DNA from: Chlorobiota bacterium | GTDB lineage: Bacteria; Bacteroidota; Ignavibacteria; Kapaibacteriales; UBA961 | Length of the DNA: 64,000 nucleotides | Reading direction: 5' to 3' | Assembly: GCA_014191195.1 (NCBI GenBank) | Contig: BJGZ01000005.1 | Span: 125,557 to 189,556, forward strand | Part shown: piece after piece, positions 1 through 64,000 of the stretch | How the letters are laid out: each line of letters starts with the position of its first letter | Numbering within the stretch: the stretch's first letter is position 1 | Position numbers and translations under genes: made by a program | The notes under the pieces: generated by a model | The model's database searches: none | What the model saw: only the letters and a program-made list of their open reading frames with translations | What the model was told of the DNA's origin: nothing

Positions 1-1
1 T

Positions 2-427
2 CCTGATTTGATTGTTATTGATGGTGGTAAAGGACAATTATCAGCTGCCGTTGAAATTTTACAATCAATCGAACAAACAAAACATATACCTGTTATTGGA
101 TTAGCAAAAAGATTGGAAGAAATATTCTTCCCACATCAATCAGAATCACTATTATTACCTAGGACTTCTACTGGATTGAGATTGCTACAAAATTTAAGAG
201 ATGAAGCGCATAGATTTGCAATTACTTTTCATAGAAAACTGAGAGATAAACGAACATTACAAACAGAATTAACCTCTATTCCAGGAATTGGACCTAAAAC
301 AGCAGAAAAACTACTTGTGCATTTTGGATCTGTAAAAGGTGTAAAAAATGCTACACCAAAAGATTGGGAAGAGTGTATAGGTAAAAAGGGCGCAGAATTA
401 TTGCTAAAGGGAATTCAACAATTATAA
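2..427 (+). CDS. uvrC: Excinuclease ABC subunit C, C-terminal part (cut by window edge)
   Basis: This is the C-terminal part of UvrC, the nuclease that makes both incisions around a lesion in nucleotide excision repair. The frame is already open at the window edge. The DGGKGQ motif of the RNase H-like endonuclease domain lies near the start, followed by a conserved helical stretch with LRDEAHRFAI. The protein ends in a helix-hairpin-helix DNA-binding region with IPGIGPKTAEKLL and a second hairpin near the C-terminus. The N-terminal GIY-YIG domain and the UvrB-binding region lie outside the window. The stop overlaps the convergent cupin gene by six bases. Confidence 0.95.
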   Translation, partial: PDLIVIDGGKGQLSAAVEILQSIEQTKHIPVIGLAKRLEEIFFPHQSESLLLPRTSTGLRLLQNLRDEAHRFAITFHRKLRDKRTLQTELTSIPGIGPKTAEKLLVHFGSVKGVKNATPKDWEECIGKKGAELLLKGIQQL

Positions 428-790
428 TGCATTATACACTATCTCATCTTCTATTCTCCAAGCTGGATCAACAATACATAAAAATACCAAATCCTCCGAA
501 CCAATATTCTTGATACATTGTCTCGATTTTGGTGCAATGTAAATAATATGTCCTGTCGATACTTCTGATTGCTCATCGTTTATATACATTAATCCATTCC
601 CCTGAAGTATATAATATATCTCTGATGTCTCTAATGCATGTTCAAATGATGTTAGGCCCGGCTTTACTGTTGCATGGGCTAGGCTATATCTTATTGATAA
701 ATGCTGCTTATCTGGATGTAATAATTCTCTTAATAGAGTATTATCACCTGCGGTAAATTCTTCGCAATCATCTAAGTGTTTGATAAACAT
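422..790 (-). CDS. Small single-domain cupin protein
   Basis: A 122-residue protein that looks like one cupin beta-barrel. It has a PGLTSFEHALETSEIYYILQG stretch matching cupin motif 1 (Pro-Gly near the start, Glu before a YYILQG strand) and GHIIYIAPKSRQCIKN matching motif 2. The usual metal ligands are incomplete: motif 1 has one His instead of HxH, and the motif 2 His position reads Gln or Cys. It may therefore bind a small molecule without a typical metal centre, or be catalytically inactive; the substrate cannot be told. It lies 8 bp after the purine nucleoside phosphorylase gene on the same strand, so the two are probably co-transcribed. Confidence 0.75.
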   Translation of the reverse strand: MFIKHLDDCEEFTAGDNTLLRELLHPDKQHLSIRYSLAHATVKPGLTSFEHALETSEIYYILQGNGLMYINDEQSEVSTGHIIYIAPKSRQCIKNIGSEDLVFLCIVDPAWRIEDEIVYNAL

Positions 791-798
791 ATGGTTAA

Positions 799-1644
799 TT
801 AAACATGCTGAATAAATGATGTTATGAGTTTTACTAAATTTGGCTCTGCTTTTTCTGCTGCTTCAATGATTTCAGACATAGTTACTGGTTGTAAAAATTC
901 TGAAAAACACTCGTCTGTGATAATAGAAAAACCTATTACTCTCATATTCATATGGCAAGCAACTATAACTTCGGGGATTGTGCTCATGCCAACAACATCA
1001 GCGCCAACAATCCGTAAAAAACGATATTCTGCTCTTGTTTCTAGATTTGGCCCAGGAACAGAAACATAAACGCCCTTTTTTATTGGAATATGTAATTCGG
1101 CAGCACATTGTTCGGCTATAGATATTAAACCTTGATGATAGGGCATGCTCATATCTGGAAATCTCGGACCAAACTGAGATAGATTTTGTCCAATTAAAGG
1201 ATTATCTCCCAACAGATTTATATGATCCTCTATAATCATTATATCGCTTCTAGAAAATTCTGGATTTAATGCTCCACATGCATTTGATACCAATAATGTA
1301 GAAATACCCAATGCATATAACACTCTTATAGGAAATGTTATTTCCTGCATTGTATATCCTTCATAATAATGGAAACGTCCTTGCATAGCAATAACTGTTT
1401 TGCCAGATAATGTCCCAATTATTAATCTACCAGTATGAGATTCTACTGTTGATAATGGGAAATGTGGTATGTCTCGATATTCTATGATGCACTCTGGAAT
1501 GATATGCTGAGCAACAGCACCCAATCCAGTTCCAAGTATGATTCCTATTGATGGATGTGTTGCAAACTTATTTCTGATGAATGAAGTGGCTTCATCAATC
1601 ATTGTGCAATAAGCTATCGAGGGAATTAAATGAGTTTGAGGCAT
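799..1644 (-). CDS. punA: Purine nucleoside phosphorylase, trimeric (family 2) type
   Basis: Cleaves purine (deoxy)ribonucleosides with phosphate to the free base and (deoxy)ribose-1-phosphate in cytoplasmic purine salvage. The 281-residue length fits the trimeric PNP/MTAP family. Family landmarks appear in order: ILGTGLG (phosphate loop), [55 protein letters not shown] and [10 protein letters not shown], then a late ITDE stretch in the base-binding region. The first residues before an internal Met at residue 15 are unlike the family, so translation may begin there. It is upstream of a cupin gene and downstream of the SRP RNA, both on the same strand. Confidence 0.92.
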
Positions 1645-1699
1645 AAACGCTGGAATAAATGTAACAATAGAGTACCCTACTTATTACTACAAAAAAAAA

Positions 1700-1797
1700 T
1701 AGGCCAAGCTAACCGACCTGTCAGAGCAGATCGACCGTTGCTTCCTTCCGGACCTGGCGGGGTTAAATCTGTTATAACCGCACGGGGCTTGACCCGC
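1700..1797 (-). ncRNA. ffs: Signal recognition particle RNA, small bacterial (4.5S) type
   Basis: Read on the minus strand, this stretch contains the conserved SRP RNA domain IV core, AGGTCCGGAAGGAAGCA, which holds the GGAA tetraloop and the Ffh-binding internal loop. The two ends pair: the 5' GGTCAAGC matches the 3' GCTTGGCC over eight base pairs, giving the long hairpin of the roughly 100-nt bacterial form. A run of nine T residues follows on the minus strand (1691-1699) and would end transcription. Exact ends are approximate. Confidence 0.93.
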
Positions 1798-1890
1798 TAC
1801 AAAAATAGGAGTTTTTTTGTGATTGCACAAAGTTTTCTTTGTAGAATGCAAGAAATGAGCTTATTTTTGTAATCTTGATTATACAAGTTT

Positions 1891-1964
1891 GCGCCCGTAG
1901 CTCATCTGGATAGAGCAACAGCCTTCTAAGCTGTGGGTAATAGGTTCGAGTCCTATCGGGCGTA
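1891..1964 (+). tRNA. tRNA-Arg (anticodon TCT)
   Basis: A complete cloverleaf can be folded by eye. The 7-bp acceptor stem is GCGCCCG with CGGGCGT (first pair G-T), the D arm is GCTC/GAGC, and the anticodon stem is ACAGC/GCTGT around loop CTTCTAA (anticodon TCT at 1925-1927). The T arm contains TTCGAGT. The discriminator is A and CCA is not encoded. It should decode AGA and, by wobble, AGG, frequent Arg codons in an AT-rich genome. Confidence 0.95.
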
Positions 1965-1968
1965 CTTT

Positions 1969-2001
1969 ACCCGGTTAACAATTTTGTTTGCCGGGTTTTT
2001 T
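1969..2001 (+). terminator. Intrinsic terminator after tRNA-Arg
   Basis: An ACCCGG/CCGGGT stem separated by an AT-rich loop is followed directly by a run of T residues. It begins five bases after the tRNA and ends before the start of the M16 peptidase gene, so it probably terminates the tRNA transcript. Confidence 0.8.
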
Positions 2002-2019
2002 ATTACTATTGGTATATAT

Positions 2020-3279
2020 ATGACTTCTATAGAATCCATGGTATATGATACTACATTACACAATGGCTTACGTGTTATTGTTGTTTCAAATATGAAAGCT
2101 CCTGTAGTTAATATTACTGTTGGTTATAAAGTGGGCTCTAAAGATGATAATGTTAAGCATAAGGGATTTGCCCATTTCTTTGAGCATTTAATGTTCGATG
2201 GTTCTTTAAATGTAGGAAGGGGAGAGTTTGATTCTTATTGTTCGAAGGCCGGAGGACAATTCAATGCATATACTTCTTATGATCAAACAATTTATCATTC
2301 TACTTTCCCTGCTCATCAATTAGAATTAGCATTATGGCTAGAATCAGATAGAATGTTACAGTTTGGTGTTCAGCAAATCGGCTTGGACACTCAAAAAAAA
2401 GTTGTTCTTGAAGAAATGAAGCAAACTGTAGAAAATCAGCCATATGGAAAGTGGAGATCCATTCAGGCTTCATGTGCATTTAGCAAAGAATGTTCATATA
2501 ATTGGGAGATCTTAGGTTTAAAAGAACATATAGAATCGGCCACTTTAGATGAAGTAGCTCGTTTTTTTTCTATGTATTATAGGCCCAATAATGCTTGTTT
2601 GGTGATTTCTGGTGCTGTTGAGCCACAAAAAGGTATTGACCTTGCTCATAAATATTTTGGTGATATCGTATCAGAGAAAAATCCTGTAATGAGGCATACC
2701 TTCGATAGATCTATGTTATTATCAACATCAGAAACTGTGACAGATCAAGTTCCATTAGTTGCAATATTTTCAAGTTATCATTTTCCTGGATTTTTGCATG
2801 AAGATGCATTAATTGGTGATGTTTTAGCGTCTGCAGCAGCTGATGGACGCAGTTCTAGATTATATACATCATTAGTAAGGGATAAGCAAATTGCATCTTC
2901 TGTGATTTGTTTTGCAGATCAAAGAGAACATACTTCATTATTAACATTCTCTGCCACAGCTGCCGACCCATCAATTACTGAAAATCAACTTAGATCTGCC
3001 CTTGAAGAAGAAATCTATACATTAATTGATCATCCATTTGACCATCACGAATTAATGAAAGCAAGAAATGCAGCCGCAACTGGAATTGCACATCATATGC
3101 AAACAAACTCAGGATTGGCAGATTTATTTTGCAATCAAACTATGTTCTGGAATAATCCCAAAAGAGCTTTTACATTATTAGATAAAGTATCAGCAATTAC
3201 TATAGAGGATGTATCAAAATTTAGTTCTTCTGTGTTAAAGGAAGAGAATAAAGTTGGAGTTTCTATCATTCCTAGTTGA
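2020..3279 (+). CDS. M16 family zinc peptidase (processing-peptidase/PqqL-like)
   Basis: A 419-residue insulinase-superfamily protease. The inverted zinc motif HFFEH (His52, Glu55, His56) is followed 75 residues later by Glu131, matching the family spacing of 74-76. The N-terminus (TTLHNGLRVIVV) and the N-terminal M16 domain are canonical, and a second non-catalytic M16-like half follows. I chose the ATG at 2020. The frame stays open upstream to 1933, but that stretch is the tRNA 3' half and its terminator, and the hydrophobic 'signal' it encodes is spurious. No signal peptide is visible from 2020, so a cytoplasmic role is likely. The partner M16 gene often found beside such genes is absent. 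The 3' end is 7 bp from convergent feoB. Confidence 0.88.
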   Translation: MTSIESMVYDTTLHNGLRVIVVSNMKAPVVNITVGYKVGSKDDNVKHKGFAHFFEHLMFDGSLNVGRGEFDSYCSKAGGQFNAYTSYDQTIYHSTFPAHQLELALWLESDRMLQFGVQQIGLDTQKKVVLEEMKQTVENQPYGKWRSIQASCAFSKECSYNWEILGLKEHIESATLDEVARFFSMYYRPNNACLVISGAVEPQKGIDLAHKYFGDIVSEKNPVMRHTFDRSMLLSTSETVTDQVPLVAIFSSYHFPGFLHEDALIGDVLASAAADGRSSRLYTSLVRDKQIASSVICFADQREHTSLLTFSATAADPSITENQLRSALEEEIYTLIDHPFDHHELMKARNAAATGIAHHMQTNSGLADLFCNQTMFWNNPKRAFTLLDKVSAITIEDVSKFSSSVLKEENKVGVSIIPS

Positions 3280-3286
3280 AAAGGAA

Positions 3287-5137
3287 TTAAGCTATCAGGG
3301 CAAGTGTGATTCGATATGTTGCAAATGCAAAAATATATGCTAATACAAATGTATAAACAAAAGCAAAAGCTGGCCATTTCCAAGACCCAGTTTCCCTTTT
3401 TAAAATTGCCATTGTAGAAATACATTGTAATGCGAACACATAAAAAGCTAATACCGATAAAGCAGAGGCAAGGGGTATCGAACTATATAAAATTTGTCTT
3501 AACGATTCATCTCCTAAGCTTGTATCAGTAGCATAAAGCTGCCCCATTACCGTCACAAATACTTCTCTTGCTGCAAAACTTCCAATAATCCCAATTGTTA
3601 ATTTCCAATCAAAACCAAGTGGAGCAAAGATAGGCTCTATTATCTTTCCTAATGAACCAGCATACGATTGTTCTAATTGCATTTGCTGTTGAACTATAGA
3701 GGAAGTTTCTGGTGGAAAGTCTACCCGTGGAAATGCAGATAAAAACCAAAGAATAATCGATAAAGTAACAATTACTGTACCAGCAGAGGTTAAAAAGTCT
3801 TTAGAACGATCATATACAGTTACCAATAAACTTTTTAATGAAGGCATTCTATATGGAGGAAATTCTATTAAAAATGGGGTGATATCTCCTTTAAAAATAG
3901 TTTTTTTCATTAATAATGCAATGAATAAACCTACCAAAGCAGCAATGATATATAATCCCGCTAAGACAGCTGCTTGTAAAGAAAAGAATCCCCAAATCAT
4001 TGTGGTAGGAATAAATGCACTAATGAGCAAAGCATACACTGGTAATCTAGCAGAACATGTCATTAAAGGAGCAATCAGCATAGTAGCCATTCTTTCCCGA
4101 TGTGATGGTATTATTCTTGCAGACATTATTCCGGGGATTGCACATGCAAAAGACCCCAATAAAGGAATAAATGAACGTCCTTGGAGTCCAAATATCCCCA
4201 TAAATCTATCTACCAAGAAAGCTGCTCTAGCCAGATAGCCACAATCTTCTAGAATTACAATGATTACATTCAATAAAAGAATTTGTGGCAAGAATACAAT
4301 CACTGATCCAACTCCAGCAATTAATCCTCGGCTGATAAAATCTGCAATAATTCCTTGAGGTAATAGATAAGCAACTTGCTCCTGCATCTTGCCAAAAAGT
4401 GTTTCAATCACATCCATTAGAGGGCTAGCCCAACTAAATATAGATTGAAAAAATAGAATCATAACACTTAAGAATATTGCTATTCCTCCAATTGGATGAA
4501 GCAATACTTTATCTAATGTCACTGAAAATGTATTTAATTGGGGTAAACTAAGAACTTCTTTTGTAGTTGCCCTAGCCCATAGAATTCTTTCTGTAATATC
4601 TGCATTTGCAAATAATGGATTTGGTATGATAAAATATTTTGAATCCCCAAGCATACGCTGAACTTCTTCTAATCCAATTCCTTTATGCCCAACAACTGGA
4701 ATAATTGGAATACCCAATATCCTTTCTAATGCTATATCGTCAAAAACTCCGCCTTGTGCTTTTATAGAATCAACCATTGTTACAGCAATGATTATAGGTA
4801 TACCTAAATTTGATATCTGAGAATATAGGAATAAGCCCTTTTCTATACTGGTTGCATCCATGATGAACAAAATGCGAGAAGGCTTGGGAATGTGTGGATT
4901 TGTACCATAAAGAACTGAAGAAGCAAGTTCTTCATCTGGAGAAATGGGGTCTAAACTATATATACCAGGAAGATCTAATACTGTATTACTATTGGGTTTT
5001 TTGCCAATTTCACCCAATGCTGGTTCTAAAGTCACCCCTGGAAAATTACCAACCTTTTGGCGCATGCCTGTAAGTACATTAAATAATGTAGATTTACCAC
5101 TATTGGGTGTCCCTACAAAAGCCGTTGTTTCATGCAT
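3287..5137 (-). CDS. feoB: Ferrous iron transporter B (FeoB)
   Basis: Inner-membrane Fe2+ transporter with an N-terminal G domain (residues about 1-165) and a polytopic permease. G1 is GTPNSGKST (9-17), the switch Thr is in FPGVT, and G3 is DLPG (55-58). The G4 motif, normally NxxD, reads TMVD (120-123), and the G5 region is also atypical (VVGHKG). The membrane half keeps both Gate motifs, with CAIPGIMSAR and CSARLPVYAL, and later GSFAAREVFVTVMGQLY. At 616 residues it is shorter than E. coli FeoB, mainly in the spacer and C-terminus. It follows feoA by 47 bp on the same strand; no feoC is seen. Confidence 0.95.
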   Translation of the reverse strand: MHETTAFVGTPNSGKSTLFNVLTGMRQKVGNFPGVTLEPALGEIGKKPNSNTVLDLPGIYSLDPISPDEELASSVLYGTNPHIPKPSRILFIMDATSIEKGLFLYSQISNLGIPIIIAVTMVDSIKAQGGVFDDIALERILGIPIIPVVGHKGIGLEEVQRMLGDSKYFIIPNPLFANADITERILWARATTKEVLSLPQLNTFSVTLDKVLLHPIGGIAIFLSVMILFFQSIFSWASPLMDVIETLFGKMQEQVAYLLPQGIIADFISRGLIAGVGSVIVFLPQILLLNVIIVILEDCGYLARAAFLVDRFMGIFGLQGRSFIPLLGSFACAIPGIMSARIIPSHRERMATMLIAPLMTCSARLPVYALLISAFIPTTMIWGFFSLQAAVLAGLYIIAALVGLFIALLMKKTIFKGDITPFLIEFPPYRMPSLKSLLVTVYDRSKDFLTSAGTVIVTLSIILWFLSAFPRVDFPPETSSIVQQQMQLEQSYAGSLGKIIEPIFAPLGFDWKLTIGIIGSFAAREVFVTVMGQLYATDTSLGDESLRQILYSSIPLASALSVLAFYVFALQCISTMAILKRETGSWKWPAFAFVYTFVLAYIFAFATYRITLALIA

Positions 5138-5184
5138 ATTTCGATGATAATCGAGAGTGAAAAGGGGAGTATAATGATTCTTAA

Positions 5185-5418
5185 CTATTTGTTAAAAAGC
5201 TCGGTAACGAAAATTTTGTCTTCAGAGTAAGGTCTGAATGCCATCCTTGTATAACCAAAAGCAATTTCTATTGGCCCCTTAAATGGACTTTTTCTGATTA
5301 ATCTGATAATAGTACCTGGTATTAATCCCATCTCTTGAAGCCTTCTTGTGAAAGGAGAATCTGTGCTAAATCCTTCTAAAATAGCTTCTGTACCAACGGC
5401 TAAATCACAAATGTTCAC
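5185..5418 (-). CDS. feoA: Ferrous iron transport protein A (FeoA)
   Basis: A 77-residue SH3-like protein that assists FeoB in Fe2+ uptake. It shows the FeoA pattern: a helix with RRLQEMGLIPGTIIRLIRKSPFKGP, then a beta strand region ending in a short polar tail. The start codon is GTG at 5418; no ATG lies nearby in frame. It is the first gene of a feoA-feoB operon. The 95 bp upstream are very AT-rich and probably hold the promoter, but I cannot identify a clear Fur box. Confidence 0.92.
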   Translation of the reverse strand: MNICDLAVGTEAILEGFSTDSPFTRRLQEMGLIPGTIIRLIRKSPFKGPIEIAFGYTRMAFRPYSEDKIFVTELFNK

Positions 5419-5513
5419 TTTTATTTTCTGTTTTTTGATTTTTACTATCGTTATTTAGACCAAATCTACATAAAAAAAGAGTGAAAATCAATAAATAATG
5501 TGATTTGTAGATA

Positions 5514-6509
5514 TTATGAATGCTGTAAAACGATTTTACCGAATTGATTCCCTGATTCCATATGTTTAAATGCAGCAGCTGCATTATCTAATGAATATAT
5601 ACTATCTATAATTGGTATGATCTGATTGTGCTTAACAAAATCTAGCATATATTCAAATTCTGCATCACTACCCATAGTAGATCCAATGATAGTTAATTGT
5701 TTCCAAAAAACCCTTTGCAAGATGAATTCGGGTACAGATCCTTGTGTAGCACCATAAAAGACAATTTTCCCGCCTGGTTTAGCAATGTGCGTTAATGTAT
5801 TCCAATGTTCTCCACCTGCACTATCAATTATGCAGTCAAATCCATTAGGACATAGCTTCATAAGAGTATGTTGCCAATTTGGCTGATTATATAATACTCC
5901 ATCAATAACTCCAAGCTGTTTAGCCTTTTCTATCTTAACTGGATCGCTAGAACTTACATATACTTGTGCGCCTAAAGCAATAGCAAATTGCAATGCCATT
6001 AATGCAACACCACCACCGATCCCTGTAATAAGTACAGTATCTCCTTTTTGTATTGCTCCTTTCATGTTTACAGCCCTAAAGGCAGTTAATCCAGCAAGGG
6101 GTAAAGCAGCAGCTTGTTCCATTGAAAGATGCGGCGGTATACAATGAATTCTATTAGATGGTATAGATATGAATTCGGCCATTGTTCCTTGACTTGGCAT
6201 TCCTAAAATTGAATATATGGAAGACTGCACCGCATTATTATTTCCCCAATTAATATTTGGATTAATCAGAACGTTCATTCCAATCGGGAATTGTGAAGAT
6301 GAACTTTCTGCAATTGTACCACTACCATCAGACCCAGGAATAACCGGATATTGAATCTTGGCATATTGTCCTTTGCTAATCCATAAATCTCTGTGATTTA
6401 TAGAGCTATAGGATAAGGCAATCAGTATATCATCTGATGTGTGTTTAGATAATGGTACATCGTGAACGCAAATTGACGCATCTTTATCGGTAAAAAGAAC
6501 TGCTTTCAT
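5514..6509 (-). CDS. Medium-chain dehydrogenase/reductase, zinc-free quinone-oxidoreductase-like
   Basis: A 331-residue NAD(P)H-dependent oxidoreductase of the MDR superfamily. The N-terminal GroES-like domain carries SSINHRDLWISKGQY and VIPGSDGSG. The Rossmann domain has VLITGIGGGVALMALQFA and a later GGKIVFYGAT. The catalytic Cys/His zinc ligands and the four-Cys structural zinc loop of alcohol dehydrogenases are missing, so it belongs with the zinc-independent quinone/enoyl reductase-like branch (resembling B. subtilis YogA). The substrate is unknown. It follows a small membrane protein gene by 9 bp on the same strand. Confidence 0.85.
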   Translation of the reverse strand: MKAVLFTDKDASICVHDVPLSKHTSDDILIALSYSSINHRDLWISKGQYAKIQYPVIPGSDGSGTIAESSSSQFPIGMNVLINPNINWGNNNAVQSSIYSILGMPSQGTMAEFISIPSNRIHCIPPHLSMEQAAALPLAGLTAFRAVNMKGAIQKGDTVLITGIGGGVALMALQFAIALGAQVYVSSSDPVKIEKAKQLGVIDGVLYNQPNWQHTLMKLCPNGFDCIIDSAGGEHWNTLTHIAKPGGKIVFYGATQGSVPEFILQRVFWKQLTIIGSTMGSDAEFEYMLDFVKHNQIIPIIDSIYSLDNAAAAFKHMESGNQFGKIVLQHS

Positions 6510-6518
6510 AATATTGAT

Positions 6519-6893
6519 TTAAGATTGTTCGTACATGTGTTCATTAATATATGCTGAGATATCTTTTGACAGAAACAGTAAGACACCAATATGCGTTAAC
6601 ATAATATTCAAAATAAGAGGTAATATATTCGAGCTAGTAATTCCTTGAGCATATGGAAAAAAGATTAATGCTAATCCACTAGGCGCAAGAAGTAAAAAAC
6701 CAAATGAAAAACGAGCAGCATTATATCTTTTAACATATAAAAAATAAAAATGGGCAATAGATAAAACCAAGAGAACGATATTTTTAATATCTAATAGACC
6801 ACTCATGGCAAAAATCATGATAATCTTACTAGATGCTATTAAGCCAATAAGACTAATAGCAATTATGAGAATTATTTTACCTTTAAATGGCAT
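6519..6893 (-). CDS. Small integral membrane protein, unknown function
   Basis: I do not recognise the family. The 124 residues contain four hydrophobic segments at roughly 6-30, 37-54, 62-82 and 88-108, joined by short loops, and a polar C-terminal tail with ISAYINEHMYEQS. A Lys-Arg-rich loop (VKRYNAARF) follows the second segment. It sits after the gcvP terminator and 9 bp upstream of the MDR oxidoreductase, so the two are probably one transcription unit. Confidence 0.6.
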   Translation of the reverse strand: MPFKGKIILIIAISLIGLIASSKIIMIFAMSGLLDIKNIVLLVLSIAHFYFLYVKRYNAARFSFGFLLLAPSGLALIFFPYAQGITSSNILPLILNIMLTHIGVLLFLSKDISAYINEHMYEQS

Positions 6894-6913
6894 ATAATAT
6901 TGTAATTGTAGAT

Positions 6914-6946
6914 AAAAAACATGCCCTAATGGATAATTAGGGCATG
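6914..6946 (-). terminator. Intrinsic terminator of gcvP
   Basis: On the minus strand a perfect 11-bp stem, CATGCCCTAAT with ATTAGGGCATG around a 5-base loop, is followed by six T residues. It lies 7 bp after the gcvP stop codon. Confidence 0.92.
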
Positions 6947-6952
6947 ATAGAT

Positions 6953-9847
6953 TTAAGATTGTGCCTGTTCAATTTCATAACTTTCTAAAGGAGGACATGA
7001 ACAAATAAGTGTTCTGTCTCCATATGTATTATTGATGCGTCCAATTGTAGGCCAGAATTTGTGAACTCTAACAAATGGCAATGGATATGCTGCTTTTTGT
7101 CGAGAATAAGGTCTATCCCAAGTATCAGACATTACAATATGAGAAGTATGAGGAGCATGTTTTAAAACATTATTTGCTTTATCTGCATTTCCTTGTTCTA
7201 TTTCTGCAATTTCTTTTCTGATCTCTATTAAAGCATCACAGAATCTATCTAATTCACTTAAAGGTTCACTTTCTGTTGGTTCTATCATAACAGTTCCCGG
7301 AACAGGGAAAGATACAGTTGGGGCATGAAAACCATAGTCCATTAAACGTTTTGCTATATCTTCAACTTCAATATTAGCTGTTTGTTTGAAACCTCGCATA
7401 TCTACTATCATTTCATGAGCTATGCGCCCATTTTTACCTACATAAAGTATCGGAAAATGAGGTTCTAATCTTGCTTTGATATAATTGGCATTTAAGATGG
7501 CAATTTTTGTAGCATTTGTTAATCCTTTGCTTCCCATCATTGCGATATATGTCCAAGAAATCAATAAGATACTGGCACTGCCCCAAGGTGCTGCCGAAAT
7601 AGCAGATATTCCTGATTCTCCGCCGGTTTTAATAATTGAATGTGAAGGTAAAAATGGAGCTAAATGACTTCTTACGCCAATAGGGCCCATTCCTGGCCCA
7701 CCACCGCCATGAGGAATACAAAATGTTTTATGAAGATTTAAGTGGCAAACATCTGCACCGATATTACGAGGACTTGTTAATCCAACTTGAGCATTCATAT
7801 TGGCACCATCCATATAGACTTGTCCACCATGACTATGAATAATCTCGCAAATTTCGGTTATAGACTCTTCAAAAACTCCATGTGTGGATGGATATGTAAC
7901 CATTAAAGCAGATAAATTTTCTGAATATTGATTTGCCTTAAGTGTTAAATCATTCATATCAATATTACCTAACTCATCACATTTTACAACTACAACCTGC
8001 ATGCCGGCCATAACTGCACTCGCAGGATTTGTTCCATGAGCAGATGATGGAATTAAAGCAATTTTACGATGATGATCTCCGCGGCTATTGTGATATGCCC
8101 TAATAACCATTAGGCCTGCATATTCTCCTTGGGCTCCAGCATTTGGCTGTAAACTCATTGCATCAAAGCCTGTAATCTCACATAGCCATGTTTCTAGAGT
8201 GCTAAAAATCTCTTGATAGCCTGATGTTTGGTCTAGTGGTGCAAATGGATGTAAATCACCAAATTCTGGCCATGTTACAGGAATCATTTCTGTGGTTGCA
8301 TTTAGTTTCATTGTACAAGAACCAAGTGCAATCATAGAGTGAACCATGGATAAGTCTTTATTTTCTAAAGACTTCATATATCTAAGTATATCATGCTCTG
8401 AATGACATGAATTAAAAATCGGGTGTGTTAGGTATGTGGTTGTTCTTAAAGATTGAGAAGGAATTCCTGAAATTAAGTTTTCTGTAAACTGATTAATATC
8501 AATCGAATCTACACCTTTTGCAGAGGCAAAAATATCTGCTATACATTGAATATCTACTAATGTAGTAGTTTCATCACAAGAAATTCCTAACCATGAATCT
8601 TGAATTCTTAAATTTATATCAGAGCATTTAGACAGAATTAATTGTTTTATTGATTCATCTACTGATATTCCAATAGTATCAAAAAATGTTGTGTCTAATA
8701 ATTGGTATCCTAAAAACTGAAGGACCGAAGATACAACAGAAGTCATTCCATGTACTCTTTCTGCAATTGCTTTTAAACCACTTGGCCCGTGATATACCGC
8801 ATACATTGCAGCCATATTTGCCAACAAAGCTTGAGCAGTACATATATTGCTTGTTGCTTTATCACGCTTAATATGTTGCTCTCTTGTTTGTAGTGCCATT
8901 CTTAAAGCTACACTTCCATGTGCATCGATAGACACGCCAATTATTCTTCCTGGCATTTGGCGTTTGAATTCTTCTTTTGTTGCAAAATATGCTGCATGTG
9001 GCCCGCCATAACCCATTGGGACACCGAATCTTTGAGCGGAACCAAATACTACATCAGCTCCAAATTCTCCTGGTGGTTTCAGTAAAGTTAAGCTCAATAA
9101 ATCACTTGCGCAGGCTACTAATGCACCTTGTTCATGTGCTTTAGAGCAAAAGGAGCTATAATCCTCTATAGATCCTTTTCCACTTGGATATTGAATAACT
9201 GCACCAAAAATAGAACCGTCCCATTGTACAGCTTTCCAATCACCAATAAGAATGTGAATACCTAAAGGTTCTGCTCTTGTTTTAAGTAATTCAATTGTTT
9301 GAGGAAAACAAGTATCAGAAACAAATAAAGTATGGGCATTATTATCTGAGGCCAGTTTTGTTCTAGAAGCATGCATTAAATGCATAGACTCTGCAGCAGC
9401 TGTAGCTTCATCTAATAAAGAAGCATTCGCAATTTCCATTCCAGTCAAATCGATTACCATTGTCTGAAAATTCAATAAAGATTCTAATCTTCCTTGTGCA
9501 ATTTCAGCTTGATATGGAGTATACTGAGTATACCAACCTGGATTTTCAAGAATATTTCTAAGGATTACTGTGGGAGTGATACAACCATAATAACCCATTC
9601 CAATAAAAGAACGCTTTCGAATATTTTTTTGTGCTATTGTTTTTAATCTAGCAAGAACTTCTGTTTCAGTAAGTGGTTCTGGTAAAGTAAGTGGAGACTT
9701 CAATGCTATATTTGCTGGAACAGTTTGATGAATTAATTCATCGATATTGGACGCTCCAACGGTGGCAAGCATATGAGAAATTTCATGAGAACGAGGACCA
9801 ATATGTCGGTCTTCAAAGCGATCATTAACACGCAAAATAGGATTCAT
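6953..9847 (-). CDS. gcvP: Glycine dehydrogenase (decarboxylating), P protein of the glycine cleavage system
   Basis: PLP-dependent decarboxylase that transfers the aminomethyl group of glycine to the lipoyl arm of the H protein. At 964 residues it is the fused homodimer-type P protein, with both halves in one chain. The N-terminal half begins with [15 protein letters not shown]. The C-terminal half has the PLP lysine in [18 protein letters not shown] and downstream GPIGV. The conserved [12 protein letters not shown] and [11 protein letters not shown] stretches are intact. gcvT and gcvH are not in the window. No glycine riboswitch-like structure is seen upstream, and a strong terminator follows. 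Confidence 0.97.
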
Positions 9848-9929
9848 GAAGATAATCTATGTGATGAAAAAAGATATTATATAAAAAGGTACACACATAT
9901 AACACAAAAATACATACTGTTAGTTCAAC

Positions 9930-9958
9930 AAAAAAGCCGGCTTAATTTAAGTCGGCTT
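9930..9958 (-). terminator. Intrinsic terminator after the DUF1501 gene
   Basis: On the minus strand AAGCCGACTT pairs with AAGCCGGCTT (one mismatch) around a 5-base loop, followed by a run of six T residues. It lies about 45 bp beyond the stop of the DUF1501 gene and probably ends the DUF1800-DUF1501 transcript. Confidence 0.82.
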
Positions 9959-10002
9959 GATTTCATATAATGTCGATAAAAAATATATAGTTCTGGATCA
10001 CA

Positions 10003-11541
10003 TCAGCGATGTACTAACATTGTCCCAACATAGCGAGATTGGCCATATATAACAATATAGGAATAAGAACCTGGCGGTAAATTGCTGATATCAACAGTAA
10101 TTGATTCATTTCCTGGTAATATATTTTCAGTATGAATAGTTCTGCCATCTACAGTTGAAAGGAAAAACTGTGCCTCTGTTCCAAAGGATATTCCACTTAT
10201 TGGTATGATAGTTTTAGTAGATGCAGGATTTGGATAATTTTGACCAATTTTCAAAGATGAAAAGACAGCATCTTGAATACCAGTTCCTGTAGATTTAAAA
10301 ATGGGTAACTGAGCAAATGCTCTTGGAAGGGCAGAGGGTATATATTGAGATTCTTTAACATTATACCATTGTCCTAATAAGGATGCATATACTTGCCTGA
10401 AATCATATTGCATTTTTATATTTCCAGCACCTTCTAAAGAATTTAAATTTGGATCAGAGCCAATGATAGAGCCATTTACTCCAGAACCAATAACAAACAT
10501 TGGGGCTGCAGAACCATGATCTGTACCGGCACCATTTGAATTTGCCCTTCTACCAAATTCGCTTATTGTCATGATACATACTTTCTTATCAATCCCAAAA
10601 GCTTCTATATCTCTTTGAAAAGCTAGAACAGCATCTGCTACTAATTTATGTAATGCAGCATGCGTAGGTAATTGATTATTATGAGTATCATAACCATTTA
10701 CATTAACTATATACATTTGTGTTTGTAATCCACCCATAATTATCCTTGCTATTGCCGATAAGCCAGTTGCAAGAGCATTATTGGAAGGATACTGTACTTT
10801 ATTGGTTGTTTGTTTTGTTCCAGCTTGAATAATGCTATTTGAAAATAAATTTGTTTGCTTAATGATATCTTTAACATACAGCTCTTCTGTCCCAGCATTT
10901 GTATTAGCTAAAATATCCTCATCGGGCTGTCCTGGAACATAATCTAAGCTACCAACAGCGATACCCATATTATTATCTCTTCCAATCAAAGTAGAGCTTA
11001 AATATGTACCTAATTCAATGGCAAATGGATCTTTTGGTAAAACTTCTGGATAATCTGGGTATGTTTCTTCAAGAAATCGTCCATACCAACCACTTGATTC
11101 ATATACATTTGCATCAGTTCCAGAAAGCCAAATATCTGTAGATCTGAAATGCGAAAAATTTTGATTTGGATATCCAACATTTTGAATAATAGCAACTTTG
11201 TTTTCATTATATAATGTTTGCAGAGGTGCTAAAGCAGGATGAAGACCCATCGTCGATGAACCTTTTAAAGGGAGCACTTCTTCTTGTTTTATAAAGATCT
11301 CGCCTGATTGTCTTAATGTATAATATTCACTATTTGTATAGGGAACTACAGTATTAAGGCCATCATTACCACCAGCTAAACGTATTAGAATTGTAATTTT
11401 ATCTGAATTCATAGCAGCTAATTGCATGAATTGAGAGCCTTCAGGTACTTTTGCATAGGCCCTTAATCTTGGAAATCCCAAAGTAACTGGAAGAATGATT
11501 CCTGAAGCAGCTAGTTTTTGTAAAAAGATTCTGCGTTTCAT
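10003..11541 (-). CDS. DUF1501 family protein with Tat signal and C-terminal T9SS sorting domain
   Basis: A 512-residue exported protein of the DUF1501 family (alkaline-phosphatase/sulfatase-like fold, function poorly known). Residues 1-30 form a Tat-type signal: MKRRIFLQK followed by a hydrophobic run and a possible AYA cleavage site. The DUF1501 core includes IRLAGGNDGLNTVVPY, LPLKGSSTMGLHPALAPL, NFSHFRSTDIW and EFGRRANSNGAGTDHGSAAPMF. Residues about 427-512 form a type A T9SS sorting domain, opening with IGQNYPNPAST and ending in a short basic strand. It follows the DUF1800 gene by 15 bp; the two families are regularly found paired. Export by Tat and then T9SS to the surface is inferred. 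Confidence 0.9.
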   Translation of the reverse strand: MKRRIFLQKLAASGIILPVTLGFPRLRAYAKVPEGSQFMQLAAMNSDKITILIRLAGGNDGLNTVVPYTNSEYYTLRQSGEIFIKQEEVLPLKGSSTMGLHPALAPLQTLYNENKVAIIQNVGYPNQNFSHFRSTDIWLSGTDANVYESSGWYGRFLEETYPDYPEVLPKDPFAIELGTYLSSTLIGRDNNMGIAVGSLDYVPGQPDEDILANTNAGTEELYVKDIIKQTNLFSNSIIQAGTKQTTNKVQYPSNNALATGLSAIARIIMGGLQTQMYIVNVNGYDTHNNQLPTHAALHKLVADAVLAFQRDIEAFGIDKKVCIMTISEFGRRANSNGAGTDHGSAAPMFVIGSGVNGSIIGSDPNLNSLEGAGNIKMQYDFRQVYASLLGQWYNVKESQYIPSALPRAFAQLPIFKSTGTGIQDAVFSSLKIGQNYPNPASTKTIIPISGISFGTEAQFFLSTVDGRTIHTENILPGNESITVDISNLPPGSYSYIVIYGQSRYVGTMLVHR

Positions 11542-11556
11542 AATAAGTTTCCCAGA

Positions 11557-13200
11557 TTAATACAATTGATATTTAGCAAGTTTTGCAACTTCAATGAGAA
11601 ATTTTTTCAGTCTTTTATCGGCTTGAAACTTTGGATCATCTATTGTCCATTCATATTCTTTTGCACCGTCTAGCATCGTATCTAATAGCATTTGATATTC
11701 TTTTTTGGAAGGTGCAGTATTGAGCATTGCATTGCATATATCTGTGCATAAAGTACGAGGATTAGTGGGGTCTGGAAATGATTTTGCAAAGACAATTGGA
11801 TCGAAATCATAATACTTTATTTTATTGAATGAGATTGTTCCATTAATGATATCGATCATAAATTTATGTCTTTGTGAAATTGTAGAGGTACTAACCCATG
11901 TTCTTCCACCGGGCCATCCTTTAACATTTGGAGGATCGAAAATGGATTGTCCAAGAGAAATTAAGCGATTATAAACATCGCGATTAAATCTGGACATTTC
12001 ATTTAAAGCAAAATCAGGAATATGTGTGATATTCAACATATGCAAGCTACCAAGTATATAATCAATTGGATTTTTATACATAGCTCCTAGATTCACTTTG
12101 TCAAAAAAATGAGCACTTTTTAAGAGTCTCATCAGCATTGGTTTTATTTCCCAATCCTTTTTAAATTCATCTGCTAATGCTCTGATTATTACTCTGTCAG
12201 GAATATCATATACAAAAGCTTTATATATTTTTTCGCAGATATATAAAGCAATTTGATCAGATCTTTCTGAAAATAATATCGATATAATATCAGTATAACG
12301 CCAATTACCTGTTTTCCCCATCAATGTTTTAGATCCAGAATCCCAATTACTTTGTAAGAATAAGCCTGATCTACCAACTCGAGAAGTTCTTTCTATTGCA
12401 TCAGGATGTGTACTTGGACTAATTGTCCAGCCACTTAAAGATCTTGCTGCTTCTAACACATCATTTTCAGTATAATTTGGATTATTATTCCAATCAAGAA
12501 CACCGCATGTAAATAATTCCATTAATTCGCGGGCATAATTTTCATTAATCTGTTTATTATTCCCAATTTTTTTATTCTTATATCCATCTAGATACATCAG
12601 CATCGCGGGGTCAATCGTAACGTCTTGAACAAAGGTTTTAAAATTACCTAAACAATTCTTTCTGAATAATTGGTTTTGTATATACATCCATTGAGGTATA
12701 TCAACTACATCAAATTCACTAACAAAATGATTATGCCAAAAAGATACCATTCTTTCCTGAATTGAAATCTTAGAAGTACCAATTACTTTAAGGTACCATC
12801 TTCCAATGATTTCTCTTCTTTGAATTCTTTCATCTAAAATATCTTGCACAGTTTTTGGGGCAATCGGTTTTATTTGAGGGTCTTCATCACACCAAGGAGA
12901 AATCTCTGAGATATCTACAGAAAATGTTTTAAAAATCATATCTATTGTAGATTCAAAACCTTTTGTAACTGCATCAAGAATCTGACTGTTTTTTGGTGCA
13001 ATAGATGCGCGTCTAAGTAAATGTGCAGCCCTTTCATAATTCCAAGGTTCTAAACTAGATGGAGTATATTGCTCTAGCCCAGCGGTAGTTCTTTGAAGAT
13101 GTTCAGGATTACCTTGTTGTGTTAAAGGTATAGGATGCTGATTTTGTATGTCTTTTTTGAGTGTTAATAAGGATCTACGATTCATAGAAAATTTCAACAT
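11557..13200 (-). CDS. DUF1800 family protein
   Basis: A 547-residue member of the DUF1800 family, the usual partner of DUF1501. Family signatures are RAAHLLRRASI near residue 60, MVSFWHNHF, NENYARELMELFTCGVLDW, DVLEAARSLSGWTI and PPNVKGWPGGRTWVSTSTISQR. The biochemical role is unknown. The N-terminus contains MNRRSLLTLKK (possible start at 13185), which resembles a twin-arginine motif but is followed by a polar, Gln-rich stretch, so no working signal peptide is visible. It could be exported by association with its partner or act in the cytoplasm. It is the first gene of the DUF1800-DUF1501 pair. Confidence 0.9.
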   Translation of the reverse strand: MLKFSMNRRSLLTLKKDIQNQHPIPLTQQGNPEHLQRTTAGLEQYTPSSLEPWNYERAAHLLRRASIAPKNSQILDAVTKGFESTIDMIFKTFSVDISEISPWCDEDPQIKPIAPKTVQDILDERIQRREIIGRWYLKVIGTSKISIQERMVSFWHNHFVSEFDVVDIPQWMYIQNQLFRKNCLGNFKTFVQDVTIDPAMLMYLDGYKNKKIGNNKQINENYARELMELFTCGVLDWNNNPNYTENDVLEAARSLSGWTISPSTHPDAIERTSRVGRSGLFLQSNWDSGSKTLMGKTGNWRYTDIISILFSERSDQIALYICEKIYKAFVYDIPDRVIIRALADEFKKDWEIKPMLMRLLKSAHFFDKVNLGAMYKNPIDYILGSLHMLNITHIPDFALNEMSRFNRDVYNRLISLGQSIFDPPNVKGWPGGRTWVSTSTISQRHKFMIDIINGTISFNKIKYYDFDPIVFAKSFPDPTNPRTLCTDICNAMLNTAPSKKEYQMLLDTMLDGAKEYEWTIDDPKFQADKRLKKFLIEVAKLAKYQLY

Positions 13201-13268
13201 AAGTGGAACATGAATACTTACATTACATCTAGATGAAATAATAAAAGCTAAATTAGAAACAAGTTACA

Positions 13269-14558
13269 TCATTTTACAATAAAAAATAATAGAACCATTA
13301 TCATAGCAATAAGAACGGGTATTGATGTTCTTTTAACGATATCGATTGGACTAAAACCAATGATAGTAGATGCATAAATTATAACAGCTGCTGCTGGAGA
13401 CATAGTTCGTCCAAGAGTTGCGCCAATTGCGCCAATAATTCCTAAATCTATTGCTGCTATTGTATCGACAATCTGAATGGAAGGTAAAACGCTTTGAGAA
13501 AAAGCAACACTTGGAGCAGTTCCAGAGCCTGATAATAAAGCCATAGAAAATGTAGCAAACCCAGAAAAAATTTTTGAGATAACACCAGTTTCTGAAACCA
13601 AAGTGACAATCTTCTTTAGGATTCCAACAGAATCTAACCCAGCAATAAAACAACTTGCTGTAATAATAAGTGAAATTACATGAGTATATCCATATCCAAT
13701 ACCAGAGAAAAATTCTGATGTCAATAAAGAAATATATTTCCAATTAAGTAGAATCACCAATAGACTATATGTAACCATAACATGTGGTACAGGAAGTCCA
13801 TTTGGATATATGTCAAGAATTGGTTTTGCAAAAGTATTGCCTGGCTGCATTAATAATAATGTTAGTACTGGTAAAGGTGGCATAATGGCTTTTAGATATT
13901 CAGGCTTATCAGAATCATTATCTAAAGGGAAGTCATAAGTATATGGAGATTTTGGAGGAAAAGCATAAGCAAGAAAAGTAAACACACAAACAGCTGACAA
14001 AAAAGCAATTATTTCTGGTAAAAATGCCATATCTACAATTGATGCAATTGGAGCAGATGTTGCAGTTTGAATCCCAACAATATCGGGTTCTCCGGGATTA
14101 AACAAATTTCCTCCAGAGGAGCAACCTAAAACCAATGCAGATCCTGCGATGATAGGATGGAAGCGAGCAGCTATAAGAATTGGGATGATAATTGGGCCAA
14201 CTGCAGCGGCTGATGCAGTTTGACTGGTAATAGCAATATTCGTAATAAATCCTACAAGGCAACTTCCTGGAATCAATAAAAACTTCATTTTCATGATAGG
14301 TTTCATAATCAATTGAACCATTGCTTTGTCACAACCTGTAGCTTTTAAAATAAAAGCATATCCCATAGCAGAGCAGATAGGTCCAATAATTTTCCCCTCA
14401 CCCATTACCCTTTGAAATTCATCTAATACTTTAAAAGGAACACCAGCAATAGAACATAAAAGAATCCCTGAAAGCAGTAAAACAATACGAACATCTATGC
14501 CTTTTATAACAGCATAAATTGCTGACATCAGTATAATAAAAACTGCAATATTGTCCAT
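13269..14558 (-). CDS. dcuC: C4-dicarboxylate transporter, DcuC family
   Basis: A 429-residue inner-membrane carrier with about 12 hydrophobic segments. Conserved DcuC regions include VMGEGKIIGPICSAMGYAF, the polar stretch NIAITSQTASAAAVGPIIIP, SSGGNLFNPGEPD and, near the C-terminus, ATLGRTMSPAAAVIIYAS. The family exchanges or exports C4-dicarboxylates such as succinate and fumarate, typically under anaerobic conditions. Its start is 9 bp after the end of a broken Crp/Fnr regulator gene on the same strand, suggesting that it was once controlled from, or co-transcribed with, that regulator. Confidence 0.88.
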   Translation of the reverse strand: MDNIAVFIILMSAIYAVIKGIDVRIVLLLSGILLCSIAGVPFKVLDEFQRVMGEGKIIGPICSAMGYAFILKATGCDKAMVQLIMKPIMKMKFLLIPGSCLVGFITNIAITSQTASAAAVGPIIIPILIAARFHPIIAGSALVLGCSSGGNLFNPGEPDIVGIQTATSAPIASIVDMAFLPEIIAFLSAVCVFTFLAYAFPPKSPYTYDFPLDNDSDKPEYLKAIMPPLPVLTLLLMQPGNTFAKPILDIYPNGLPVPHVMVTYSLLVILLNWKYISLLTSEFFSGIGYGYTHVISLIITASCFIAGLDSVGILKKIVTLVSETGVISKIFSGFATFSMALLSGSGTAPSVAFSQSVLPSIQIVDTIAAIDLGIIGAIGATLGRTMSPAAAVIIYASTIIGFSPIDIVKRTSIPVLIAMIMVLLFFIVK

Positions 14559-14567
14559 AATTTTTCT

Positions 14568-15284
14568 CTATTCAGTCAAATGGGCTTCTCTGATCAATAC
14601 AAGTTGCTTTACTATCTCTATTTTTCTTCTTTTCAAGACAGTAAGCCCAGATTTGTTAAAATCTGCTAGCAAACGAATGACACTTTCTGTTGCTATTTCA
14701 ACTACATTTGCTATTTATTCACGAGCTAAATTAACATTAATAGTTTTATCTTCTTCATTAGTACCAAATGTTTCCTGAAGGATTAATAATGTTTCGGCTA
14801 AACATTCTCGGACAGATTTCTGAGCTAATTCCATTATTCTTTCTTCACTATGCATTAAATCAGATGCTAATATTTCTAGCATTCTCATAGATAGCTTTGG
14901 ATTTTTTTGAATAGTTTCAAAAATTTGATTTCTTGGAATCAAACAAATTGTACAATCATCTAATGCGATTGCAGACGCAGAAAATGGCTCTCTGCATAAT
15001 AATGACTTATATCCTAAAATATCACTCGCTGTTGCAAATCGAGCAAAGTGTTCTCTTCCTTTTTGTCCGCATTTAGAAATTTTAATCTTACCTCTATGAA
15101 TACAATAAATGCCCGAAGGATATGTACCTTCTGAAAAGATGATTTCTCCATTTTTATAGGTTTGACATGACGTATTTGAAGACAAAACTGTTCATTCATC
15201 ATTATACAGCACAGAAAATGCAGAACTGTGTTTGTAATTACAATTATTACAATCAGGTGCATTAAGTACTTTAACCTGAATCAT
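14568..15284 (-). pseudogene. Crp/Fnr family transcription regulator, interrupted by two in-frame stop codons
   Basis: In one continuous frame from an ATG at 15284, preceded by a strong GGGAGGG ribosome binding site (15289-15295), the minus strand encodes a 238-residue Crp/Fnr regulator if two stops are ignored. They are TGA at codon 31 (15192-15194) and TAA at codon 190 (14715-14717). Before the first stop is a Cys-containing N-terminus (DCNNCNYKHSSAF). Between the stops lies an intact cyclic-nucleotide-binding fold with YKNGEIIFSEG, GIYCIHRGKIKIS and SVRECLAETLLIL. After the second stop the frame continues as the recognition helix region IANVVEIATESVIRLLADF and ends at TAG 14568. There is no frameshift. 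The longest intact piece (156 codons, TTG start) lacks the DNA-binding helices. It lies 9 bp upstream of dcuC. Sequencing error cannot be excluded. Confidence 0.88.
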
Positions 15285-15314
15285 GTTTCCCTCCCAAAAG
15301 AATCATAAAAGCAG

Positions 15315-15740
15315 ATGCCATTTAACAATGAAATGCATCATTATCATATACAATTTGATACAATGTTTTCGAATATCCCTGATATTGGGGCTATTGCTGT
15401 ATTAGATGTGTTTTTTGATTCAGACAAATCAATAGTAAAAAATGAGTCTGATAATGCGATGTTAAATGTTGCAACATTGATGAAAGTGTATCCGGGAATG
15501 GAGATTGAAGTGAGAGATCATACAGATGCTTCAAATGGTACTAAGGATCCAAATTATAATCAAAAATTATCAGAAAAAAGGGCGCAAGCTGTTAAAGATT
15601 ATCTTCAATCTAAATACAATATTTCATCAAATAGAATACAATCAAAAGGCTATGGTGATATAATGCCAATAGATGATAATTCTACTGAAGAAGGCAGGGC
15701 AAGAAATAGGCGAACTGAGATTAGAATAGTAAAACAGTAA
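15315..15740 (+). CDS. OmpA C-terminal-like domain protein without signal peptide (possible gene remnant)
   Basis: A 141-residue protein of which residues about 28-141 match the OmpA C-terminal peptidoglycan-binding domain: VLDVFFDSDKS, IEVRDHTDAS, NQKLSEKRAQAVKDYL and a final ARNRRTEIRIVKQ. The HTD Asp and the LSEKRA Arg, which bind diaminopimelate in this family, are present. The Gly normally before HTD is Asp. There is no signal peptide or membrane anchor, and an in-frame stop lies just upstream (15306), so the protein as written would stay in the cytoplasm. The start is 30 bp from the divergent, broken Crp/Fnr gene. It may be the 3' remnant of a larger outer-membrane protein gene. Confidence 0.65.
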   Translation: MPFNNEMHHYHIQFDTMFSNIPDIGAIAVLDVFFDSDKSIVKNESDNAMLNVATLMKVYPGMEIEVRDHTDASNGTKDPNYNQKLSEKRAQAVKDYLQSKYNISSNRIQSKGYGDIMPIDDNSTEEGRARNRRTEIRIVKQ

Positions 15741-15939
15741 ATAATGATCATAGATTGTTCATGCTGTACGCTTACATTAGATACAATGAATCCACTCATG
15801 GTATGTTTTATGGAGTATGATATAACACAGATATTCTTTCATAAATAGTATTTGAGTGATATAAAGAAGTATTACATGAGTTTAATACATTAATAACTTT
15901 GAGTAATAATGTAATAATCGCAAATTGAATATTATTCTA

Positions 15940-15965
15940 TGAACTTTATCAATGAACTTTATCAT
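15940..15965. repeat. 13-bp direct tandem duplication at the dedA start
   Basis: TGAACTTTATCAA is followed at once by TGAACTTTATCAT (12 of 13 identical). The duplication creates two ATG codons, at 15939 and 15952, in different frames; only the second is in frame with DedA. Confidence 0.8.
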
Positions 15966-16584
15966 GATAGAATCTATCGTTTTGTTTATACAATCATTGC
16001 CTCCAGAAGGAGTATTAATTACTGCTTTATTATTAACCTGTATAGAAAATGTATTTCCGCCATCACCAAGTGATTTTTTACTTGTTTTTTGTGGTACTTT
16101 GATTGGGTTAGGTACGGTTTCTTTTATTCCTTTATTAATAAGTTCTACCATTGGCAGCATAATAGGTTTTGCCATTATGTTTAAAATTGGGGCAAAAATA
16201 GGATTGGCAATAGACAAAAAGCCTAAACTGTGGTTTATTCCACATGAAGCAATTGAAAAAGCTGAAGCTTGGTTTAGAACATATGGCTATATACTTATTA
16301 TTGCAAATCGTTTTTTGTCGGGTACAAGGGCAGTAATATCATTTGTTGCTGGAGCATCGGCAATGAATTTTGTGTATTCGATAATTCTATCAGCCCTTAG
16401 CGCATTAATTTGGAATGGCATTTTAATCTATGCGGGAATGGAATTAGGAAATAATTGGAGATTAGTTTCAGAATATCTTTCAACATATAGCTCTGCCATA
16501 GCGCCAATACTAATTATATGCCTAATAATTGGAATACTTATCTGGCAAATTAGAAAAAGGGGTAACTCATCAAGATCTAAGTAA
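15952..16584 (+). CDS. DedA family membrane protein
   Basis: A 210-residue integral membrane protein of the DedA/VTT family, whose members act in membrane homeostasis and some as undecaprenyl-phosphate or phospholipid flippases. Family signs are the acidic re-entrant motif ENVFPPSPSDFLL near residue 30, the NRFLSGTRAVISFVAGAS stretch with the conserved Gly-x-Arg near 125, and hydrophobic segments at both ends. I use the ATG at 15952; a second in-frame ATG at 15964 is possible. The 3' end overlaps the convergent M61 gene by 15 bp. The 210 bp upstream hold no recognisable gene. Confidence 0.87.
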   Translation: MNFIMIESIVLFIQSLPPEGVLITALLLTCIENVFPPSPSDFLLVFCGTLIGLGTVSFIPLLISSTIGSIIGFAIMFKIGAKIGLAIDKKPKLWFIPHEAIEKAEAWFRTYGYILIIANRFLSGTRAVISFVAGASAMNFVYSIILSALSALIWNGILIYAGMELGNNWRLVSEYLSTYSSAIAPILIICLIIGILIWQIRKRGNSSRSK

Positions 16585-18402
16585 CCAATAATCTAATAGG
16601 TGCTTTTGCTCTGAAGATAAATTATGATTGATAGTCAAACTATATGAATGCTGTTTAATAGGCTTTAAGCTTGTATTGTATATTATTCCATCACTATGTG
16701 CAATAATATCTGCTTTTTTATCAATGCCATTGGCATTCATGCAATCTTGTAATGCTTTTATAGATGATACTCGTACTCCATTTATAGCAATAATTTCATC
16801 ATCTATGCCAATTCCAGCTTCGGCAGAAGGTGTACCTTCTTCAATATCTCTAATAAATAATTTTCCAGACTCCTCCCGAATTCCCCAGCCACAAAAGACA
16901 AATTCAGGTTTTTGGAGGAATGGTCTTAATTCTCCATAAAAATCAAACTGAGATATACTTGCGGAATCGCTCCATTGCAAGCCAAATGCAGAAAATATAT
17001 CATGATAAGGTAATTCATCTTTGCCATTAAGCCAATGGATTAGTTCAGATTGAATGCTTACTTCGCATGAATTTTCTATGATTTCTATGATTTGATTTTC
17101 TGTGAAACCTGTATGAGGATTAATTTTATATAAGGAATACATCTGTTGTAAAGCATGCTCTAATCGTTTATTGCCATTAGATTTAATGATGATAAGCATA
17201 TCTAAAAGCAAAGTAATAATTCCGCCTTTTACATAATAAGAGGGGAATCTATTATTCTGGTCTGGACTCATGGAATAGAGTTTTACCCATGCCAAATAAC
17301 TACTATCTTTTATAGACATAGCAAAGCGTCCAGGAACTCTTGCTAGGCGTCCTAAATGTGACTGAGCTAATATATTCAAATACTCAGATTGTGAGTAAAA
17401 TCCTGCTCTGTACGACAAATAATCATCATAATAAGATGTAAAGCCTTCTGCTAACCAGAGCATTGATGTATAGTTCTCTTTTGTATAATCAAATGGACCT
17501 AATTCAATAGGTCTAATTCTTTTCACATTCCATGTGTGAAAGAATTCATGCACTAATAAAGACATCATTTGTTGAGCAGCAACTTTATCGCTAAATGCAC
17601 TTGGTTCCACTGCGCTAACATTACAACGTAAATGTTCTAGCCCACCTCTTTGGCCTTCTGCTACTAAAAGAAAAAATACATATCTATCATATGGCAAATC
17701 ACCCCAAAATTCCTTTTCTATTAACACTGCTCTTTTTATTTCTTCTAAAAGCCAATTTCCATCAACTGGTATTTTACTAATAATTGCTAATTCGTGAAGT
17801 GAATTGTCTAATGTGAAAGACAATACTTGATGATTCCCAATTTCAATAGGTGAGTCTAAAAGGATATGATAATTTAATGCACCATATATATGATCTGATT
17901 TTGTAGAAACAGGAGACAAAGCTGTTGTTATTTTCGGCCATTGATCTGGATTTCTATTAATGATTACATGGTGGATTTCATCAATTCTATTTTCAACATA
18001 TAATAATGTTCCTACAGGTACAATATATGCATGATTTCGATTTATATGAGATGATCTTACTCCCTTTTCATTTGCATAATATGTATATGAAATTCGTAGA
18101 GATGAGATCCCAATTGTTTCTATGATAAAAGATGACTTTGAATGCCAATGCCATTTAACATGTTCTCCATTCATACCATAAACATTAATATTCCCGAGAT
18201 GCATAATCATATCACGAATCTTATAACTTCCAGGCATCCACACTGGTAAACCAACTGTGATTGATTGTTGATCTATATCATGTATTTCCATAGAAATATC
18301 TACAAGATGTCTAGATGCATGTTCAAAAGACAAAGTATATATAATCTTGGCATTGGTTCCAAGTACATCGATATCTTTTTGTTCTATCTGATAAGAAGTC
18401 AT
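16570..18402 (-). CDS. M61 family (glycyl aminopeptidase-like) metallopeptidase with PDZ domain
   Basis: A 610-residue zinc peptidase. The HExxH motif is His285-Glu-Phe-Phe-His289 within LLVHEFFHTWNVKRIRP, followed by LWLAEGFTSYYDDYLSYRAG, which supplies the third zinc ligand (Glu). The N-terminal beta-sandwich domain (residues 1-200) and a C-terminal PDZ domain (about 500-590, with GTPSAEAGIGIDDEIIAING) match the family layout. The family prefers N-terminal Gly or Ala. Many relatives are exported, but no signal peptide is visible here, so a cytoplasmic location is more likely. It stands alone, convergent with dedA. Confidence 0.92.
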   Translation of the reverse strand: MTSYQIEQKDIDVLGTNAKIIYTLSFEHASRHLVDISMEIHDIDQQSITVGLPVWMPGSYKIRDMIMHLGNINVYGMNGEHVKWHWHSKSSFIIETIGISSLRISYTYYANEKGVRSSHINRNHAYIVPVGTLLYVENRIDEIHHVIINRNPDQWPKITTALSPVSTKSDHIYGALNYHILLDSPIEIGNHQVLSFTLDNSLHELAIISKIPVDGNWLLEEIKRAVLIEKEFWGDLPYDRYVFFLLVAEGQRGGLEHLRCNVSAVEPSAFSDKVAAQQMMSLLVHEFFHTWNVKRIRPIELGPFDYTKENYTSMLWLAEGFTSYYDDYLSYRAGFYSQSEYLNILAQSHLGRLARVPGRFAMSIKDSSYLAWVKLYSMSPDQNNRFPSYYVKGGIITLLLDMLIIIKSNGNKRLEHALQQMYSLYKINPHTGFTENQIIEIIENSCEVSIQSELIHWLNGKDELPYHDIFSAFGLQWSDSASISQFDFYGELRPFLQKPEFVFCGWGIREESGKLFIRDIEEGTPSAEAGIGIDDEIIAINGVRVSSIKALQDCMNANGIDKKADIIAHSDGIIYNTSLKPIKQHSYSLTINHNLSSEQKHLLDYWLLRS

Positions 18403-18421
18403 ATTAATATTTTAGATCATT

Positions 18422-18466
18422 AAAAAAAACGTGCATAATCTTAAGAATAAAGAATAATGCACGTTT
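18422..18466 (-). terminator. Intrinsic terminator of the RsuA-like gene
   Basis: On the minus strand AAACGTGCAT pairs with ATGCACGTTT across a 25-base AT-rich loop that can extend the stem, followed by a run of eight T residues. It lies 24 bp beyond the stop codon of the pseudouridine-synthase-like gene. Confidence 0.85.
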
Positions 18467-18489
18467 AAAAGATAGTATTAAACAATGAT

Positions 18490-20307
18490 TTACATTTGTT
18501 TGCGCAGTTCTTCGCACCAAGTGCGATGTATTATTCTCCATGCTGCTTTATTTGGAGCATCAGATTTTTGTACAGGACTGGCAGGTGGCACAACTTTGTA
18601 ATCGTCTGGAACAATATAAGGTTCAATAGTTTCATTAGATTCAGCTATAAGTTTTTCAATTTCTGCTGCGTCTAATCTTCTCCATGATCCTGGGTGAAAA
18701 TCCTTAGTAGATAAATGGCCAAGTGTAGTTCTTTCGAATGACAATGTTTCTAGGCCGTATTCTTTTAAGGCAGTACGTAAATCTTTAGGAGTAGATGTTC
18801 TTGCTTGAATTCTTAACCAACAATTTCTAGTATTTGCTCTTTCTAATACTACAGAAACATGCTCTTCTGTTTGAGTGCGAACAAAATCAAGGATTCTATC
18901 AACTTCTTCTATAGATTGAAGTGGTCTGTGAACTTTAATCCGATATGTTTTTGCGATATTTTGTAATTCAATTCCATATGTACGTTTGCAATCAATATCA
19001 TTTGTAAATAGCAACATACCACTAGATGCTATTTCTAAGCATCCTAAGGGGGCAAACCATCCCGTTTTTTGTCTCATCAATCGATAAATAGTCGGAGAAT
19101 TTTGTTCATTAGAACCAGCAAAATGTCTTCCTTTATGGATTGCAATATACATTTTATCTAATTTCTGATTAACTGGGATACCTTTTATCTCGAACATATC
19201 ATAATTAATACGTACACGTGCATTTGGATTTGTAACAATTTCTCCATTTACAGCTACTAAGCCCTCACGAATTGCTCTTAGGCAAATTCTTGGTGAACCA
19301 TAATCACATTTTGAAATAGCTTTTACTAATGTAATCGGACGATTTTCATAATTCTGTCTATAATCATCGCGTCCCTGATAATCATTACTATATCTGGAAT
19401 CGGGATTATGATTTCTGGATCGCATGATACGTTCTCCGCCATATCTACTACCGTCATTTTCACTACGATTTTGATATGGAGGTCTTTGAGGTGCATCGTC
19501 CCTGGTATATCGACGATCATATTGTGGCCTATCACCATAATTAGTTCTAGGAGTATATTGTGGGCGGCCTTCATAAGACTGACGATTTTCTACATTATCT
19601 CGACTATATGTATTTGGTGGCCTATCGTAATTTTGTCTAGGAGCACCTTCTGGGGCCCTATAAGGAGGCCTTGGTTGATACTCTCTTTGAGGAGGTCTTG
19701 AATCGCCATAATTATGTGGTCTATATTGATCTGGAGCTCTATAAGGCCTTGGTTGATATTCTCTTGGAGGCCTTGAATCGCCATAATTATTAGGTCTGTA
19801 TTGATCTGGAGCTCTATAAGGCCTTGGTTGATATTCTCTTCTATCATTATCTCTACTTCCATAGCGATTATCAGAATATCCAGAAGGTCTATTGCTATAA
19901 TTGTTTCTATTGTCATTTCGATTATCGTAACGATTGTCATTTCTACTATCACTTCTACTATCATTTCGATTATCACTTCTACTATCATTCCGATTATCAT
20001 TTCGATTATCGTAACGATTGTCATAATAATTTTGGCGAGGAGGATAATGCCCCGTATTTCTAGGATTATCATTCTCTCTTCTTTGAAACTCTCTAGGTTG
20101 CTCGGATCCTCCATAAGAAGAATTATCTTTTCTATATGGTGTTCTAGGGTGTTTTTCTAGCTCACCCTCTGGTGTAGAAGAAAAATTTGTAGGGATCTCA
20201 TTTACATGCTGAGAATCTGAATTTGAGAAATCAGAATACGATGTTTGACTTCCAGAATCTGCTGTGTCAAAGTTTTGTTCATCCGAATCATTGTGTAGAT
20301 GTTCCAT
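18490..20307 (-). CDS. RsuA/RluB-family pseudouridine-synthase-like protein with long disordered Arg/Asn/Tyr-rich N-terminus and degenerate active site
   Basis: A 605-residue protein. Residues 1 to about 325 are low complexity (Asn, Arg, Asp, Tyr, Pro, Gly, Ser, Gln), with tandem repeats of 4 and about 25 residues, and are surely disordered. Residues about 325-385 form an S4 RNA-binding domain (CLRAIREGLVAVNGEIVTNPNARV), followed by an RsuA-type synthase domain. The catalytic motif GRLDxxSSG of the family reads Gly422-Cys-Leu-Glu425-IASSG, so both the Arg and the catalytic Asp are replaced, although MLLFTND after it is intact. The later EGRNRQVRRM-like motif is also replaced (ARTSTPKDLRTAL). 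Ordinary family members make pseudouridine in rRNA. This one may bind RNA without catalysis. The C-terminus still follows the family pattern (LGHLSTKDFHPGSWRRL). Confidence 0.8.
   Translation of the reverse strand: MEHLHNDSDEQNFDTADSGSQTSYSDFSNSDSQHVNEIPTNFSSTPEGELEKHPRTPYRKDNSSYGGSEQPREFQRRENDNPRNTGHYPPRQNYYDNRYDNRNDNRNDSRSDNRNDSRSDSRNDNRYDNRNDNRNNYSNRPSGYSDNRYGSRDNDRREYQPRPYRAPDQYRPNNYGDSRPPREYQPRPYRAPDQYRPHNYGDSRPPQREYQPRPPYRAPEGAPRQNYDRPPNTYSRDNVENRQSYEGRPQYTPRTNYGDRPQYDRRYTRDDAPQRPPYQNRSENDGSRYGGERIMRSRNHNPDSRYSNDYQGRDDYRQNYENRPITLVKAISKCDYGSPRICLRAIREGLVAVNGEIVTNPNARVRINYDMFEIKGIPVNQKLDKMYIAIHKGRHFAGSNEQNSPTIYRLMRQKTGWFAPLGCLEIASSGMLLFTNDIDCKRTYGIELQNIAKTYRIKVHRPLQSIEEVDRILDFVRTQTEEHVSVVLERANTRNCWLRIQARTSTPKDLRTALKEYGLETLSFERTTLGHLSTKDFHPGSWRRLDAAEIEKLIAESNETIEPYIVPDDYKVVPPASPVQKSDAPNKAAWRIIHRTWCEELRKQM
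19656..19840. repeat. Tandem repeats of 75-78 bp inside the RsuA-like gene
   Basis: Units beginning GGCCTTGGTTGATA on the plus strand recur at 19667, 19745 and 19820, giving periods of 78 and 75 bp. They encode repeats of about 25 residues on the minus strand (REYQPRPYRAPDQYRP and a NYGDSRPP linker). Periods are multiples of three, so the reading frame is kept. Confidence 0.85.
19904..20023. repeat. Short 12-bp-type repeat tract inside the RsuA-like gene
   Basis: A run of ATCATTTCGATT/ATCACTTCTACT-like 12-mers encodes Asp-Asn-Arg-Asn and Asp-Ser-Arg-Ser units on the minus strand. A 20-base block with CGATTATCGTAACGATTGTC occurs at both ends (from about 19918 and 20003), suggesting repeat expansion by slippage or recombination. 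Confidence 0.85.
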
Positions 20308-20446
20308 AATATACTCATGAAGCCCAAATGGGCTGTGCGCTATACCCGAGGCGCAAGTTTAAAAAAAATATTAGTTCCTAACAATTACTTACTGACCCTT
20401 AGTAGAAGTAATCAAATATAACAGACGGATACATTATCTGTTAAAA

Positions 20447-21214
20447 TTATCTAAATAAAGCTTTTACTCTTCTTTGAAATCTAGGCGGTATTGAATGAAA
20501 TATATATGATCTTATTATTTTCAATTTCCAAACAAGATTCTCTGTAGCATTCATTACTCTTCTTTTTGCTAAATCAGGCTTTAGACCTAATTTTGTAATC
20601 GTTTTCAGTGCTTCTTTTTCCCAAACACCTTTAATAACTGTATTGCAAGCAGGTATAAGTTCTTTTGTTGAAGCATAAAATCCATCATAATCATCACTTC
20701 TTACTGTTCCAATTTCTTCGAATTCCCAAGCATTCTCACCCTTGATCAATAGCTTGGACAACAATTCTTTTTTCCAAACCGAAAATACTACTGAGGATCT
20801 GTACACCGAGCCTTTTGAAATTATTCCTATATCATCATTATATGGAATATCTGGCGCAGGTGTCGGGTTTAATCGAAGATAATTAATATCATGTTCGATA
20901 GCCCAGTCAAGCAATTGAACAATTTTATCTGATTGTACATGCCCTGTGAGATATAAATCTTCTATATATAAAAGTACATATTTTTCTGGGATCTGATGTA
21001 AAGCATTTTGCAGACTTTCAGACCAAGAATGATCATTGCCTACACTGATTGAAATTACATCATTAAAATTTGCTTTAATATTGTTCGAAAGCAAATACAC
21101 CTTAAAAGGACAATCTTTCCAAAACTTTCTAAGCAATACTATGCATGAATTCCATAAGTCTTGATATTTATCACACGATACAATTAGCATTGCACATTGT
21201 ATGTCTTTATTCAT
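20447..21214 (-). CDS. Putative glycosyltransferase-like protein of a surface glycan cluster
   Basis: A 255-residue soluble protein. The start (AMLIVSCDKYQDLWNSC), a following NDHSWSESLQNALHQI stretch and YVLLYIEDLYLTG resemble uncharacterised GT-A-fold proteins seen in LPS/capsule loci. The acidic pair in YIEDLY could be the metal-binding DxD-like site. No firm family can be named and the sugar is unknown. It is the last gene on the minus strand after the GT2 fusion, accA and a GT4 gene, separated from the GT4 by 67 bp, and so is probably part of the same glycan cluster. Confidence 0.5.
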   Translation of the reverse strand: MNKDIQCAMLIVSCDKYQDLWNSCIVLLRKFWKDCPFKVYLLSNNIKANFNDVISISVGNDHSWSESLQNALHQIPEKYVLLYIEDLYLTGHVQSDKIVQLLDWAIEHDINYLRLNPTPAPDIPYNDDIGIISKGSVYRSSVVFSVWKKELLSKLLIKGENAWEFEEIGTVRSDDYDGFYASTKELIPACNTVIKGVWEKEALKTITKLGLKPDLAKRRVMNATENLVWKLKIIRSYIFHSIPPRFQRRVKALFR

Positions 21215-21281
21215 AAATTCAGAGACATTGATGTTTGAAAATCGTTACAAAATTAAAAAAAATAAGTAAATACACTGTAAT

Positions 21282-22466
21282 TTATTTGTTTTCATAGATA
21301 TTAAAAGTATTTATAAATCTTAAAAGTTCCTTTTCGTCTATCTGCCAATTATATGTTTCTTTAAAACTGTTCAATCCATTGTTGGACATTTCTTCAATAT
21401 TAGCATGATACATTGTATTGATTAATTCCGAAATTCCTTTTGGTGTCGAGCAGTCCCCATATATACCCGCTTGAGTTTCATCTAATAATCGTTTCATAGG
21501 ATGTAAAGAAGAACTTATAATTGGTTTGCCGCAACTTATATAATCAAATGCCTTATTCGGCAATGTATGATTTCTAAAATCATCGATTGTATAGGGTAGT
21601 ATACCAATATCAGTTTCACTATACAAAGAGCATAAATCCTTGGCTTTGTAAGCATCCAATATATGAATTCTATCTTTACAAGACAAACTATTTACTTTCT
21701 TGATAATATCTCTTTTTGTTTCACCTTCACCTGCTAAAACTAATTGAATATTTTTTATTTGTTGAGCTGCTATATTGAATCCTTCGACAAGCAATTCTAG
21801 GTTTCTTTCTAAAGTAAAATAGCCATGATGTGCAAATACAATTGGAGGAATTCGGCTACCTTTTTTACAAGATGAAAATGCATCAATGTATGGTGTATTA
21901 TGTACAATAGACAATAAATGAGGTGGATAATGATACTCTTTAATAAGCCTATTATTTTGTTCTACACAAACTGTAATTATCCCATGAGCATGCTTAACTG
22001 CATGTTTTTCAATTAATTGTGGAATTGATAATATATGAACAAAGATTCTTCCAATGATATTGGATTTGTATTTTTTCCATTCTTTCATTGCGGCAGGATA
22101 ATGTTCGGCCATATCAATAAGAAGTGGAATATTTTTACCTTTAGAAGCATTTACGCAATTAGACATTAACAATATTTCTCTGCAGATGATTAAATCTGGG
22201 GAAAATTCATATATGCAATTACTTATTGCTTTTGTCCAAAAAGGATTCCCTGGAATTCCTTCATATAAGAAAGATATTTTTGAAAAACCTACCCTATACA
22301 CAGTATAACCATCGATTTCTTCTGTTTGTTTGTTTTCCTTATACCATTTGCAGACTAAAATTACTGTATGTCCAGCTTTTGCTAGAGATTTACATAATTT
22401 TTCTGCTCTAACTTCCTCTGGAAAACGCCCTTTGTGAATATACAATATTGTTTTTGTATCAGCCAT
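21282..22466 (-). CDS. Glycosyltransferase family 4 protein
   Basis: A 394-residue GT-B fold glycosyltransferase. The N-terminal domain starts with ILYIHKGRFPEEVRAEKLCKSL and has a central HAVKHAHGIITVC strand. The C-terminal donor-binding domain shows FAHHGYFTLERNLELLVEGF, VLAGEGE, and a late LPNKAFDYISCGKPIISS, which corresponds to the GT4 nucleotide-sugar-binding EX7E region (here the first Glu is not obvious). It probably adds a hexose during LPS or exopolysaccharide assembly at the inner-membrane face. It starts 2 bp after the accA stop, so it is almost certainly co-transcribed with it. Confidence 0.82.
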   Translation of the reverse strand: MADTKTILYIHKGRFPEEVRAEKLCKSLAKAGHTVILVCKWYKENKQTEEIDGYTVYRVGFSKISFLYEGIPGNPFWTKAISNCIYEFSPDLIICREILLMSNCVNASKGKNIPLLIDMAEHYPAAMKEWKKYKSNIIGRIFVHILSIPQLIEKHAVKHAHGIITVCVEQNNRLIKEYHYPPHLLSIVHNTPYIDAFSSCKKGSRIPPIVFAHHGYFTLERNLELLVEGFNIAAQQIKNIQLVLAGEGETKRDIIKKVNSLSCKDRIHILDAYKAKDLCSLYSETDIGILPYTIDDFRNHTLPNKAFDYISCGKPIISSSLHPMKRLLDETQAGIYGDCSTPKGISELINTMYHANIEEMSNNGLNSFKETYNWQIDEKELLRFINTFNIYENK

Positions 22467-22468
22467 TT

Positions 22469-23422
22469 TTATTCAGTCCATACACCCATATTTGCAAATT
22501 TATCTCTTCTTTGCTTTACTAATAATCGTGATTCAATATGTTGCAATTGATCTAATTCTTCAGTTAAAACATCTCTTAATGTTTCGAATATTTGCAAAGG
22601 AACCCTATGTGCTCCGCCAATAGGTTCTGGAATAATTCTATCGATAATTCCATGCTCTTTTAAATCTGGTGCTGTTAATTTTAACGCTTCAGCAGCCTGC
22701 TCTTTAAAATCCCAACTTCGCCACAAAATACTGGAGCAAGATTCAGGAGCAATAACAGAATACCACGAATTTTCTAGCATTAATATCCTATTTCCTATTC
22801 CTATACCTAGGGCACCACCAGATGCACCTTCACCAATGATACATATAATGATAGGTACTTTAAGGCCAGACATAACCAATAAATTATCTGCAATAGCTTG
22901 AGCTTGTCCTCTTTCTTCGGCTTCTATCCCCGGAAATGCACCAGGGGTATCTAATAAACAAATGATAGGAATATGAAATTTTTCAGCTAAAAGCATCAAT
23001 CGTTTTGCTTTACGATATCCTTCAGGATTAGGCATTCCAAAATTACGATAGACATTAGATTTAGTATCTCTACCCTTTTGATGCCCAATTACCATAACAG
23101 ATTTACCATTAAGTTTGGCAATACCGCCAACTATAGCTGGATCATCTCTAAAACCTCTGTCACCGTGCAATTCTACAAAATCTGTAAAAGTGAAATTGAG
23201 ATAATCCAATGTATATGGTCTATCTGGATGCCTTGCAATTTGTACTCTTTGCCAGCGTGTTAAGCTTGCATAAATATTTATGCGTAATGCTTCTATATGA
23301 GATTCCAATTCCTGAATCTGAGGCTCTAAATCAGTAATATTCGGAAGATTCCGCATCTCTCTAATTTTATTTTCTAATTCAACAATTGGTTTTTCGAATT
23401 CAAGAACGAAGTTTGAAGCCAC
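22469..23422 (-). CDS. accA: Acetyl-CoA carboxylase carboxyltransferase subunit alpha
   Basis: AccA with AccD transfers the carboxyl group from carboxybiotin to acetyl-CoA, the first step of fatty acid synthesis. The 317 residues match the family in length and order: [14 protein letters not shown] at the N-terminus, [75 protein letters not shown], and [12 protein letters not shown]. The start is GTG at 23422, the only start codon that keeps the conserved LEFEKPI. It overlaps the end of the GT2 fusion gene by 23 bp and is followed 2 bp later by a GT4 gene, so it is embedded in a glycan operon. accD is not in the window. Confidence 0.96.
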
Positions 23423-25358
23423 TGAGTCCTATCCGTAGTAGGTGTTTAATAAGTATTTCTATATCTAATGTCGGTGTATAATACCGAATATAATGTTCAT
23501 TTAAGTTAAGTATTGCTTGGGCAGATAAAATTTCTGGTTTACTTATATGCACCAAACCCGTAATTCCAATTTTACCAAATACAGGTAAAGAATTATCGAT
23601 TTGATATAAACCAATGATACTCATCTTACCTTTATATACATTAATAAGTTTTTTTAATAATGAAATAGGGTGTTTAGAAAACAAAAATACGATAGGGACG
23701 CCAAGTGACAAAAAGAAAAGACTAATACATAAATCTACTAATCTCTTCTGAAGTCTATATCGTAATCTTTGTAGATTTATTATTGGCATGGCAGCAGAAA
23801 TTCCTGATATATCATTTGTGATTCTAGAAACTACAATATCATCATATTCTTGAACTGCATGTATTCTTACTTTGCTTCCTGCAAACATTGATGAGTATTT
23901 AATTATATCGCTTATCTCTATTGTTGAATCAAGCATGATAATTTCATCAGCCTCTTGATTATAGACAATTTCTTTTAAAGCATCAGCTTTACCCAATACA
24001 GGTAATTGATGGGCATATGAAGTTTCATCCTTAACTGTAACTCTTCCTACAATTATAGTATTTCTTGATTCGGCTGATTGCAATGCATTTACTATCTCAT
24101 GTTCATGAGCATTTGTGCCTAAAAGAATAATTCTTTTATCAGATTTGTTTCCAAATAGAGTGTGATATAGATGCCATAAAAGTCTGAGTGCTACAGAAAA
24201 TGACAAAGAAAATCCTATAGTCATCAATAATACGCCTCTGCTAAAGGCATATTCTTTAAAAAAATAGGTGAGGGATGATAATATAAAAAATGAGGCAAAG
24301 TATCCTGTTAAAACTGGTTTTAGTTTGCCAGAATATTCAAAATATGCACCAGCAAATAGCAGACAACCCAGAGCAATTAAGCTACTGGAGAGAAACACCA
24401 TTGGATATGCATATTCTGGAAATGAGAATGGATTTCCAAATCTAATATAAGTAGCTAACATTATTGATGCAATAACAACAAGAATATCCCCAATCATAAA
24501 TAATCCTTGTTCAGCAAAATAGAAAACTGAAGCAAATGATGCTCGAAGCCAAATGCCAATCCTTAGAAAAAAAAGAAAGAGAGTGGAATTATTGAAGTGT
24601 TTTTTTGTAAATATTTCCATAGAGGAATAAAACACGTGGATTGCATTTAAAGAGCTTCTTTTTGTACTTTCACCCTTAAAGTGTATAATAGTTGGCTCAT
24701 GTACATATGTAACTTTCCAACCTGATAGTTGGGCTCGATAACATAAGTCTAAATCTTCACCATACATAAAGAAATCAGTATCAAAACCATGTGTTTGTTC
24801 TAATACTTCGCGTCTACAAAACATAAATGCGCCAATCAAAGCATCAACTTCATAGGTTTCATAGATACTTTTATAGGTTAAATTATACCCTGCACATAAT
24901 TTTGATGATGGAAATAATGATTGCAATCCAAATAATTTACAAAAAGATGCCCATGGACTTGGAAAACCCCTTCGGCAAGCAATTTGAAAACTTCCGTCTG
25001 CATTTAGTACTCTGCATCCAGCAATGCCTGTTTCTATATGTGAGTTCATATATTCAAGCATGTGCTTTAATGTTAATTCATGAACAATAGTATCTGGATT
25101 TAATAAAAGTATATATTTCCCTTTCGATTGTTGTATACCAATATTATTTGCTGCCCCAAAACCAATATTATGAGGAAGCCACTCAAAATGTGCATCAGAA
25201 TATTTATCAGAAAAATATTCTTTTGATCCATCTGTTGAATTATTATCAATTATAATAATTTCTGAATCTATGCCTTGTAAAGCAATGTGAACCGAGTTCA
25301 AACATTGTACAAGGAAATCTTTGACATTATAATTAACAATAATTACTGAAATATCCAT
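23400..25358 (-). CDS. GT2 glycosyltransferase fused to a polyprenyl-phosphate glycosyl-1-phosphate transferase-like region lacking the catalytic segment
   Basis: A 652-residue fusion. Residues 1 to about 280 are a GT2 (rhamnosyltransferase-like) domain with [23 protein letters not shown] (DxD-type site) and [15 protein letters not shown]. Then come about four membrane helices (about 285-405) and a Rossmann-like nucleotide-binding segment starting [11 protein letters not shown], the layout of large WbaP-type initiating transferases. The C-terminal 117 residues (536-652) resemble the sugar-transferase domain: [27 protein letters not shown] and [11 protein letters not shown]. Only about 22 residues separate the membrane helix from GKMS, so the usual FxQxRxG...KFRSM...DE catalytic stretch is missing. 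The GT2 part may be the only active enzyme. It is the first gene of the glycan-accA operon. Confidence 0.82.
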
Positions 25359-25537
25359 GTTCTGGTGTTGTGTATTATCATCGTTTCTAATTACTTAGGC
25401 GAAAATAGGGAAAATATTGCTGTTAAGTATTAATCTCTCCATCAACCAAAAGAATGATACTATTGCAGAATACCTATATTTACACAAAATGTTCCTTTAC
25501 AGTATAAGTAAATACTCATCAGCATATAAAGATCTTT

Positions 25538-26719
25538 ATGTCATCTTCTTTAGTCGATTCACAATCAATACTACTTACCTGTCCATTAAGAATGGCGTCT
25601 TTTCTTGAACAAGAGATTCACTCATTAGGATTTTCGGTAGAAAAATCAATGGATACTGGAATCTTCGTAAAAGGGGGAATACGAGAATCTATGGCGATAT
25701 GTTTGCATTCTAGAATAGCTTCAAGGGTCTTACTTTTATTAAAAGAATTCTATGTAAAAACTCCATTGGATTTATATCGAAGCATTTCTTCTTTACCTTG
25801 GGAAGATATTCTTCCTGATGATGGTTATTTTACAGTCATTTCATCTGTAGATACACCTGCAATAACAAATACTCAATTTGCTCAACAAAAATGTAAAGAT
25901 GCCATTGTTGATCGCATTCGAAATAAAATGGGTATTAGGCCAAATAGTGGATCCGAGCAAGATAAAGCAGTTGTCTTTTTGTATTGGCATGGTCCTAAAT
26001 GCGCAATTTATATTGATATGTCTGGATCTCCTTTACATAAAAGAGGATATCGATTAAATCCTTGGCGAGCCCCAATGCGAGAAAATTTGGCAGCTGTAAC
26101 TATTTTTGCATCCAATTGGTTACCTGAATCTATGCCCTTTGTAAATCCGATGTGTGGTAGTGGTACATTGGCAATAGAGGCAGCTTTGATGGCAACTGAA
26201 ACTTCTCCTGCTTTATATCGAAAGAATTTTGGATTTATGCATGTATATGGCTATGACAAACAATTATGGCATCAATTAGTTTCTGATGCTAATACCGCCA
26301 AAAAAAGTATTGAAAAGGGGCGAATTATTGCATCTGATATTCATCCTGGAGCAATAAGAATAGCACAAGAAAACGCTGAAAATGCTGGTGTTTTAGAGTA
26401 TATAGATTTTTCGGTAGGGGATTTTGCTAGTATACATTTGCCAGAAGGACCCGGCACTGTAATTATGAATCCTGCATATGGGGATAGAATGGGAGAAGAT
26501 TTAGAACTTGATGCAGAATATAAAAGGATTGGAGACTTTTTTAAACAATCTTGTTCTGGATATAATGGTTATGTGTTTACTGGCAATGTAAAAGCAGCAA
26601 AATCAATTGGATTGCGAACAAAAAGAAAAATAGAATTATTTAATGCCGATATAGATTGTCGTCTCCTTGAATTTGAGTTGTATTCTGGTACTAAAAAGTT
26701 TGTAAAAGAAGAAGATTAA
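25538..26719 (+). CDS. THUMP-domain class I RNA methyltransferase, RlmL/YpsC-like
   Basis: A 393-residue probable 23S rRNA guanine-N2 methyltransferase. The N-terminal ferredoxin-like/THUMP region (residues about 8-165) begins LTCPLRMASFLEQEIHSLG and includes SGSPLHKRGYR. The catalytic UPF0020 domain follows with RENLAAVTI, PMCGSGTLAIEAALMA (SAM-binding motif) and SDIHPGAIRIAQENAE. Motif IV, normally NPPYG, reads NPAYGDRMGED, so the second Pro is Ala. The family methylates position 2445 of 23S rRNA in E. coli (RlmL N-terminal half). The stop overlaps the convergent PHP-like gene by 4 bp. Confidence 0.88.
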   Translation: MSSSLVDSQSILLTCPLRMASFLEQEIHSLGFSVEKSMDTGIFVKGGIRESMAICLHSRIASRVLLLLKEFYVKTPLDLYRSISSLPWEDILPDDGYFTVISSVDTPAITNTQFAQQKCKDAIVDRIRNKMGIRPNSGSEQDKAVVFLYWHGPKCAIYIDMSGSPLHKRGYRLNPWRAPMRENLAAVTIFASNWLPESMPFVNPMCGSGTLAIEAALMATETSPALYRKNFGFMHVYGYDKQLWHQLVSDANTAKKSIEKGRIIASDIHPGAIRIAQENAENAGVLEYIDFSVGDFASIHLPEGPGTVIMNPAYGDRMGEDLELDAEYKRIGDFFKQSCSGYNGYVFTGNVKAAKSIGLRTKRKIELFNADIDCRLLEFELYSGTKKFVKEED

Positions 26720-27897
26720 GAGTGCTTTTTTCTACTTTTTTTCTTCCATACAAGAACAATAATTATCGTATATACTATAAGCCAAAGAAGTCTATAGAGA
26801 ATAGTTTGAAGGTCATTTTTTTGGGGGATCGGCGTTTGGCTATCTCTTAATATAGGATTGAGCCATATGGTAGTTTGTGGAGTTTTGATTATTGCTCTTA
26901 TATAGGTATCAGTTTTTTTCAATATATAGTCTAAATGATTTGAATTCAAAGTGATGGCCAGTTTTTTCCCGTTTTGTCCAATCATTGTTATAGATTCAAC
27001 GGTATCCATCATTGTTATAGAATAGATACTATCGGTTAAATGAATCAATGTTGGAAATATATCCATTTTTCCCTGCTTACCTTGAACACCAAAAGCTTGC
27101 CCATTTTTTAATGCTGTAGTTATCTCTTGCTGATTTCCATTGTTTGGCGCATAAATCATTGTCCAACAAACACCAGTTTCCCCAGAATCAAGAACATTGT
27201 GAGTATCATCGTCAGCTACTATCCAAGCTTTATGTCCATTTGATAAGGCAGAGTCCCAATGAATATCACTTGTTCGATAATGATTTAATACTTCTATGCA
27301 ATCATAATTACTTAGATATATAAAATCTTCGGGTTCGAAACTATTCCTAAACTTTGGATGCGCTAATGCAAGAACTTGGACAGTTGGTTTAAGGATATTA
27401 ATCATTGTTTGTTTATGATGGAGGCTTTGTCCCCATATAAAATCTAGCCACACTACATGCTGAGCGCCAATGCAGACATGATGTCTTTTCCACACATTAT
27501 AGCCATGTTCATAGCATGGAACAAAACCATTATCTTTTGCAAAATCATGTGAAATAAATTGATAATTAGACAGTCCAATCGAATGATAGCCCATTGATTT
27601 ATATTTTTTAAAAAATACATCTTTATCTGTCTTGCCATCTGTAAGGCCGCCCCATTCTTTAGAATGCCCATGAAAATTCGACTTTTTCCATCCAGCATTA
27701 TCATTATCAAAAGAGCACGATTTATAGGGATTCAACCATGTATTTCCATGAAAAGGTAGTGGCTTTTGAATATCATAGATTTCTGTATAAAAAGCATATG
27801 GAACAGAAGTAATGACAATAAAACCCAATATTATATATAGAATGATGGTACTTAAAAAAAACATGGGTTTAGATAATTTTTTGATAGTCTGAATCAT
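26716..27897 (-). CDS. Membrane-anchored PHP-like metal-dependent phosphoesterase
   Basis: A 393-residue protein with an N-terminal membrane helix (about 12-34) and a C-terminal one (about 362-382) before a basic tail. Between them is a PHP-like domain: SNFHGHSKEWGGLTDG resembles the first HxH metal motif, LALAHPKF a central His motif, and WIVADDDTHN the final D-x-H motif. PHP domains hydrolyse phosphoesters with two or three metal ions. The substrate is unknown and the domain probably faces the periplasm. It is divergent from a GT2 gene and next to the rRNA methyltransferase, with no clear operon. Confidence 0.6.
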   Translation of the reverse strand: MIQTIKKLSKPMFFLSTIILYIILGFIVITSVPYAFYTEIYDIQKPLPFHGNTWLNPYKSCSFDNDNAGWKKSNFHGHSKEWGGLTDGKTDKDVFFKKYKSMGYHSIGLSNYQFISHDFAKDNGFVPCYEHGYNVWKRHHVCIGAQHVVWLDFIWGQSLHHKQTMINILKPTVQVLALAHPKFRNSFEPEDFIYLSNYDCIEVLNHYRTSDIHWDSALSNGHKAWIVADDDTHNVLDSGETGVCWTMIYAPNNGNQQEITTALKNGQAFGVQGKQGKMDIFPTLIHLTDSIYSITMMDTVESITMIGQNGKKLAITLNSNHLDYILKKTDTYIRAIIKTPQTTIWLNPILRDSQTPIPQKNDLQTILYRLLWLIVYTIIIVLVWKKKSRKKHS

Positions 27898-27953
27898 AAT
27901 ACTCTATTTTTGTAATTATTATTACAACCTTACAAAGTCGGCGGAATAATTCC

Positions 27954-28700
27954 ATGCTTCATAATAAAAAAATTGTAGTTGTTTTGCCAGCATATAATGC
28001 AGCTAAAACATTAGAGAAAACCTATAATGAAATTCCATTTGATATTGTAGACGATATTGTATTGGTTGATGATAATAGCCCAGACGATACAATAAGAGTT
28101 GCAGAAAATCTTGGAATTAAGAATATAATAAAGCATCAGAAAAATAGGGGATATGGCGGCAATCAAAAAACATGTTATGCTCATGCATTATCTTTAGGAG
28201 CAGATGTTATTATCATGCTACATCCTGATTATCAGTATACACCAATGTTAATTCCAGCTATGGCTAGTATCATTGCTCAGGATTTATACCCTGTAGTATT
28301 AGGGTCAAGAATATTAGGTAAGGGCGCTTTAAAAGGTGGTATGCCGATGTATAAATACATAGCTAATCGTTTTTTGACATTATTTCAAAATATATTAATT
28401 GGTGAAAAATTAAGTGAATATCATACAGGTTATCGTGCTTTTTCTAAAGAAGTAATAATGGCTTTACATCTAGAAGCTAATTCTGATGATTTTGTTTTTG
28501 ATAATCAAATGTTATCACAAATAGTTTATGCTGGATTTTCTATTGGTGAAGTTACATGCCCAACCAAATATTTTGCAGAAGCATCAAGTATAAATTTTAA
28601 GCGTAGTTCTATATATGGATTAGGTGTCTTGTGGGTGTCTATAAAGCATTTCTTACAAAGAATTGGCATTGCACAGTTCGACATGTACAAAAGAATGTAA
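27954..28700 (+). CDS. GT2 family glycosyltransferase (dolichol/polyprenyl-phosphate mannosyltransferase-like)
   Basis: A 248-residue GT-A enzyme. It opens with VVVLPAYNAAKTLEKTYNEI, then DIVLVDDNSPDDT, HQKNRGYGGNQKTCYAHAL and the DxD-like MLHPDYQY, followed by LGSRIL and a conserved EYHTGYRAFSKEV acceptor-side motif. This matches the DPM1-like group that loads sugars from nucleotide donors onto polyprenyl phosphate at the inner membrane. There are no transmembrane helices, so it is a peripheral enzyme. It is a single gene, divergent from the PHP-like gene by 56 bp. Confidence 0.88.
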   Translation: MLHNKKIVVVLPAYNAAKTLEKTYNEIPFDIVDDIVLVDDNSPDDTIRVAENLGIKNIIKHQKNRGYGGNQKTCYAHALSLGADVIIMLHPDYQYTPMLIPAMASIIAQDLYPVVLGSRILGKGALKGGMPMYKYIANRFLTLFQNILIGEKLSEYHTGYRAFSKEVIMALHLEANSDDFVFDNQMLSQIVYAGFSIGEVTCPTKYFAEASSINFKRSSIYGLGVLWVSIKHFLQRIGIAQFDMYKRM

Positions 28701-28736
28701 AGTAAGGATTGCATTTCTACAACCCTTACTCGATTG

Positions 28737-30239
28737 TTATTCAGGTCTCATTGTAGGGAAGAACAATACATCTCTTATTGATTCTTGATTTGTAAGAAGC
28801 ATTACCAGCCTATCGATTCCAATTCCTAGTCCAGCAGTTGGAGGCATTCCTACTTCTATAGATTGGATAAAATCTTCATCTAAAATCATTGCTTCTTCAT
28901 CTCCATCGGCTCGAACCAGGGCTTGATCTTCAAGACGTTTCCTTTGATCTATCGGATCATTTAACTCCGTAAAACAGTTTGCAATTTCATTACCATTGAC
29001 GAATAATTCAAATCGTTCAACTAATCCATCTTCTGTTCTATGTTTTTTAGCTAGTGGGGACATTTCAAGGGGATAATCAATAACAAAAGTTGGCTGAATA
29101 AGATGATGTTCAACTTTTTGACTAAATATTTCATCTAAAATCTTCATTGCACTTGCATCACTTGGTATTTCTACTTGTAAATCTCTAGCAGATTGCAATA
29201 ATTCAGCTTTATTTAATCCTTTAAGATGTTTGCCTGTATATTCAAAAAACAAATCGAACATTTTGGCTCTTCGAAAAGGCTTATTAAAATTGAGAACTTT
29301 ATTGCCATGGTGAACTTCCTTTTTTCCTAAAGCATATTCACAAATATGACCAAAGAGATCTTCAACCATATCCATCATCCAATAATAATCTTTGTAGGCA
29401 ATATATATTTCCATCATTGTAAATTCTGGATTATGAGTTTTGTCCATACCCTCATTCCTGAAATTTTTGCTGATTTCATACACACCTTCAAAACCGCCAA
29501 CGATCAATCTTTTTAAGTACAATTCAATTGCAATTCGTAGATAAAGATCAAAATCTAATGCATTATGATGGGTAATAAATGGGCGGGCACTAGCGCCACC
29601 ATATAGAGGTTGTAGAATAGGAGTTTCTACTTCCATATAACCCATATCATCAAAATATCGGCGCATAGCACTTATGATCTTTGATCTTTTTTCGAAGACA
29701 TGTCGTATTTCTGGATTAACAATCAAATCTACATAGCGCTTTCTGTAACGAAGCTCTTTATCAGAAAAAGCATCATAAATAATTTTATTTCCGTCTTCAT
29801 CTTTTTCTTCTTTCGCAATAGGAATTGGCCTTAAGGATTTAGCTAATAATACAGCATTCATTGCATGAACACTTATTTCGCCCATTCTTGTTCGAAAAAC
29901 AAATCCTTGTATGCCTATGATATCACCAATATCTAATAAATTTAGGTAGGAATAAAATTCAGGTAATTCATCTTGCTTAAGATAAATTTGAATTCTACCA
30001 TATTGATCTTGAATATGTAAAAATGTAGCTTTCCCCATTTTTCTCATAGCCATAATTCTGCCAGCAACGGCAACATCACAAAGTAATTCAGGATGTTCAT
30101 CACTAAAGTGCGAGACTATATATAAGGAATTATGAGTGCGATTGAATTCATGAGGATATGGATTGATGCCTCTACTATATAGCTCATGAAGCTCTTCAAA
30201 ACGCCTTTGTTCCTGATCAGTTCTTTGATGTTCATTCAT
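28737..30239 (-). CDS. lysS: Lysyl-tRNA synthetase, class II
   Basis: A 500-residue class II aminoacyl-tRNA synthetase. The N-terminal OB-fold anticodon-binding domain (about 50-145) includes [21 protein letters not shown]. Motif 1 is in [18 protein letters not shown], motif 2 in [21 protein letters not shown], and motif 3 in [14 protein letters not shown] near the C-terminus, followed by [10 protein letters not shown]. Length and order are typical. It is divergent from infC, with 175 bp between them, and convergent with a GT2 gene. Confidence 0.97.
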
Positions 30240-30414
30240 TTTTTAAGCAGTAATACAAGATTAAAAAAAGATAATTGCTTACAAATGTAAAGAAATCACA
30301 GATTTATAGTATATAACTACCCTTTTATAACATTGCTTTTTTGTATTTTTGATGTCTTAATCGTAAGTTTGCACAGTTACATTATCTATTTTATTATTTC
30401 TCAGCAGGTTCTTT

Positions 30415-31158
30415 TTGGCAACTCCTTTTCAACCCAGTAGGGGAAATACAGATTCATCCCAGCAACAGCGTCCTGTTGGTACCCAACAAAGCGGATCACG
30501 TCCACCATTTCAATCTGGTGGAGCTCCTCGTCCCGGAGGTTTTACTCCAGGTGGTGCACGCCCATTTGGTGCAAGGCCTTCTGGCCCTAGAATGCCGCGC
30601 GAGAGAGATCAGCCAAATAATGAGAAGCAAAGGAAAAATAGAATTAATGATGAAATCCGAGTTCCTCAGGTAAGAGTAGTTGATGAAGAAGGAAAAATGC
30701 TTGGGGTAATGGCAACTAAAGATGCCATTGATTTAGCATTTGAGCAAAACAAAGATCTTGTAGAGATTGCCCAACAGGCAGATCCACCTGTTTGTAAGAT
30801 AATAGATTATGGAAAATTTGCATATGAGCTTCAGAAGCGTGAAAAGATTCAAAAAAAGGCTCAGCATCATGCTCAGTTGAAAGAAGTCCGTTTCAAGTGG
30901 AGAACAGATACTCATGATTTTGATTTTAAGACAAGACATGCCCGTGAATTCTTGGCCGATGGTGATAAAGTTAAAGCAACTGTGATGTTTAAGGGCCGTG
31001 AGATTATGCATCAGGAAATAGGTTTAGCTTTATTGCAGCGTTTTGTTGTGGCACTTGAAGATTGTTCTAAGATAGATCAGCCTATTCATCCAGAGGGTAG
31101 AACACTTACTGTGATTCTAGCCCCTGAAAAAGCAAAGAAAACCAAAAAAGAAGAATAA
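30415..31158 (+). CDS. infC: Translation initiation factor IF-3 with Pro/Gly/Arg-rich N-terminal extension
   Basis: IF-3 binds the 30S subunit, prevents subunit joining and proofreads the start codon. The core from about residue 73 is canonical: [61 protein letters not shown] and [12 protein letters not shown]. Before it lie about 70 residues of low complexity rich in Gly, Pro, Arg and Gln. The frame has no ATG ahead of the core; I chose the TTG at 30415, with AGG at 30406-30408 as a weak ribosome binding site. A poor start codon is a known feature of infC in other bacteria and allows autoregulation through IF-3 itself. rpmI, rplT and pheS follow. Confidence 0.94.
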
Positions 31159-31252
31159 CCTTCTATATGAAGTAGTGTTTGTAGATAATTATTATTGTGG
31201 ATTGTTTTTGCATGAGAGCAATCAATGTTTCATCGTTTTTAAGGATCATACG

Positions 31253-31450
31253 ATGCCTAAAATGAAAACGAATAGTGGTGCAAAAAAGCGCTTTTCAATT
31301 ACGGGTACAGGACGTATCCGTCGTAATTGTGCTTTTAAAAATCACATTCTGACTCACAAGACACGTAAGCGTAAGCGTTTGTTACGTATGCCCGCTTTAG
31401 TTAGCGTTGCAGATGAGCAAAATATCAAACGTCTATTGTGTCTGCGTTAA
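31253..31450 (+). CDS. rpmI: 50S ribosomal protein L35
   Basis: A 65-residue basic ribosomal protein. It starts [20 protein letters not shown] and has the conserved [20 protein letters not shown] stretch, then an R-rich end. I chose the ATG at 31253; the frame is open further upstream to 31175 but that stretch is unlike L35. It lies between infC and rplT in the usual order. Confidence 0.97.
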
Positions 31451-31461
31451 TTGTACTTAAG

Positions 31462-31551
31462 ATACAGGATATAACCGCCCCTGTATATGTATCGTAAGAT
31501 ATTAGGTTATTAGCAGGTTGATTGGGATTTTAGCGAAGCTCTCCATCAATC
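31462..31551 (+). promoter_or_regulatory. Possible structured leader between rpmI and rplT
   Basis: The 134-bp gap before rplT contains two potential hairpins. The first is a perfect 7-bp stem, ATACAGG with CCTGTAT (31462-31486). The second pairs TTGAT(T)GG with CCATCAA (31518-31549) with one bulge. L20 is known to repress its own operon by binding leader RNA that mimics 23S rRNA in other bacteria; the equivalent function here is only inferred. Confidence 0.3.
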
Positions 31552-31584
31552 GCATTTAATAATTAATTTTTGTAGGAGGGCATT

Positions 31585-31932
31585 ATGCCTCGTTCCACGC
31601 ACAAAGTAGCATCGCACCGCCGCCGTCGTAAGTTTATAAAACTTGCTAAAGGATATTGGGGTGCGCGTAGTAAAGTTTGGACAATTGCCAAGAATCACAT
31701 TGAAAAAGGTTTACAGTACGCTTATCGCGATCGCCGTGCAAAAAAACGTACTTTCCGTAGATTATGGATTGTTCGTATAAATGCAGGTGCTCGTTTGAAT
31801 GGTACTACCTATTCTCGTTTGATACATGCACTCAAACTAAAGAATATTCAAATCAATCGTAAGGTTCTTGCTGATTTGGCAGCATCTCAGCCATCTATTT
31901 TTAAGCGTATTGTACGTTCTGCAATAGGTTAA
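31585..31932 (+). CDS. rplT: 50S ribosomal protein L20
   Basis: A 115-residue ribosomal assembly protein that binds 23S rRNA early in 50S formation. The sequence is canonical: [52 protein letters not shown] and a C-terminal [17 protein letters not shown] strong ribosome binding site, AGGAGG, lies at 31574-31579, showing that Shine-Dalgarno pairing is used in this organism. An intrinsic terminator follows. Confidence 0.98.
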
Positions 31933-31955
31933 CTTAATCGATTTCCGTATGTTTA

Positions 31956-31988
31956 AGGGCGTTCTTTTTATGAGCGCCCTTTTTTTTT
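31956..31988 (+). terminator. Intrinsic terminator after rplT
   Basis: AGGGCGTTC pairs with GAGCGCCCT (one G-T pair) around a 6-base loop, followed by nine to ten T residues. It lies 24 bp after the rplT stop and 24 bp before the pheS start, so pheS may depend on readthrough or on its own promoter. Confidence 0.92.
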
Positions 31989-32011
31989 GATTCAGATTAT
32001 TGTACACATTT

Positions 32012-33028
32012 ATGATTGCTGATATATCTTTTATCAAACAGAATATTGAACAAGATTTTGCAACAATTAAAGATGCGGAATCTTTAGAACAATTTAGATT
32101 AAAGCATTTAACAAAAAAGGGAACCTTGCCTGTATTAGTGGAATCTTTAAGAGAGATACCCAAAGAAGATAAACCTGCAATTGGTAAACTTATTAATGAG
32201 TTAAGACAATATGTAGAGGCAACTTTTAAGGAATTTAAAGAAAACCTTGAAGCTGAAGAATCTTCTGTTCCTTTGATTGATACTTCTTTACCAGGAAGAA
32301 TGCCATTAAAAGGGCATATTCATCCTATTAAAAAAACTCTGGATACCATTATATCTATTTTTGAAGGCATGGGATTTACTGTAGCCGAGGGCATTGATAT
32401 TGAAGATGATTATCATAATTATGAAGCATTAAATTTCGCAGAAGACCACCCTGCAAGGGATATGCAGGATACATTTTTTATTGATGATCCTCGTGGTGAT
32501 ATTTTATTACGATCTCACACTTCTCCTGTTCAGATTAGAATGATGAAGTCTCATCCCATTCCTATACGATCAATTATGCCTGGAAGAGTTTATAGAAATG
32601 AAGCATTATCGGCAAGATCTTTAGCTGAATTTCATCAAATTGAGGGTTTATATATTGATAAACATGTAACATTTGCAGACTTAAAAGGGACAATTGTTGC
32701 TTTTGCCAAGCAAATGTATGGCAATAATTCTCAATTTAGATTTCGTCCTTCTTATTTTCCATTTACTGAACCAAGCGCGGAAGTGGATATATCTTGCTAT
32801 TTATGCAGTGGTAAAGGATGTCGTATATGTAAAAATTCTGGTTGGCTAGAAATTTGTGGCTGCGGAATGGTTCATCCACAGGTACTAAAAAATTGTGGCA
32901 TAGATCCAGAAGAATATAGTGGATTTGCCTTCGGATTTGGCATTGAAAGAGTTACTATGTTAGCCACTGGAATTAATGATATTCGGGCACTTTATGAAAA
33001 TGATATTCGAGTATTAGAACAATTTTAA
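32012..33028 (+). CDS. pheS: Phenylalanyl-tRNA synthetase alpha subunit
   Basis: A 338-residue catalytic subunit of the class II alpha2-beta2 PheRS. It has the N-terminal coiled-coil tRNA arm (residues about 1-85), HPIKKTLDTIISIFEGMGF, DTFFIDD, LLRSHTSPVQIR (motif 2 region), RVYRNEALSARSLAEFHQIEG, and motif 3 AFGFGIERVTML. A Cys-rich insert, CYLCSGKGCRICKNSGWLEICGCG in the 250-280 region, is known from several bacterial PheS groups and may bind zinc. I use the ATG at 32012, not the upstream TTG. pheT, usually next, is not here; lolD follows 7 bp later. Confidence 0.96.
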   Translation: MIADISFIKQNIEQDFATIKDAESLEQFRLKHLTKKGTLPVLVESLREIPKEDKPAIGKLINELRQYVEATFKEFKENLEAEESSVPLIDTSLPGRMPLKGHIHPIKKTLDTIISIFEGMGFTVAEGIDIEDDYHNYEALNFAEDHPARDMQDTFFIDDPRGDILLRSHTSPVQIRMMKSHPIPIRSIMPGRVYRNEALSARSLAEFHQIEGLYIDKHVTFADLKGTIVAFAKQMYGNNSQFRFRPSYFPFTEPSAEVDISCYLCSGKGCRICKNSGWLEICGCGMVHPQVLKNCGIDPEEYSGFAFGFGIERVTMLATGINDIRALYENDIRVLEQF

Positions 33029-33035
33029 TGTGATT

Positions 33036-33809
33036 ATGAATACAATACTAAAGGCTGATTCACTGGTTAAATCATATTCTTTGCATTCAGATAATGATAC
33101 ACCTGTTTTAAAGGGTATATCATTAGAGATTAAAGAAGGTGAATTTATTGCATTTATGGGCCCATCTGGCGCAGGTAAAAGTACATTGTTACATATTCTT
33201 GGCTTGCTTGATACACCAGATACGGGTGCAGTTACAGGATATTATCCAGCGGGAAAACAGCATATATATTCATCTTTAAAAAAGAAGCAAGCCGCTGAAT
33301 TGAGAAATAAGCATATTGGATTTATCTTTCAGTTTCATCATTTATTGCCAGAGTTTTCTGCTATAGAAAATATTATGATGCCTGCTTTAATTGCTGGAGA
33401 AAAGGTATCTCATGCTGAAAAAAAAGCTTTAGCCCTTTGTGAAAAAGTAGGAATGATACATAGAAAAGATCATCGTCCTTCTGAATTATCTGGCGGAGAG
33501 CAACAAAGAATATCAATTGCAAGGGCATTAATTAATGAACCTTCGATAATCATAGCCGATGAACCGACTGGTAATTTGGATTCAGCGAATACAGTTGCTG
33601 TTCTGGATTTAATTAAAAGAATTAGACAAGAAAGAACTCTAACATTATTGATAGCAACCCATAGCATCGATGTTGCTAGAATGGCAGAAAAAATTATCAC
33701 GCTCAGAGATGGAATTATATCCTCAGAAGTAATTGTCCATAAAGTAGACAATCAAAGTGGTAGTTCGCAAATACAGTCTGATTCAATGAATACAAATGAA
33801 GCATTATGA
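33036..33809 (+). CDS. lolD: ABC transporter ATPase, LolD-like (lipoprotein release or MacB-type)
   Basis: A 257-residue ATPase of the LolD/MacB/FtsE group. Walker A is GPSGAGKST, the Q-loop is FIFQFHHLLPEFSAIEN (typical of LolD), the signature is LSGGEQQR, Walker B is IIIADEPTGNLD, and the switch His is in ATHSID. Between the Walker A helix and the Q-loop there is an insert of about 15 residues (TGYYPAGKQHIYSSLKKK region) longer than usual. ATG at 33036 is preferred over GTG at 33030. No cognate LolC/E permease is in the window. The stop overlaps plsC by ATGA, so the two are translationally coupled. Confidence 0.85.
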   Translation: MNTILKADSLVKSYSLHSDNDTPVLKGISLEIKEGEFIAFMGPSGAGKSTLLHILGLLDTPDTGAVTGYYPAGKQHIYSSLKKKQAAELRNKHIGFIFQFHHLLPEFSAIENIMMPALIAGEKVSHAEKKALALCEKVGMIHRKDHRPSELSGGEQQRISIARALINEPSIIIADEPTGNLDSANTVAVLDLIKRIRQERTLTLLIATHSIDVARMAEKIITLRDGIISSEVIVHKVDNQSGSSQIQSDSMNTNEAL

Positions 33810-34555
33810 AGATGGGATGTACTTCATATATTGGGTTTGTTGCAAGAAGTTTAGCGATTATACTAGTTACGATTGCTTATTCAACGTTAACATTACTAGG
33901 CTTTGCATGTAGACTAAAGCATGAATTCTATTTTTCTTTAGCAAAACAGTGGTCTTCAGCATTATTATATTGTGCAGGAGTTACAGTAACAATAAAAGGA
34001 TTAGACCACTTACAAGGCTTGGATAGTCGGATTTATATTGTAAATCATACAAGTTATTTTGATATTCCTATTCTTTTAGCAAGTTTACCAGATAATGTGC
34101 GTATCATGTATAGAAGGAATTTAGAGAAGATCCCTTTCCTTGGTTGGAGTATGAAAGCATCTCCCTTTATAGCAATTGACAGAGATGACCCAAGAAATGC
34201 TATGAAAAGTATTCAAGAAGCTATTGGTGCCGTTCAGTCCGGAGAAAGCGTTATAGTTTTTGCAGAAGGTACAAGATCTAAAGATGGTAGACTTGGTTTA
34301 TTTAAAAGAGGGGCATTTTTATTAGCAGCTCGTTCTAAAAAACCAATAATTCCAATAGCATTGATAGGTGCATATACAATTATGCCAAAGTCAGGAATTT
34401 TCTTCAAACCGGGCCATACTATATTATCTATTCAAGAGCGATTCCCATCCTTACAACAAGAAGATAAACAAGCTGAAAAGATTCTGATGGATGCAGTTCA
34501 TGAATCAATTCGCATTGCTTTACCAATTGACATGCAACCTTCTACACATTTATAG
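33806..34555 (+). CDS. plsC: 1-acyl-sn-glycerol-3-phosphate acyltransferase
   Basis: A 249-residue inner-membrane acyltransferase that makes phosphatidic acid from lysophosphatidic acid. It has an N-terminal hydrophobic segment (about 12-32), the catalytic NHTSYFD (HX4D) motif near residue 77, a KIPFLGWSMKASPFIAIDRDD block, and VFAEGTRSKDG, the acceptor phosphate-binding motif. A later PIIPIALIGA completes the pattern. It overlaps lolD by four bases at its start and is followed 7 bp later by a YIP1 membrane protein gene. Confidence 0.93.
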   Translation: MKMGCTSYIGFVARSLAIILVTIAYSTLTLLGFACRLKHEFYFSLAKQWSSALLYCAGVTVTIKGLDHLQGLDSRIYIVNHTSYFDIPILLASLPDNVRIMYRRNLEKIPFLGWSMKASPFIAIDRDDPRNAMKSIQEAIGAVQSGESVIVFAEGTRSKDGRLGLFKRGAFLLAARSKKPIIPIALIGAYTIMPKSGIFFKPGHTILSIQERFPSLQQEDKQAEKILMDAVHESIRIALPIDMQPSTHL

Positions 34556-34562
34556 TTATTTT

Positions 34563-35279
34563 ATGACAAATACTATGCAGTCCAAATATTCTTGGATGAA
34601 GGGTTTTATTAGCATTGTTAAGAACCCCCATGAATTCGGAATGTCTGCTATAGAAGAACCATATAAAGTTCTTGTTGCAGCAAGTTTATTAGAAACTATA
34701 GCATCTATAAGTATTGCTTATTTACATAGGTTAAATCCAGTACTGATTCGCCAAAATATTGCAATGATGTCACCTTGGATGTCTAAAAAACAATTAGTAG
34801 GCTCTGAAAATGGGATGCCATCAGTAGGAGAGCTTGATTTTAGCCAAGTTTTACTATCTACTCTTTTTACTTCATTTGTTGGAATACTTGCTTTTGGTGC
34901 TCTTTTAACTTTATTCCATTGGTTATTAGGCAAACAAAAAAAACCATTATATGAAATTACTGCCTTAGGTGCTTATGCCTCTGGATGCTATGCATTAGGT
35001 ACATTAATAAATGGTTTTTTTCAGTTTCTTTTCTCAGATTTACGTTTTGGAATTCACGCTGGAATAGCAATTATTCCTACAGATCATCCATTTTTCTTTG
35101 CTGTATTAAGTAGAGTAAATTTCCTGTGGATTATGTCATATATCTTTGCATCTTATGCCATCGTAGGAAATGCATATGTTGAAAAAGTATTTGGACGTTA
35201 TGTATCTGCTATAGTTATTTCTATTATTATTTGTTGGTTTAGTCTATTCTCAAGTATTGGTTCTTATATTTCCAGATAA
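34563..35279 (+). CDS. YIP1 family membrane protein
   Basis: A 238-residue protein with about five hydrophobic segments: near residues 35-55, 95-120, 140-165, 190-212 and 216-236. The N-terminal WMKGFISIVKNPHEFG is the pattern seen before the membrane region of bacterial YIP1-domain proteins. The bacterial function is not established. The ATG at 34563 avoids a long overlap with plsC. It sits between plsC and manA, 7 bp from each, and so is probably co-transcribed with them. Confidence 0.7.
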   Translation: MTNTMQSKYSWMKGFISIVKNPHEFGMSAIEEPYKVLVAASLLETIASISIAYLHRLNPVLIRQNIAMMSPWMSKKQLVGSENGMPSVGELDFSQVLLSTLFTSFVGILAFGALLTLFHWLLGKQKKPLYEITALGAYASGCYALGTLINGFFQFLFSDLRFGIHAGIAIIPTDHPFFFAVLSRVNFLWIMSYIFASYAIVGNAYVEKVFGRYVSAIVISIIICWFSLFSSIGSYISR

Positions 35280-35286
35280 ATAGTCT

Positions 35287-36285
35287 ATGAGTGCAATCGA
35301 TAACATATTTATTCCATACCCATTACAATTAAAATCAGCTTTATTTGAAAAAATATGGGGTGGTTCTGCAATTTCAGAATTGAAACAGCAAGCTGCAGAT
35401 TCATTGCATATAGGAGAATCTTGGGAAATTTATTCTAAAAATTATATTTCACATGGAGCATATGCTGGATTAACATTGGAAGATGTAATCCAACAATATC
35501 CATCAGAAATGATTGGATATAATCATAAGAATGGTGAATTTCCGCTACTTGTAAAATTGTTGGATGCCAGAGAATGGCTTTCAGTTCAAGTTCACCCTGA
35601 TGATATTCTTGCGGATGTTTTAGAAGAAGAGCCAAGAGGAAAAACTGAATGTTGGTATATACTAAAAGCAGAACCAGATGCTGAAATTATATTTGGTTTA
35701 AAAAATGGTATTACTAAACAACAATATCAATATGCACTTAACTCTGGTAATGATATAGAGTTATTACATAAAGTGAAAGTGCAAAAGGGAGACTTTATCT
35801 TTGTTCCCGCTGGGACGATTCATGCTATTGGGCCAGGAATTGTTTTATACGAATTACAACAAACAAGTGATACAACATATAGATTGTATGATTGGGATCG
35901 CCTTGGAATTGATGGTAATCCAAGAGAATTGCATATAGAAAAGGGAATTATTTCTATGATTGAATATGCTTCTAATAGTGCAAAAGTAGAGATTAATCCA
36001 ATTGTACTTAAGCCAGGAATTATCAAAACAGAATTAATTTCTTCGCAGTACTTTTGTCTTACTCGCTTTTCAATAGAACATGCTCATATAGAATGTTCAT
36101 TACAGAATAAAGCAGGGCTTATAACTGTAATAGGTGATGAATCATTGATTCTACATACTAATCAAGGTGAGTATATTATTACATCAGGTTATAGTGCTTT
36201 TGTTCCTGCAGCTATGAAATCAATTGTCTGTAGTAATAATAGTGCGAAGAAAACTGAATTTTTATTCGCCCAGCAAAACATATAG
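35287..36285 (+). CDS. manA: Mannose-6-phosphate isomerase, class I
   Basis: A 332-residue cupin-fold zinc enzyme that interconverts mannose-6-phosphate and fructose-6-phosphate, feeding GDP-mannose for surface glycans. The metal site is visible in EWLSVQVHPDD (HxH-type region) with the following KTECWYIL, and in FVPAGTIHAIGPGIVLYELQQTSDTTYRLYDWDR. The N-terminal KSALFEKIWGGSAI is typical of the short class I enzymes. The C-terminal cupin half is shorter than in E. coli ManA. It is downstream of the YIP1 gene by 7 bp. Confidence 0.93.
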   Translation: MSAIDNIFIPYPLQLKSALFEKIWGGSAISELKQQAADSLHIGESWEIYSKNYISHGAYAGLTLEDVIQQYPSEMIGYNHKNGEFPLLVKLLDAREWLSVQVHPDDILADVLEEEPRGKTECWYILKAEPDAEIIFGLKNGITKQQYQYALNSGNDIELLHKVKVQKGDFIFVPAGTIHAIGPGIVLYELQQTSDTTYRLYDWDRLGIDGNPRELHIEKGIISMIEYASNSAKVEINPIVLKPGIIKTELISSQYFCLTRFSIEHAHIECSLQNKAGLITVIGDESLILHTNQGEYIITSGYSAFVPAAMKSIVCSNNSAKKTEFLFAQQNI

Positions 36286-36343
36286 CAGATAAAGTGCAAA
36301 TCATTAGTTTGTACGATATACTTTTACTTATAACCAAAAATAT

Positions 36344-37204
36344 ATGATTCCTCAAATTCTAGATGGTAAATTGCTTGCTAAGCAAACTGAGCACTCTCTT
36401 TCACAAAGAACTGCACAACTTATCATGCAAAATCCAGGGCGTATTCCAATTTTGGCTACAATATTGGTTGGCAATGATCCATCTAGCGCAACATATGTAA
36501 AAATGAAAGGAAATGCATGCAGAAGAATTGGAATGGATTCCTTGTGCATTGAATTGGATGAAAACACAACAACTCAACAATTAATAGACATAATAAAAGA
36601 TCTTAATGCAAATCGAAATGTACATGGAATATTATTACAACATCCTGTTCCGTCTCACATAGATGAAAGACAATGTTTTGATACTATTGCATTAGAAAAG
36701 GATGTAGATGGAGTAACTTGTTTAGGATATGGCCGTATGTCTATGAATATTGAAGCATATGGATCTGCTACTCCCCAAGGTATCATAACACTATTATCTC
36801 ATTATGATATTCAATATAAAGGAAAGCATGCAATTATTTTGGGAAGAAGTCCTATACTTGGAAAACCTATGGCAGCAATGTTGCTGAATAAGGATTGTAC
36901 TGTTACAATTTGTCATTCTAGAACTCAAAATATTCAAGCACATATTCAACAAGCTGATATTTTGATAGCAGCGGTAGGAAAACCTTGTTTTGTTCAAACT
37001 GATTGGGTAAAACCAGGTGCTGTATTGGTAGATGCGGGTTATCATGCAGGTGGTATCGGAGATATACATCCAGATGCTTTTGCATTAAGCTCTGCATATA
37101 CGCCAGTTCCTGGTGGAGTTGGCCCAATGACTATCAGCACTTTGATGTCTCAAACATTAAGTGCAGCCGAAAAAGCATTATCAATCAACCCTAGTTCTAT
37201 CTAA
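36344..37204 (+). CDS. folD: Bifunctional methylene-THF dehydrogenase / methenyl-THF cyclohydrolase
   Basis: A 286-residue cytoplasmic enzyme of one-carbon folate metabolism. The catalytic Tyr-Lys pair is in [12 protein letters not shown] near residue 50. The substrate region [12 protein letters not shown] and [15 protein letters not shown] follow; the latter differs from the usual VDGFH/VDGLH. The Rossmann part has [17 protein letters not shown] and [11 protein letters not shown], and the C-terminal signature [13 protein letters not shown] is intact. It links functionally to gcvP and to formyl-THF cyclo-ligase in this window. The adenosyltransferase gene follows after 18 bp. Confidence 0.96.
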
Positions 37205-37222
37205 TTATTAAGGAGAAGACCC

Positions 37223-37777
37223 ATGAAAATATATACCAAAACTGGTGATGATGGAACTACTGGTTTATTTGGTGGGACAAGAGTGAAAAAAAATTCTTTT
37301 AGAATAGATGCTTATGGAACTGTAGATGAGTTAAATGCAATTATTGGCATTGTATTAACACATTCTATGAATAAAGCAATATCTGAACATTTATTATCAA
37401 TTTCATCTTTATTGTTTACCGTTGGATCAGATCTAGCTACTAGAAATGATTCAGTTTTTAGAGATAAAACACCACAGATATTACAAACACATATTTCTTT
37501 ATTAGAACATCATATTGATTCATATCAAGCCGATTTACCTGAATTGAAATCATTTATTTTGCCTGGTGGAAGTTCAGCTGCAGCGCATCTTCATCATGCA
37601 AGAACAGTTTGCAGAAGGGCAGAACGTGCCGTAGTTGCTTTATCTGAAACAGAATTAATCAATGGCACAATTATTCAGTTTTTGAATAGGCTTTCTGATT
37701 ATTTATTCGTGGCTTCTCGCTTAGTAAATTTTCATCAAGGAATAGACGATATTTTGTGGATTTCATCAGAAATCTAA
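37223..37777 (+). CDS. pduO: Cob(I)alamin adenosyltransferase, PduO type
   Basis: A 184-residue enzyme transferring the adenosyl group of ATP to cob(I)alamin to make adenosylcobalamin. The N-terminal ATP-binding motif is KIYTKTGDDGTTGLFGGTRV. Later come YGTVDELNAIIG, LPGGSSAAAHLHHARTVCRRAERA and the C-terminal FLNRLSDYLFVASR, all diagnostic. A strong ribosome binding site (AAGGAG, 37210-37215) precedes the ATG by 7 bases. No B12-dependent enzyme or B12 riboswitch is visible in the window. Confidence 0.95.
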   Translation: MKIYTKTGDDGTTGLFGGTRVKKNSFRIDAYGTVDELNAIIGIVLTHSMNKAISEHLLSISSLLFTVGSDLATRNDSVFRDKTPQILQTHISLLEHHIDSYQADLPELKSFILPGGSSAAAHLHHARTVCRRAERAVVALSETELINGTIIQFLNRLSDYLFVASRLVNFHQGIDDILWISSEI

Positions 37778-37805
37778 TTTACACTCATTTTTATAGGATA
37801 TATTC

Positions 37806-38000
37806 ATGAAGAATATTTCAATTATTGCTTTAGTTATCGCATTTATGGTCCAGATTGGTAATATTCAAGCCAATCCTGGCAAATGCAAACCAAAATGTGC
37901 TCCAAAGTCTGCTTGCGCGCCAAAAAGTGATTGCGCGCCAAAGCATTCTAAGAAAGGAAAAAAACATCACAAAGCTTCAAATCCTTGTAATCCTAAATAA
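37806..38000 (+). CDS. Small exported Cys/Pro/Lys-rich peptide
   Basis: A 64-residue precursor. Residues 1-22 form a Sec-type signal peptide (Lys2, hydrophobic ISIIALVIAFMVQIG, cleavage likely after QA). The mature part is about 42 residues with five Cys (27, 31, 37, 43, 61), four of them in C-x-P-K units, then a basic His-containing stretch (KHSKKGKKHHK). At DNA level the TGCGCGCCAAA block occurs twice. Close-spaced Cys and His suggest metal binding or disulfides, but I recognise no family and infer no function. It follows pduO by 28 bp and is ended by its own terminator. Codon use and signal peptide support a real gene. Confidence 0.72.
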   Translation: MKNISIIALVIAFMVQIGNIQANPGKCKPKCAPKSACAPKSDCAPKHSKKGKKHHKASNPCNPK

Positions 38001-38020
38001 TATATATACATGATATTGAT

Positions 38021-38054
38021 AGCGCTGTTGAATATATTCAAGGGCGCTTTTTTT
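38021..38054 (+). terminator. Intrinsic terminator after the Cys-rich peptide gene
   Basis: AGCGC pairs with GCGCT, with an inner TTGAAT/ATTCAA pairing, followed by seven T residues. It lies 20 bp after the stop of the small peptide gene and separates it from the next gene. Confidence 0.85.
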
Positions 38055-38071
38055 ATACTATATGGTAATAT

Positions 38072-38737
38072 ATGAAACGTCGTACTTTTTTATCGTTTCT
38101 AGCATATTCTGCTACTTTCACCCACTTAATTGGAAAGCAAGCATATATATTCCAAGATTCCGAAAGGGCTAAAGCATTATCGGATGCTGGTAATGTACTG
38201 TTAGCATTGCAAAAACAGAAAAAGAATGTCATATCTTTAGTATTACAGGGCAGAAAATTTAAAAGAAATGTTGATCATCATTATCCTCATCCAAAAGGTG
38301 TGCATGATGAAAATTCTGGATATAGAGTATTTTTTCATGGACATCGTAATGGAGAATATGGACATTTTCATACTTTCATATATCATCCAAAAGGATATAC
38401 CCATTTGTTAATGATATCATTAGATAAATCTGGAATGCCAATCATGATGAGCACATTAAATCAGTGGGTAACAAATGATGTCCATTTGGATGAACAAGAA
38501 ATGATTGAAGCATATAGTAATTTTTCGATGGATCCAGGTTTATTTCCTGATAAAAGAAGTTACTATTTTTTATCATATTTACTAAAAGGGTACAAAACAG
38601 AAATTATCACCTTGATGAAAGAAAGAACATTAGCTTTACATTCATATTTTGATATTAATGGAAAAAACCCCGATACAGATGAAAATCTGGAAATATTATC
38701 TTCATTTCATATACATCCATCAGATTTAGGAGTCTAG
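38072..38737 (+). CDS. His-rich protein with putative Tat signal, unknown function
   Basis: A 221-residue protein. The N-terminus MKRRTFLSFLAYSATF fits a twin-arginine motif (RRxFL) with a short hydrophobic stretch, so export by Tat is likely but not certain. The body is rich in His and aromatic residues in a block of about 45 residues: DHHYPHPKGVHDENSGYRVFFHGHR then EYGHFHTFIYHPKGYTH, which could bind a metal. It resembles uncharacterised proteins sharing a GHFHTF-type motif (possibly the DUF6969 group). It is 3 bp upstream of hutI and so probably co-transcribed with it. Confidence 0.65.
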   Translation: MKRRTFLSFLAYSATFTHLIGKQAYIFQDSERAKALSDAGNVLLALQKQKKNVISLVLQGRKFKRNVDHHYPHPKGVHDENSGYRVFFHGHRNGEYGHFHTFIYHPKGYTHLLMISLDKSGMPIMMSTLNQWVTNDVHLDEQEMIEAYSNFSMDPGLFPDKRSYYFLSYLLKGYKTEIITLMKERTLALHSYFDINGKNPDTDENLEILSSFHIHPSDLGV

Positions 38738-38740
38738 ATA

Positions 38741-39982
38741 ATGAAAAAGACTCTCATCAGAAATATTGGAACTTTACTTACATGCTCTTCTAAAATTCTT
38801 GGTGCACCTAATATTCTGGATTCTATGGGTGACTTATCTATCATCAATAATGCAGCAATGCTATATGATGAAGATATTCTGTGGATTGGTACAGAATCTT
38901 CTTTGCCAAATGATATGGTTTATGAAGAATTAGTTGATGCACAAGGACAAGTAATTATGCCTGGCTTTGTAGATTCCCATACACATTGCGTTTTTGCAGG
39001 TGATAGAGCAGATGAATTTGCCAGAAGATTAAGAGGTGTTTCTTATCAGACGATTGCTGCTGAAGGTGGTGGCATATTAAATACAGTGCATGCAGTTAGG
39101 GCTGCATCAATTGATCAATTAGCTCATCAAGGAATTGTTTTAGCGTTGAATGCGATGAAACATGGAACAACAACTATTGAGATGAAAAGTGGATATGGCC
39201 TTACTCTTGAATCAGAACTTACATTATTAAAAGCTATTAAAGTGGTAAGTAAAGAAGTTCCTTTGCGAGTTATTTCTACATTTTTAGGTGCTCATGATAT
39301 TCCACCTGAATATAGACATAATCCAGAATTATATGTAGATATCATATGTAAAGAAATGTTGCCTGCTGTAAAGGAAGAACAATTAGCAGAGTTTTGTGAT
39401 GTATTTACCGATACTGGCTACTTTACCATTATGCAATCGGAAAAAATACTTAATACCGCAGTAGAATTAGGGTTTAAGATTAAAGTCCATGCCGATGAGT
39501 TAAGTCCATTCGGAGCAGCCGAAATGGCAGGTTCGTTAAAAGCTGTTTCAGCAGACCACTTACTATATATTAGCCAAAATGGAATAGAGGCTATGATTAA
39601 AAATGGATGTATCGGTACATTATTACCTGGTACTGCTTATACGCTAAAATTACCTTATGCACCTGCAAGACATATGATAGATAGTGGAATGACAATTGCC
39701 TTGGCTTCAGACTGTAATCCGGGATCATGTTTTACAGAAAATATGCAAATAATTCTATCTTTGGCTTCTACAAATATGGGAATGTCTATAGAGGAAGCAA
39801 TTATGGCTTCAACTCTGCACGGCGCATTTGCATTGAATATAGGGGATAAGTGTGGAAGCTTAGAAATAGGGAAAAGCGCTGATTTTCATATACTGAATAC
39901 TGACAAATATCCAGAATTACTGTATCATTTTGGTATTAATCACACCCAAAATGTATGGATTAAAGGCAAAAAAGTTGTCTGA
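38741..39982 (+). CDS. hutI: Imidazolonepropionase
   Basis: A 413-residue amidohydrolase that hydrolyses imidazolone-5-propionate to N-formimino-L-glutamate in histidine degradation. Metal and substrate motifs are MPGFVDSHTHCVFAGDRADEFARRLRG, GGGILNTV, IEMKSGYGL, FLGAHDIP, KVHADELS, VSADHLLY, LPGTAYTLKL and LASDCNPGS. Order and length match HutI. The other hut genes (hutH, hutU, formiminoglutamate enzymes) are not in the window, so the pathway must be completed elsewhere if at all. Its stop is directly adjacent to the stop of the convergent SPOR gene. Confidence 0.96.
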   Translation: MKKTLIRNIGTLLTCSSKILGAPNILDSMGDLSIINNAAMLYDEDILWIGTESSLPNDMVYEELVDAQGQVIMPGFVDSHTHCVFAGDRADEFARRLRGVSYQTIAAEGGGILNTVHAVRAASIDQLAHQGIVLALNAMKHGTTTIEMKSGYGLTLESELTLLKAIKVVSKEVPLRVISTFLGAHDIPPEYRHNPELYVDIICKEMLPAVKEEQLAEFCDVFTDTGYFTIMQSEKILNTAVELGFKIKVHADELSPFGAAEMAGSLKAVSADHLLYISQNGIEAMIKNGCIGTLLPGTAYTLKLPYAPARHMIDSGMTIALASDCNPGSCFTENMQIILSLASTNMGMSIEEAIMASTLHGAFALNIGDKCGSLEIGKSADFHILNTDKYPELLYHFGINHTQNVWIKGKKVV

Positions 39983-40921
39983 TTATGGCTTTTGAATGAT
40001 AAGTGGGCTACAATTACATTGTTCCTTAACAATTTCAATTGCATCTTCTGCATTCTTTTTTGACTTATATTCCCCAATTGCTACTACATATCGCATAGAT
40101 CCATCAGCAAGTTTTCTTTCTATAACTGAACACCGCAATCTTTTTTGTGTATAATCTGCTAACTCTGTTTCTGCAGCTTTAGAAGTTTTAAATACTCCTA
40201 CCTGAAGCGTGAATATTGTTTCTGATTTACCAGACTTTACAATTTCAGCAGCTACTAATTTTTTAGAAGAAGAAGAAATACTATCAGATTTAGAAGATTT
40301 ACCATCACTTGACTTTATACTGGTTTCAGTTTTACTAGTAGAATTCTTGCTTATTGATTTTGTAATGACCGATGAATCAATTCCTTTTTTTTCTGGAATA
40401 CTTTTAGAATTAGATAGTTGGCTTATTACTTTACTTTTAGGCTCTGAGCCTTCAACAGTAAATTTACCTGCTCCAACAGTTGCTCTTATCAAATCATATG
40501 CACATAAAAGGAATTCAGATTGAGGATAATTTTTACGATAATTTTGTAATTCAGCTCTTGCTCTATTGGTATCTCGCTTCATTGTATAATAATGAACTAT
40601 TCTCCATTGTGCATCATCGGCCCATTCACAATCGGGTTTCCCATTAACAATCTTTTGATAAATAGGTAAAGATTTATTTAAGTCTTCTAATACAGACGCA
40701 TGTAAAAACTGTATACCTGGATCTTCAGGAAATTCGGCTAATAAATCTGGTAATTCTTTTTTAACGTCATCTATTTTACCCATTGCAACTAATTGCAATC
40801 TATTCCTAACAATAGAAGCTTGGCTATATGCGGTATTATCTGCTGCTAAAAATCCGATACATGAACACACCAAAAATAGTATTCTTATACTATAAACAGT
40901 TGATAATATTGAAGCATTCAT
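39983..40921 (-). CDS. Exported SPOR-domain protein with TPR-like region
   Basis: A 312-residue protein. An N-terminal signal peptide covers about residues 1-33 (hydrophobic RILFLVCSCIGFLAA, cleavage near AYS-Q). Residues 35-150 are helical and TPR-like (LLAEFPEDPGIQFLHASVLED, AELQNYRKNYPQSEFL). A Ser/Lys-rich linker (about 165-225, ISKNSTSKTETSIKSS type) leads to a C-terminal SPOR domain with FTLQVGVFKTSKAAETELADY and a second half with YVVAIGEYKSKKNAEDAIEIV. SPOR domains bind denuded peptidoglycan glycan strands, often at the septum. A periplasmic cell-wall role is inferred. Confidence 0.87.
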   Translation of the reverse strand: MNASILSTVYSIRILFLVCSCIGFLAADNTAYSQASIVRNRLQLVAMGKIDDVKKELPDLLAEFPEDPGIQFLHASVLEDLNKSLPIYQKIVNGKPDCEWADDAQWRIVHYYTMKRDTNRARAELQNYRKNYPQSEFLLCAYDLIRATVGAGKFTVEGSEPKSKVISQLSNSKSIPEKKGIDSSVITKSISKNSTSKTETSIKSSDGKSSKSDSISSSSKKLVAAEIVKSGKSETIFTLQVGVFKTSKAAETELADYTQKRLRCSVIERKLADGSMRYVVAIGEYKSKKNAEDAIEIVKEQCNCSPLIIQKP

Positions 40922-41050
40922 TTGTTTGTCCTAAACGTTCTAAAGAAATAGATATATAATTATATCTTCAATCAAATTACCCTACTTTTATGCCAATTTT
41001 TAAAAATATATAGTAGAATCATAAAAACTAAGAAATAATAGGATAATATT

Positions 41051-42157
41051 TCAATATTTCAATAATAAAGTCTCAATTAAATCAGCAGTTTTTGTTGTAG
41101 CTAAAGGTTTGCTCATCAAAGTTGCATTATAGCTCATAGATTCTAATAATTGCGGATTATTAACATATCGATTAATAATGTATTCTAGTTCAGTTTCTAA
41201 TGCATTGTCATGCACTGATAGTGCTGCTCCATGAATTTCCATTACATGTGCATTTTCTTCTTGTTCATTATTAGCTGCCCCAGGTAAAGGAATAAGAATG
41301 GATGGTTTTCCGCATACAGCTAATTCAGCAACTGTTCCACCACCAGATCTACAAATCACTAGATCTGAAGCCGCATAGGCAGAAATCATATCGTCGATAA
41401 ATGGAAGTGTATGAATATTTGGCGGTAAATCAACTGGAACTGAAAAAGATGTTCCAGTTTGCCAAAGAACTTGAATTGAATTTTTTTCAAAAAAATCTAT
41501 ATGCTTAACTACTGCATGATTTATAGATCTTGCACCCAATGAACCACCAAAAATGAGAATTGTTTTCATCTCTGGATTAAAACCAAAAATTTGCGCTGCT
41601 TTTTCTTTTGTAGGTTTTATTTCTAAAAAAGAAGCTCTTAATGGATTGCCCAGATGATGAATAGAGTGTTGAACTTTTTTAGAAAAATATGAAGAAGTTT
41701 CTTCAAATGCAGTGATAATGAAAGTGGCAATGCGAGATAAAAAAAGATTTGTTCGACCAGGCTTCGCATTCGGTTCGATAATAATTAATGGAATATTATG
41801 AAGTCTGGCTAGCAGCCCAGCTGGAAAACTAATATAGTTGCCACCACAGATAATACAGGAAGGTGGGAAATCTTTAACAATAGAGAGAAGTTCTCTATAT
41901 GAATGTAAGAGTATAAATGGGATAGAAAATAGAGAAGAAGAAAGACCTCTAAATCCTTTTAGACTATTCATAGGACGAAATTCATAGCCTTTAGATGGTA
42001 TGATCGTAGCCTCAATTCTATCTGGACTACCAGTAAAAATAGTTTGCAGAGTAGGATTTCTTTTTTGAAGTTCTTCGATAATAGCAATTGCTGGGAACAA
42101 ATCTCCGCCTGTTCCACCGGCAGCAATCAATATTCTTTTAAGAGAAACTGAATTCAT
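41051..42157 (-). CDS. murG: UDP-GlcNAc:lipid I N-acetylglucosaminyltransferase MurG-like
   Basis: A 368-residue GT28 enzyme that makes lipid II from lipid I at the inner face of the membrane. Typical features are an N-terminal Gly loop, CGGNYISFPAGLLA, EPNAKPGRTNLFLS (usually EQNAxPGxTN), LIFGGSLGARSIN and the donor site ICRSGGGTVAELAVCGKPSILIPLPGAANNEQEENA. The first Gly loop reads GGTGGDLFPA, with Asp where MurG normally has His. The gene stands outside any dcw cluster, after a TIGR01777 epimerase gene. It is likely MurG, but a MurG-like paralogue acting on another lipid cannot be excluded. Confidence 0.83.
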   Translation of the reverse strand: MNSVSLKRILIAAGGTGGDLFPAIAIIEELQKRNPTLQTIFTGSPDRIEATIIPSKGYEFRPMNSLKGFRGLSSSLFSIPFILLHSYRELLSIVKDFPPSCIICGGNYISFPAGLLARLHNIPLIIIEPNAKPGRTNLFLSRIATFIITAFEETSSYFSKKVQHSIHHLGNPLRASFLEIKPTKEKAAQIFGFNPEMKTILIFGGSLGARSINHAVVKHIDFFEKNSIQVLWQTGTSFSVPVDLPPNIHTLPFIDDMISAYAASDLVICRSGGGTVAELAVCGKPSILIPLPGAANNEQEENAHVMEIHGAALSVHDNALETELEYIINRYVNNPQLLESMSYNATLMSKPLATTKTADLIETLLLKY

Positions 42158-42168
42158 AAATACATAAG

Positions 42169-43089
42169 TTATTGAGACAGTAAATCAATTAATGCTTCTT
42201 TGCAATCTTTAAATTCATATACGAAGCCACTTTGTATCGTTCTTAAAGGATGAACATTTTGTCCGCCAGTTGCGATGATTGCTCCCTCTCCCATTAAGAT
42301 GGATAAAGCAATATCTGGAACCGAAAGCCAGGAAGGACGACGAAGAACTTGTGCTAAAATAGAACTGAAATCACCCATTGTGATAGGTTGAGGCGCTGTT
42401 AAATTGTATATTCCGTGCACATGAAAGTTTTCTAAGCTGTAGATAATAAATGCAATTAGATCATGAGGATGAATCCATGATAGCCATTGATTACCATCTC
42501 CAATAGGGCCACCTAGATACAATTTAAAAGCAGGTAACATTTTGGATAAAGCACCTTCATTTGGATCTAAAACTACACCTATCCTTCCAATAATTACTCT
42601 TGTGTTTCCGGATGCTAACAATGCTTGTTTTTCCCATTCAATACAAACATCAGCTAGAAAGCCAGATCCAAAAGATGAGTTTTCGTCAAAAATAGTTGTG
42701 CCTGAATCTGATCCATATATACCAATTGCAGATGCCGAAAAAAATATCTCAGGAGGATTTACAGCATTATTAATAGCTTTAACTAATCCAATAGTGCCAT
42801 TTTTTCTACTTTCCATAATTCTCTTTTTTCTGTCATCACTCCAGCGCTTGGCAACTGATTCTCCTGCTAAATTTATGACAGCATAAGCACCATTGATATA
42901 TTCTTCACATTCGGCAGACATATTTTGTTCTGCATTCCATTGGACGGCTTCTTTTATATATGGCAGGCTGCGTTTAGTTTTTTCAGGTGATCTAGAGAAA
43001 GCAATGATATCAAAGCCTTTTTCAGATAATAGCCTTGTTAACTTTTTCCCAATAAATCCAGAGGCTCCTGTGATAACAATTCTATGCAT
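42169..43089 (-). CDS. TIGR01777/YfcH-type NAD(P)-dependent epimerase-like protein
   Basis: An extended short-chain dehydrogenase of the YfcH/SULA group. From the ATG at 43089 the protein is 306 residues. It starts MHRIVITGASGFIGKKLTRLL (nucleotide-binding TGASGFIG), then INLAGESVAKRWSDDRKKRIMESR, FFSASAIGIYG and a C-terminal LRTIQSGFVYEFKDCKEALIDLL, which is diagnostic. I prefer 43089 over 43101 because GGAG lies 6 bases upstream of it. The start overlaps the flavin-reductase stop by 8 bases, and murG follows after 11 bp. Its substrate is unknown. Confidence 0.87.
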   Translation of the reverse strand: MHRIVITGASGFIGKKLTRLLSEKGFDIIAFSRSPEKTKRSLPYIKEAVQWNAEQNMSAECEEYINGAYAVINLAGESVAKRWSDDRKKRIMESRKNGTIGLVKAINNAVNPPEIFFSASAIGIYGSDSGTTIFDENSSFGSGFLADVCIEWEKQALLASGNTRVIIGRIGVVLDPNEGALSKMLPAFKLYLGGPIGDGNQWLSWIHPHDLIAFIIYSLENFHVHGIYNLTAPQPITMGDFSSILAQVLRRPSWLSVPDIALSILMGEGAIIATGGQNVHPLRTIQSGFVYEFKDCKEALIDLLSQ

Positions 43090-43735
43090 CAGGGGCTCCA
43101 TTTATAGTAAGTAAAGACTCAATAGATTTTCCTGGCCTAGCATAATTATATCTATCATATGGTATAGTTGAATAATAGGCATCTAATCCAGCTACAGTTA
43201 AAGTTCCTGCCTTATGTAAGTCTACAAATCCATCTGCGGAAACACAATTATCGGGGGAATGAATCTGAATGATTTCGCCAATGATCAAATTGGTATGATT
43301 GATGTCTAAATGTACATGTTGTCTGTACTTCATTAACAACTTTATTCTACTCTCTCCAATAAATGGAGCTGGAAAACCAGAATCTTCCACTGTAAAACCA
43401 CATGCATCAAATTCAGAATCAGTATCCGAGAATGCAGCACTTGCCAAATGAGCTTGTGGCATCATTAAAGAATGAACGTGGTTAATAGTATAATATCCTT
43501 GTTGAAGAATGTTTTCGAGGGTATGTCTTCTTACAGAATCTGGTCGTATAATCATTCCTAATAAAGCTGGGGATGCTCCTAGATGAACAATAGAATTAAA
43601 TACTGCAAGATTATGAATACCACTTGTGTTTTGAGTGCCAATTAATGCCAAAGATTTAAATCCAGATATTGAATTTAAATAAGTGGATCTATATCGTTCT
43701 TCCATTAATGGAAAATCCGTGGCAGATAGTATCAT
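43082..43735 (-). CDS. Flavin reductase-like (FMN-binding split barrel) protein
   Basis: A 217-residue protein of the DIM6/NTAB flavin reductase-like family. It shows KSLALIGTQNTSGIHNLAVFNSI near the N-terminus, then PALLGMIIRPDSVRRHTLENI and YYTINHV, which form the FMN-binding barrel pattern, with SAAFSDTDSEFDACGF and LIIGEIIQIH later. Family members reduce or bind flavin. The physiological substrate is unknown. It lies between a rhodanese gene (34 bp upstream) and the YfcH-like gene, which it overlaps by 8 bp. Confidence 0.8.
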   Translation of the reverse strand: MILSATDFPLMEERYRSTYLNSISGFKSLALIGTQNTSGIHNLAVFNSIVHLGASPALLGMIIRPDSVRRHTLENILQQGYYTINHVHSLMMPQAHLASAAFSDTDSEFDACGFTVEDSGFPAPFIGESRIKLLMKYRQHVHLDINHTNLIIGEIIQIHSPDNCVSADGFVDLHKAGTLTVAGLDAYYSTIPYDRYNYARPGKSIESLLTINGAPDA

Positions 43736-43769
43736 AGTTTAGTGCAAATGTAGATTAAGAATTGACATA

Positions 43770-44066
43770 TTATTTCCAATCGAGCATACCACCAAGAAGA
43801 TTTACTACTTTATAACCTCTAGCATAAAGATATTCACATGCTTTTGCACTTCGGCCACCACTTCTGCAATACATGATAATCTCATGCTCTTTAAAATGCT
43901 CTAATTCCTCGATTCTAGTAGGTAAAGTGTCTAAAGGAATCAGCATAGAATGTGGAATATTACTTTCCACATGTTCTTCTGGCAAACGAACATCTATCAA
44001 TACAGGCATTTCGCCTATATCTAAACGTAATTTTAGCTCTTCTGGAGTAATGGTTGCATAGCTCAT
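43770..44066 (-). CDS. Single-domain rhodanese-like protein
   Basis: A 98-residue single rhodanese domain, a persulfide/sulfur-transfer fold. It includes PVLIDVRLPEEHVESNIPHSMLIPL and the active-site loop MYCRSGGRSAKACEYL, where the Cys would carry the persulfide, and ends in VVNLLGGMLDWK. There is no signal peptide, so it is cytoplasmic. The gene is 27 bp after the large IgGFc-binding-like gene and 34 bp before the flavin-reductase-like gene on the same strand. The sulfur acceptor is unknown. Confidence 0.93.
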   Translation of the reverse strand: MSYATITPEELKLRLDIGEMPVLIDVRLPEEHVESNIPHSMLIPLDTLPTRIEELEHFKEHEIIMYCRSGGRSAKACEYLYARGYKVVNLLGGMLDWK

Positions 44067-44093
44067 AAGTAAGTCCTTAATTACTTTTTTACA

Positions 44094-46652
44094 TCAAAAT
44101 GATGTTTTAAAACCAAGTGAAAAACGCAAAGATGAATAATTCCATTCTCCATATCCATTTTGTAGCAGAGAATGAAGTGTATAATTAAAAGAAGTTTCGC
44201 CAAATAATACAAGATGAGGATGAATCTTTTTCTGAATGCCGATTCCTGCATTTGCAGATAACAATAGCATTTTAACTTGATCTAATCCTGTATTTGAAAT
44301 TGGTAATTCTCTTGTGCCGGATTGTGCATATGCATAAGACAAAGGAGATTCAATTTGTCTGTAAGATTCTGCAGATTTACTTAAAATGATTGAAGATTGT
44401 ATGTCTACAAATGTGTACAGTAATTGATTTAATTGATATTCTAATCCAGCAGAGAAAGAAATCATTGGTAATGTGGGCTGCAATACAAATGCTTCTTGAT
44501 AGTTTAAATATTGATTGGTAACGGAGTCATACACTCTTTTTAATAATGAATCTCTGCCTCTTAAAACAATACTGCAAGGTAAATATTCAGCTTTTAATGA
44601 TACACTAAATGAGGAGCCGACATATTTATTAAAACGAAAACCTAATCCTAAAGGAGATCCACTTTCAGCTTCAAATTGTCCAGTAACAGAGGTACTTCCA
44701 ATCGTTTGCACATTGTTTAATGTGTGATATTGGCTAGATGCAATTACATAAGAACCCCAAAGCCAAGTTTCGGTAATCTTAGACAAATCTGGAACGGGCT
44801 TTTCTTCTAAAGCACCTAAAAAATTAGTTCCATCATAGTCTAAAGTATAGGTAGAAATATTCCCAGCTAAATCTTTTGCCTCGATTTCCATTTTTCCTTT
44901 CACAAAACCGTTTAATGGCCTTACGAACATAGTATATTGAGGAGTGCCTGGATTGATACTCGGTTGATCGATATAGTTGTTTCCATACATTGCCGCTAAT
45001 CCTACTGCAGAAATAATTCTAATGGATTGCAAGCCTTTATCAGTAGATTTATCATCTCTGATAACAAGATTAATTTTTTTATCTAGATTTCTTCTTTCAA
45101 AAGTTGGGGGTAATGAATCTCTTATTTCTTCAATTTCATCAAATCCTTGCCCGATCATATTTCCATATGCATCATTTGTAGCAAATCCATATGAATATAA
45201 TCCAAAAGGTACATCAGCCTTAACTGTGTGTACACCAAATGGAATATCTGCTTGAATGCATACATAAGAACTTAATCCTACGAATTCTGGATAATTTCTC
45301 ACTGTATCTAAAACTCTTCCATTTAATCGTAAAGATCCAATAGCAGAACTTGGTATCACAATATTTATGAAATGTCGCCAATTGGTAAAACTGGTTTTTG
45401 GCGTTGCAAATCGATATTCACGTAAAAATTGTTGGGTAGGGCTAACTACTAACATCATCGGATCTCCAATAGAATCCCCTCTGATATATGTAGATTTACC
45501 ATCGGTTCGGCTAACTCCGCCTAAATATCCATGAGAAAATTGAGCAACAAGAACAGGGGATGATGCTGTTAACATAATATTTCTAGGGCCAGCAGAGGAA
45601 TTTTCATACATTTGGCCGGCTTGAAGTTCTTTAACTAAAACTGAATTTTCAAATATTTTAGTGTTATTTGTAGCTGCTATTACTCTATAAGCATAACTGG
45701 ATCTTTTGGCAAATTTACCTAGAATAAAATGCATTCCCCATGAATTTACAGGAGGTACCTGTTCTACTAAATAATTGCAGAATGGAACTCTCATAGGAAT
45801 ATCCGCGCATTGATGTCCACTAAAAACCGCAACTGGTTTTGTAGCCTGAACTCTTGTGCCAGATATATCAGGATTAATAATAGAGTCTGTGCCTCTCTCT
45901 GTTTTTGTATATCCTTGCATATTCGATGCTGCAATTTGATATACATCTCCTTTATTCATAATTACTGTAAAAGGAACACCTGCCGGACGATTTCTTGAAG
46001 TAATAAATGAAGGAGTTATTTTTACAATTGTGCTGTCCTTGGTTGCTACAATAGCCATATGAGGTACTAAGTCATTAGTTGGCGTTGAATGATAACTTAT
46101 GGTATAATATTCTAGTCCAAGGGCTTTACTAGGCAATGCAAGATACGAATCCGTGGAGCTTCCTCGTTCATTTAGGCAAGTAACAGAAATCGGTGAGTCT
46201 GAAGTAATTCGAACAGCATTTGGCTGTAAAGTACCATCACCAGTTACCTCTGCAGATGAAGGTATTTTAAGTCTTCTAACGCTACCGCCAATAACTAATG
46301 TATCTAATTTATAGCGTAGGCCTACAATCTCAATTCTCACTCTGGTTGTAGTATCACTACTTAAAAACAGTTCGAAATTAGAAATACTTCTATCTTCTAC
46401 ATACATTTCTTGTCCACGTTGATCAGTAAGTTTCATTTTACCAACTCTTTCTAAAGCATGATGCCAAGAATTTTCCTGAAAACACACCCAAAATTCTGTC
46501 CCTTCTGATGTTTTTTTTACTGTCTTTGCAATTTGTGCAGGTAAAATCGTAGTAGTACTAACAATACAACATAAATATAATATTATAAGTAAGAACTTAT
46601 ATTTTAAAGACTTATGGATAAAATGTATAGGTGTAAATGTGTTCTTTGTCAT
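44094..46652 (-). CDS. Surface protein with IgGFc-binding-like domain and C-terminal outer-membrane beta-barrel-like region
   Basis: An 852-residue exported protein. A long N-region with a hydrophobic core (LLIILYLCCIVSTTTILPAQ, about 21-40) is the signal. Residues about 48-500 match the IgGFc-binding N-terminal domain: SEGTEFWVCFQEN, SVTCLNERGSSTDSYLALPSKALG, DISGTRVQATKPVAVFSGHQCADIP and VEQVPPVNSWG. A middle region follows with an IEAKDLAGNISTYTLDY Ig-like strand. Residues about 620-852 show alternating beta strands with aromatic ends and a terminal Phe (LRFSLGFKTSF), like an outer-membrane barrel. The ATG overlaps the stop of the upstream T9SS cargo gene (ATGA). A role in adhesion or envelope is inferred; binding to IgG is not implied. 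Confidence 0.75.
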   Translation of the reverse strand: MTKNTFTPIHFIHKSLKYKFLLIILYLCCIVSTTTILPAQIAKTVKKTSEGTEFWVCFQENSWHHALERVGKMKLTDQRGQEMYVEDRSISNFELFLSSDTTTRVRIEIVGLRYKLDTLVIGGSVRRLKIPSSAEVTGDGTLQPNAVRITSDSPISVTCLNERGSSTDSYLALPSKALGLEYYTISYHSTPTNDLVPHMAIVATKDSTIVKITPSFITSRNRPAGVPFTVIMNKGDVYQIAASNMQGYTKTERGTDSIINPDISGTRVQATKPVAVFSGHQCADIPMRVPFCNYLVEQVPPVNSWGMHFILGKFAKRSSYAYRVIAATNNTKIFENSVLVKELQAGQMYENSSAGPRNIMLTASSPVLVAQFSHGYLGGVSRTDGKSTYIRGDSIGDPMMLVVSPTQQFLREYRFATPKTSFTNWRHFINIVIPSSAIGSLRLNGRVLDTVRNYPEFVGLSSYVCIQADIPFGVHTVKADVPFGLYSYGFATNDAYGNMIGQGFDEIEEIRDSLPPTFERRNLDKKINLVIRDDKSTDKGLQSIRIISAVGLAAMYGNNYIDQPSINPGTPQYTMFVRPLNGFVKGKMEIEAKDLAGNISTYTLDYDGTNFLGALEEKPVPDLSKITETWLWGSYVIASSQYHTLNNVQTIGSTSVTGQFEAESGSPLGLGFRFNKYVGSSFSVSLKAEYLPCSIVLRGRDSLLKRVYDSVTNQYLNYQEAFVLQPTLPMISFSAGLEYQLNQLLYTFVDIQSSIILSKSAESYRQIESPLSYAYAQSGTRELPISNTGLDQVKMLLLSANAGIGIQKKIHPHLVLFGETSFNYTLHSLLQNGYGEWNYSSLRFSLGFKTSF

Positions 46653-47413
46653 TTTTTATGTACCATACTTACATGATACATTCCCCTTGGAGTGTGCAAA
46701 CGTAAAATATATACACCACTTGCAAAATCAGTTGGATTATCTACAATAAGATTGAAAATATGTCTACCTGCTTTTGTAAATGTTGTAGGGAAGATTTTTA
46801 ATGCCTTTCCATTGGTAGCAAATAGGCTAAATGTAATGTCGCTATCAGCAGTAATATAATAAGGTATTTCTGTAGTATACTGAAAAGGATTTGGACTATT
46901 GATTTCCAATCCTTCTTGTCCAGCAGGTATTACAGAAGGCTCTGGAAAGCTTAATAATCCACCTTTTTGATTTACTGTGAGGAATTCATTTTCTATATTT
47001 ATTGACAGTACGGATATCCGTGATGATACATCTTTACCAGCTAAAATTTCGCATTGTACAAAACAAAGCAATCCAGATGAATCCCTGAGTCCATCTTTGC
47101 AAGAAATAGAAAATTCATTCATTGATGGATTTGAACTAATCAATGGTTTTACTACAATATCCGAGCAAGAAATAATCGATTGAGAATGCTTGATAATACC
47201 TTGAAGAAAAATTCTATTCTTGGGGATTTGAATAATTATATCTATCGGTTTGTTAAGTACACTTTGTGAAAATGTACCATAAATAGGAATCAATACAGAA
47301 TTACCCTGATACACGGTACTATCCGGTATTTGAATAGAACTTGTTTCTCCAAAAACTTGATTGCTGAAGAATAGTAAAAAACTAATGATAAGGAGAAAAA
47401 AACTATTGAGCAC
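46649..47413 (-). CDS. Exported protein with cohesin-like region and T9SS type A sorting domain
   Basis: A 254-residue secreted protein. A signal peptide covers residues 1-22 (FFLLIISFLLFFSNQVFG). Residues about 25-155 look like a beta-sandwich of the cohesin type (VYQGNSVLIPIYGTFSQ, then repeated strands). The C-terminal region from about residue 172 is a T9SS type A sorting domain, with INSPNPFQYTTEIPYYI, FSLFATNGKALK, FASGVYILRLHT and a final basic VHKK. The start codon is GTG at 47413. It should cross the outer membrane by T9SS and be anchored or released. It is translationally coupled to the IgGFc-binding-like gene. Confidence 0.8.
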   Translation of the reverse strand: MLNSFFLLIISFLLFFSNQVFGETSSIQIPDSTVYQGNSVLIPIYGTFSQSVLNKPIDIIIQIPKNRIFLQGIIKHSQSIISCSDIVVKPLISSNPSMNEFSISCKDGLRDSSGLLCFVQCEILAGKDVSSRISVLSINIENEFLTVNQKGGLLSFPEPSVIPAGQEGLEINSPNPFQYTTEIPYYITADSDITFSLFATNGKALKIFPTTFTKAGRHIFNLIVDNPTDFASGVYILRLHTPRGMYHVSMVHKK

Positions 47414-47522
47414 GTAGAGAAACTCTGAAATATAAATAGAACTTATGTCGCCTAAACATGTTGATGCAAAGATACAAATTTTGCTTAAAAAGGATACGTG
47501 AATTACCTTATCTAAGGCATTC

Positions 47523-48536
47523 TTACTTACTAATACAACATATAGTACTCACTAATACAATGTCATAAATAGAGCAGCCTCTTGATAAATCGAAATATGG
47601 TTTTGATAATCCTTGAATAATTGGCCCGATTGCTTTTGCTTTTGCAAGACGTTCTGTAATTTTATAAGCAATATTCCCAGCATCCAAATCAGGAAAAATA
47701 CATATGTTGGCTGTGCCTTGTAATATAGAATCTTTAATCTTCATTTTTGCAATTGATGGTATTATTGCGGCATCAAATTGTAATTCACCCTCAGCAATAA
47801 TGTCTGGATGCAGATGAGTAAACAATGCATACGCATTCTGAACTTTTTCTATATCAGGATGTTTGGCACTGCCTTTTGTAGAAAAAGAAAGAAATGCTAC
47901 TCTTGGCTGAATTCCCAAAATAGTTTCGATATTTTTTGCTGTAGAATATGCAATATCACAAAGTTGTTGACTATTTGGTGAAGGAACTACTGCACCATCT
48001 GCATATGTATATATTGTTCCATCTGGTAAAACCATAATAAAAAAACTACTAATCGTATCAATACCTAATTGCTTGCCAACAGTGTGTAAACCTGCTTTTA
48101 TAATATTAGCAGTAGAGGAAATATTACCTGCAACACATCCATCAATCATTCCTTTTTTAAGAATGATGCCAGCACTGTATAAAGGATTATCCAATAATAA
48201 TGTAGTAGCTTGTTCATATGTAATGTCTTTTGATTTTCTTGATTCATAAAAATCAATAATATCTTCTTTATCAATACAATCTTTAGGATTCAATATTGGA
48301 ATATTATCTATAGAAATTGAAGATTCTTTTGCCATGTGTTGAATTTGATCAGGATTTCCAATTAAATATGGTTCAGCAATAGAATGTTCAATTAAGTAAT
48401 GACAAGCTTTAAAAACACGAATATCTAATGCATCAGGAAATCCAATTTTGTGTGTATTAGCTTGTGCTTTTTTAGTTAAAGAATCAATAATTGTTTGAAA
48501 TGAAGAATTATTTTCTGAATTAGACATATTTTTCAT
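47523..48536 (-). CDS. pta: Phosphate acetyltransferase
   Basis: A 337-residue phosphotransacetylase of the short type (single PTA_PTB domain, without the N-terminal DRTGG extension of E. coli Pta). It converts acetyl-CoA and phosphate to acetyl phosphate. Features include MIDGCVAGNISSTANIIKAGLHTVG, SSFFIMVLPDG, YADGAVVPSPNSQQLCDIAYSTA, VAFLSFSTKGSAKHPDIEKV, EGELQFDAAIIP and CIFPDLDAGNIAYKITERLAKA, then GPIIQGLSKPYFDLSRGC. ackA is not in the window. It is a single gene, divergent from an outer-membrane protein gene. Confidence 0.93.
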   Translation of the reverse strand: MKNMSNSENNSSFQTIIDSLTKKAQANTHKIGFPDALDIRVFKACHYLIEHSIAEPYLIGNPDQIQHMAKESSISIDNIPILNPKDCIDKEDIIDFYESRKSKDITYEQATTLLLDNPLYSAGIILKKGMIDGCVAGNISSTANIIKAGLHTVGKQLGIDTISSFFIMVLPDGTIYTYADGAVVPSPNSQQLCDIAYSTAKNIETILGIQPRVAFLSFSTKGSAKHPDIEKVQNAYALFTHLHPDIIAEGELQFDAAIIPSIAKMKIKDSILQGTANICIFPDLDAGNIAYKITERLAKAKAIGPIIQGLSKPYFDLSRGCSIYDIVLVSTICCISK

Positions 48537-48627
48537 TGATTTAGAATGATTTTAGTAAGCAGAACAATTACTAAAAAAGCAAAAAGAACTATGTTTGTGT
48601 TATTACAAAAATGCAAAAAAGGTATAT

Positions 48628-49407
48628 ATGAATGTTATGAAGTTAATCCTTTCTTGTTCGGCATTGGTTTTATCTGTTTTTTCTATCATTATAGATAAAG
48701 CTAATGCTCAGGGCAGTGCAGGTTCTATGGCAATGTTTCCAAGAATGAATATAGTAGATATGCCATCGGCAAGGGTTATTCCTGTTGGAAGCTACCGAGC
48801 ATATGGTTTGATTATGCAATCATCTGGGATTGTATCATCTTTTACAATTGCACCTGCAAAAAACATTGCTTTTGGTATGAGTTATTCAATGGTACCTTTC
48901 TTAGGAGAAGGCAATCCAGAAGCTCAACCACTTCCTGCATTTGAAGTAAAAGCATTATTGTTTCAAGAAAAGAAAAAACGTCCTGCAATTGCACTTGGAT
49001 TAAATCTTCAGGGTAGGGGGCCTTGGACAAATAATCGCTATCAAACATTGTCTCCTGGAGCTTTTATTTCTGTTTCAAAAAACATTAATTGGGAAGCTGG
49101 GATTATGAGCTTGCATGGAGGTATTTCTTATGCTATTATGCCTTCACCAAAGAAAGACTATCCAATTGTATATGCTGGGATAGAACAATCTTTGTATAAA
49201 AATGTGACTCTAAGTGCTGAATATATTGGAACGTGGAATGAAGATCCTACATTTATGAATCAAAATGGATTAATGAATATGGGAATCCGGTATTCTCCCA
49301 TTAAGGGAATGTCTATAGAGATTCAAGCAAGAGATTTGTTGCAAAGCAGAGCAAATGCCAATGGTTTTATGCGTTATGCAGGTATTGAATATATTGGCAC
49401 ATTCTAA
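48628..49407 (+). CDS. Exported outer-membrane beta-barrel-like protein (YjbH-like)
   Basis: A 259-residue protein with a signal peptide of about 31 residues (VMKLILSCSALVLSVFSIIIDKANAQ) from the ATG at 48628; a second ATG at 48637 is equally plausible. The mature part has SAGSMAMFPRMNIVDMPSARVIPVGSYRAYG, then repeated amphipathic strands (IAFGMSYSMVPFLGEGN, IALGLNLQGRGPW) ending in FMRYAGIEYIGTF. This resembles small outer-membrane barrels of the FCB group. The function is unknown. The stop overlaps the next start by one base (TAATG), so it is coupled to the HAD gene. Confidence 0.65.
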   Translation: MNVMKLILSCSALVLSVFSIIIDKANAQGSAGSMAMFPRMNIVDMPSARVIPVGSYRAYGLIMQSSGIVSSFTIAPAKNIAFGMSYSMVPFLGEGNPEAQPLPAFEVKALLFQEKKKRPAIALGLNLQGRGPWTNNRYQTLSPGAFISVSKNINWEAGIMSLHGGISYAIMPSPKKDYPIVYAGIEQSLYKNVTLSAEYIGTWNEDPTFMNQNGLMNMGIRYSPIKGMSIEIQARDLLQSRANANGFMRYAGIEYIGTF

Positions 49408-50024
49408 TGATGAAAAAAGATATTATCATGTTTGATTTGGGTGGTATTCTTTATTCAATCAAACATAGTTATACTCACCAGGCATTAAGAGCCTTGCAAA
49501 GAAAAGATGCTGAACCCATCGTTTTTTCTTTAGAACAAGCTGATCCTATTTTTGGGCTTTATGATTCTGGGCACATAGACACAATTGAATTCTGTAATCA
49601 TTTAAGAAATCAACATCATATTATTGCAACAGATCATGACATTCATCATGCATGGAATGCAATGCTGATTGGGATCTATGATTATGCTGAAGAGTTAGTT
49701 CTAGAAGCAAAAAAATATGCTCAGATTGCTTTGCTTAGTAATATAAATCACATCCATTATTCTGCTATACAAGAAGAATGTTCTTCTTTGTTTTCTTTAT
49801 TTGACTTTACATTCTTCTCTTTTCATGTAAAGATGAGAAAACCTAATGATGCTATATTTAAGTATGCCTTAGAAACAGTAAAGGCAAAACCAGAATTTAT
49901 CTTATTTCTAGATGATACTCCTGCTAATATTAAAGCAGCACAAGCATTTGGCATAGATGCCCGATTAATTATTCCTGACTCTGAATGGCATGTTAATATT
50001 ATGCAAGAATTTACTACATATTGA
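49407..50024 (+). CDS. HAD family hydrolase (YihX-like)
   Basis: A 205-residue HAD-superfamily phosphatase with a helical cap. Motif I is MFDLGGILY, where the nucleophile Asp is followed by Leu and Gly, as in YihX-like enzymes, in place of DxD. Motif II Ser/Asn lies in IALLSNINHIH, the motif III Lys in KMRKPNDAIFKYAL and motif IV in FLDDTPANIKAAQAFG. It should dephosphorylate small phosphoesters such as sugar phosphates. It is translationally coupled to the outer-membrane genes on both sides, though a cytoplasmic enzyme. Confidence 0.85.
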   Translation: MMKKDIIMFDLGGILYSIKHSYTHQALRALQRKDAEPIVFSLEQADPIFGLYDSGHIDTIEFCNHLRNQHHIIATDHDIHHAWNAMLIGIYDYAEELVLEAKKYAQIALLSNINHIHYSAIQEECSSLFSLFDFTFFSFHVKMRKPNDAIFKYALETVKAKPEFILFLDDTPANIKAAQAFGIDARLIIPDSEWHVNIMQEFTTY

Positions 50025-50026
50025 TT

Positions 50027-50824
50027 ATGCGAATTCTAATACTTGGTTTTATATTATGTATTTCATATACACATATAGAAGCGCAAAACGCATTATTTAC
50101 GCCTTTTCTTGCTTCTCCTTTAGAGGCAAGAATTGGTTCATTTTATCAGCCTTCTAAAGATAAAATGAGATTAGATATTGGAAATACAGTCGATTTGTCT
50201 GTATTTGATACAGATTCTACTTGGAAGTATAGTATTGGCACAGATGCGTTTATATTAACACGGCTTAGAAGCGAAGGTAATTTAAAATTCCCAGTAGAAA
50301 CTGCCGATTATTTTTTTGGATTCAATTGTGCAGCAAAAGGCATATATGCAGGAAAACCAGTAGGGTTAAGGCTTAGATTATCTCATATATCAACACATTT
50401 AGTAGATGGTGCAGCCGATAAAAATGGAATATTTGTAGATAAAAAACCTTTTGTATACAGCAGAGAATTTGCTGATATCACTGCATATATGCAGTTGAGC
50501 TCATTGCGATTATATTCTGGTTTGAGCTGGGTATGGTCTACACAACCAAGAGATATAGGAAGATTAATCCCTCAAGTAGGTTTTGATATGTCGATTCCTC
50601 TCATCAAAGGGATTGATTGTCAAGCCGGATATGATATGCGAATAAGCACTGTTCAATCTATTACACTACCAACTCATTCTATAAGGGCTGGAATTGCATT
50701 TATAAATGAACAAAAAAAGGGAACATGGATAGGTGTTGTAAGTTCTTTTGGAAGGAATATTCATGGTATGTATTCTACCGATCAAGATGCATATATCGGA
50801 TTTGGATTTAACGTTTTATACTAA
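50027..50824 (+). CDS. Exported DUF1207-like protein
   Basis: A 265-residue exported protein. The ATG at 50027 gives a signal peptide (MRILILGFILCISYTHIEAQ) with a cleavage site near residue 20. The mature start, LFTPFLASPLEARIGSFYQ, resembles DUF1207 proteins, a beta-barrel-like family of unknown function. Later segments such as RLRLSHISTHLVDGAADKNG, LRLYSGLSWVWS and a terminal YIGFGFNVLY fit membrane beta strands ending in an aromatic residue. It follows the HAD gene directly and precedes the T9SS plug gene by 2 bp, so it is part of an envelope operon. Confidence 0.7.
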   Translation: MRILILGFILCISYTHIEAQNALFTPFLASPLEARIGSFYQPSKDKMRLDIGNTVDLSVFDTDSTWKYSIGTDAFILTRLRSEGNLKFPVETADYFFGFNCAAKGIYAGKPVGLRLRLSHISTHLVDGAADKNGIFVDKKPFVYSREFADITAYMQLSSLRLYSGLSWVWSTQPRDIGRLIPQVGFDMSIPLIKGIDCQAGYDMRISTVQSITLPTHSIRAGIAFINEQKKGTWIGVVSSFGRNIHGMYSTDQDAYIGFGFNVLY

Positions 50825-50826
50825 TC

Positions 50827-52209
50827 ATGCAGATATTTAAAAAATACATTCATTCCTTTTTTTTGATTGCTTTTGCATTAGTTAACTTATGCACTTCTCA
50901 TTCTTTATCTGCACATGATGATAATCCATCAACATTGTCTGATTCATTAGCCAGTGCTCTACATCCGCAATTAAGGTTTATGAGAGTTTTTGGTGCTCAA
51001 GATGAAACTGCCCCTCCTATAGTATTGTGTTCTCGGCCTGGCTTAGATAGTAAAGTTAATGTCTCATATGCATATAAGTTTATTACCATTCAATTTGACG
51101 TACAATCTAAAATACCCCCTCAAATGTTTGTGGTTTTTAAACACTGTAATGCAGATTGGTCGGAAGATAATAATTCTTTTTTGAATGATCCAGCCTTATT
51201 AAGAACAAGTTCTGTAGATTGGATGATGGCTCCACCTGCTTCAATATGGTATAATTATCGTGGAACTTTACAAGTGCCTAATGAGCAAGTAAAATTTAAT
51301 TATGCAGGTAATTGGAAAGCTGAATGTTTCTTGTTTGATGAGCCAGATAAGCCATTTGCTGTGGCGAAATTCTTTGTGGTAGACCCCAAAGCAGAGACAA
51401 TTTTGAGGGTATTTGGAGATTTTTATTCACCACAAGAATCGATTTTTTCATCAGGTGCTTATACTCTAGAAGCCACTACAAGAACTATAAATTCTATGCC
51501 TGATGGACAATTAAATACCGCCGTATTTTATAGAATGAATAGATATCAAGAACCCTTTATTGTATCTGATAATTCATCATATGAAGAATTTTCGGCCAGA
51601 AGATATTCTTATGAAATGCCAACAATGATTTCTGGATTTGGTTCTATCGGACGTAGATTCAGAATTGAAAAAATACCTGCAGAAAATGAATATCGAGTTC
51701 TTGATTTAACTGATTTTTCTTTATATCCACGTACAAATTCTCCTTTAAGAATGTGGAGGCCAGATTTGTGGCGAAATGGATCATTTTCCGATTTATCTGA
51801 TGGTGGCGCTATGATTACGCGCTATTTATCTTCTGGTGATTTAGATTATTTGAATATTGAGTTCTTGCTTAATCCTCAAAATCGTCTTGCTAAACACGAG
51901 GTATTCATAAGTGGTTCATTTAATAATTTTCAACCCGATGCCTCATGGATGATGTATTATGATGAAAATGTACAATTATATCGTTTAAGACAATGGATAC
52001 CCAGGGGAAGGCATTCATATCAATATTCTACCGGAACCATAAATGCTGATACCAGATTAGCTGAACAATTAACCACCGAAGAATTTGAAGGGAATACTGC
52101 AAGGGCTGCTCATAATTTTATTGTTCTGATATATTTTAGAGAATTTGGTTTCGGCGGATACGATTCTATCATTGGGATTGGCGGAGGAAATGTAAATGGA
52201 TCGTGGTAA
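50827..52209 (+). CDS. Type IX secretion system plug protein (DUF5103)
   Basis: A 460-residue exported protein of the DUF5103 family, identified as the Plug that closes the SprA translocon of the T9SS. A signal peptide occupies residues about 1-29. The body follows the family: VSYAYKFITIQFDVQ, FVVFKHCNADWSED, NYAGNWKAECFLFDEPDKPFAVAKFFVVDP, a central EATTRTIN strand and a late starch-binding-like VFISGSFNNFQPDASWMMYY with LRQWIPRGRHSYQY. It supports a working T9SS in this genome along with the two cargo proteins seen here. It overlaps waaA by 14 bp. Confidence 0.85.
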   Translation: MQIFKKYIHSFFLIAFALVNLCTSHSLSAHDDNPSTLSDSLASALHPQLRFMRVFGAQDETAPPIVLCSRPGLDSKVNVSYAYKFITIQFDVQSKIPPQMFVVFKHCNADWSEDNNSFLNDPALLRTSSVDWMMAPPASIWYNYRGTLQVPNEQVKFNYAGNWKAECFLFDEPDKPFAVAKFFVVDPKAETILRVFGDFYSPQESIFSSGAYTLEATTRTINSMPDGQLNTAVFYRMNRYQEPFIVSDNSSYEEFSARRYSYEMPTMISGFGSIGRRFRIEKIPAENEYRVLDLTDFSLYPRTNSPLRMWRPDLWRNGSFSDLSDGGAMITRYLSSGDLDYLNIEFLLNPQNRLAKHEVFISGSFNNFQPDASWMMYYDENVQLYRLRQWIPRGRHSYQYSTGTINADTRLAEQLTTEEFEGNTARAAHNFIVLIYFREFGFGGYDSIIGIGGGNVNGSW

Positions 52210-53452
52210 TTCATATTATCTATTGCATTCAATTGGATATATAGAATCCTTTGTTTTATCTATTCTACGCCCAATTATTATGAGGCTTTCTGCAAAATTT
52301 GCAGAAAGAGAATTAATTATTGATCAGCAAATTATTGAAAGAGAATGTGGTGCAAAATCTGTGTGGATACATGTTGCATCTTTAGGAGAATTCGAGCAAG
52401 CTGTTCCAATCATAGAGCATTTGAAACAGAATGGTTCTATAGATATTACTCTTACTTTTTCTTCTCCTTCTGGATATAATATTCGTAAACATTATGAACT
52501 TGTTGATAGAGTTTTATATCTCCCTTTAGATACTAAAAGAAATGCCCAAAAATTTATTCACAAGCTGCGTCCAGATTGTGCAATCTTTATTCGATATGAA
52601 TTATGGATAAACTATCTTTTAGAACTTAATGCACAAGATATTCCAGTGTTTTATATTAATGCAACCTATCCACGATCTGTTTTTTGGCGCTTTATCCCCT
52701 TTATTTTGAGATCTATTTTACATTGTTTCACTTATATCATTACTGTGAATAAGCAAGAAACAGGATATTTTAATGAATTACAGCTTGATACACCAATTCA
52801 AACAGGCAGTGATACTAGATTAGATAGAATATCTTCCAGAGTTTCTCAAATCCTTCAACATCCATTATTGATTCATGAATTATGTCCAATTGATTATTCT
52901 GATGAAGATACTGTGATTGTTTTAGGTAGTTCTTGGAGTAAAGATGAACATCTATTTCTGTCTCAATTACATAAAATGCCATCATCTTTGCGATTAATTA
53001 TTGTACCACATGAACCCGATGACTTAACAATTTCTAGATTAAAGAATGAATGTCCACATAGTGGTATTTTAAGTGAATTGAAATATGGCGATAATCCCAA
53101 GCATGTTATTGTAGATTCGGTTGGCAAATTAATGGTTTTGTATGCTATTGCTGATGCTGTGTATATAGGCGGTGGTTTTGGGTTTGGTGTTCATAGTTGT
53201 GCCGAACCTGCTGGATTTGGTATTCCTTTGGCATGTGGCCCCTTTGTTCATAGATCTCCAGATGCTATTGCCTTACATTCTTTAGGTGCTTTAGATATTA
53301 TCCATACCGAAGAAGAAGCGTATAGTTGGATGATGCAGATAATAATAGATAATAAGAAACTTGCCGCAGATGCATCTGCAAGATATATAAAGGAATCTGC
53401 AGGTATGACAAGTAAAGTTATAGAACTTTTATATCAAGAATTACATTTATAG
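52196..53452 (+). CDS. waaA: 3-deoxy-D-manno-octulosonic acid (Kdo) transferase
   Basis: A 418-residue GT30 enzyme that adds Kdo to the lipid A precursor at the inner membrane. An N-terminal membrane-anchor region with YYLLHSIGYIESFVLSILRPII comes first, then SVWIHVASLGEFEQAVPII with the proposed catalytic Glu in GEFEQ, FSSPSGYN, RPDCAIFIRYELWINYL, NATYPRSVFW, and in the donor half VLGSSWSKDEH and VYIGGGFGFGVHSCAEPAGFGIPLACGPFVH. The start overlaps the T9SS plug gene by 14 bp. Its product shows the organism makes a Kdo-containing LPS. Confidence 0.94.
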   Translation: MDRGNSYYLLHSIGYIESFVLSILRPIIMRLSAKFAERELIIDQQIIERECGAKSVWIHVASLGEFEQAVPIIEHLKQNGSIDITLTFSSPSGYNIRKHYELVDRVLYLPLDTKRNAQKFIHKLRPDCAIFIRYELWINYLLELNAQDIPVFYINATYPRSVFWRFIPFILRSILHCFTYIITVNKQETGYFNELQLDTPIQTGSDTRLDRISSRVSQILQHPLLIHELCPIDYSDEDTVIVLGSSWSKDEHLFLSQLHKMPSSLRLIIVPHEPDDLTISRLKNECPHSGILSELKYGDNPKHVIVDSVGKLMVLYAIADAVYIGGGFGFGVHSCAEPAGFGIPLACGPFVHRSPDAIALHSLGALDIIHTEEEAYSWMMQIIIDNKKLAADASARYIKESAGMTSKVIELLYQELHL

Positions 53453-53502
53453 TTACTGAGAATTGAAAATATTAAGATTAAAAATCACATGCAAATGTAT
53501 TG

Positions 53503-54336
53503 TCACACTGATTTTGTGACAAAGAATGATCCTTTAATATATTTTACAATCGATATTCCAAAAATAATAAGTCCAATAGAAATCCATTGAGCTTGAGATA
53601 ATCCGGCATATAAAGGATTGATACGAATAAATTCAACACAAAATCTCTCTATCCCAGCTAGAATTAAATATATCCCAAAAAGATTACCATCTATTCTTAT
53701 ATTTTTTCTCATCGACCACAGAATTGAAAAAAAGACTAAAGCTATTAATGTTTCATATACTGGTGCTGGATGAACTGGAATATCATCTGGAATTGGCCTA
53801 CCGGGAAAAATGATCTGATAGTATTCTACAAGTTCACGATTTCTAGAAGCTAAAGTTGATACCATTCCATTGGGAAATGTCATGGCAAATGCGGAGTCTG
53901 TAGGTATGCCATAATCTCCATCTCCAGCTAATTGACATCCAACTCTGCCAATTCCATAGGCTATCATTAACGATGGAGCAGCTGCATCTGCTGTTCTGAG
54001 AAAAGGAATTGTATTTTTTCTTAGATAGATGGCTATCATTCCTATAGCCACGATTAATCCACCAAAAAATGTTAATCCTTCTCCGCTAAATAATGCACCT
54101 AAAGGATCGGCAATGAAATGTTGTGGGTTTTCAAATAAATGGAAGGTTTTTGCACCAAAAATACCACCAATCAAACCTAATAAAGTAATGGTTGAACTTA
54201 AGGCATCAGCATTTATGAATTTTTTTCTATGTAATTCTTTTGTAAAAAGATAATTGGCAATAATAAATGCCAAAGCAACCATAAGTCCAAAACTATAGAT
54301 CGCTATAGGCCCGATTTGTAATAATTTGGGATACAT
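53503..54336 (-). CDS. lgt: Prolipoprotein diacylglyceryl transferase
   Basis: A 277-residue polytopic inner-membrane enzyme that attaches diacylglycerol to the lipobox Cys of prolipoproteins. It shows LQIGPIAIYSFGLMVALAF at the N-terminus, GGIFGAKTFHLFENP, GLTFFGGLIVAI, the signature YGIGRVGCQLAGDGDYGIPTD and PAPVYETLIAL. The usual HG motif of the catalytic region reads GEGLTFFGG here. The lipoproteins encoded nearby (transglycosylase, HtrA-like protease) are likely substrates. It is a single gene, convergent with waaA. Confidence 0.94.
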   Translation of the reverse strand: MYPKLLQIGPIAIYSFGLMVALAFIIANYLFTKELHRKKFINADALSSTITLLGLIGGIFGAKTFHLFENPQHFIADPLGALFSGEGLTFFGGLIVAIGMIAIYLRKNTIPFLRTADAAAPSLMIAYGIGRVGCQLAGDGDYGIPTDSAFAMTFPNGMVSTLASRNRELVEYYQIIFPGRPIPDDIPVHPAPVYETLIALVFFSILWSMRKNIRIDGNLFGIYLILAGIERFCVEFIRINPLYAGLSQAQWISIGLIIFGISIVKYIKGSFFVTKSV

Positions 54337-54429
54337 GAAAAAGCCCCACTATGCTATGATTGAATATACGAAACAGAGATTTATTGCAAATACTCTTGCA
54401 ATAATAATGTTTTCACAATCAATACCGGA

Positions 54430-55353
54430 TTATTTAGATGGTATCTCTACATAATAAGCACCAGATTTTGGTGCAGGTAAAGAGCGCTTTAATATCCATG
54501 GATTAAGAATTTTGACATCTTTATAGGTTGTTCCATGTTGAAATGCCCACTGTGTTAAGTCTGAAATACCTGAAATACACTTAACAGACACTGTTTTTTC
54601 TGGCTGATATTGATCATGTGATTCTAAGTTTAGACCATACTTTTCAGAATGAGTCATTAACTCTTTAATTACGGCAATTCTTAATACATACCGAGAAGTT
54701 TCTTCGTTTAGGAAGAGATCATAAAAAGTTTCAGTTTTTTGAAAATCCATATTTTCTTTTACGCTTCCATGTCCCATATTATATCCAGCAGCAGCCAAAG
54801 ACCAACTTTTTGAATAAGAATATCCAGATCGTAAATATGCTATTGCAGCGCGAGTACTTTTTTCAATGTGACGTCTTTCATCAACATAATCATCTACTTG
54901 CAATCCCATACTTTTTGCTGTAGGAGCCATAAATTGCCAAACTCCTATAGCATCTTTTGGGGATCTTGCCATAAACAATGCACTTTCTGCGACTGCTAAA
55001 AATTTAATATCTTCTGGGGCATTTTCTTCTTTTAAAATTTTCTCAAACATTGGAAAAAAACGTCCAGCCCTTTTGATATACAGTATTAATTGTCCAGGAC
55101 TTTGAAGATTTAAATAGAATTCTCTTTCTGCTCTTTCTCTTACTTCAGGGATTTCTAATGGTACTTTTTCTCCACAAAAGGTAAGTTCTTCTGGTAATTT
55201 TAGTGAAGATAAATATGCTAAATAATTTCCCTTTAATTGTGAAGGTGTTTCATCATTAGATGGCTGCTTTGCATTGCATGCTATTAATGAAAGTAAACAT
55301 GTACACGCAATAAGAAATGGTATATGGATTGAGTTTTTGAGTATTTTTATCAT
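54430..55353 (-). CDS. Lipoprotein lytic transglycosylase (SLT/MltD-like)
   Basis: A 307-residue peptidoglycan-cleaving lipoprotein from the ATG at 55353. The signal ends in a lipobox, LIAC, near residue 27. The catalytic SLT domain includes FKFLAVAESALFMA-like sequence (KFLAVAESALF, catalytic Glu in AES), SPKDAIGVWQFMAPTAKSMGL, YVDERRHIEKSTRAAIAYL and SWSLAAAGYNMGHGSV. A C-terminal segment (VSDLTQWAFQHGTTYKDVKILNP-like) resembles a LysM-type or MltD tail. The ATGA overlap with the upstream ABC ATPase shows coupling. It acts in the periplasm on cell-wall glycan strands. Confidence 0.9.
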   Translation of the reverse strand: MIKILKNSIHIPFLIACTCLLSLIACNAKQPSNDETPSQLKGNYLAYLSSLKLPEELTFCGEKVPLEIPEVRERAEREFYLNLQSPGQLILYIKRAGRFFPMFEKILKEENAPEDIKFLAVAESALFMARSPKDAIGVWQFMAPTAKSMGLQVDDYVDERRHIEKSTRAAIAYLRSGYSYSKSWSLAAAGYNMGHGSVKENMDFQKTETFYDLFLNEETSRYVLRIAVIKELMTHSEKYGLNLESHDQYQPEKTVSVKCISGISDLTQWAFQHGTTYKDVKILNPWILKRSLPAPKSGAYYVEIPSK

Positions 55354-55985
55354 ATTGTTGTTAGGTGAATTACAGAAGAACAAATTTCTGTTTCGGATAG
55401 ATCATTAGTGGCAATTATTGTGCCACCTCCCAAGTTTTTATGTGTGTTTATCAGCTCATAAATAGCTTCTGTTCCTTTGCTATCAAAATTAGCCGTTGGC
55501 TCATCTAAAAGAACTATTAATGGTTTTCTTAAAAAGGCGAGAACATATTTCATCCTTTGTTTCATCCCAGATGAAAAGTTTCTGATCTTCTCATTCCTTT
55601 TAGAGAAAAGTCCCATGATGGTTAATAATTCATGAGTATATGATTGGTTAAATGGAACACCAGATAAATCACAGTATATTCTTGCATGCTCTATTGGTGT
55701 GAATTCTTCATATACCTGTAAATAGGGAGATACCAGGCCAATGTGTTCGCTAAATTCACCATAATTATAGATTTCATTGTTAATTTGTAAATGGATGCTT
55801 CCATTACTAGGTTTTAATAAACCGGCTACCATCTTAATTAACGTAGACTTACCAGATCCATTCCAACCTGTTATTCCAATAATTTCCCCATTAGATAATT
55901 CTGCAGAGCATGGAGAAAAAACGAATTCATGATTATTATATGTTTTTGAGCAATTGTGGATAGTTAATGCAAATTGGGGTTTCAT
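55350..55985 (-). CDS. ABC transporter ATP-binding protein (CcmA-like), partner unknown
   Basis: A 211-residue ATPase. Walker A is GWNGSGKST, the signature is [15 protein letters not shown], and Walker B is [13 protein letters not shown]. The switch His after Walker B is Asn (IIATNDLSE), verified from the codon AAT. The length and the start [13 protein letters not shown]-like region resemble the heme-exporter ATPase CcmA, but no permease gene is adjacent, so the exported substrate is unknown. It is coupled by ATGA overlaps to lptB upstream and to the transglycosylase downstream. Confidence 0.8.
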
Positions 55986-56734
55986 TCATATCGCTCCATT
56001 CTGAAGGTTTCCCCTAAATATCTTTTTCTCACTTCTTCATTATTAGCTATCTCAGATGCCGAGCCCTGATAAAAAATTGTTCCATCAATCATAATATAGG
56101 CTCTATCGGTAATGGACAACGTTTCATGTACATTGTGATCTGTAATCAACACGCCAATGCCTCTTTGTTTCAAATTAGCAACTAAGTGCATTATTTCTTC
56201 AATTGTGATTGGATCTATACCAGCGAAAGGTTCGTCTAAAAATACAAATTTAGGATTTGAAGCTAAAGAACGTGCAATTTCACAGCGTCTTCTTTCTCCT
56301 CCTGACAGCATATACCCTTTACTCTTTCTAATATGAGTAATGCTAAAATCTTCTAATAATTGTTCTAATTGTTGCTTCCTTTCTGAGCGCTTTAAATTTT
56401 GTAATTGAAGGATTGCCATAATATTATCTTCAACAGACAGTTTTCTGAATATAGAGGCTTCTTGGGGTAAATAACTCATTCCTAAGCGAGCTCTTTTATA
56501 CATTGCTAAAGAGGTAATATCTCTAGAATCCATAAATACTCTGCCAGAACTAGGCTGTATCATTCCAACCATCATGTAAAAAGATGTGGTTTTTCCTGCG
56601 CCATTAGGCCCGAGAAGGCCTACAACTTCACCTTGATTTAATTCTAAGGAAACATTATTGACAACTGTTCTTTTAGCATATCGCTTTACGATATTCTCGG
56701 CTCTTATACAATGTTGTAATTGATCAGTTTTCAA
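55982..56734 (-). CDS. lptB: Lipopolysaccharide export ABC ATPase LptB
   Basis: A 250-residue ATPase that powers LptFG to extract LPS from the inner membrane. Diagnostic segments are [20 protein letters not shown] (Walker A), [22 protein letters not shown] (Q-loop region), [17 protein letters not shown] (signature), [19 protein letters not shown] and [20 protein letters not shown] (switch His). The start is TTG at 56734, with AAAGG 6-10 bases upstream; the usual LptB start fits no nearby ATG. The gene lies after htrA and is coupled to a second ABC ATPase. lptF/G are not in the window. Confidence 0.94.
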
Positions 56735-56761
56735 ACAATAACCTTTACTGGTACTTGGAAA

Positions 56762-57964
56762 TCAGCGTTTAATAGGATTAAGATACATTTTTTTTGTGAG
56801 AGTCTCGCCCGATCTTAATATCTCAATTTTTAAGGTTTGGCCTACCACTCCATCACTAATTGCAATAACTAAATCATCATCTTTATGAATAGGAGTATTA
56901 TCTACTTTTAGGATTATGTCGCCTGGTTCTATACCAGATTTCTCTGCAGAAGATCCTGACTTTACTTCAATAACTACAACTCCATCGGTCTTATCTAATT
57001 TGAAGTATTTTGCAATATTATCATCAATCTGTTGAACAATAAGTCCTGGATTAAAATCTCGGTCAATTTTACCGTGCTCTTTTAATTGGTCAGCAATATG
57101 CTTTACCCTGTTTATAGGGACTGCAAATCCAATCCCTATGCTACCAGCACCTTGAGAACTTTGTGAAGTTGAATATATAATAGTATTAACGCCTATTACT
57201 TCTCCACTAGCATTCAGAAGTGGGCCACCAGAATTACCTGAACTTATTGCAGCATCTGTTTGAATCATATTCTTGTAGATACGATTCTCTTGAGAAAAAC
57301 TGACTCCTATATTACTTACAACCCCTACCGTTACAGTAGGTCTTGCATTGATATCAAATAAGCCGAAAGGATTTCCAAAAGCTATACTCCATTCTCCTAC
57401 AATTACTTCGTCTGAATTAGCAAATGTTAAAAAGGGAAGATTCTTACCTTTGATTTTTAATAATGCAACATCGCTTACTGGGTCTGATCCAATAATTTCT
57501 GCATTATATTTTTCACCATTTGTTAACGTTACAACTACTTTTGATGCATTACCTGCAACATGATCATTCGTAACTATATATCCATCAGATGATATAAGAA
57601 AACCTGAACCCAGACTTCTTACTTCCATTTTTTTAGAGTATTGTTTACGGAAATTATTAAAAAACTGGTCAAAAAATGGATCTCTAAATGCACTTCCAAA
57701 AGGGTCATAACCAACTTGTCTTACTTCTGTAATATTAATTCCAACAATTGCAGGACTTGCTATTTTAACTGTTTCGGTTATTGCATTATGTCTAGAATTT
57801 GAGATATCTGCATTTGCTTGAAGAATTTCTGGGCTTTGCGCCTGTGTATTATGTTCTTGTAAAACTGACTCGGAAGGTTCTTTTGAACATGCGGCAATTA
57901 TTATTGATTGCGATAAAAATAATAAACCCACTAATATTGAAGCTGATAATTTTGAAGTTTTCAT
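56762..57964 (-). CDS. HtrA/DegP-family serine protease, lipoprotein
   Basis: A 400-residue periplasmic quality-control protease. The N-terminus (MKTSKLSASILVGLLFLSQ) ends in a lipobox (IAAC), so it is probably a lipoprotein, unlike soluble DegP. The triad is visible: His in IVTNDHVAG, Asp in SDVALLKI, Ser in GNSGGPLLNASG. One PDZ domain follows (VVIEVKSGSSAEKSGIEPGDIILKVDN, about 325-395), as in DegS or HtrA with a single PDZ. A linker of about 50 residues separates the signal and protease. It is the first gene of the htrA-lptB-ABC-transglycosylase run. Confidence 0.93.
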   Translation of the reverse strand: MKTSKLSASILVGLLFLSQSIIIAACSKEPSESVLQEHNTQAQSPEILQANADISNSRHNAITETVKIASPAIVGINITEVRQVGYDPFGSAFRDPFFDQFFNNFRKQYSKKMEVRSLGSGFLISSDGYIVTNDHVAGNASKVVVTLTNGEKYNAEIIGSDPVSDVALLKIKGKNLPFLTFANSDEVIVGEWSIAFGNPFGLFDINARPTVTVGVVSNIGVSFSQENRIYKNMIQTDAAISSGNSGGPLLNASGEVIGVNTIIYSTSQSSQGAGSIGIGFAVPINRVKHIADQLKEHGKIDRDFNPGLIVQQIDDNIAKYFKLDKTDGVVVIEVKSGSSAEKSGIEPGDIILKVDNTPIHKDDDLVIAISDGVVGQTLKIEILRSGETLTKKMYLNPIKR

Positions 57965-58106
57965 AAAACTTCCTTAAAGAAATGTATGATTGCTATCTTT
58001 GTACTACTTGATTTTGATAAATACTGATTCAGAATCTTATAGCATGAACTTTGACGATTTGAAGTGGAAATAATTTTCTGCTAAGTAGCCTACTTTTTGG
58101 AATATA

Positions 58107-60638
58107 GTGATTACCTTTTTAACTATAGCATTGCCTCTACCTGTTCATAAACTATTTATATATAAATATGAACATACTGATAAAGATAGTAAAAACTTTA
58201 TTGGTTGCAGAGCTTTATTGCCTTTTGGCAAGAGAATTATGACAGGGATTATCGTTAAAAGTGATGTAAACATTCCTGAAATAAAAGACATTAAATCTAT
58301 CATTGAAATATTAGATGATATGCCAATATTCTCAGATTCGATGCTAGAACTTACTAAAAGAATGAGTGATTATTATTTTTGCTCATGGGGAGAAACATTA
58401 AAAGCTGCTTTGCCACAGGGAATGACACCCAAAAGTGTTATGTCAATTTCTTTATTGTATACTCCTACTGCATCTGAATTAGAAGAAATGAAAAAAAAGG
58501 CTCCTAAACGGGCAGCTTTATTGCATACTCTTATATCTCATCAAGGGCCTTTAACTGTTGTATACCTAGAAAGAATATTAAAAACAGGCTCAGTGGCCGA
58601 TCAATTAGATGCTTTAGAACGCTCTCATATCATTGTTTGTGAACATTCTATTCAGAAATCAAATAAAGCCAGAACTCAAAAAGCTATTTCAATAGAAGAA
58701 TCATTGCTACATGATCATAATAAATTAAGAGAAGCCTTAGATGTATTGGATACAAAACACCCTAAGCAATCTGCTTTATTAAGTCATATATATATCCAAA
58801 CTTCACATTCAACTCATCCGCTTTTATTACATAAAGTATTAGAAGAAACATCATTATCTCAATCAATTGTACAAAGCTTGCTTAAAAAAAAGTTTATTAC
58901 CATTAAAGATATTGAAGTTCCTTTGGTACTTGATGAACAGCAATCTTACTCACTTGCCTCCAGAGACGAGTCTAAACTTGGTTTAACAGTCGAACAACAG
59001 CATGCCCATGTTCACATTGTACAGGCTTTAAAGGATGCAGATCATAAAACATTTTTACTTCATGGAATAACAGGTAGCGGTAAAACCTTGGTATATATTC
59101 AAGCAATTAAGTCTGCAATTACATATGGAAAAAATTGTTTACTTCTCTTGCCAGAAATAGCATTAACGCCACAATTAACAGATAGATTTAAGGCTGTTTT
59201 TGGAGGAGAGATTGCAATACTACATAGCAAGATGTCTGCAGCTGAACGTTATGGGCATTGGCGAAGAATACAGAATGGTAAAGCTACAATTGTTATAGGT
59301 GCTAGATCTGCATTATTTGCTCCGTTTCCTTCGCGAAGCCTTGGACTTATCATCGTTGATGAAGAACATGAACCATCGTATAAACAGGAATCTCCAGCAC
59401 CTCGTTATAATGCTAGAGATTGTGCTGTGATGAGAGCAGCTATAGAAAAAGCAGTTATTGTGTTAGGTAGTGCAACACCTTCTATGGAAAGTATGTTTAA
59501 TGCACAACAAGGAAAATATCACTATCTACAGATACAATCGCGAGCAGATGGTGCACATATGCCAACAATTCATTGTATTGATATTAAACAACAACGCAAG
59601 CAAAGGGCGATGATTGGTAATTTTTCTATGGAATTATTGACGGCAATAATGCAAAGATTAGCACAAAAACAAGGTGTAATATTGTTCCATAATCGTCGGG
59701 GTTTTGCAAGATTTCAGGAATGTATCGATTGTGGAGCAATTCCAATGTGTAAACATTGTTCTATATCGTTAACTCTGCATAAATCTGCGAATATGCTAAA
59801 ATGTCATTATTGTGGATATGCTCAACCTGCCTTAAAGATATGTTCTATTTGTGGTGGAACAGATATAAAAGAAACTGGTTCTGGAACTCAAAAAATTGAA
59901 GAAGAATTGCAAGAAACTCTTCTGCAAATGGGATATACAGCTTGTATTCAAAGAATGGATTTGGATACTACTACTCAAAAAGGATCTCATCGTAAGATTT
60001 TAGAAGATTTCCATAAAGGAACAATCGATATACTGATTGGTACTCAGATGGTAGCAAAAGGGCTAGATTTTGCACGAGTAACATTAGTTGGGATTATTGA
60101 TGCAGACCAACAATTATTCATGCCAGACTTCAGGGCATCCGAAAGAACATTTCAGTTAATTACCCAAGTTGCTGGGCGCGCTGGTAGAAGCGGAGAATAT
60201 CCTGGAGAAGTTCTCTTGCAAACTGCGCAACCTTATCACCAAACCATAATTGCAGCTTTAGCAAACAATTATGAAATCTTTTATTCAGATGAATTACAGA
60301 TAAGAAAAGATACTTTTTTCCCACCCTTTTCTAGACTAATAAGAATAGAATTTTCTGGCATTGATGAACAAAGAGTTCATGAATCATCTCAACATTTTAA
60401 TGCAGTTTTACCCTCATTGCCAGAAATTTATGAGAAATTAGGTCCGATAACCCCATTAATAGCCAGGTTAAGATCTCATTACAGAAAAATAATACTATTA
60501 AAATCTAATAAATCAACTGATCCTAGCGGAGAAAGAGTAAGGCATGCAATACGATTCGCCTATCATCATTATCAAGAAAAGTATGCCAATCCAAATATTA
60601 AATTGATTATTGATATTGATACTTTTGATGCAGTTTAA
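58107..60638 (+). CDS. priA: Primosomal protein N' (PriA helicase)
   Basis: An 843-residue replication-restart helicase of superfamily 2. The N-terminal DNA-binding domain begins with IALPLPVHKLFIYKYE and FGKRIMTGIIV. Helicase motifs are HGITGSGKTLVYI (Walker A), VDEEHEPSYKQ (DEEH), LGSATPSMES, and GTQMVAKGLDF. Eight Cys in two clusters (ECIDCG, MCKHC, KCHYCG, ICSICGG) form the PriA zinc region. The start appears to be GTG at 58107, which puts the conserved LPLPVHKLF at residues 9-18. The stop overlaps the convergent rimM by 4 bp. Confidence 0.96.
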   Translation: MITFLTIALPLPVHKLFIYKYEHTDKDSKNFIGCRALLPFGKRIMTGIIVKSDVNIPEIKDIKSIIEILDDMPIFSDSMLELTKRMSDYYFCSWGETLKAALPQGMTPKSVMSISLLYTPTASELEEMKKKAPKRAALLHTLISHQGPLTVVYLERILKTGSVADQLDALERSHIIVCEHSIQKSNKARTQKAISIEESLLHDHNKLREALDVLDTKHPKQSALLSHIYIQTSHSTHPLLLHKVLEETSLSQSIVQSLLKKKFITIKDIEVPLVLDEQQSYSLASRDESKLGLTVEQQHAHVHIVQALKDADHKTFLLHGITGSGKTLVYIQAIKSAITYGKNCLLLLPEIALTPQLTDRFKAVFGGEIAILHSKMSAAERYGHWRRIQNGKATIVIGARSALFAPFPSRSLGLIIVDEEHEPSYKQESPAPRYNARDCAVMRAAIEKAVIVLGSATPSMESMFNAQQGKYHYLQIQSRADGAHMPTIHCIDIKQQRKQRAMIGNFSMELLTAIMQRLAQKQGVILFHNRRGFARFQECIDCGAIPMCKHCSISLTLHKSANMLKCHYCGYAQPALKICSICGGTDIKETGSGTQKIEEELQETLLQMGYTACIQRMDLDTTTQKGSHRKILEDFHKGTIDILIGTQMVAKGLDFARVTLVGIIDADQQLFMPDFRASERTFQLITQVAGRAGRSGEYPGEVLLQTAQPYHQTIIAALANNYEIFYSDELQIRKDTFFPPFSRLIRIEFSGIDEQRVHESSQHFNAVLPSLPEIYEKLGPITPLIARLRSHYRKIILLKSNKSTDPSGERVRHAIRFAYHHYQEKYANPNIKLIIDIDTFDAV

Positions 60639-61171
60639 TATTCGTCTTCTTCTTTAGCTTGCTGTCTTGCTAAATCTAATAAACCTTCCATCATATAAAC
60701 AGTTATTGTTTTTTTTAAAATATCCGTTGATAGTATAACATCATCAATAACAGGTAATGGAATTTCACCTTTGTCTGTTTGCATTACCCACACATCATTT
60801 GCCGGCATAATCCAGACATCAGAAATTACCCCTAAATGCTCTCCAGACTTATTAATGACAGAGCATCCAATGATTTCACTAATATAATAGTGCTCATTTT
60901 TCCTTAATATATAATTCTCGTCAACAAATATTCCGGTTTCAATCAATGATTTTATATCCGAACTTTGAACACCTTTCAACTGAATTTTTAAGGTATTTTT
61001 ATAAGGCGAACATCCAATGATTGTATATTCCTTGGCAAACTGTGCAGAATAACCTAATAATACTTTGGTGCCACTGTTTAATTGTAAAGCTGTGTCTGGA
61101 CATTCAGATAAAATAATTTCACCTTGAGTGCCATATTCTCTACTTATTGTACCAACATATCTAAAACCCAT
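60635..61171 (-). CDS. rimM: Ribosome maturation factor RimM
   Basis: A 178-residue 16S rRNA processing factor that binds ribosomal protein S19 during 30S assembly. The N-terminal beta-barrel (residues 1-95, YVGTISREYGTQGEIIL) and C-terminal PRC barrel (EHYYISEIIGCSVINKSGEHLGVISDV, then IPLPVIDDVILSTDILKKTITV) are in the family order. It is outside the usual rpsP-rimM-trmD operon and follows the SF2 helicase gene by 12 bp on the same strand, an unusual neighbour. Confidence 0.9.
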   Translation of the reverse strand: MGFRYVGTISREYGTQGEIILSECPDTALQLNSGTKVLLGYSAQFAKEYTIIGCSPYKNTLKIQLKGVQSSDIKSLIETGIFVDENYILRKNEHYYISEIIGCSVINKSGEHLGVISDVWIMPANDVWVMQTDKGEIPLPVIDDVILSTDILKKTITVYMMEGLLDLARQQAKEEDEY

Positions 61172-61183
61172 TTTTATCCTTGA

Positions 61184-63073
61184 TTATACTAGTCTGCCTC
61201 TTTCTAAGCATTTCATAAGCCAATTTCTTTTGTCTTCAAGCTCTTGTAAATTCATTTGATCTTGAGATTTTAAAAATTTCTTTTTTGATTCAAAGTGAAC
61301 ACCTTTTACATCTGAATTCATGCCTTGCGACTTCATGTTTAAAGATAATTTTACAGCTAATTGAGAGCATTCTTGTCTTAATTGTTGCTCTAAACTAATA
61401 ATATCTATTGCATTTGATGATATATCAATATATAGGCTAGGGGGTATTATGTGTTCTTCGATTAGTTCTTCTTGTTTGATTGATGAATTTTTATCTGGAA
61501 ATAATTCCCAATCTAATGTCTCGATGCCTTTATGTTGAACATCGGCTAATACCCATGATTCTATAGATTCAATGGCAGTTCTACTTTGCTGAAATTCAAT
61601 TTCTCTTTTTGCAGATAATTTTATTCCTATTTGCTGTTCGGATAATAACCAATCAAAAATCTGAGATAAAGCCGCATCATTAGATGTAAACAAATCGCAT
61701 ACATTTTGCTTTTTGCAAAATCCTGTATAATATCTCATACCCCTAAAGATTTGTTGCATTGTTTTAGAAATAGCTCTTACTAAATCAGCCTTTACAATAA
61801 TACTTATTGGTTTGATATCGGTACCTTCGCCAATCATATCAACCTGCACCATTATATCAATCAATCCATTTCTATATTGTTGAAGTAATACTAATCGTTC
61901 TTGTGCTGGGATATCTTGTCCAATTCTTGCAGAAATAAATTCTGGAAAATGTTGTTTTACAAATTCTAAAATTGCAGCTGAATGATTATTACTCATTGCA
62001 ATTATCAACATCTGATGATTCTTGAAAGAATTGTTATATCCCTTTGTGCGCTGTTTTTCTTCAAGCCATTGATTTCTTTTTTCTTGAAATCGAACAAATG
62101 CTGGCCTTAATAAAGAATCAAGATATACAGAATGAAAGCGCATTTTTTTTCTAGCTAAAAAAGCATCAATATCCTGATCGGAATCTGCCATTTCTTGCAT
62201 TTGAGATAAAGATAATTCAATCTCATCTCCAGATTCTATATTCCTCAATTTGATTTTATAATCAATCATATTTGTAGAAACTCTCTTTAAAATGCCACCT
62301 TCTTCATGTGCATCCCTTAGTTGAACTTCATGCAAAGCCTTATAAAATCGTTCATTGCCATTACGTATTTCAAATGGTACGCCAAACAAAGATTTATTGT
62401 CCGAACGTATTGGTGTGCCCGATAGAGCAATACTGCAACTATGCTCTAATCTTCCTAAAGCGATTGCCCAGGTTCCTTCATCTGACAAATGATGCACTTC
62501 GTCATATACAAACATGCATGAATGGTGTTCTGCAAATCTCTTTATTGCTTCATTTCCACTTTTCCCGCATGCATATTGATATGTGGTTATAATTATGTCT
62601 GTTGATGAATTCTTAAGAAATGTTTTTTCTGAATCTGCAGTACAAAACCGTAATGGAACAGACCCTAGATTTCTTAAAACTCGGCTTAATTCTATTGGGT
62701 CTGCATATTGATCTCGCAAATTTCCCCTAGGAACAAACACAATTAATTTTTGAGCTTTGCCTAAATGCTTTGCTATTACAAATGATGCTAATGCAGTAAT
62801 AGTTTTTCCATATCCTGGCACAAATACGCCAAGATGATTGTTCTCGCCTTTTTTTAGACAAGAAGCAAGCTTATGTAAAAAATGTAATTGTCCTGTCCTG
62901 AATCTAAAAGAATCATGAAGGTTTATACCAGGTAAATCTACAAGATCACCAAGAACTTGTAAATTATCCTGATCTGAACGAAAGTTCAACATGGATTTTG
63001 TATTCGGATTGTAAATGCTGCATGAGCAAAATACTGTTTTCATAAGTGTTTTACAATCTGTACTTATCCCCAT
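61184..63073 (-). CDS. SF2 DEAD/DEAH-box helicase family protein, unknown role
   Basis: A 629-residue protein with two RecA-like domains. Motif I is variant (VFVPGYGKTITALA, with PGYGKT instead of GSGKT). Motif II is FVYDEVHHLSDEGTW, motif III is ALSGTPIRSD, and motif VI-like is MQQIFRGMRY. A motif V-like segment (MVQVDMIGEGTDI) is present. Beyond residue about 470 is a helical, charged tail with no domain that I recognise and no nuclease motif. The start at 63073 may be replaced by a Met ten residues in. Such helicases occur in DNA repair, restriction or phage-related roles. The gene is first in a pair with rimM. Confidence 0.75.
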   Translation of the reverse strand: MGISTDCKTLMKTVFCSCSIYNPNTKSMLNFRSDQDNLQVLGDLVDLPGINLHDSFRFRTGQLHFLHKLASCLKKGENNHLGVFVPGYGKTITALASFVIAKHLGKAQKLIVFVPRGNLRDQYADPIELSRVLRNLGSVPLRFCTADSEKTFLKNSSTDIIITTYQYACGKSGNEAIKRFAEHHSCMFVYDEVHHLSDEGTWAIALGRLEHSCSIALSGTPIRSDNKSLFGVPFEIRNGNERFYKALHEVQLRDAHEEGGILKRVSTNMIDYKIKLRNIESGDEIELSLSQMQEMADSDQDIDAFLARKKMRFHSVYLDSLLRPAFVRFQEKRNQWLEEKQRTKGYNNSFKNHQMLIIAMSNNHSAAILEFVKQHFPEFISARIGQDIPAQERLVLLQQYRNGLIDIMVQVDMIGEGTDIKPISIIVKADLVRAISKTMQQIFRGMRYYTGFCKKQNVCDLFTSNDAALSQIFDWLLSEQQIGIKLSAKREIEFQQSRTAIESIESWVLADVQHKGIETLDWELFPDKNSSIKQEELIEEHIIPPSLYIDISSNAIDIISLEQQLRQECSQLAVKLSLNMKSQGMNSDVKGVHFESKKKFLKSQDQMNLQELEDKRNWLMKCLERGRLV

Positions 63074-63162
63074 TTTATTATTATTGGATACATCGTTTTA
63101 TAAATAAGGCACTAACAAAGTTACATGCTAGATTACATTAAAATTTTGAGTATTTTTTCGAT

Positions 63163-63750
63163 ATGATAAAAAAAGAATTGCGCTCATATTTTTTAGAGAA
63201 AAGAAATACACTCCCTGCTGAAATTCGTGAAGAATTATCGGTATTGATTTGTAATCATATCCTTTCTTCTGCTATATGGAAAAAATATGATGATATTTTT
63301 ATGTATGTTCCATTTAGGTCTGAAGTTGATATTCTTCCTTTAATTGATATCGCTTGGAGGGAAGGTAAAAAGGTATTTTTACCTAAAATTGATACTCAAA
63401 ACAGTGTGATTATACCTATTGAATATAAAAGATTTTCTACGCTTATTAAGGGCCCTTATGGTATTATGGAGCCTCAATCAGAAGATAATATTCACATTAA
63501 TCCAATTGAATTTAGGGCGCTTTGTTTAGTTCCACTGTTAGCGTGTGATACAAATGGCTATAGATTGGGTTATGGAGGTGGATATTATGATAAGTTTTTT
63601 GCTTTGTACAGTAATCTATTCAGATGTGGTATTGGATTTTCATTTCAGAAATACAATAATGATGTACCAAGAGAACAGCATGATATCGCTATGATGGCAT
63701 TTTGTTGCGAGGAACAAATGGAATATATACAAGAAAGGCCTGCTTATTAG
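63163..63750 (+). CDS. 5-formyltetrahydrofolate cyclo-ligase
   Basis: A 195-residue enzyme that converts 5-formyl-THF to 5,10-methenyl-THF with ATP, returning a storage folate to the pool used by FolD. The N-terminus (IKKELRSYFLEKRNTLPAEIREEL) has the conserved Lys/Arg of the ATP-binding region; later YVPFRSEVDILPLID, GPYGIMEPQ, LVPLLACDTNGYRLGYGGGYYDKFF and the C-terminal QHDIAMMAFCCEE complete the pattern. The stop codon lies inside the loop of the following terminator hairpin. Confidence 0.93.
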   Translation: MIKKELRSYFLEKRNTLPAEIREELSVLICNHILSSAIWKKYDDIFMYVPFRSEVDILPLIDIAWREGKKVFLPKIDTQNSVIIPIEYKRFSTLIKGPYGIMEPQSEDNIHINPIEFRALCLVPLLACDTNGYRLGYGGGYYDKFFALYSNLFRCGIGFSFQKYNNDVPREQHDIAMMAFCCEEQMEYIQERPAY

Positions 63751-63762
63751 GCAGACCTTTTT
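63734..63762 (+). terminator. Intrinsic terminator overlapping the cyclo-ligase stop codon
   Basis: AGGCCTGC pairs with GCAGACCT (one mismatch) around loop TTATTAG, which contains the TAG stop, followed by five T residues. An A-rich run lies on the other side, so it could also serve the convergent gene. Confidence 0.75.
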
Positions 63763-63784
63763 GTTATTCTGTGCTGAAAGAGGA

Positions 63785-64000
63785 TTATTTCATATTAGCT
63801 TTTAGTGCATTTACTCTTTTCACTACTTCAGACGGAGGAAAAGATCTTGCAAATCTTTCGATGTTCTCTAATGAATTATCACTTACAAATAAAGCATCTC
63901 TAACCGATCTATCAGCAAAATCAATAGCTTGTTTTTTTGCACCTGCTTTAGCATAAATTTCTGCTAACTGGTATTCTAAAGCATAAGATAATGGGAATTG
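63785..64000 (-). CDS. C-terminal end of an unrecognised, TPR-like protein (cut by window edge)
   Basis: The minus strand is open from the window edge to a TAA at 63785, giving the last 71 residues of a protein. The visible part is helical, with a tetratricopeptide-like unit (YALEYQLAEIYAKAGAKKQA then IDFADRSVRDAL) and a basic end (VVKRVNALKANMK). The rest lies outside the window, so the family cannot be named. The gene converges on the formyl-THF cyclo-ligase gene. Confidence 0.75.
   Translation of the reverse strand, partial: QFPLSYALEYQLAEIYAKAGAKKQAIDFADRSVRDALFVSDNSLENIERFARSFPPSEVVKRVNALKANMK

Follow-up and report, generated by a model that had tools for sequence, protein, structure and literature searches.

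The gene at positions 18490..20307 on the minus strand of the window (the whole 64,000-nucleotide stretch of DNA analyzed here) encodes a 605-residue relative of the RsuA/RluB-type rRNA pseudouridine synthases, and it belongs to a clade in which pseudouridine synthesis has been lost, a conclusion as near to certain as sequence evidence allows. The selection acting on the gene, together with its conservation, strongly supports its retention for a non-catalytic function. As far as comparison with relatives can establish such things, common origin, an S4 and synthase fold by homology, catalytic loss, selection, and conserved location may be regarded as shown. For the function itself, we lean toward an RNA-binding pseudoenzyme that would serve as a chaperone or place-holder in large-subunit assembly. 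Neither the fold nor the concept of inactive synthases working as RNA-binding proteins is new in itself; what is apparently new is a bacterial RsuA-type family that spans a lineage, lacks catalytic residues, and carries a long low-complexity arm. Neither a bacterial RsuA-type pseudoenzyme family nor Kapabacteria pseudouridine was found in the open-access literature, subscription papers lying outside the search.

Domain architecture and catalytic motifs

The reading frame runs from an ATG at 20307 to a stop at 18490, as the initial annotation had placed it, and lies in a 2.41-Mb assembly of 29 contigs that is rated 100% complete. The S4 domain, which had been described as kept, matches Pfam PF01479 at residues 339-368 (19204..19293, minus strand) with 24.9 bits, above the Pfam cut-off of 22.8. 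The match to PseudoU_synth_2 (PF00849) falls below its cut-off (22.1 vs 26.8 bits), and that to TIGR00093 falls far below (43.1 vs 109.3 bits). Homology nevertheless extends across both the S4 and the synthase domain of the window protein, with phmmer matching it to the RsuA structure 1ksk at an E value of 3e-7 and the family profile matching the structures of RsuA, RluF, and RluB, with best E values of 2e-26 for RsuA (1ksk) and 1e-25 for RluF (3dh3). Structure prediction from two sequences reached a pLDDT of 35 and is unreliable.

Motif II, at residues 422-425 (19033..19044, minus strand), reads GCLE in place of GRLD, and direct reading of the codons (GGA-TGC-TTA-GAA) bears out what had been annotated at the outset. 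In the alignment to E. coli RluB, Cys423 occupies the position of the base-flipping Arg108 and Glu425 that of the catalytic Asp110. The second motif reported as missing, EGRNRQVRRM, is indeed gone: where RluB has EGRNREVR at residues 190-197 (motif III, EGRNRxVR), the window protein has TSTPKDLR at residues 504-511 (18775..18798, minus strand), with Lys508 in place of RluB Arg194. The Arg that anchors RNA in the S4 domain (RluB Arg17) is replaced by Pro339, and Tyr455 (18943..18945, minus strand), the equivalent of RluB Tyr140, is retained. A sequencing or assembly error as the source of GCLE is ruled out, as independent assemblies carry the same residues, among them the nearest named relative, the Candidatus Kapaibacterium sp. 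MYJ.27 MAG (L007), whose core is 97.5% identical and which places the host among Kapabacteria-type members of Bacteroidota. Across L007 and the other genomes of the same genus, the Cys is present in all and the Glu in all except one, which has Gly.

The extent of the loss is clear from column counts in an alignment of 43 family members and 50 canonical relatives to E. coli RluB. Arg108 and Asp110 occur together in none of the 43, compared with 49 of the 50 canonical proteins. Asp110 is replaced in 39 members, the position holding any of eleven residues across the family (T, E, L, D, S, G, P, R, A, N, or V), and the four members that have Asp all carry Cys in place of Arg108. Arg108 itself is kept in 20/43, the motif III Arg194 in 3/43, and the S4 Arg17 in 24/43; since Arg17 is missing from the other members and is Pro339 in the window protein, RNA binding may be altered or weakened. 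Cores of the family are as basic as canonical ones, at +6.0 vs +5.2 charges per 100 residues. These residues lend strong support to the original suggestion of a protein derived from a pseudouridine synthase that has lost catalysis, and Glu, which that annotation had allowed might prove an active variant, is one among many replacements and not an active variant. The orthologs share with the window protein the motif loss and a long extension, but GCLE itself is not family-wide. In genera g4 and g3 of the window's own family (L015-L017 and L021), the motif reads GCLD, with Arg108 changed to Cys and motif III lost, and the Asp there either survives from the ancestral motif or has been restored from Glu.

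The same genome encodes five other PF00849 proteins, three of which belong to the RsuA type and have their motifs intact: an RluB-like (L004, GRLD...EGRNREVRR), an RluF-like (L003, GRLD...GLNRQIRR), and an RluE-like protein (L005, GRLD...EGKNRQVRK), the latter two placed by the tree with their E. coli counterparts. The window protein is therefore an additional, fourth RsuA-type paralog. The search for an intact RluB/RsuA that had been proposed as a check thus recovers homologs of RluB, RluF, and RluE, so that the canonical chemistry looks covered. Their co-occurrence with the window gene leaves the idea that it replaces a missing RluB unsupported.

Distribution, descent, and selection

A search of 61 genomes from the order to which the window belongs, a lineage of the Kapabacteria type, yielded core orthologs in 47; in one genome (G036), the gene is broken over contigs, with the arm located downstream of accA. 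The other 14 lack the gene, which therefore cannot be essential throughout the order: all eight sampled genomes of family f3 are without it, as are five of the nine from f2 and a single one of the eight from f4. Wider searches, through sets of 197 and 391 genomes from the class and 395 from the phylum, added members in just four genomes, all of them from family f13, a second lineage of the class. In a maximum-likelihood tree of 93 cores, built with the catalytic motif columns removed, all 43 family members fall on one side of a single branch with support of 99/97, separate from all canonical RsuA, RluB, RluE, and RluF proteins, although the tree program warned that the f13 branch is long. Parsimony on this tree requires three changes between Asp and non-Asp. 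The window gene is thus not a lone oddity but part of an order-wide clade. A set of sister-like proteins from outside the order (L095-L100, L107-L114, and L117) was suspected of catalytic loss as well, a suspicion that was rejected, as their GRLD and EGKNR/EGRNR motifs are intact, and they score higher with the canonical profile. In genome G216 of family f2, a short relative lies directly after accA (L137, 1618-3118), apparently without the long N-terminal extension, and this copy is either reduced or decaying.

The core is under purifying selection. Between the window gene and L007, dN/dS is 0.033 for the core and 0.12 for the arm; against the more distant L010, whose core is 77% identical, the values are 0.096 and 0.25, and further pairs within the genus give core values of 0.01-0.04. 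Together with the intact frames, these ratios rule out a pseudogene. The values for the arm (0.12-0.37) are higher than those for the core and indicate that the arm is translated and constrained, albeit less than the core, the constraint being mainly on composition.

The low-complexity arm and the gene neighborhood

Residues 1-324 (19336..20307, minus strand) form a low-complexity extension that is predicted to be disordered and stands out in composition and hydropathy, with approximately 17% Arg, 13% Asn, 11% Asp, 11% Pro, 11% Tyr, and only about 4% hydrophobic residues. Its least hydrophobic 200-residue stretch contains 0.5% ILVMFWC, whereas the runner-up among the window's 44 long frames contains 23.5%. 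Tandem Repeats Finder detects a 75-bp repeat in 2.3 copies (19666..19840, minus strand; a 25-residue unit of the YRAPDQYRPNNYGDSRPPREYQPRP type) and a 12/24/36-bp repeat (19904..20010, minus strand; DNRN/DSRN-type units), the 12-bp unit of which is present in 8.9 copies. The initial annotation had described this region as rich in Arg, Asn, Tyr, and Gly. The low complexity over some 324 residues and the richness in Arg, Asn, and Tyr hold, but the arm is Gly-poor: it is rich in R, N, D, Y, and P, has a net charge of about +2, and has no RG dipeptide within residues 1-324, falling short of an RGG/RG repeat region, and so it differs from the classic RGG type. Condensate formation, which had been associated with such regions, is a candidate property suggested by composition.

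An Arg-rich extension is present in every full-length family member, 86-418 residues long and of very variable make-up, some being rich in G, Q, N, and Y and others short and basic, with charge ranging from near-neutral to strongly basic. Two f13 members (L115 and L126) have the core near the N-terminus and much disordered sequence in a long tail C-terminal to it, the disordered part having largely switched ends. Long extensions are also found on some canonical RluB copies (L123 and L125), and thus the extension alone is not diagnostic of the family.

The conserved upstream neighbor, both across the order and in f13, is accA (22469..23422, minus strand), encoding the acetyl-CoA carboxylase alpha subunit. 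Two genes lie between it and the window gene (20447..22466, minus strand), encoding a 255-residue protein and a 394-residue glycosyltransferase-like protein, and among the loci compared they occur only in genera g1 and g4. The order sugar transferase, accA, optional genes, and then the family gene recurs throughout the order and at those f13 loci with a known upstream flank, providing independent support for the membership of f13 in the family. Downstream, 87 bp away, is a gene for a 610-residue protein (16570..18402, minus strand) that is presumably an M61-type peptidase with a PDZ domain; it is common to near relatives only and is not a conserved neighbor. At the loci where the family gene is missing, the neighbors after accA differ, with no common substitute. 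Judging by sequence appearance, a NUDIX-like hydrolase often follows the family gene (L048, L051, L056, L132, and L134), in f13 a TruA-like tRNA pseudouridine synthase comes next after the NUDIX-like gene, and a gene for a DedA-like membrane protein is repeatedly found near the accA block (15952-16584 in the window; L044, L052-L054, and L142).

Proposed function and its alternatives

For the origin of the family, we envisage an early duplication of an RsuA/RluB-type rRNA pseudouridine synthase in this lineage, with one copy placed downstream of accA. Loss of the Asp nucleophile, of the motif III Arg and, in many members, of the base-flipping Arg would have abolished uridine isomerization, and the protein would have been kept for RNA binding. 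The S4 domain and basic cleft may hold a structured RNA, most likely a segment of 23S rRNA near the peptidyl transferase center or its precursor, and the Arg/Tyr-rich arm may contribute RNA contacts of low specificity and possibly promote multivalent clustering; the protein would then act as a chaperone or place-holder in large-subunit assembly and not as a pseudouridine writer. An S4 domain joined to a basic synthase fold points most naturally to RNA binding, and a role in assembly or RNA folding is favored in view of the descent from an rRNA enzyme and of the inactive synthases that perform such roles elsewhere. The RNA-binding scaffold or chaperone proposed initially would fit the retained S4 domain, the basic core, and the conserved Tyr. 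Several observations count against this reading: the gene order ties the gene to accA and sugar transferases and not to ribosome genes, the arm of the window protein is almost uncharged overall, its S4 anchoring Arg has given way to Pro, and 14 of the 61 order genomes lack the gene.

The same gene order bears on a different role, with a target outside the ribosome: the protein would be a regulator that binds RNA or a scaffold for condensates, for instance an mRNA-binding protein linked to the neighboring accA or a stress-granule-like organizer driven by the Arg/Tyr-rich arm. The position downstream of accA is conserved across deep divergences, the arms are very long in most families, and that of the window protein is rich in Arg and Tyr and almost devoid of aliphatic residues. 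However, old operon inertia may alone explain the gene order, and arms that differ so widely in length (86-418 residues) and in charge (near-neutral to strongly basic) fit poorly with such a role, which we consider unlikely, if worth serious attention. That a pseudouridine synthase had become a non-catalytic, arm-bearing RNA scaffold, condensate organizer, or accA-linked regulator already before the divergence of the two lineages in the class is, in our estimate, rather doubtful.

Besides what has been lost, the family has residues of its own. Lys515 and Glu520 (18748..18765, minus strand) are invariant in all 43 members, compared with 2% and 42% of canonical proteins, respectively, while Lys458 is found in 98% vs 32% and Arg494 in 86% vs 8%. 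Conservation of 86-100% at positions where these residues are mostly rare in canonical proteins might reflect a new enzymatic or protein-binding function built on the old fold, but the four residues may merely stabilize a changed helix, and the neighboring genes suggest no substrate or partner, making this an improbable explanation. A synthase that remains active through altered chemistry, using Glu as the nucleophile or the retained Tyr, is very improbable. The Tyr140 equivalent is kept in 39/43 members, Tyr140 of RluB is able to attack the base in a trapped complex, with Y140F retaining about 3% activity (PMC3919597), and two genera keep the Asp as GCLD. Against this stand the free variation at the Asp position, which admits even Pro, Gly, and Leu, the lack of the Arg in the Asp-bearing members, the loss of motif III throughout the family, and the inactivity of RluB R108A (0.6% activity) and of Asp mutants of RsuA and other synthases (PMC3919597). 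A decaying, functionless duplicate heading for loss would account for the 14 order genomes without the gene and for the short copy in G216, but it is barely credible given the intact frames seen in this genus and in many families, a core dN/dS of 0.01-0.10 (which contradicts it for the window's genus), and family-specific invariant residues.

Returning to the favored reading of an RNA-binding pseudoenzyme in large-subunit assembly, several known systems offer points of comparison. The family resembles RsuA, RluB, RluE, and RluF (TIGR00093) in the order of its S4 and synthase domains, in a core that is alignable throughout, and in its conserved Tyr, TND, and GxW elements; it differs in forming a single clade of its own that lacks the catalytic Asp and the base-flipping and motif III Arg in most members and bears a long Arg-rich extension. 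We know of no large low-complexity arm on RPUSD3 or TRUB2, which, like the family, are paralogs of active synthases retained without detectable activity, but which belong to other synthase families (RluA and TruB, respectively) and are mitochondrial, whereas the family described here is bacterial and RsuA-type. Human RPUSD3 has Gly in place of the Asp and no detectable activity, and both RPUSD3 and TRUB2 are linked to assembly of the mitochondrial large subunit (PMC12716993). Catalytically inactive E. coli TruB acts as a tRNA chaperone (PMC11301382), and RlmB and RlmKL have functions in large-subunit assembly that are independent of modification (PMC11194073); these proteins share with the proposed function a role in RNA folding or assembly independent of catalysis, but they retain active sites and serve in both capacities. 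Against the favored reading, growth of an E. coli strain that lacks 10 modification enzymes was not significantly changed by expression of RluB, RluE, or RluF (PMC11194073).

Catalysis-independent roles are hard to separate from modification, as enzymes usually do both, and a natural family that has been stripped of the chemistry while the protein was kept isolates such a role. The presence of intact paralogs in the same genomes makes the non-chemical role of the fold directly testable, and the family would extend the theme of RPUSD3 and TRUB2 to bacteria and to RsuA-type proteins. There is also a practical implication for genome annotation, as naive automatic annotation would label the family members pseudouridine synthases.

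Independently of this family, the canonical RluB ortholog of family f6 is degenerating (L180, L184, L178, L181, and L177, from genomes G018, G040, G045, G027, and G034). Motif II reads GRLE in two of these, motif III is present as the variants GRDRLLHR, GQDRFLHR, GHDRLLHR, and GGDRLLHR, and G034 keeps GRLD together with EGRNRLIHR. By its motifs, RluB of f6 appears to represent a second, parallel loss of the catalytic motifs.
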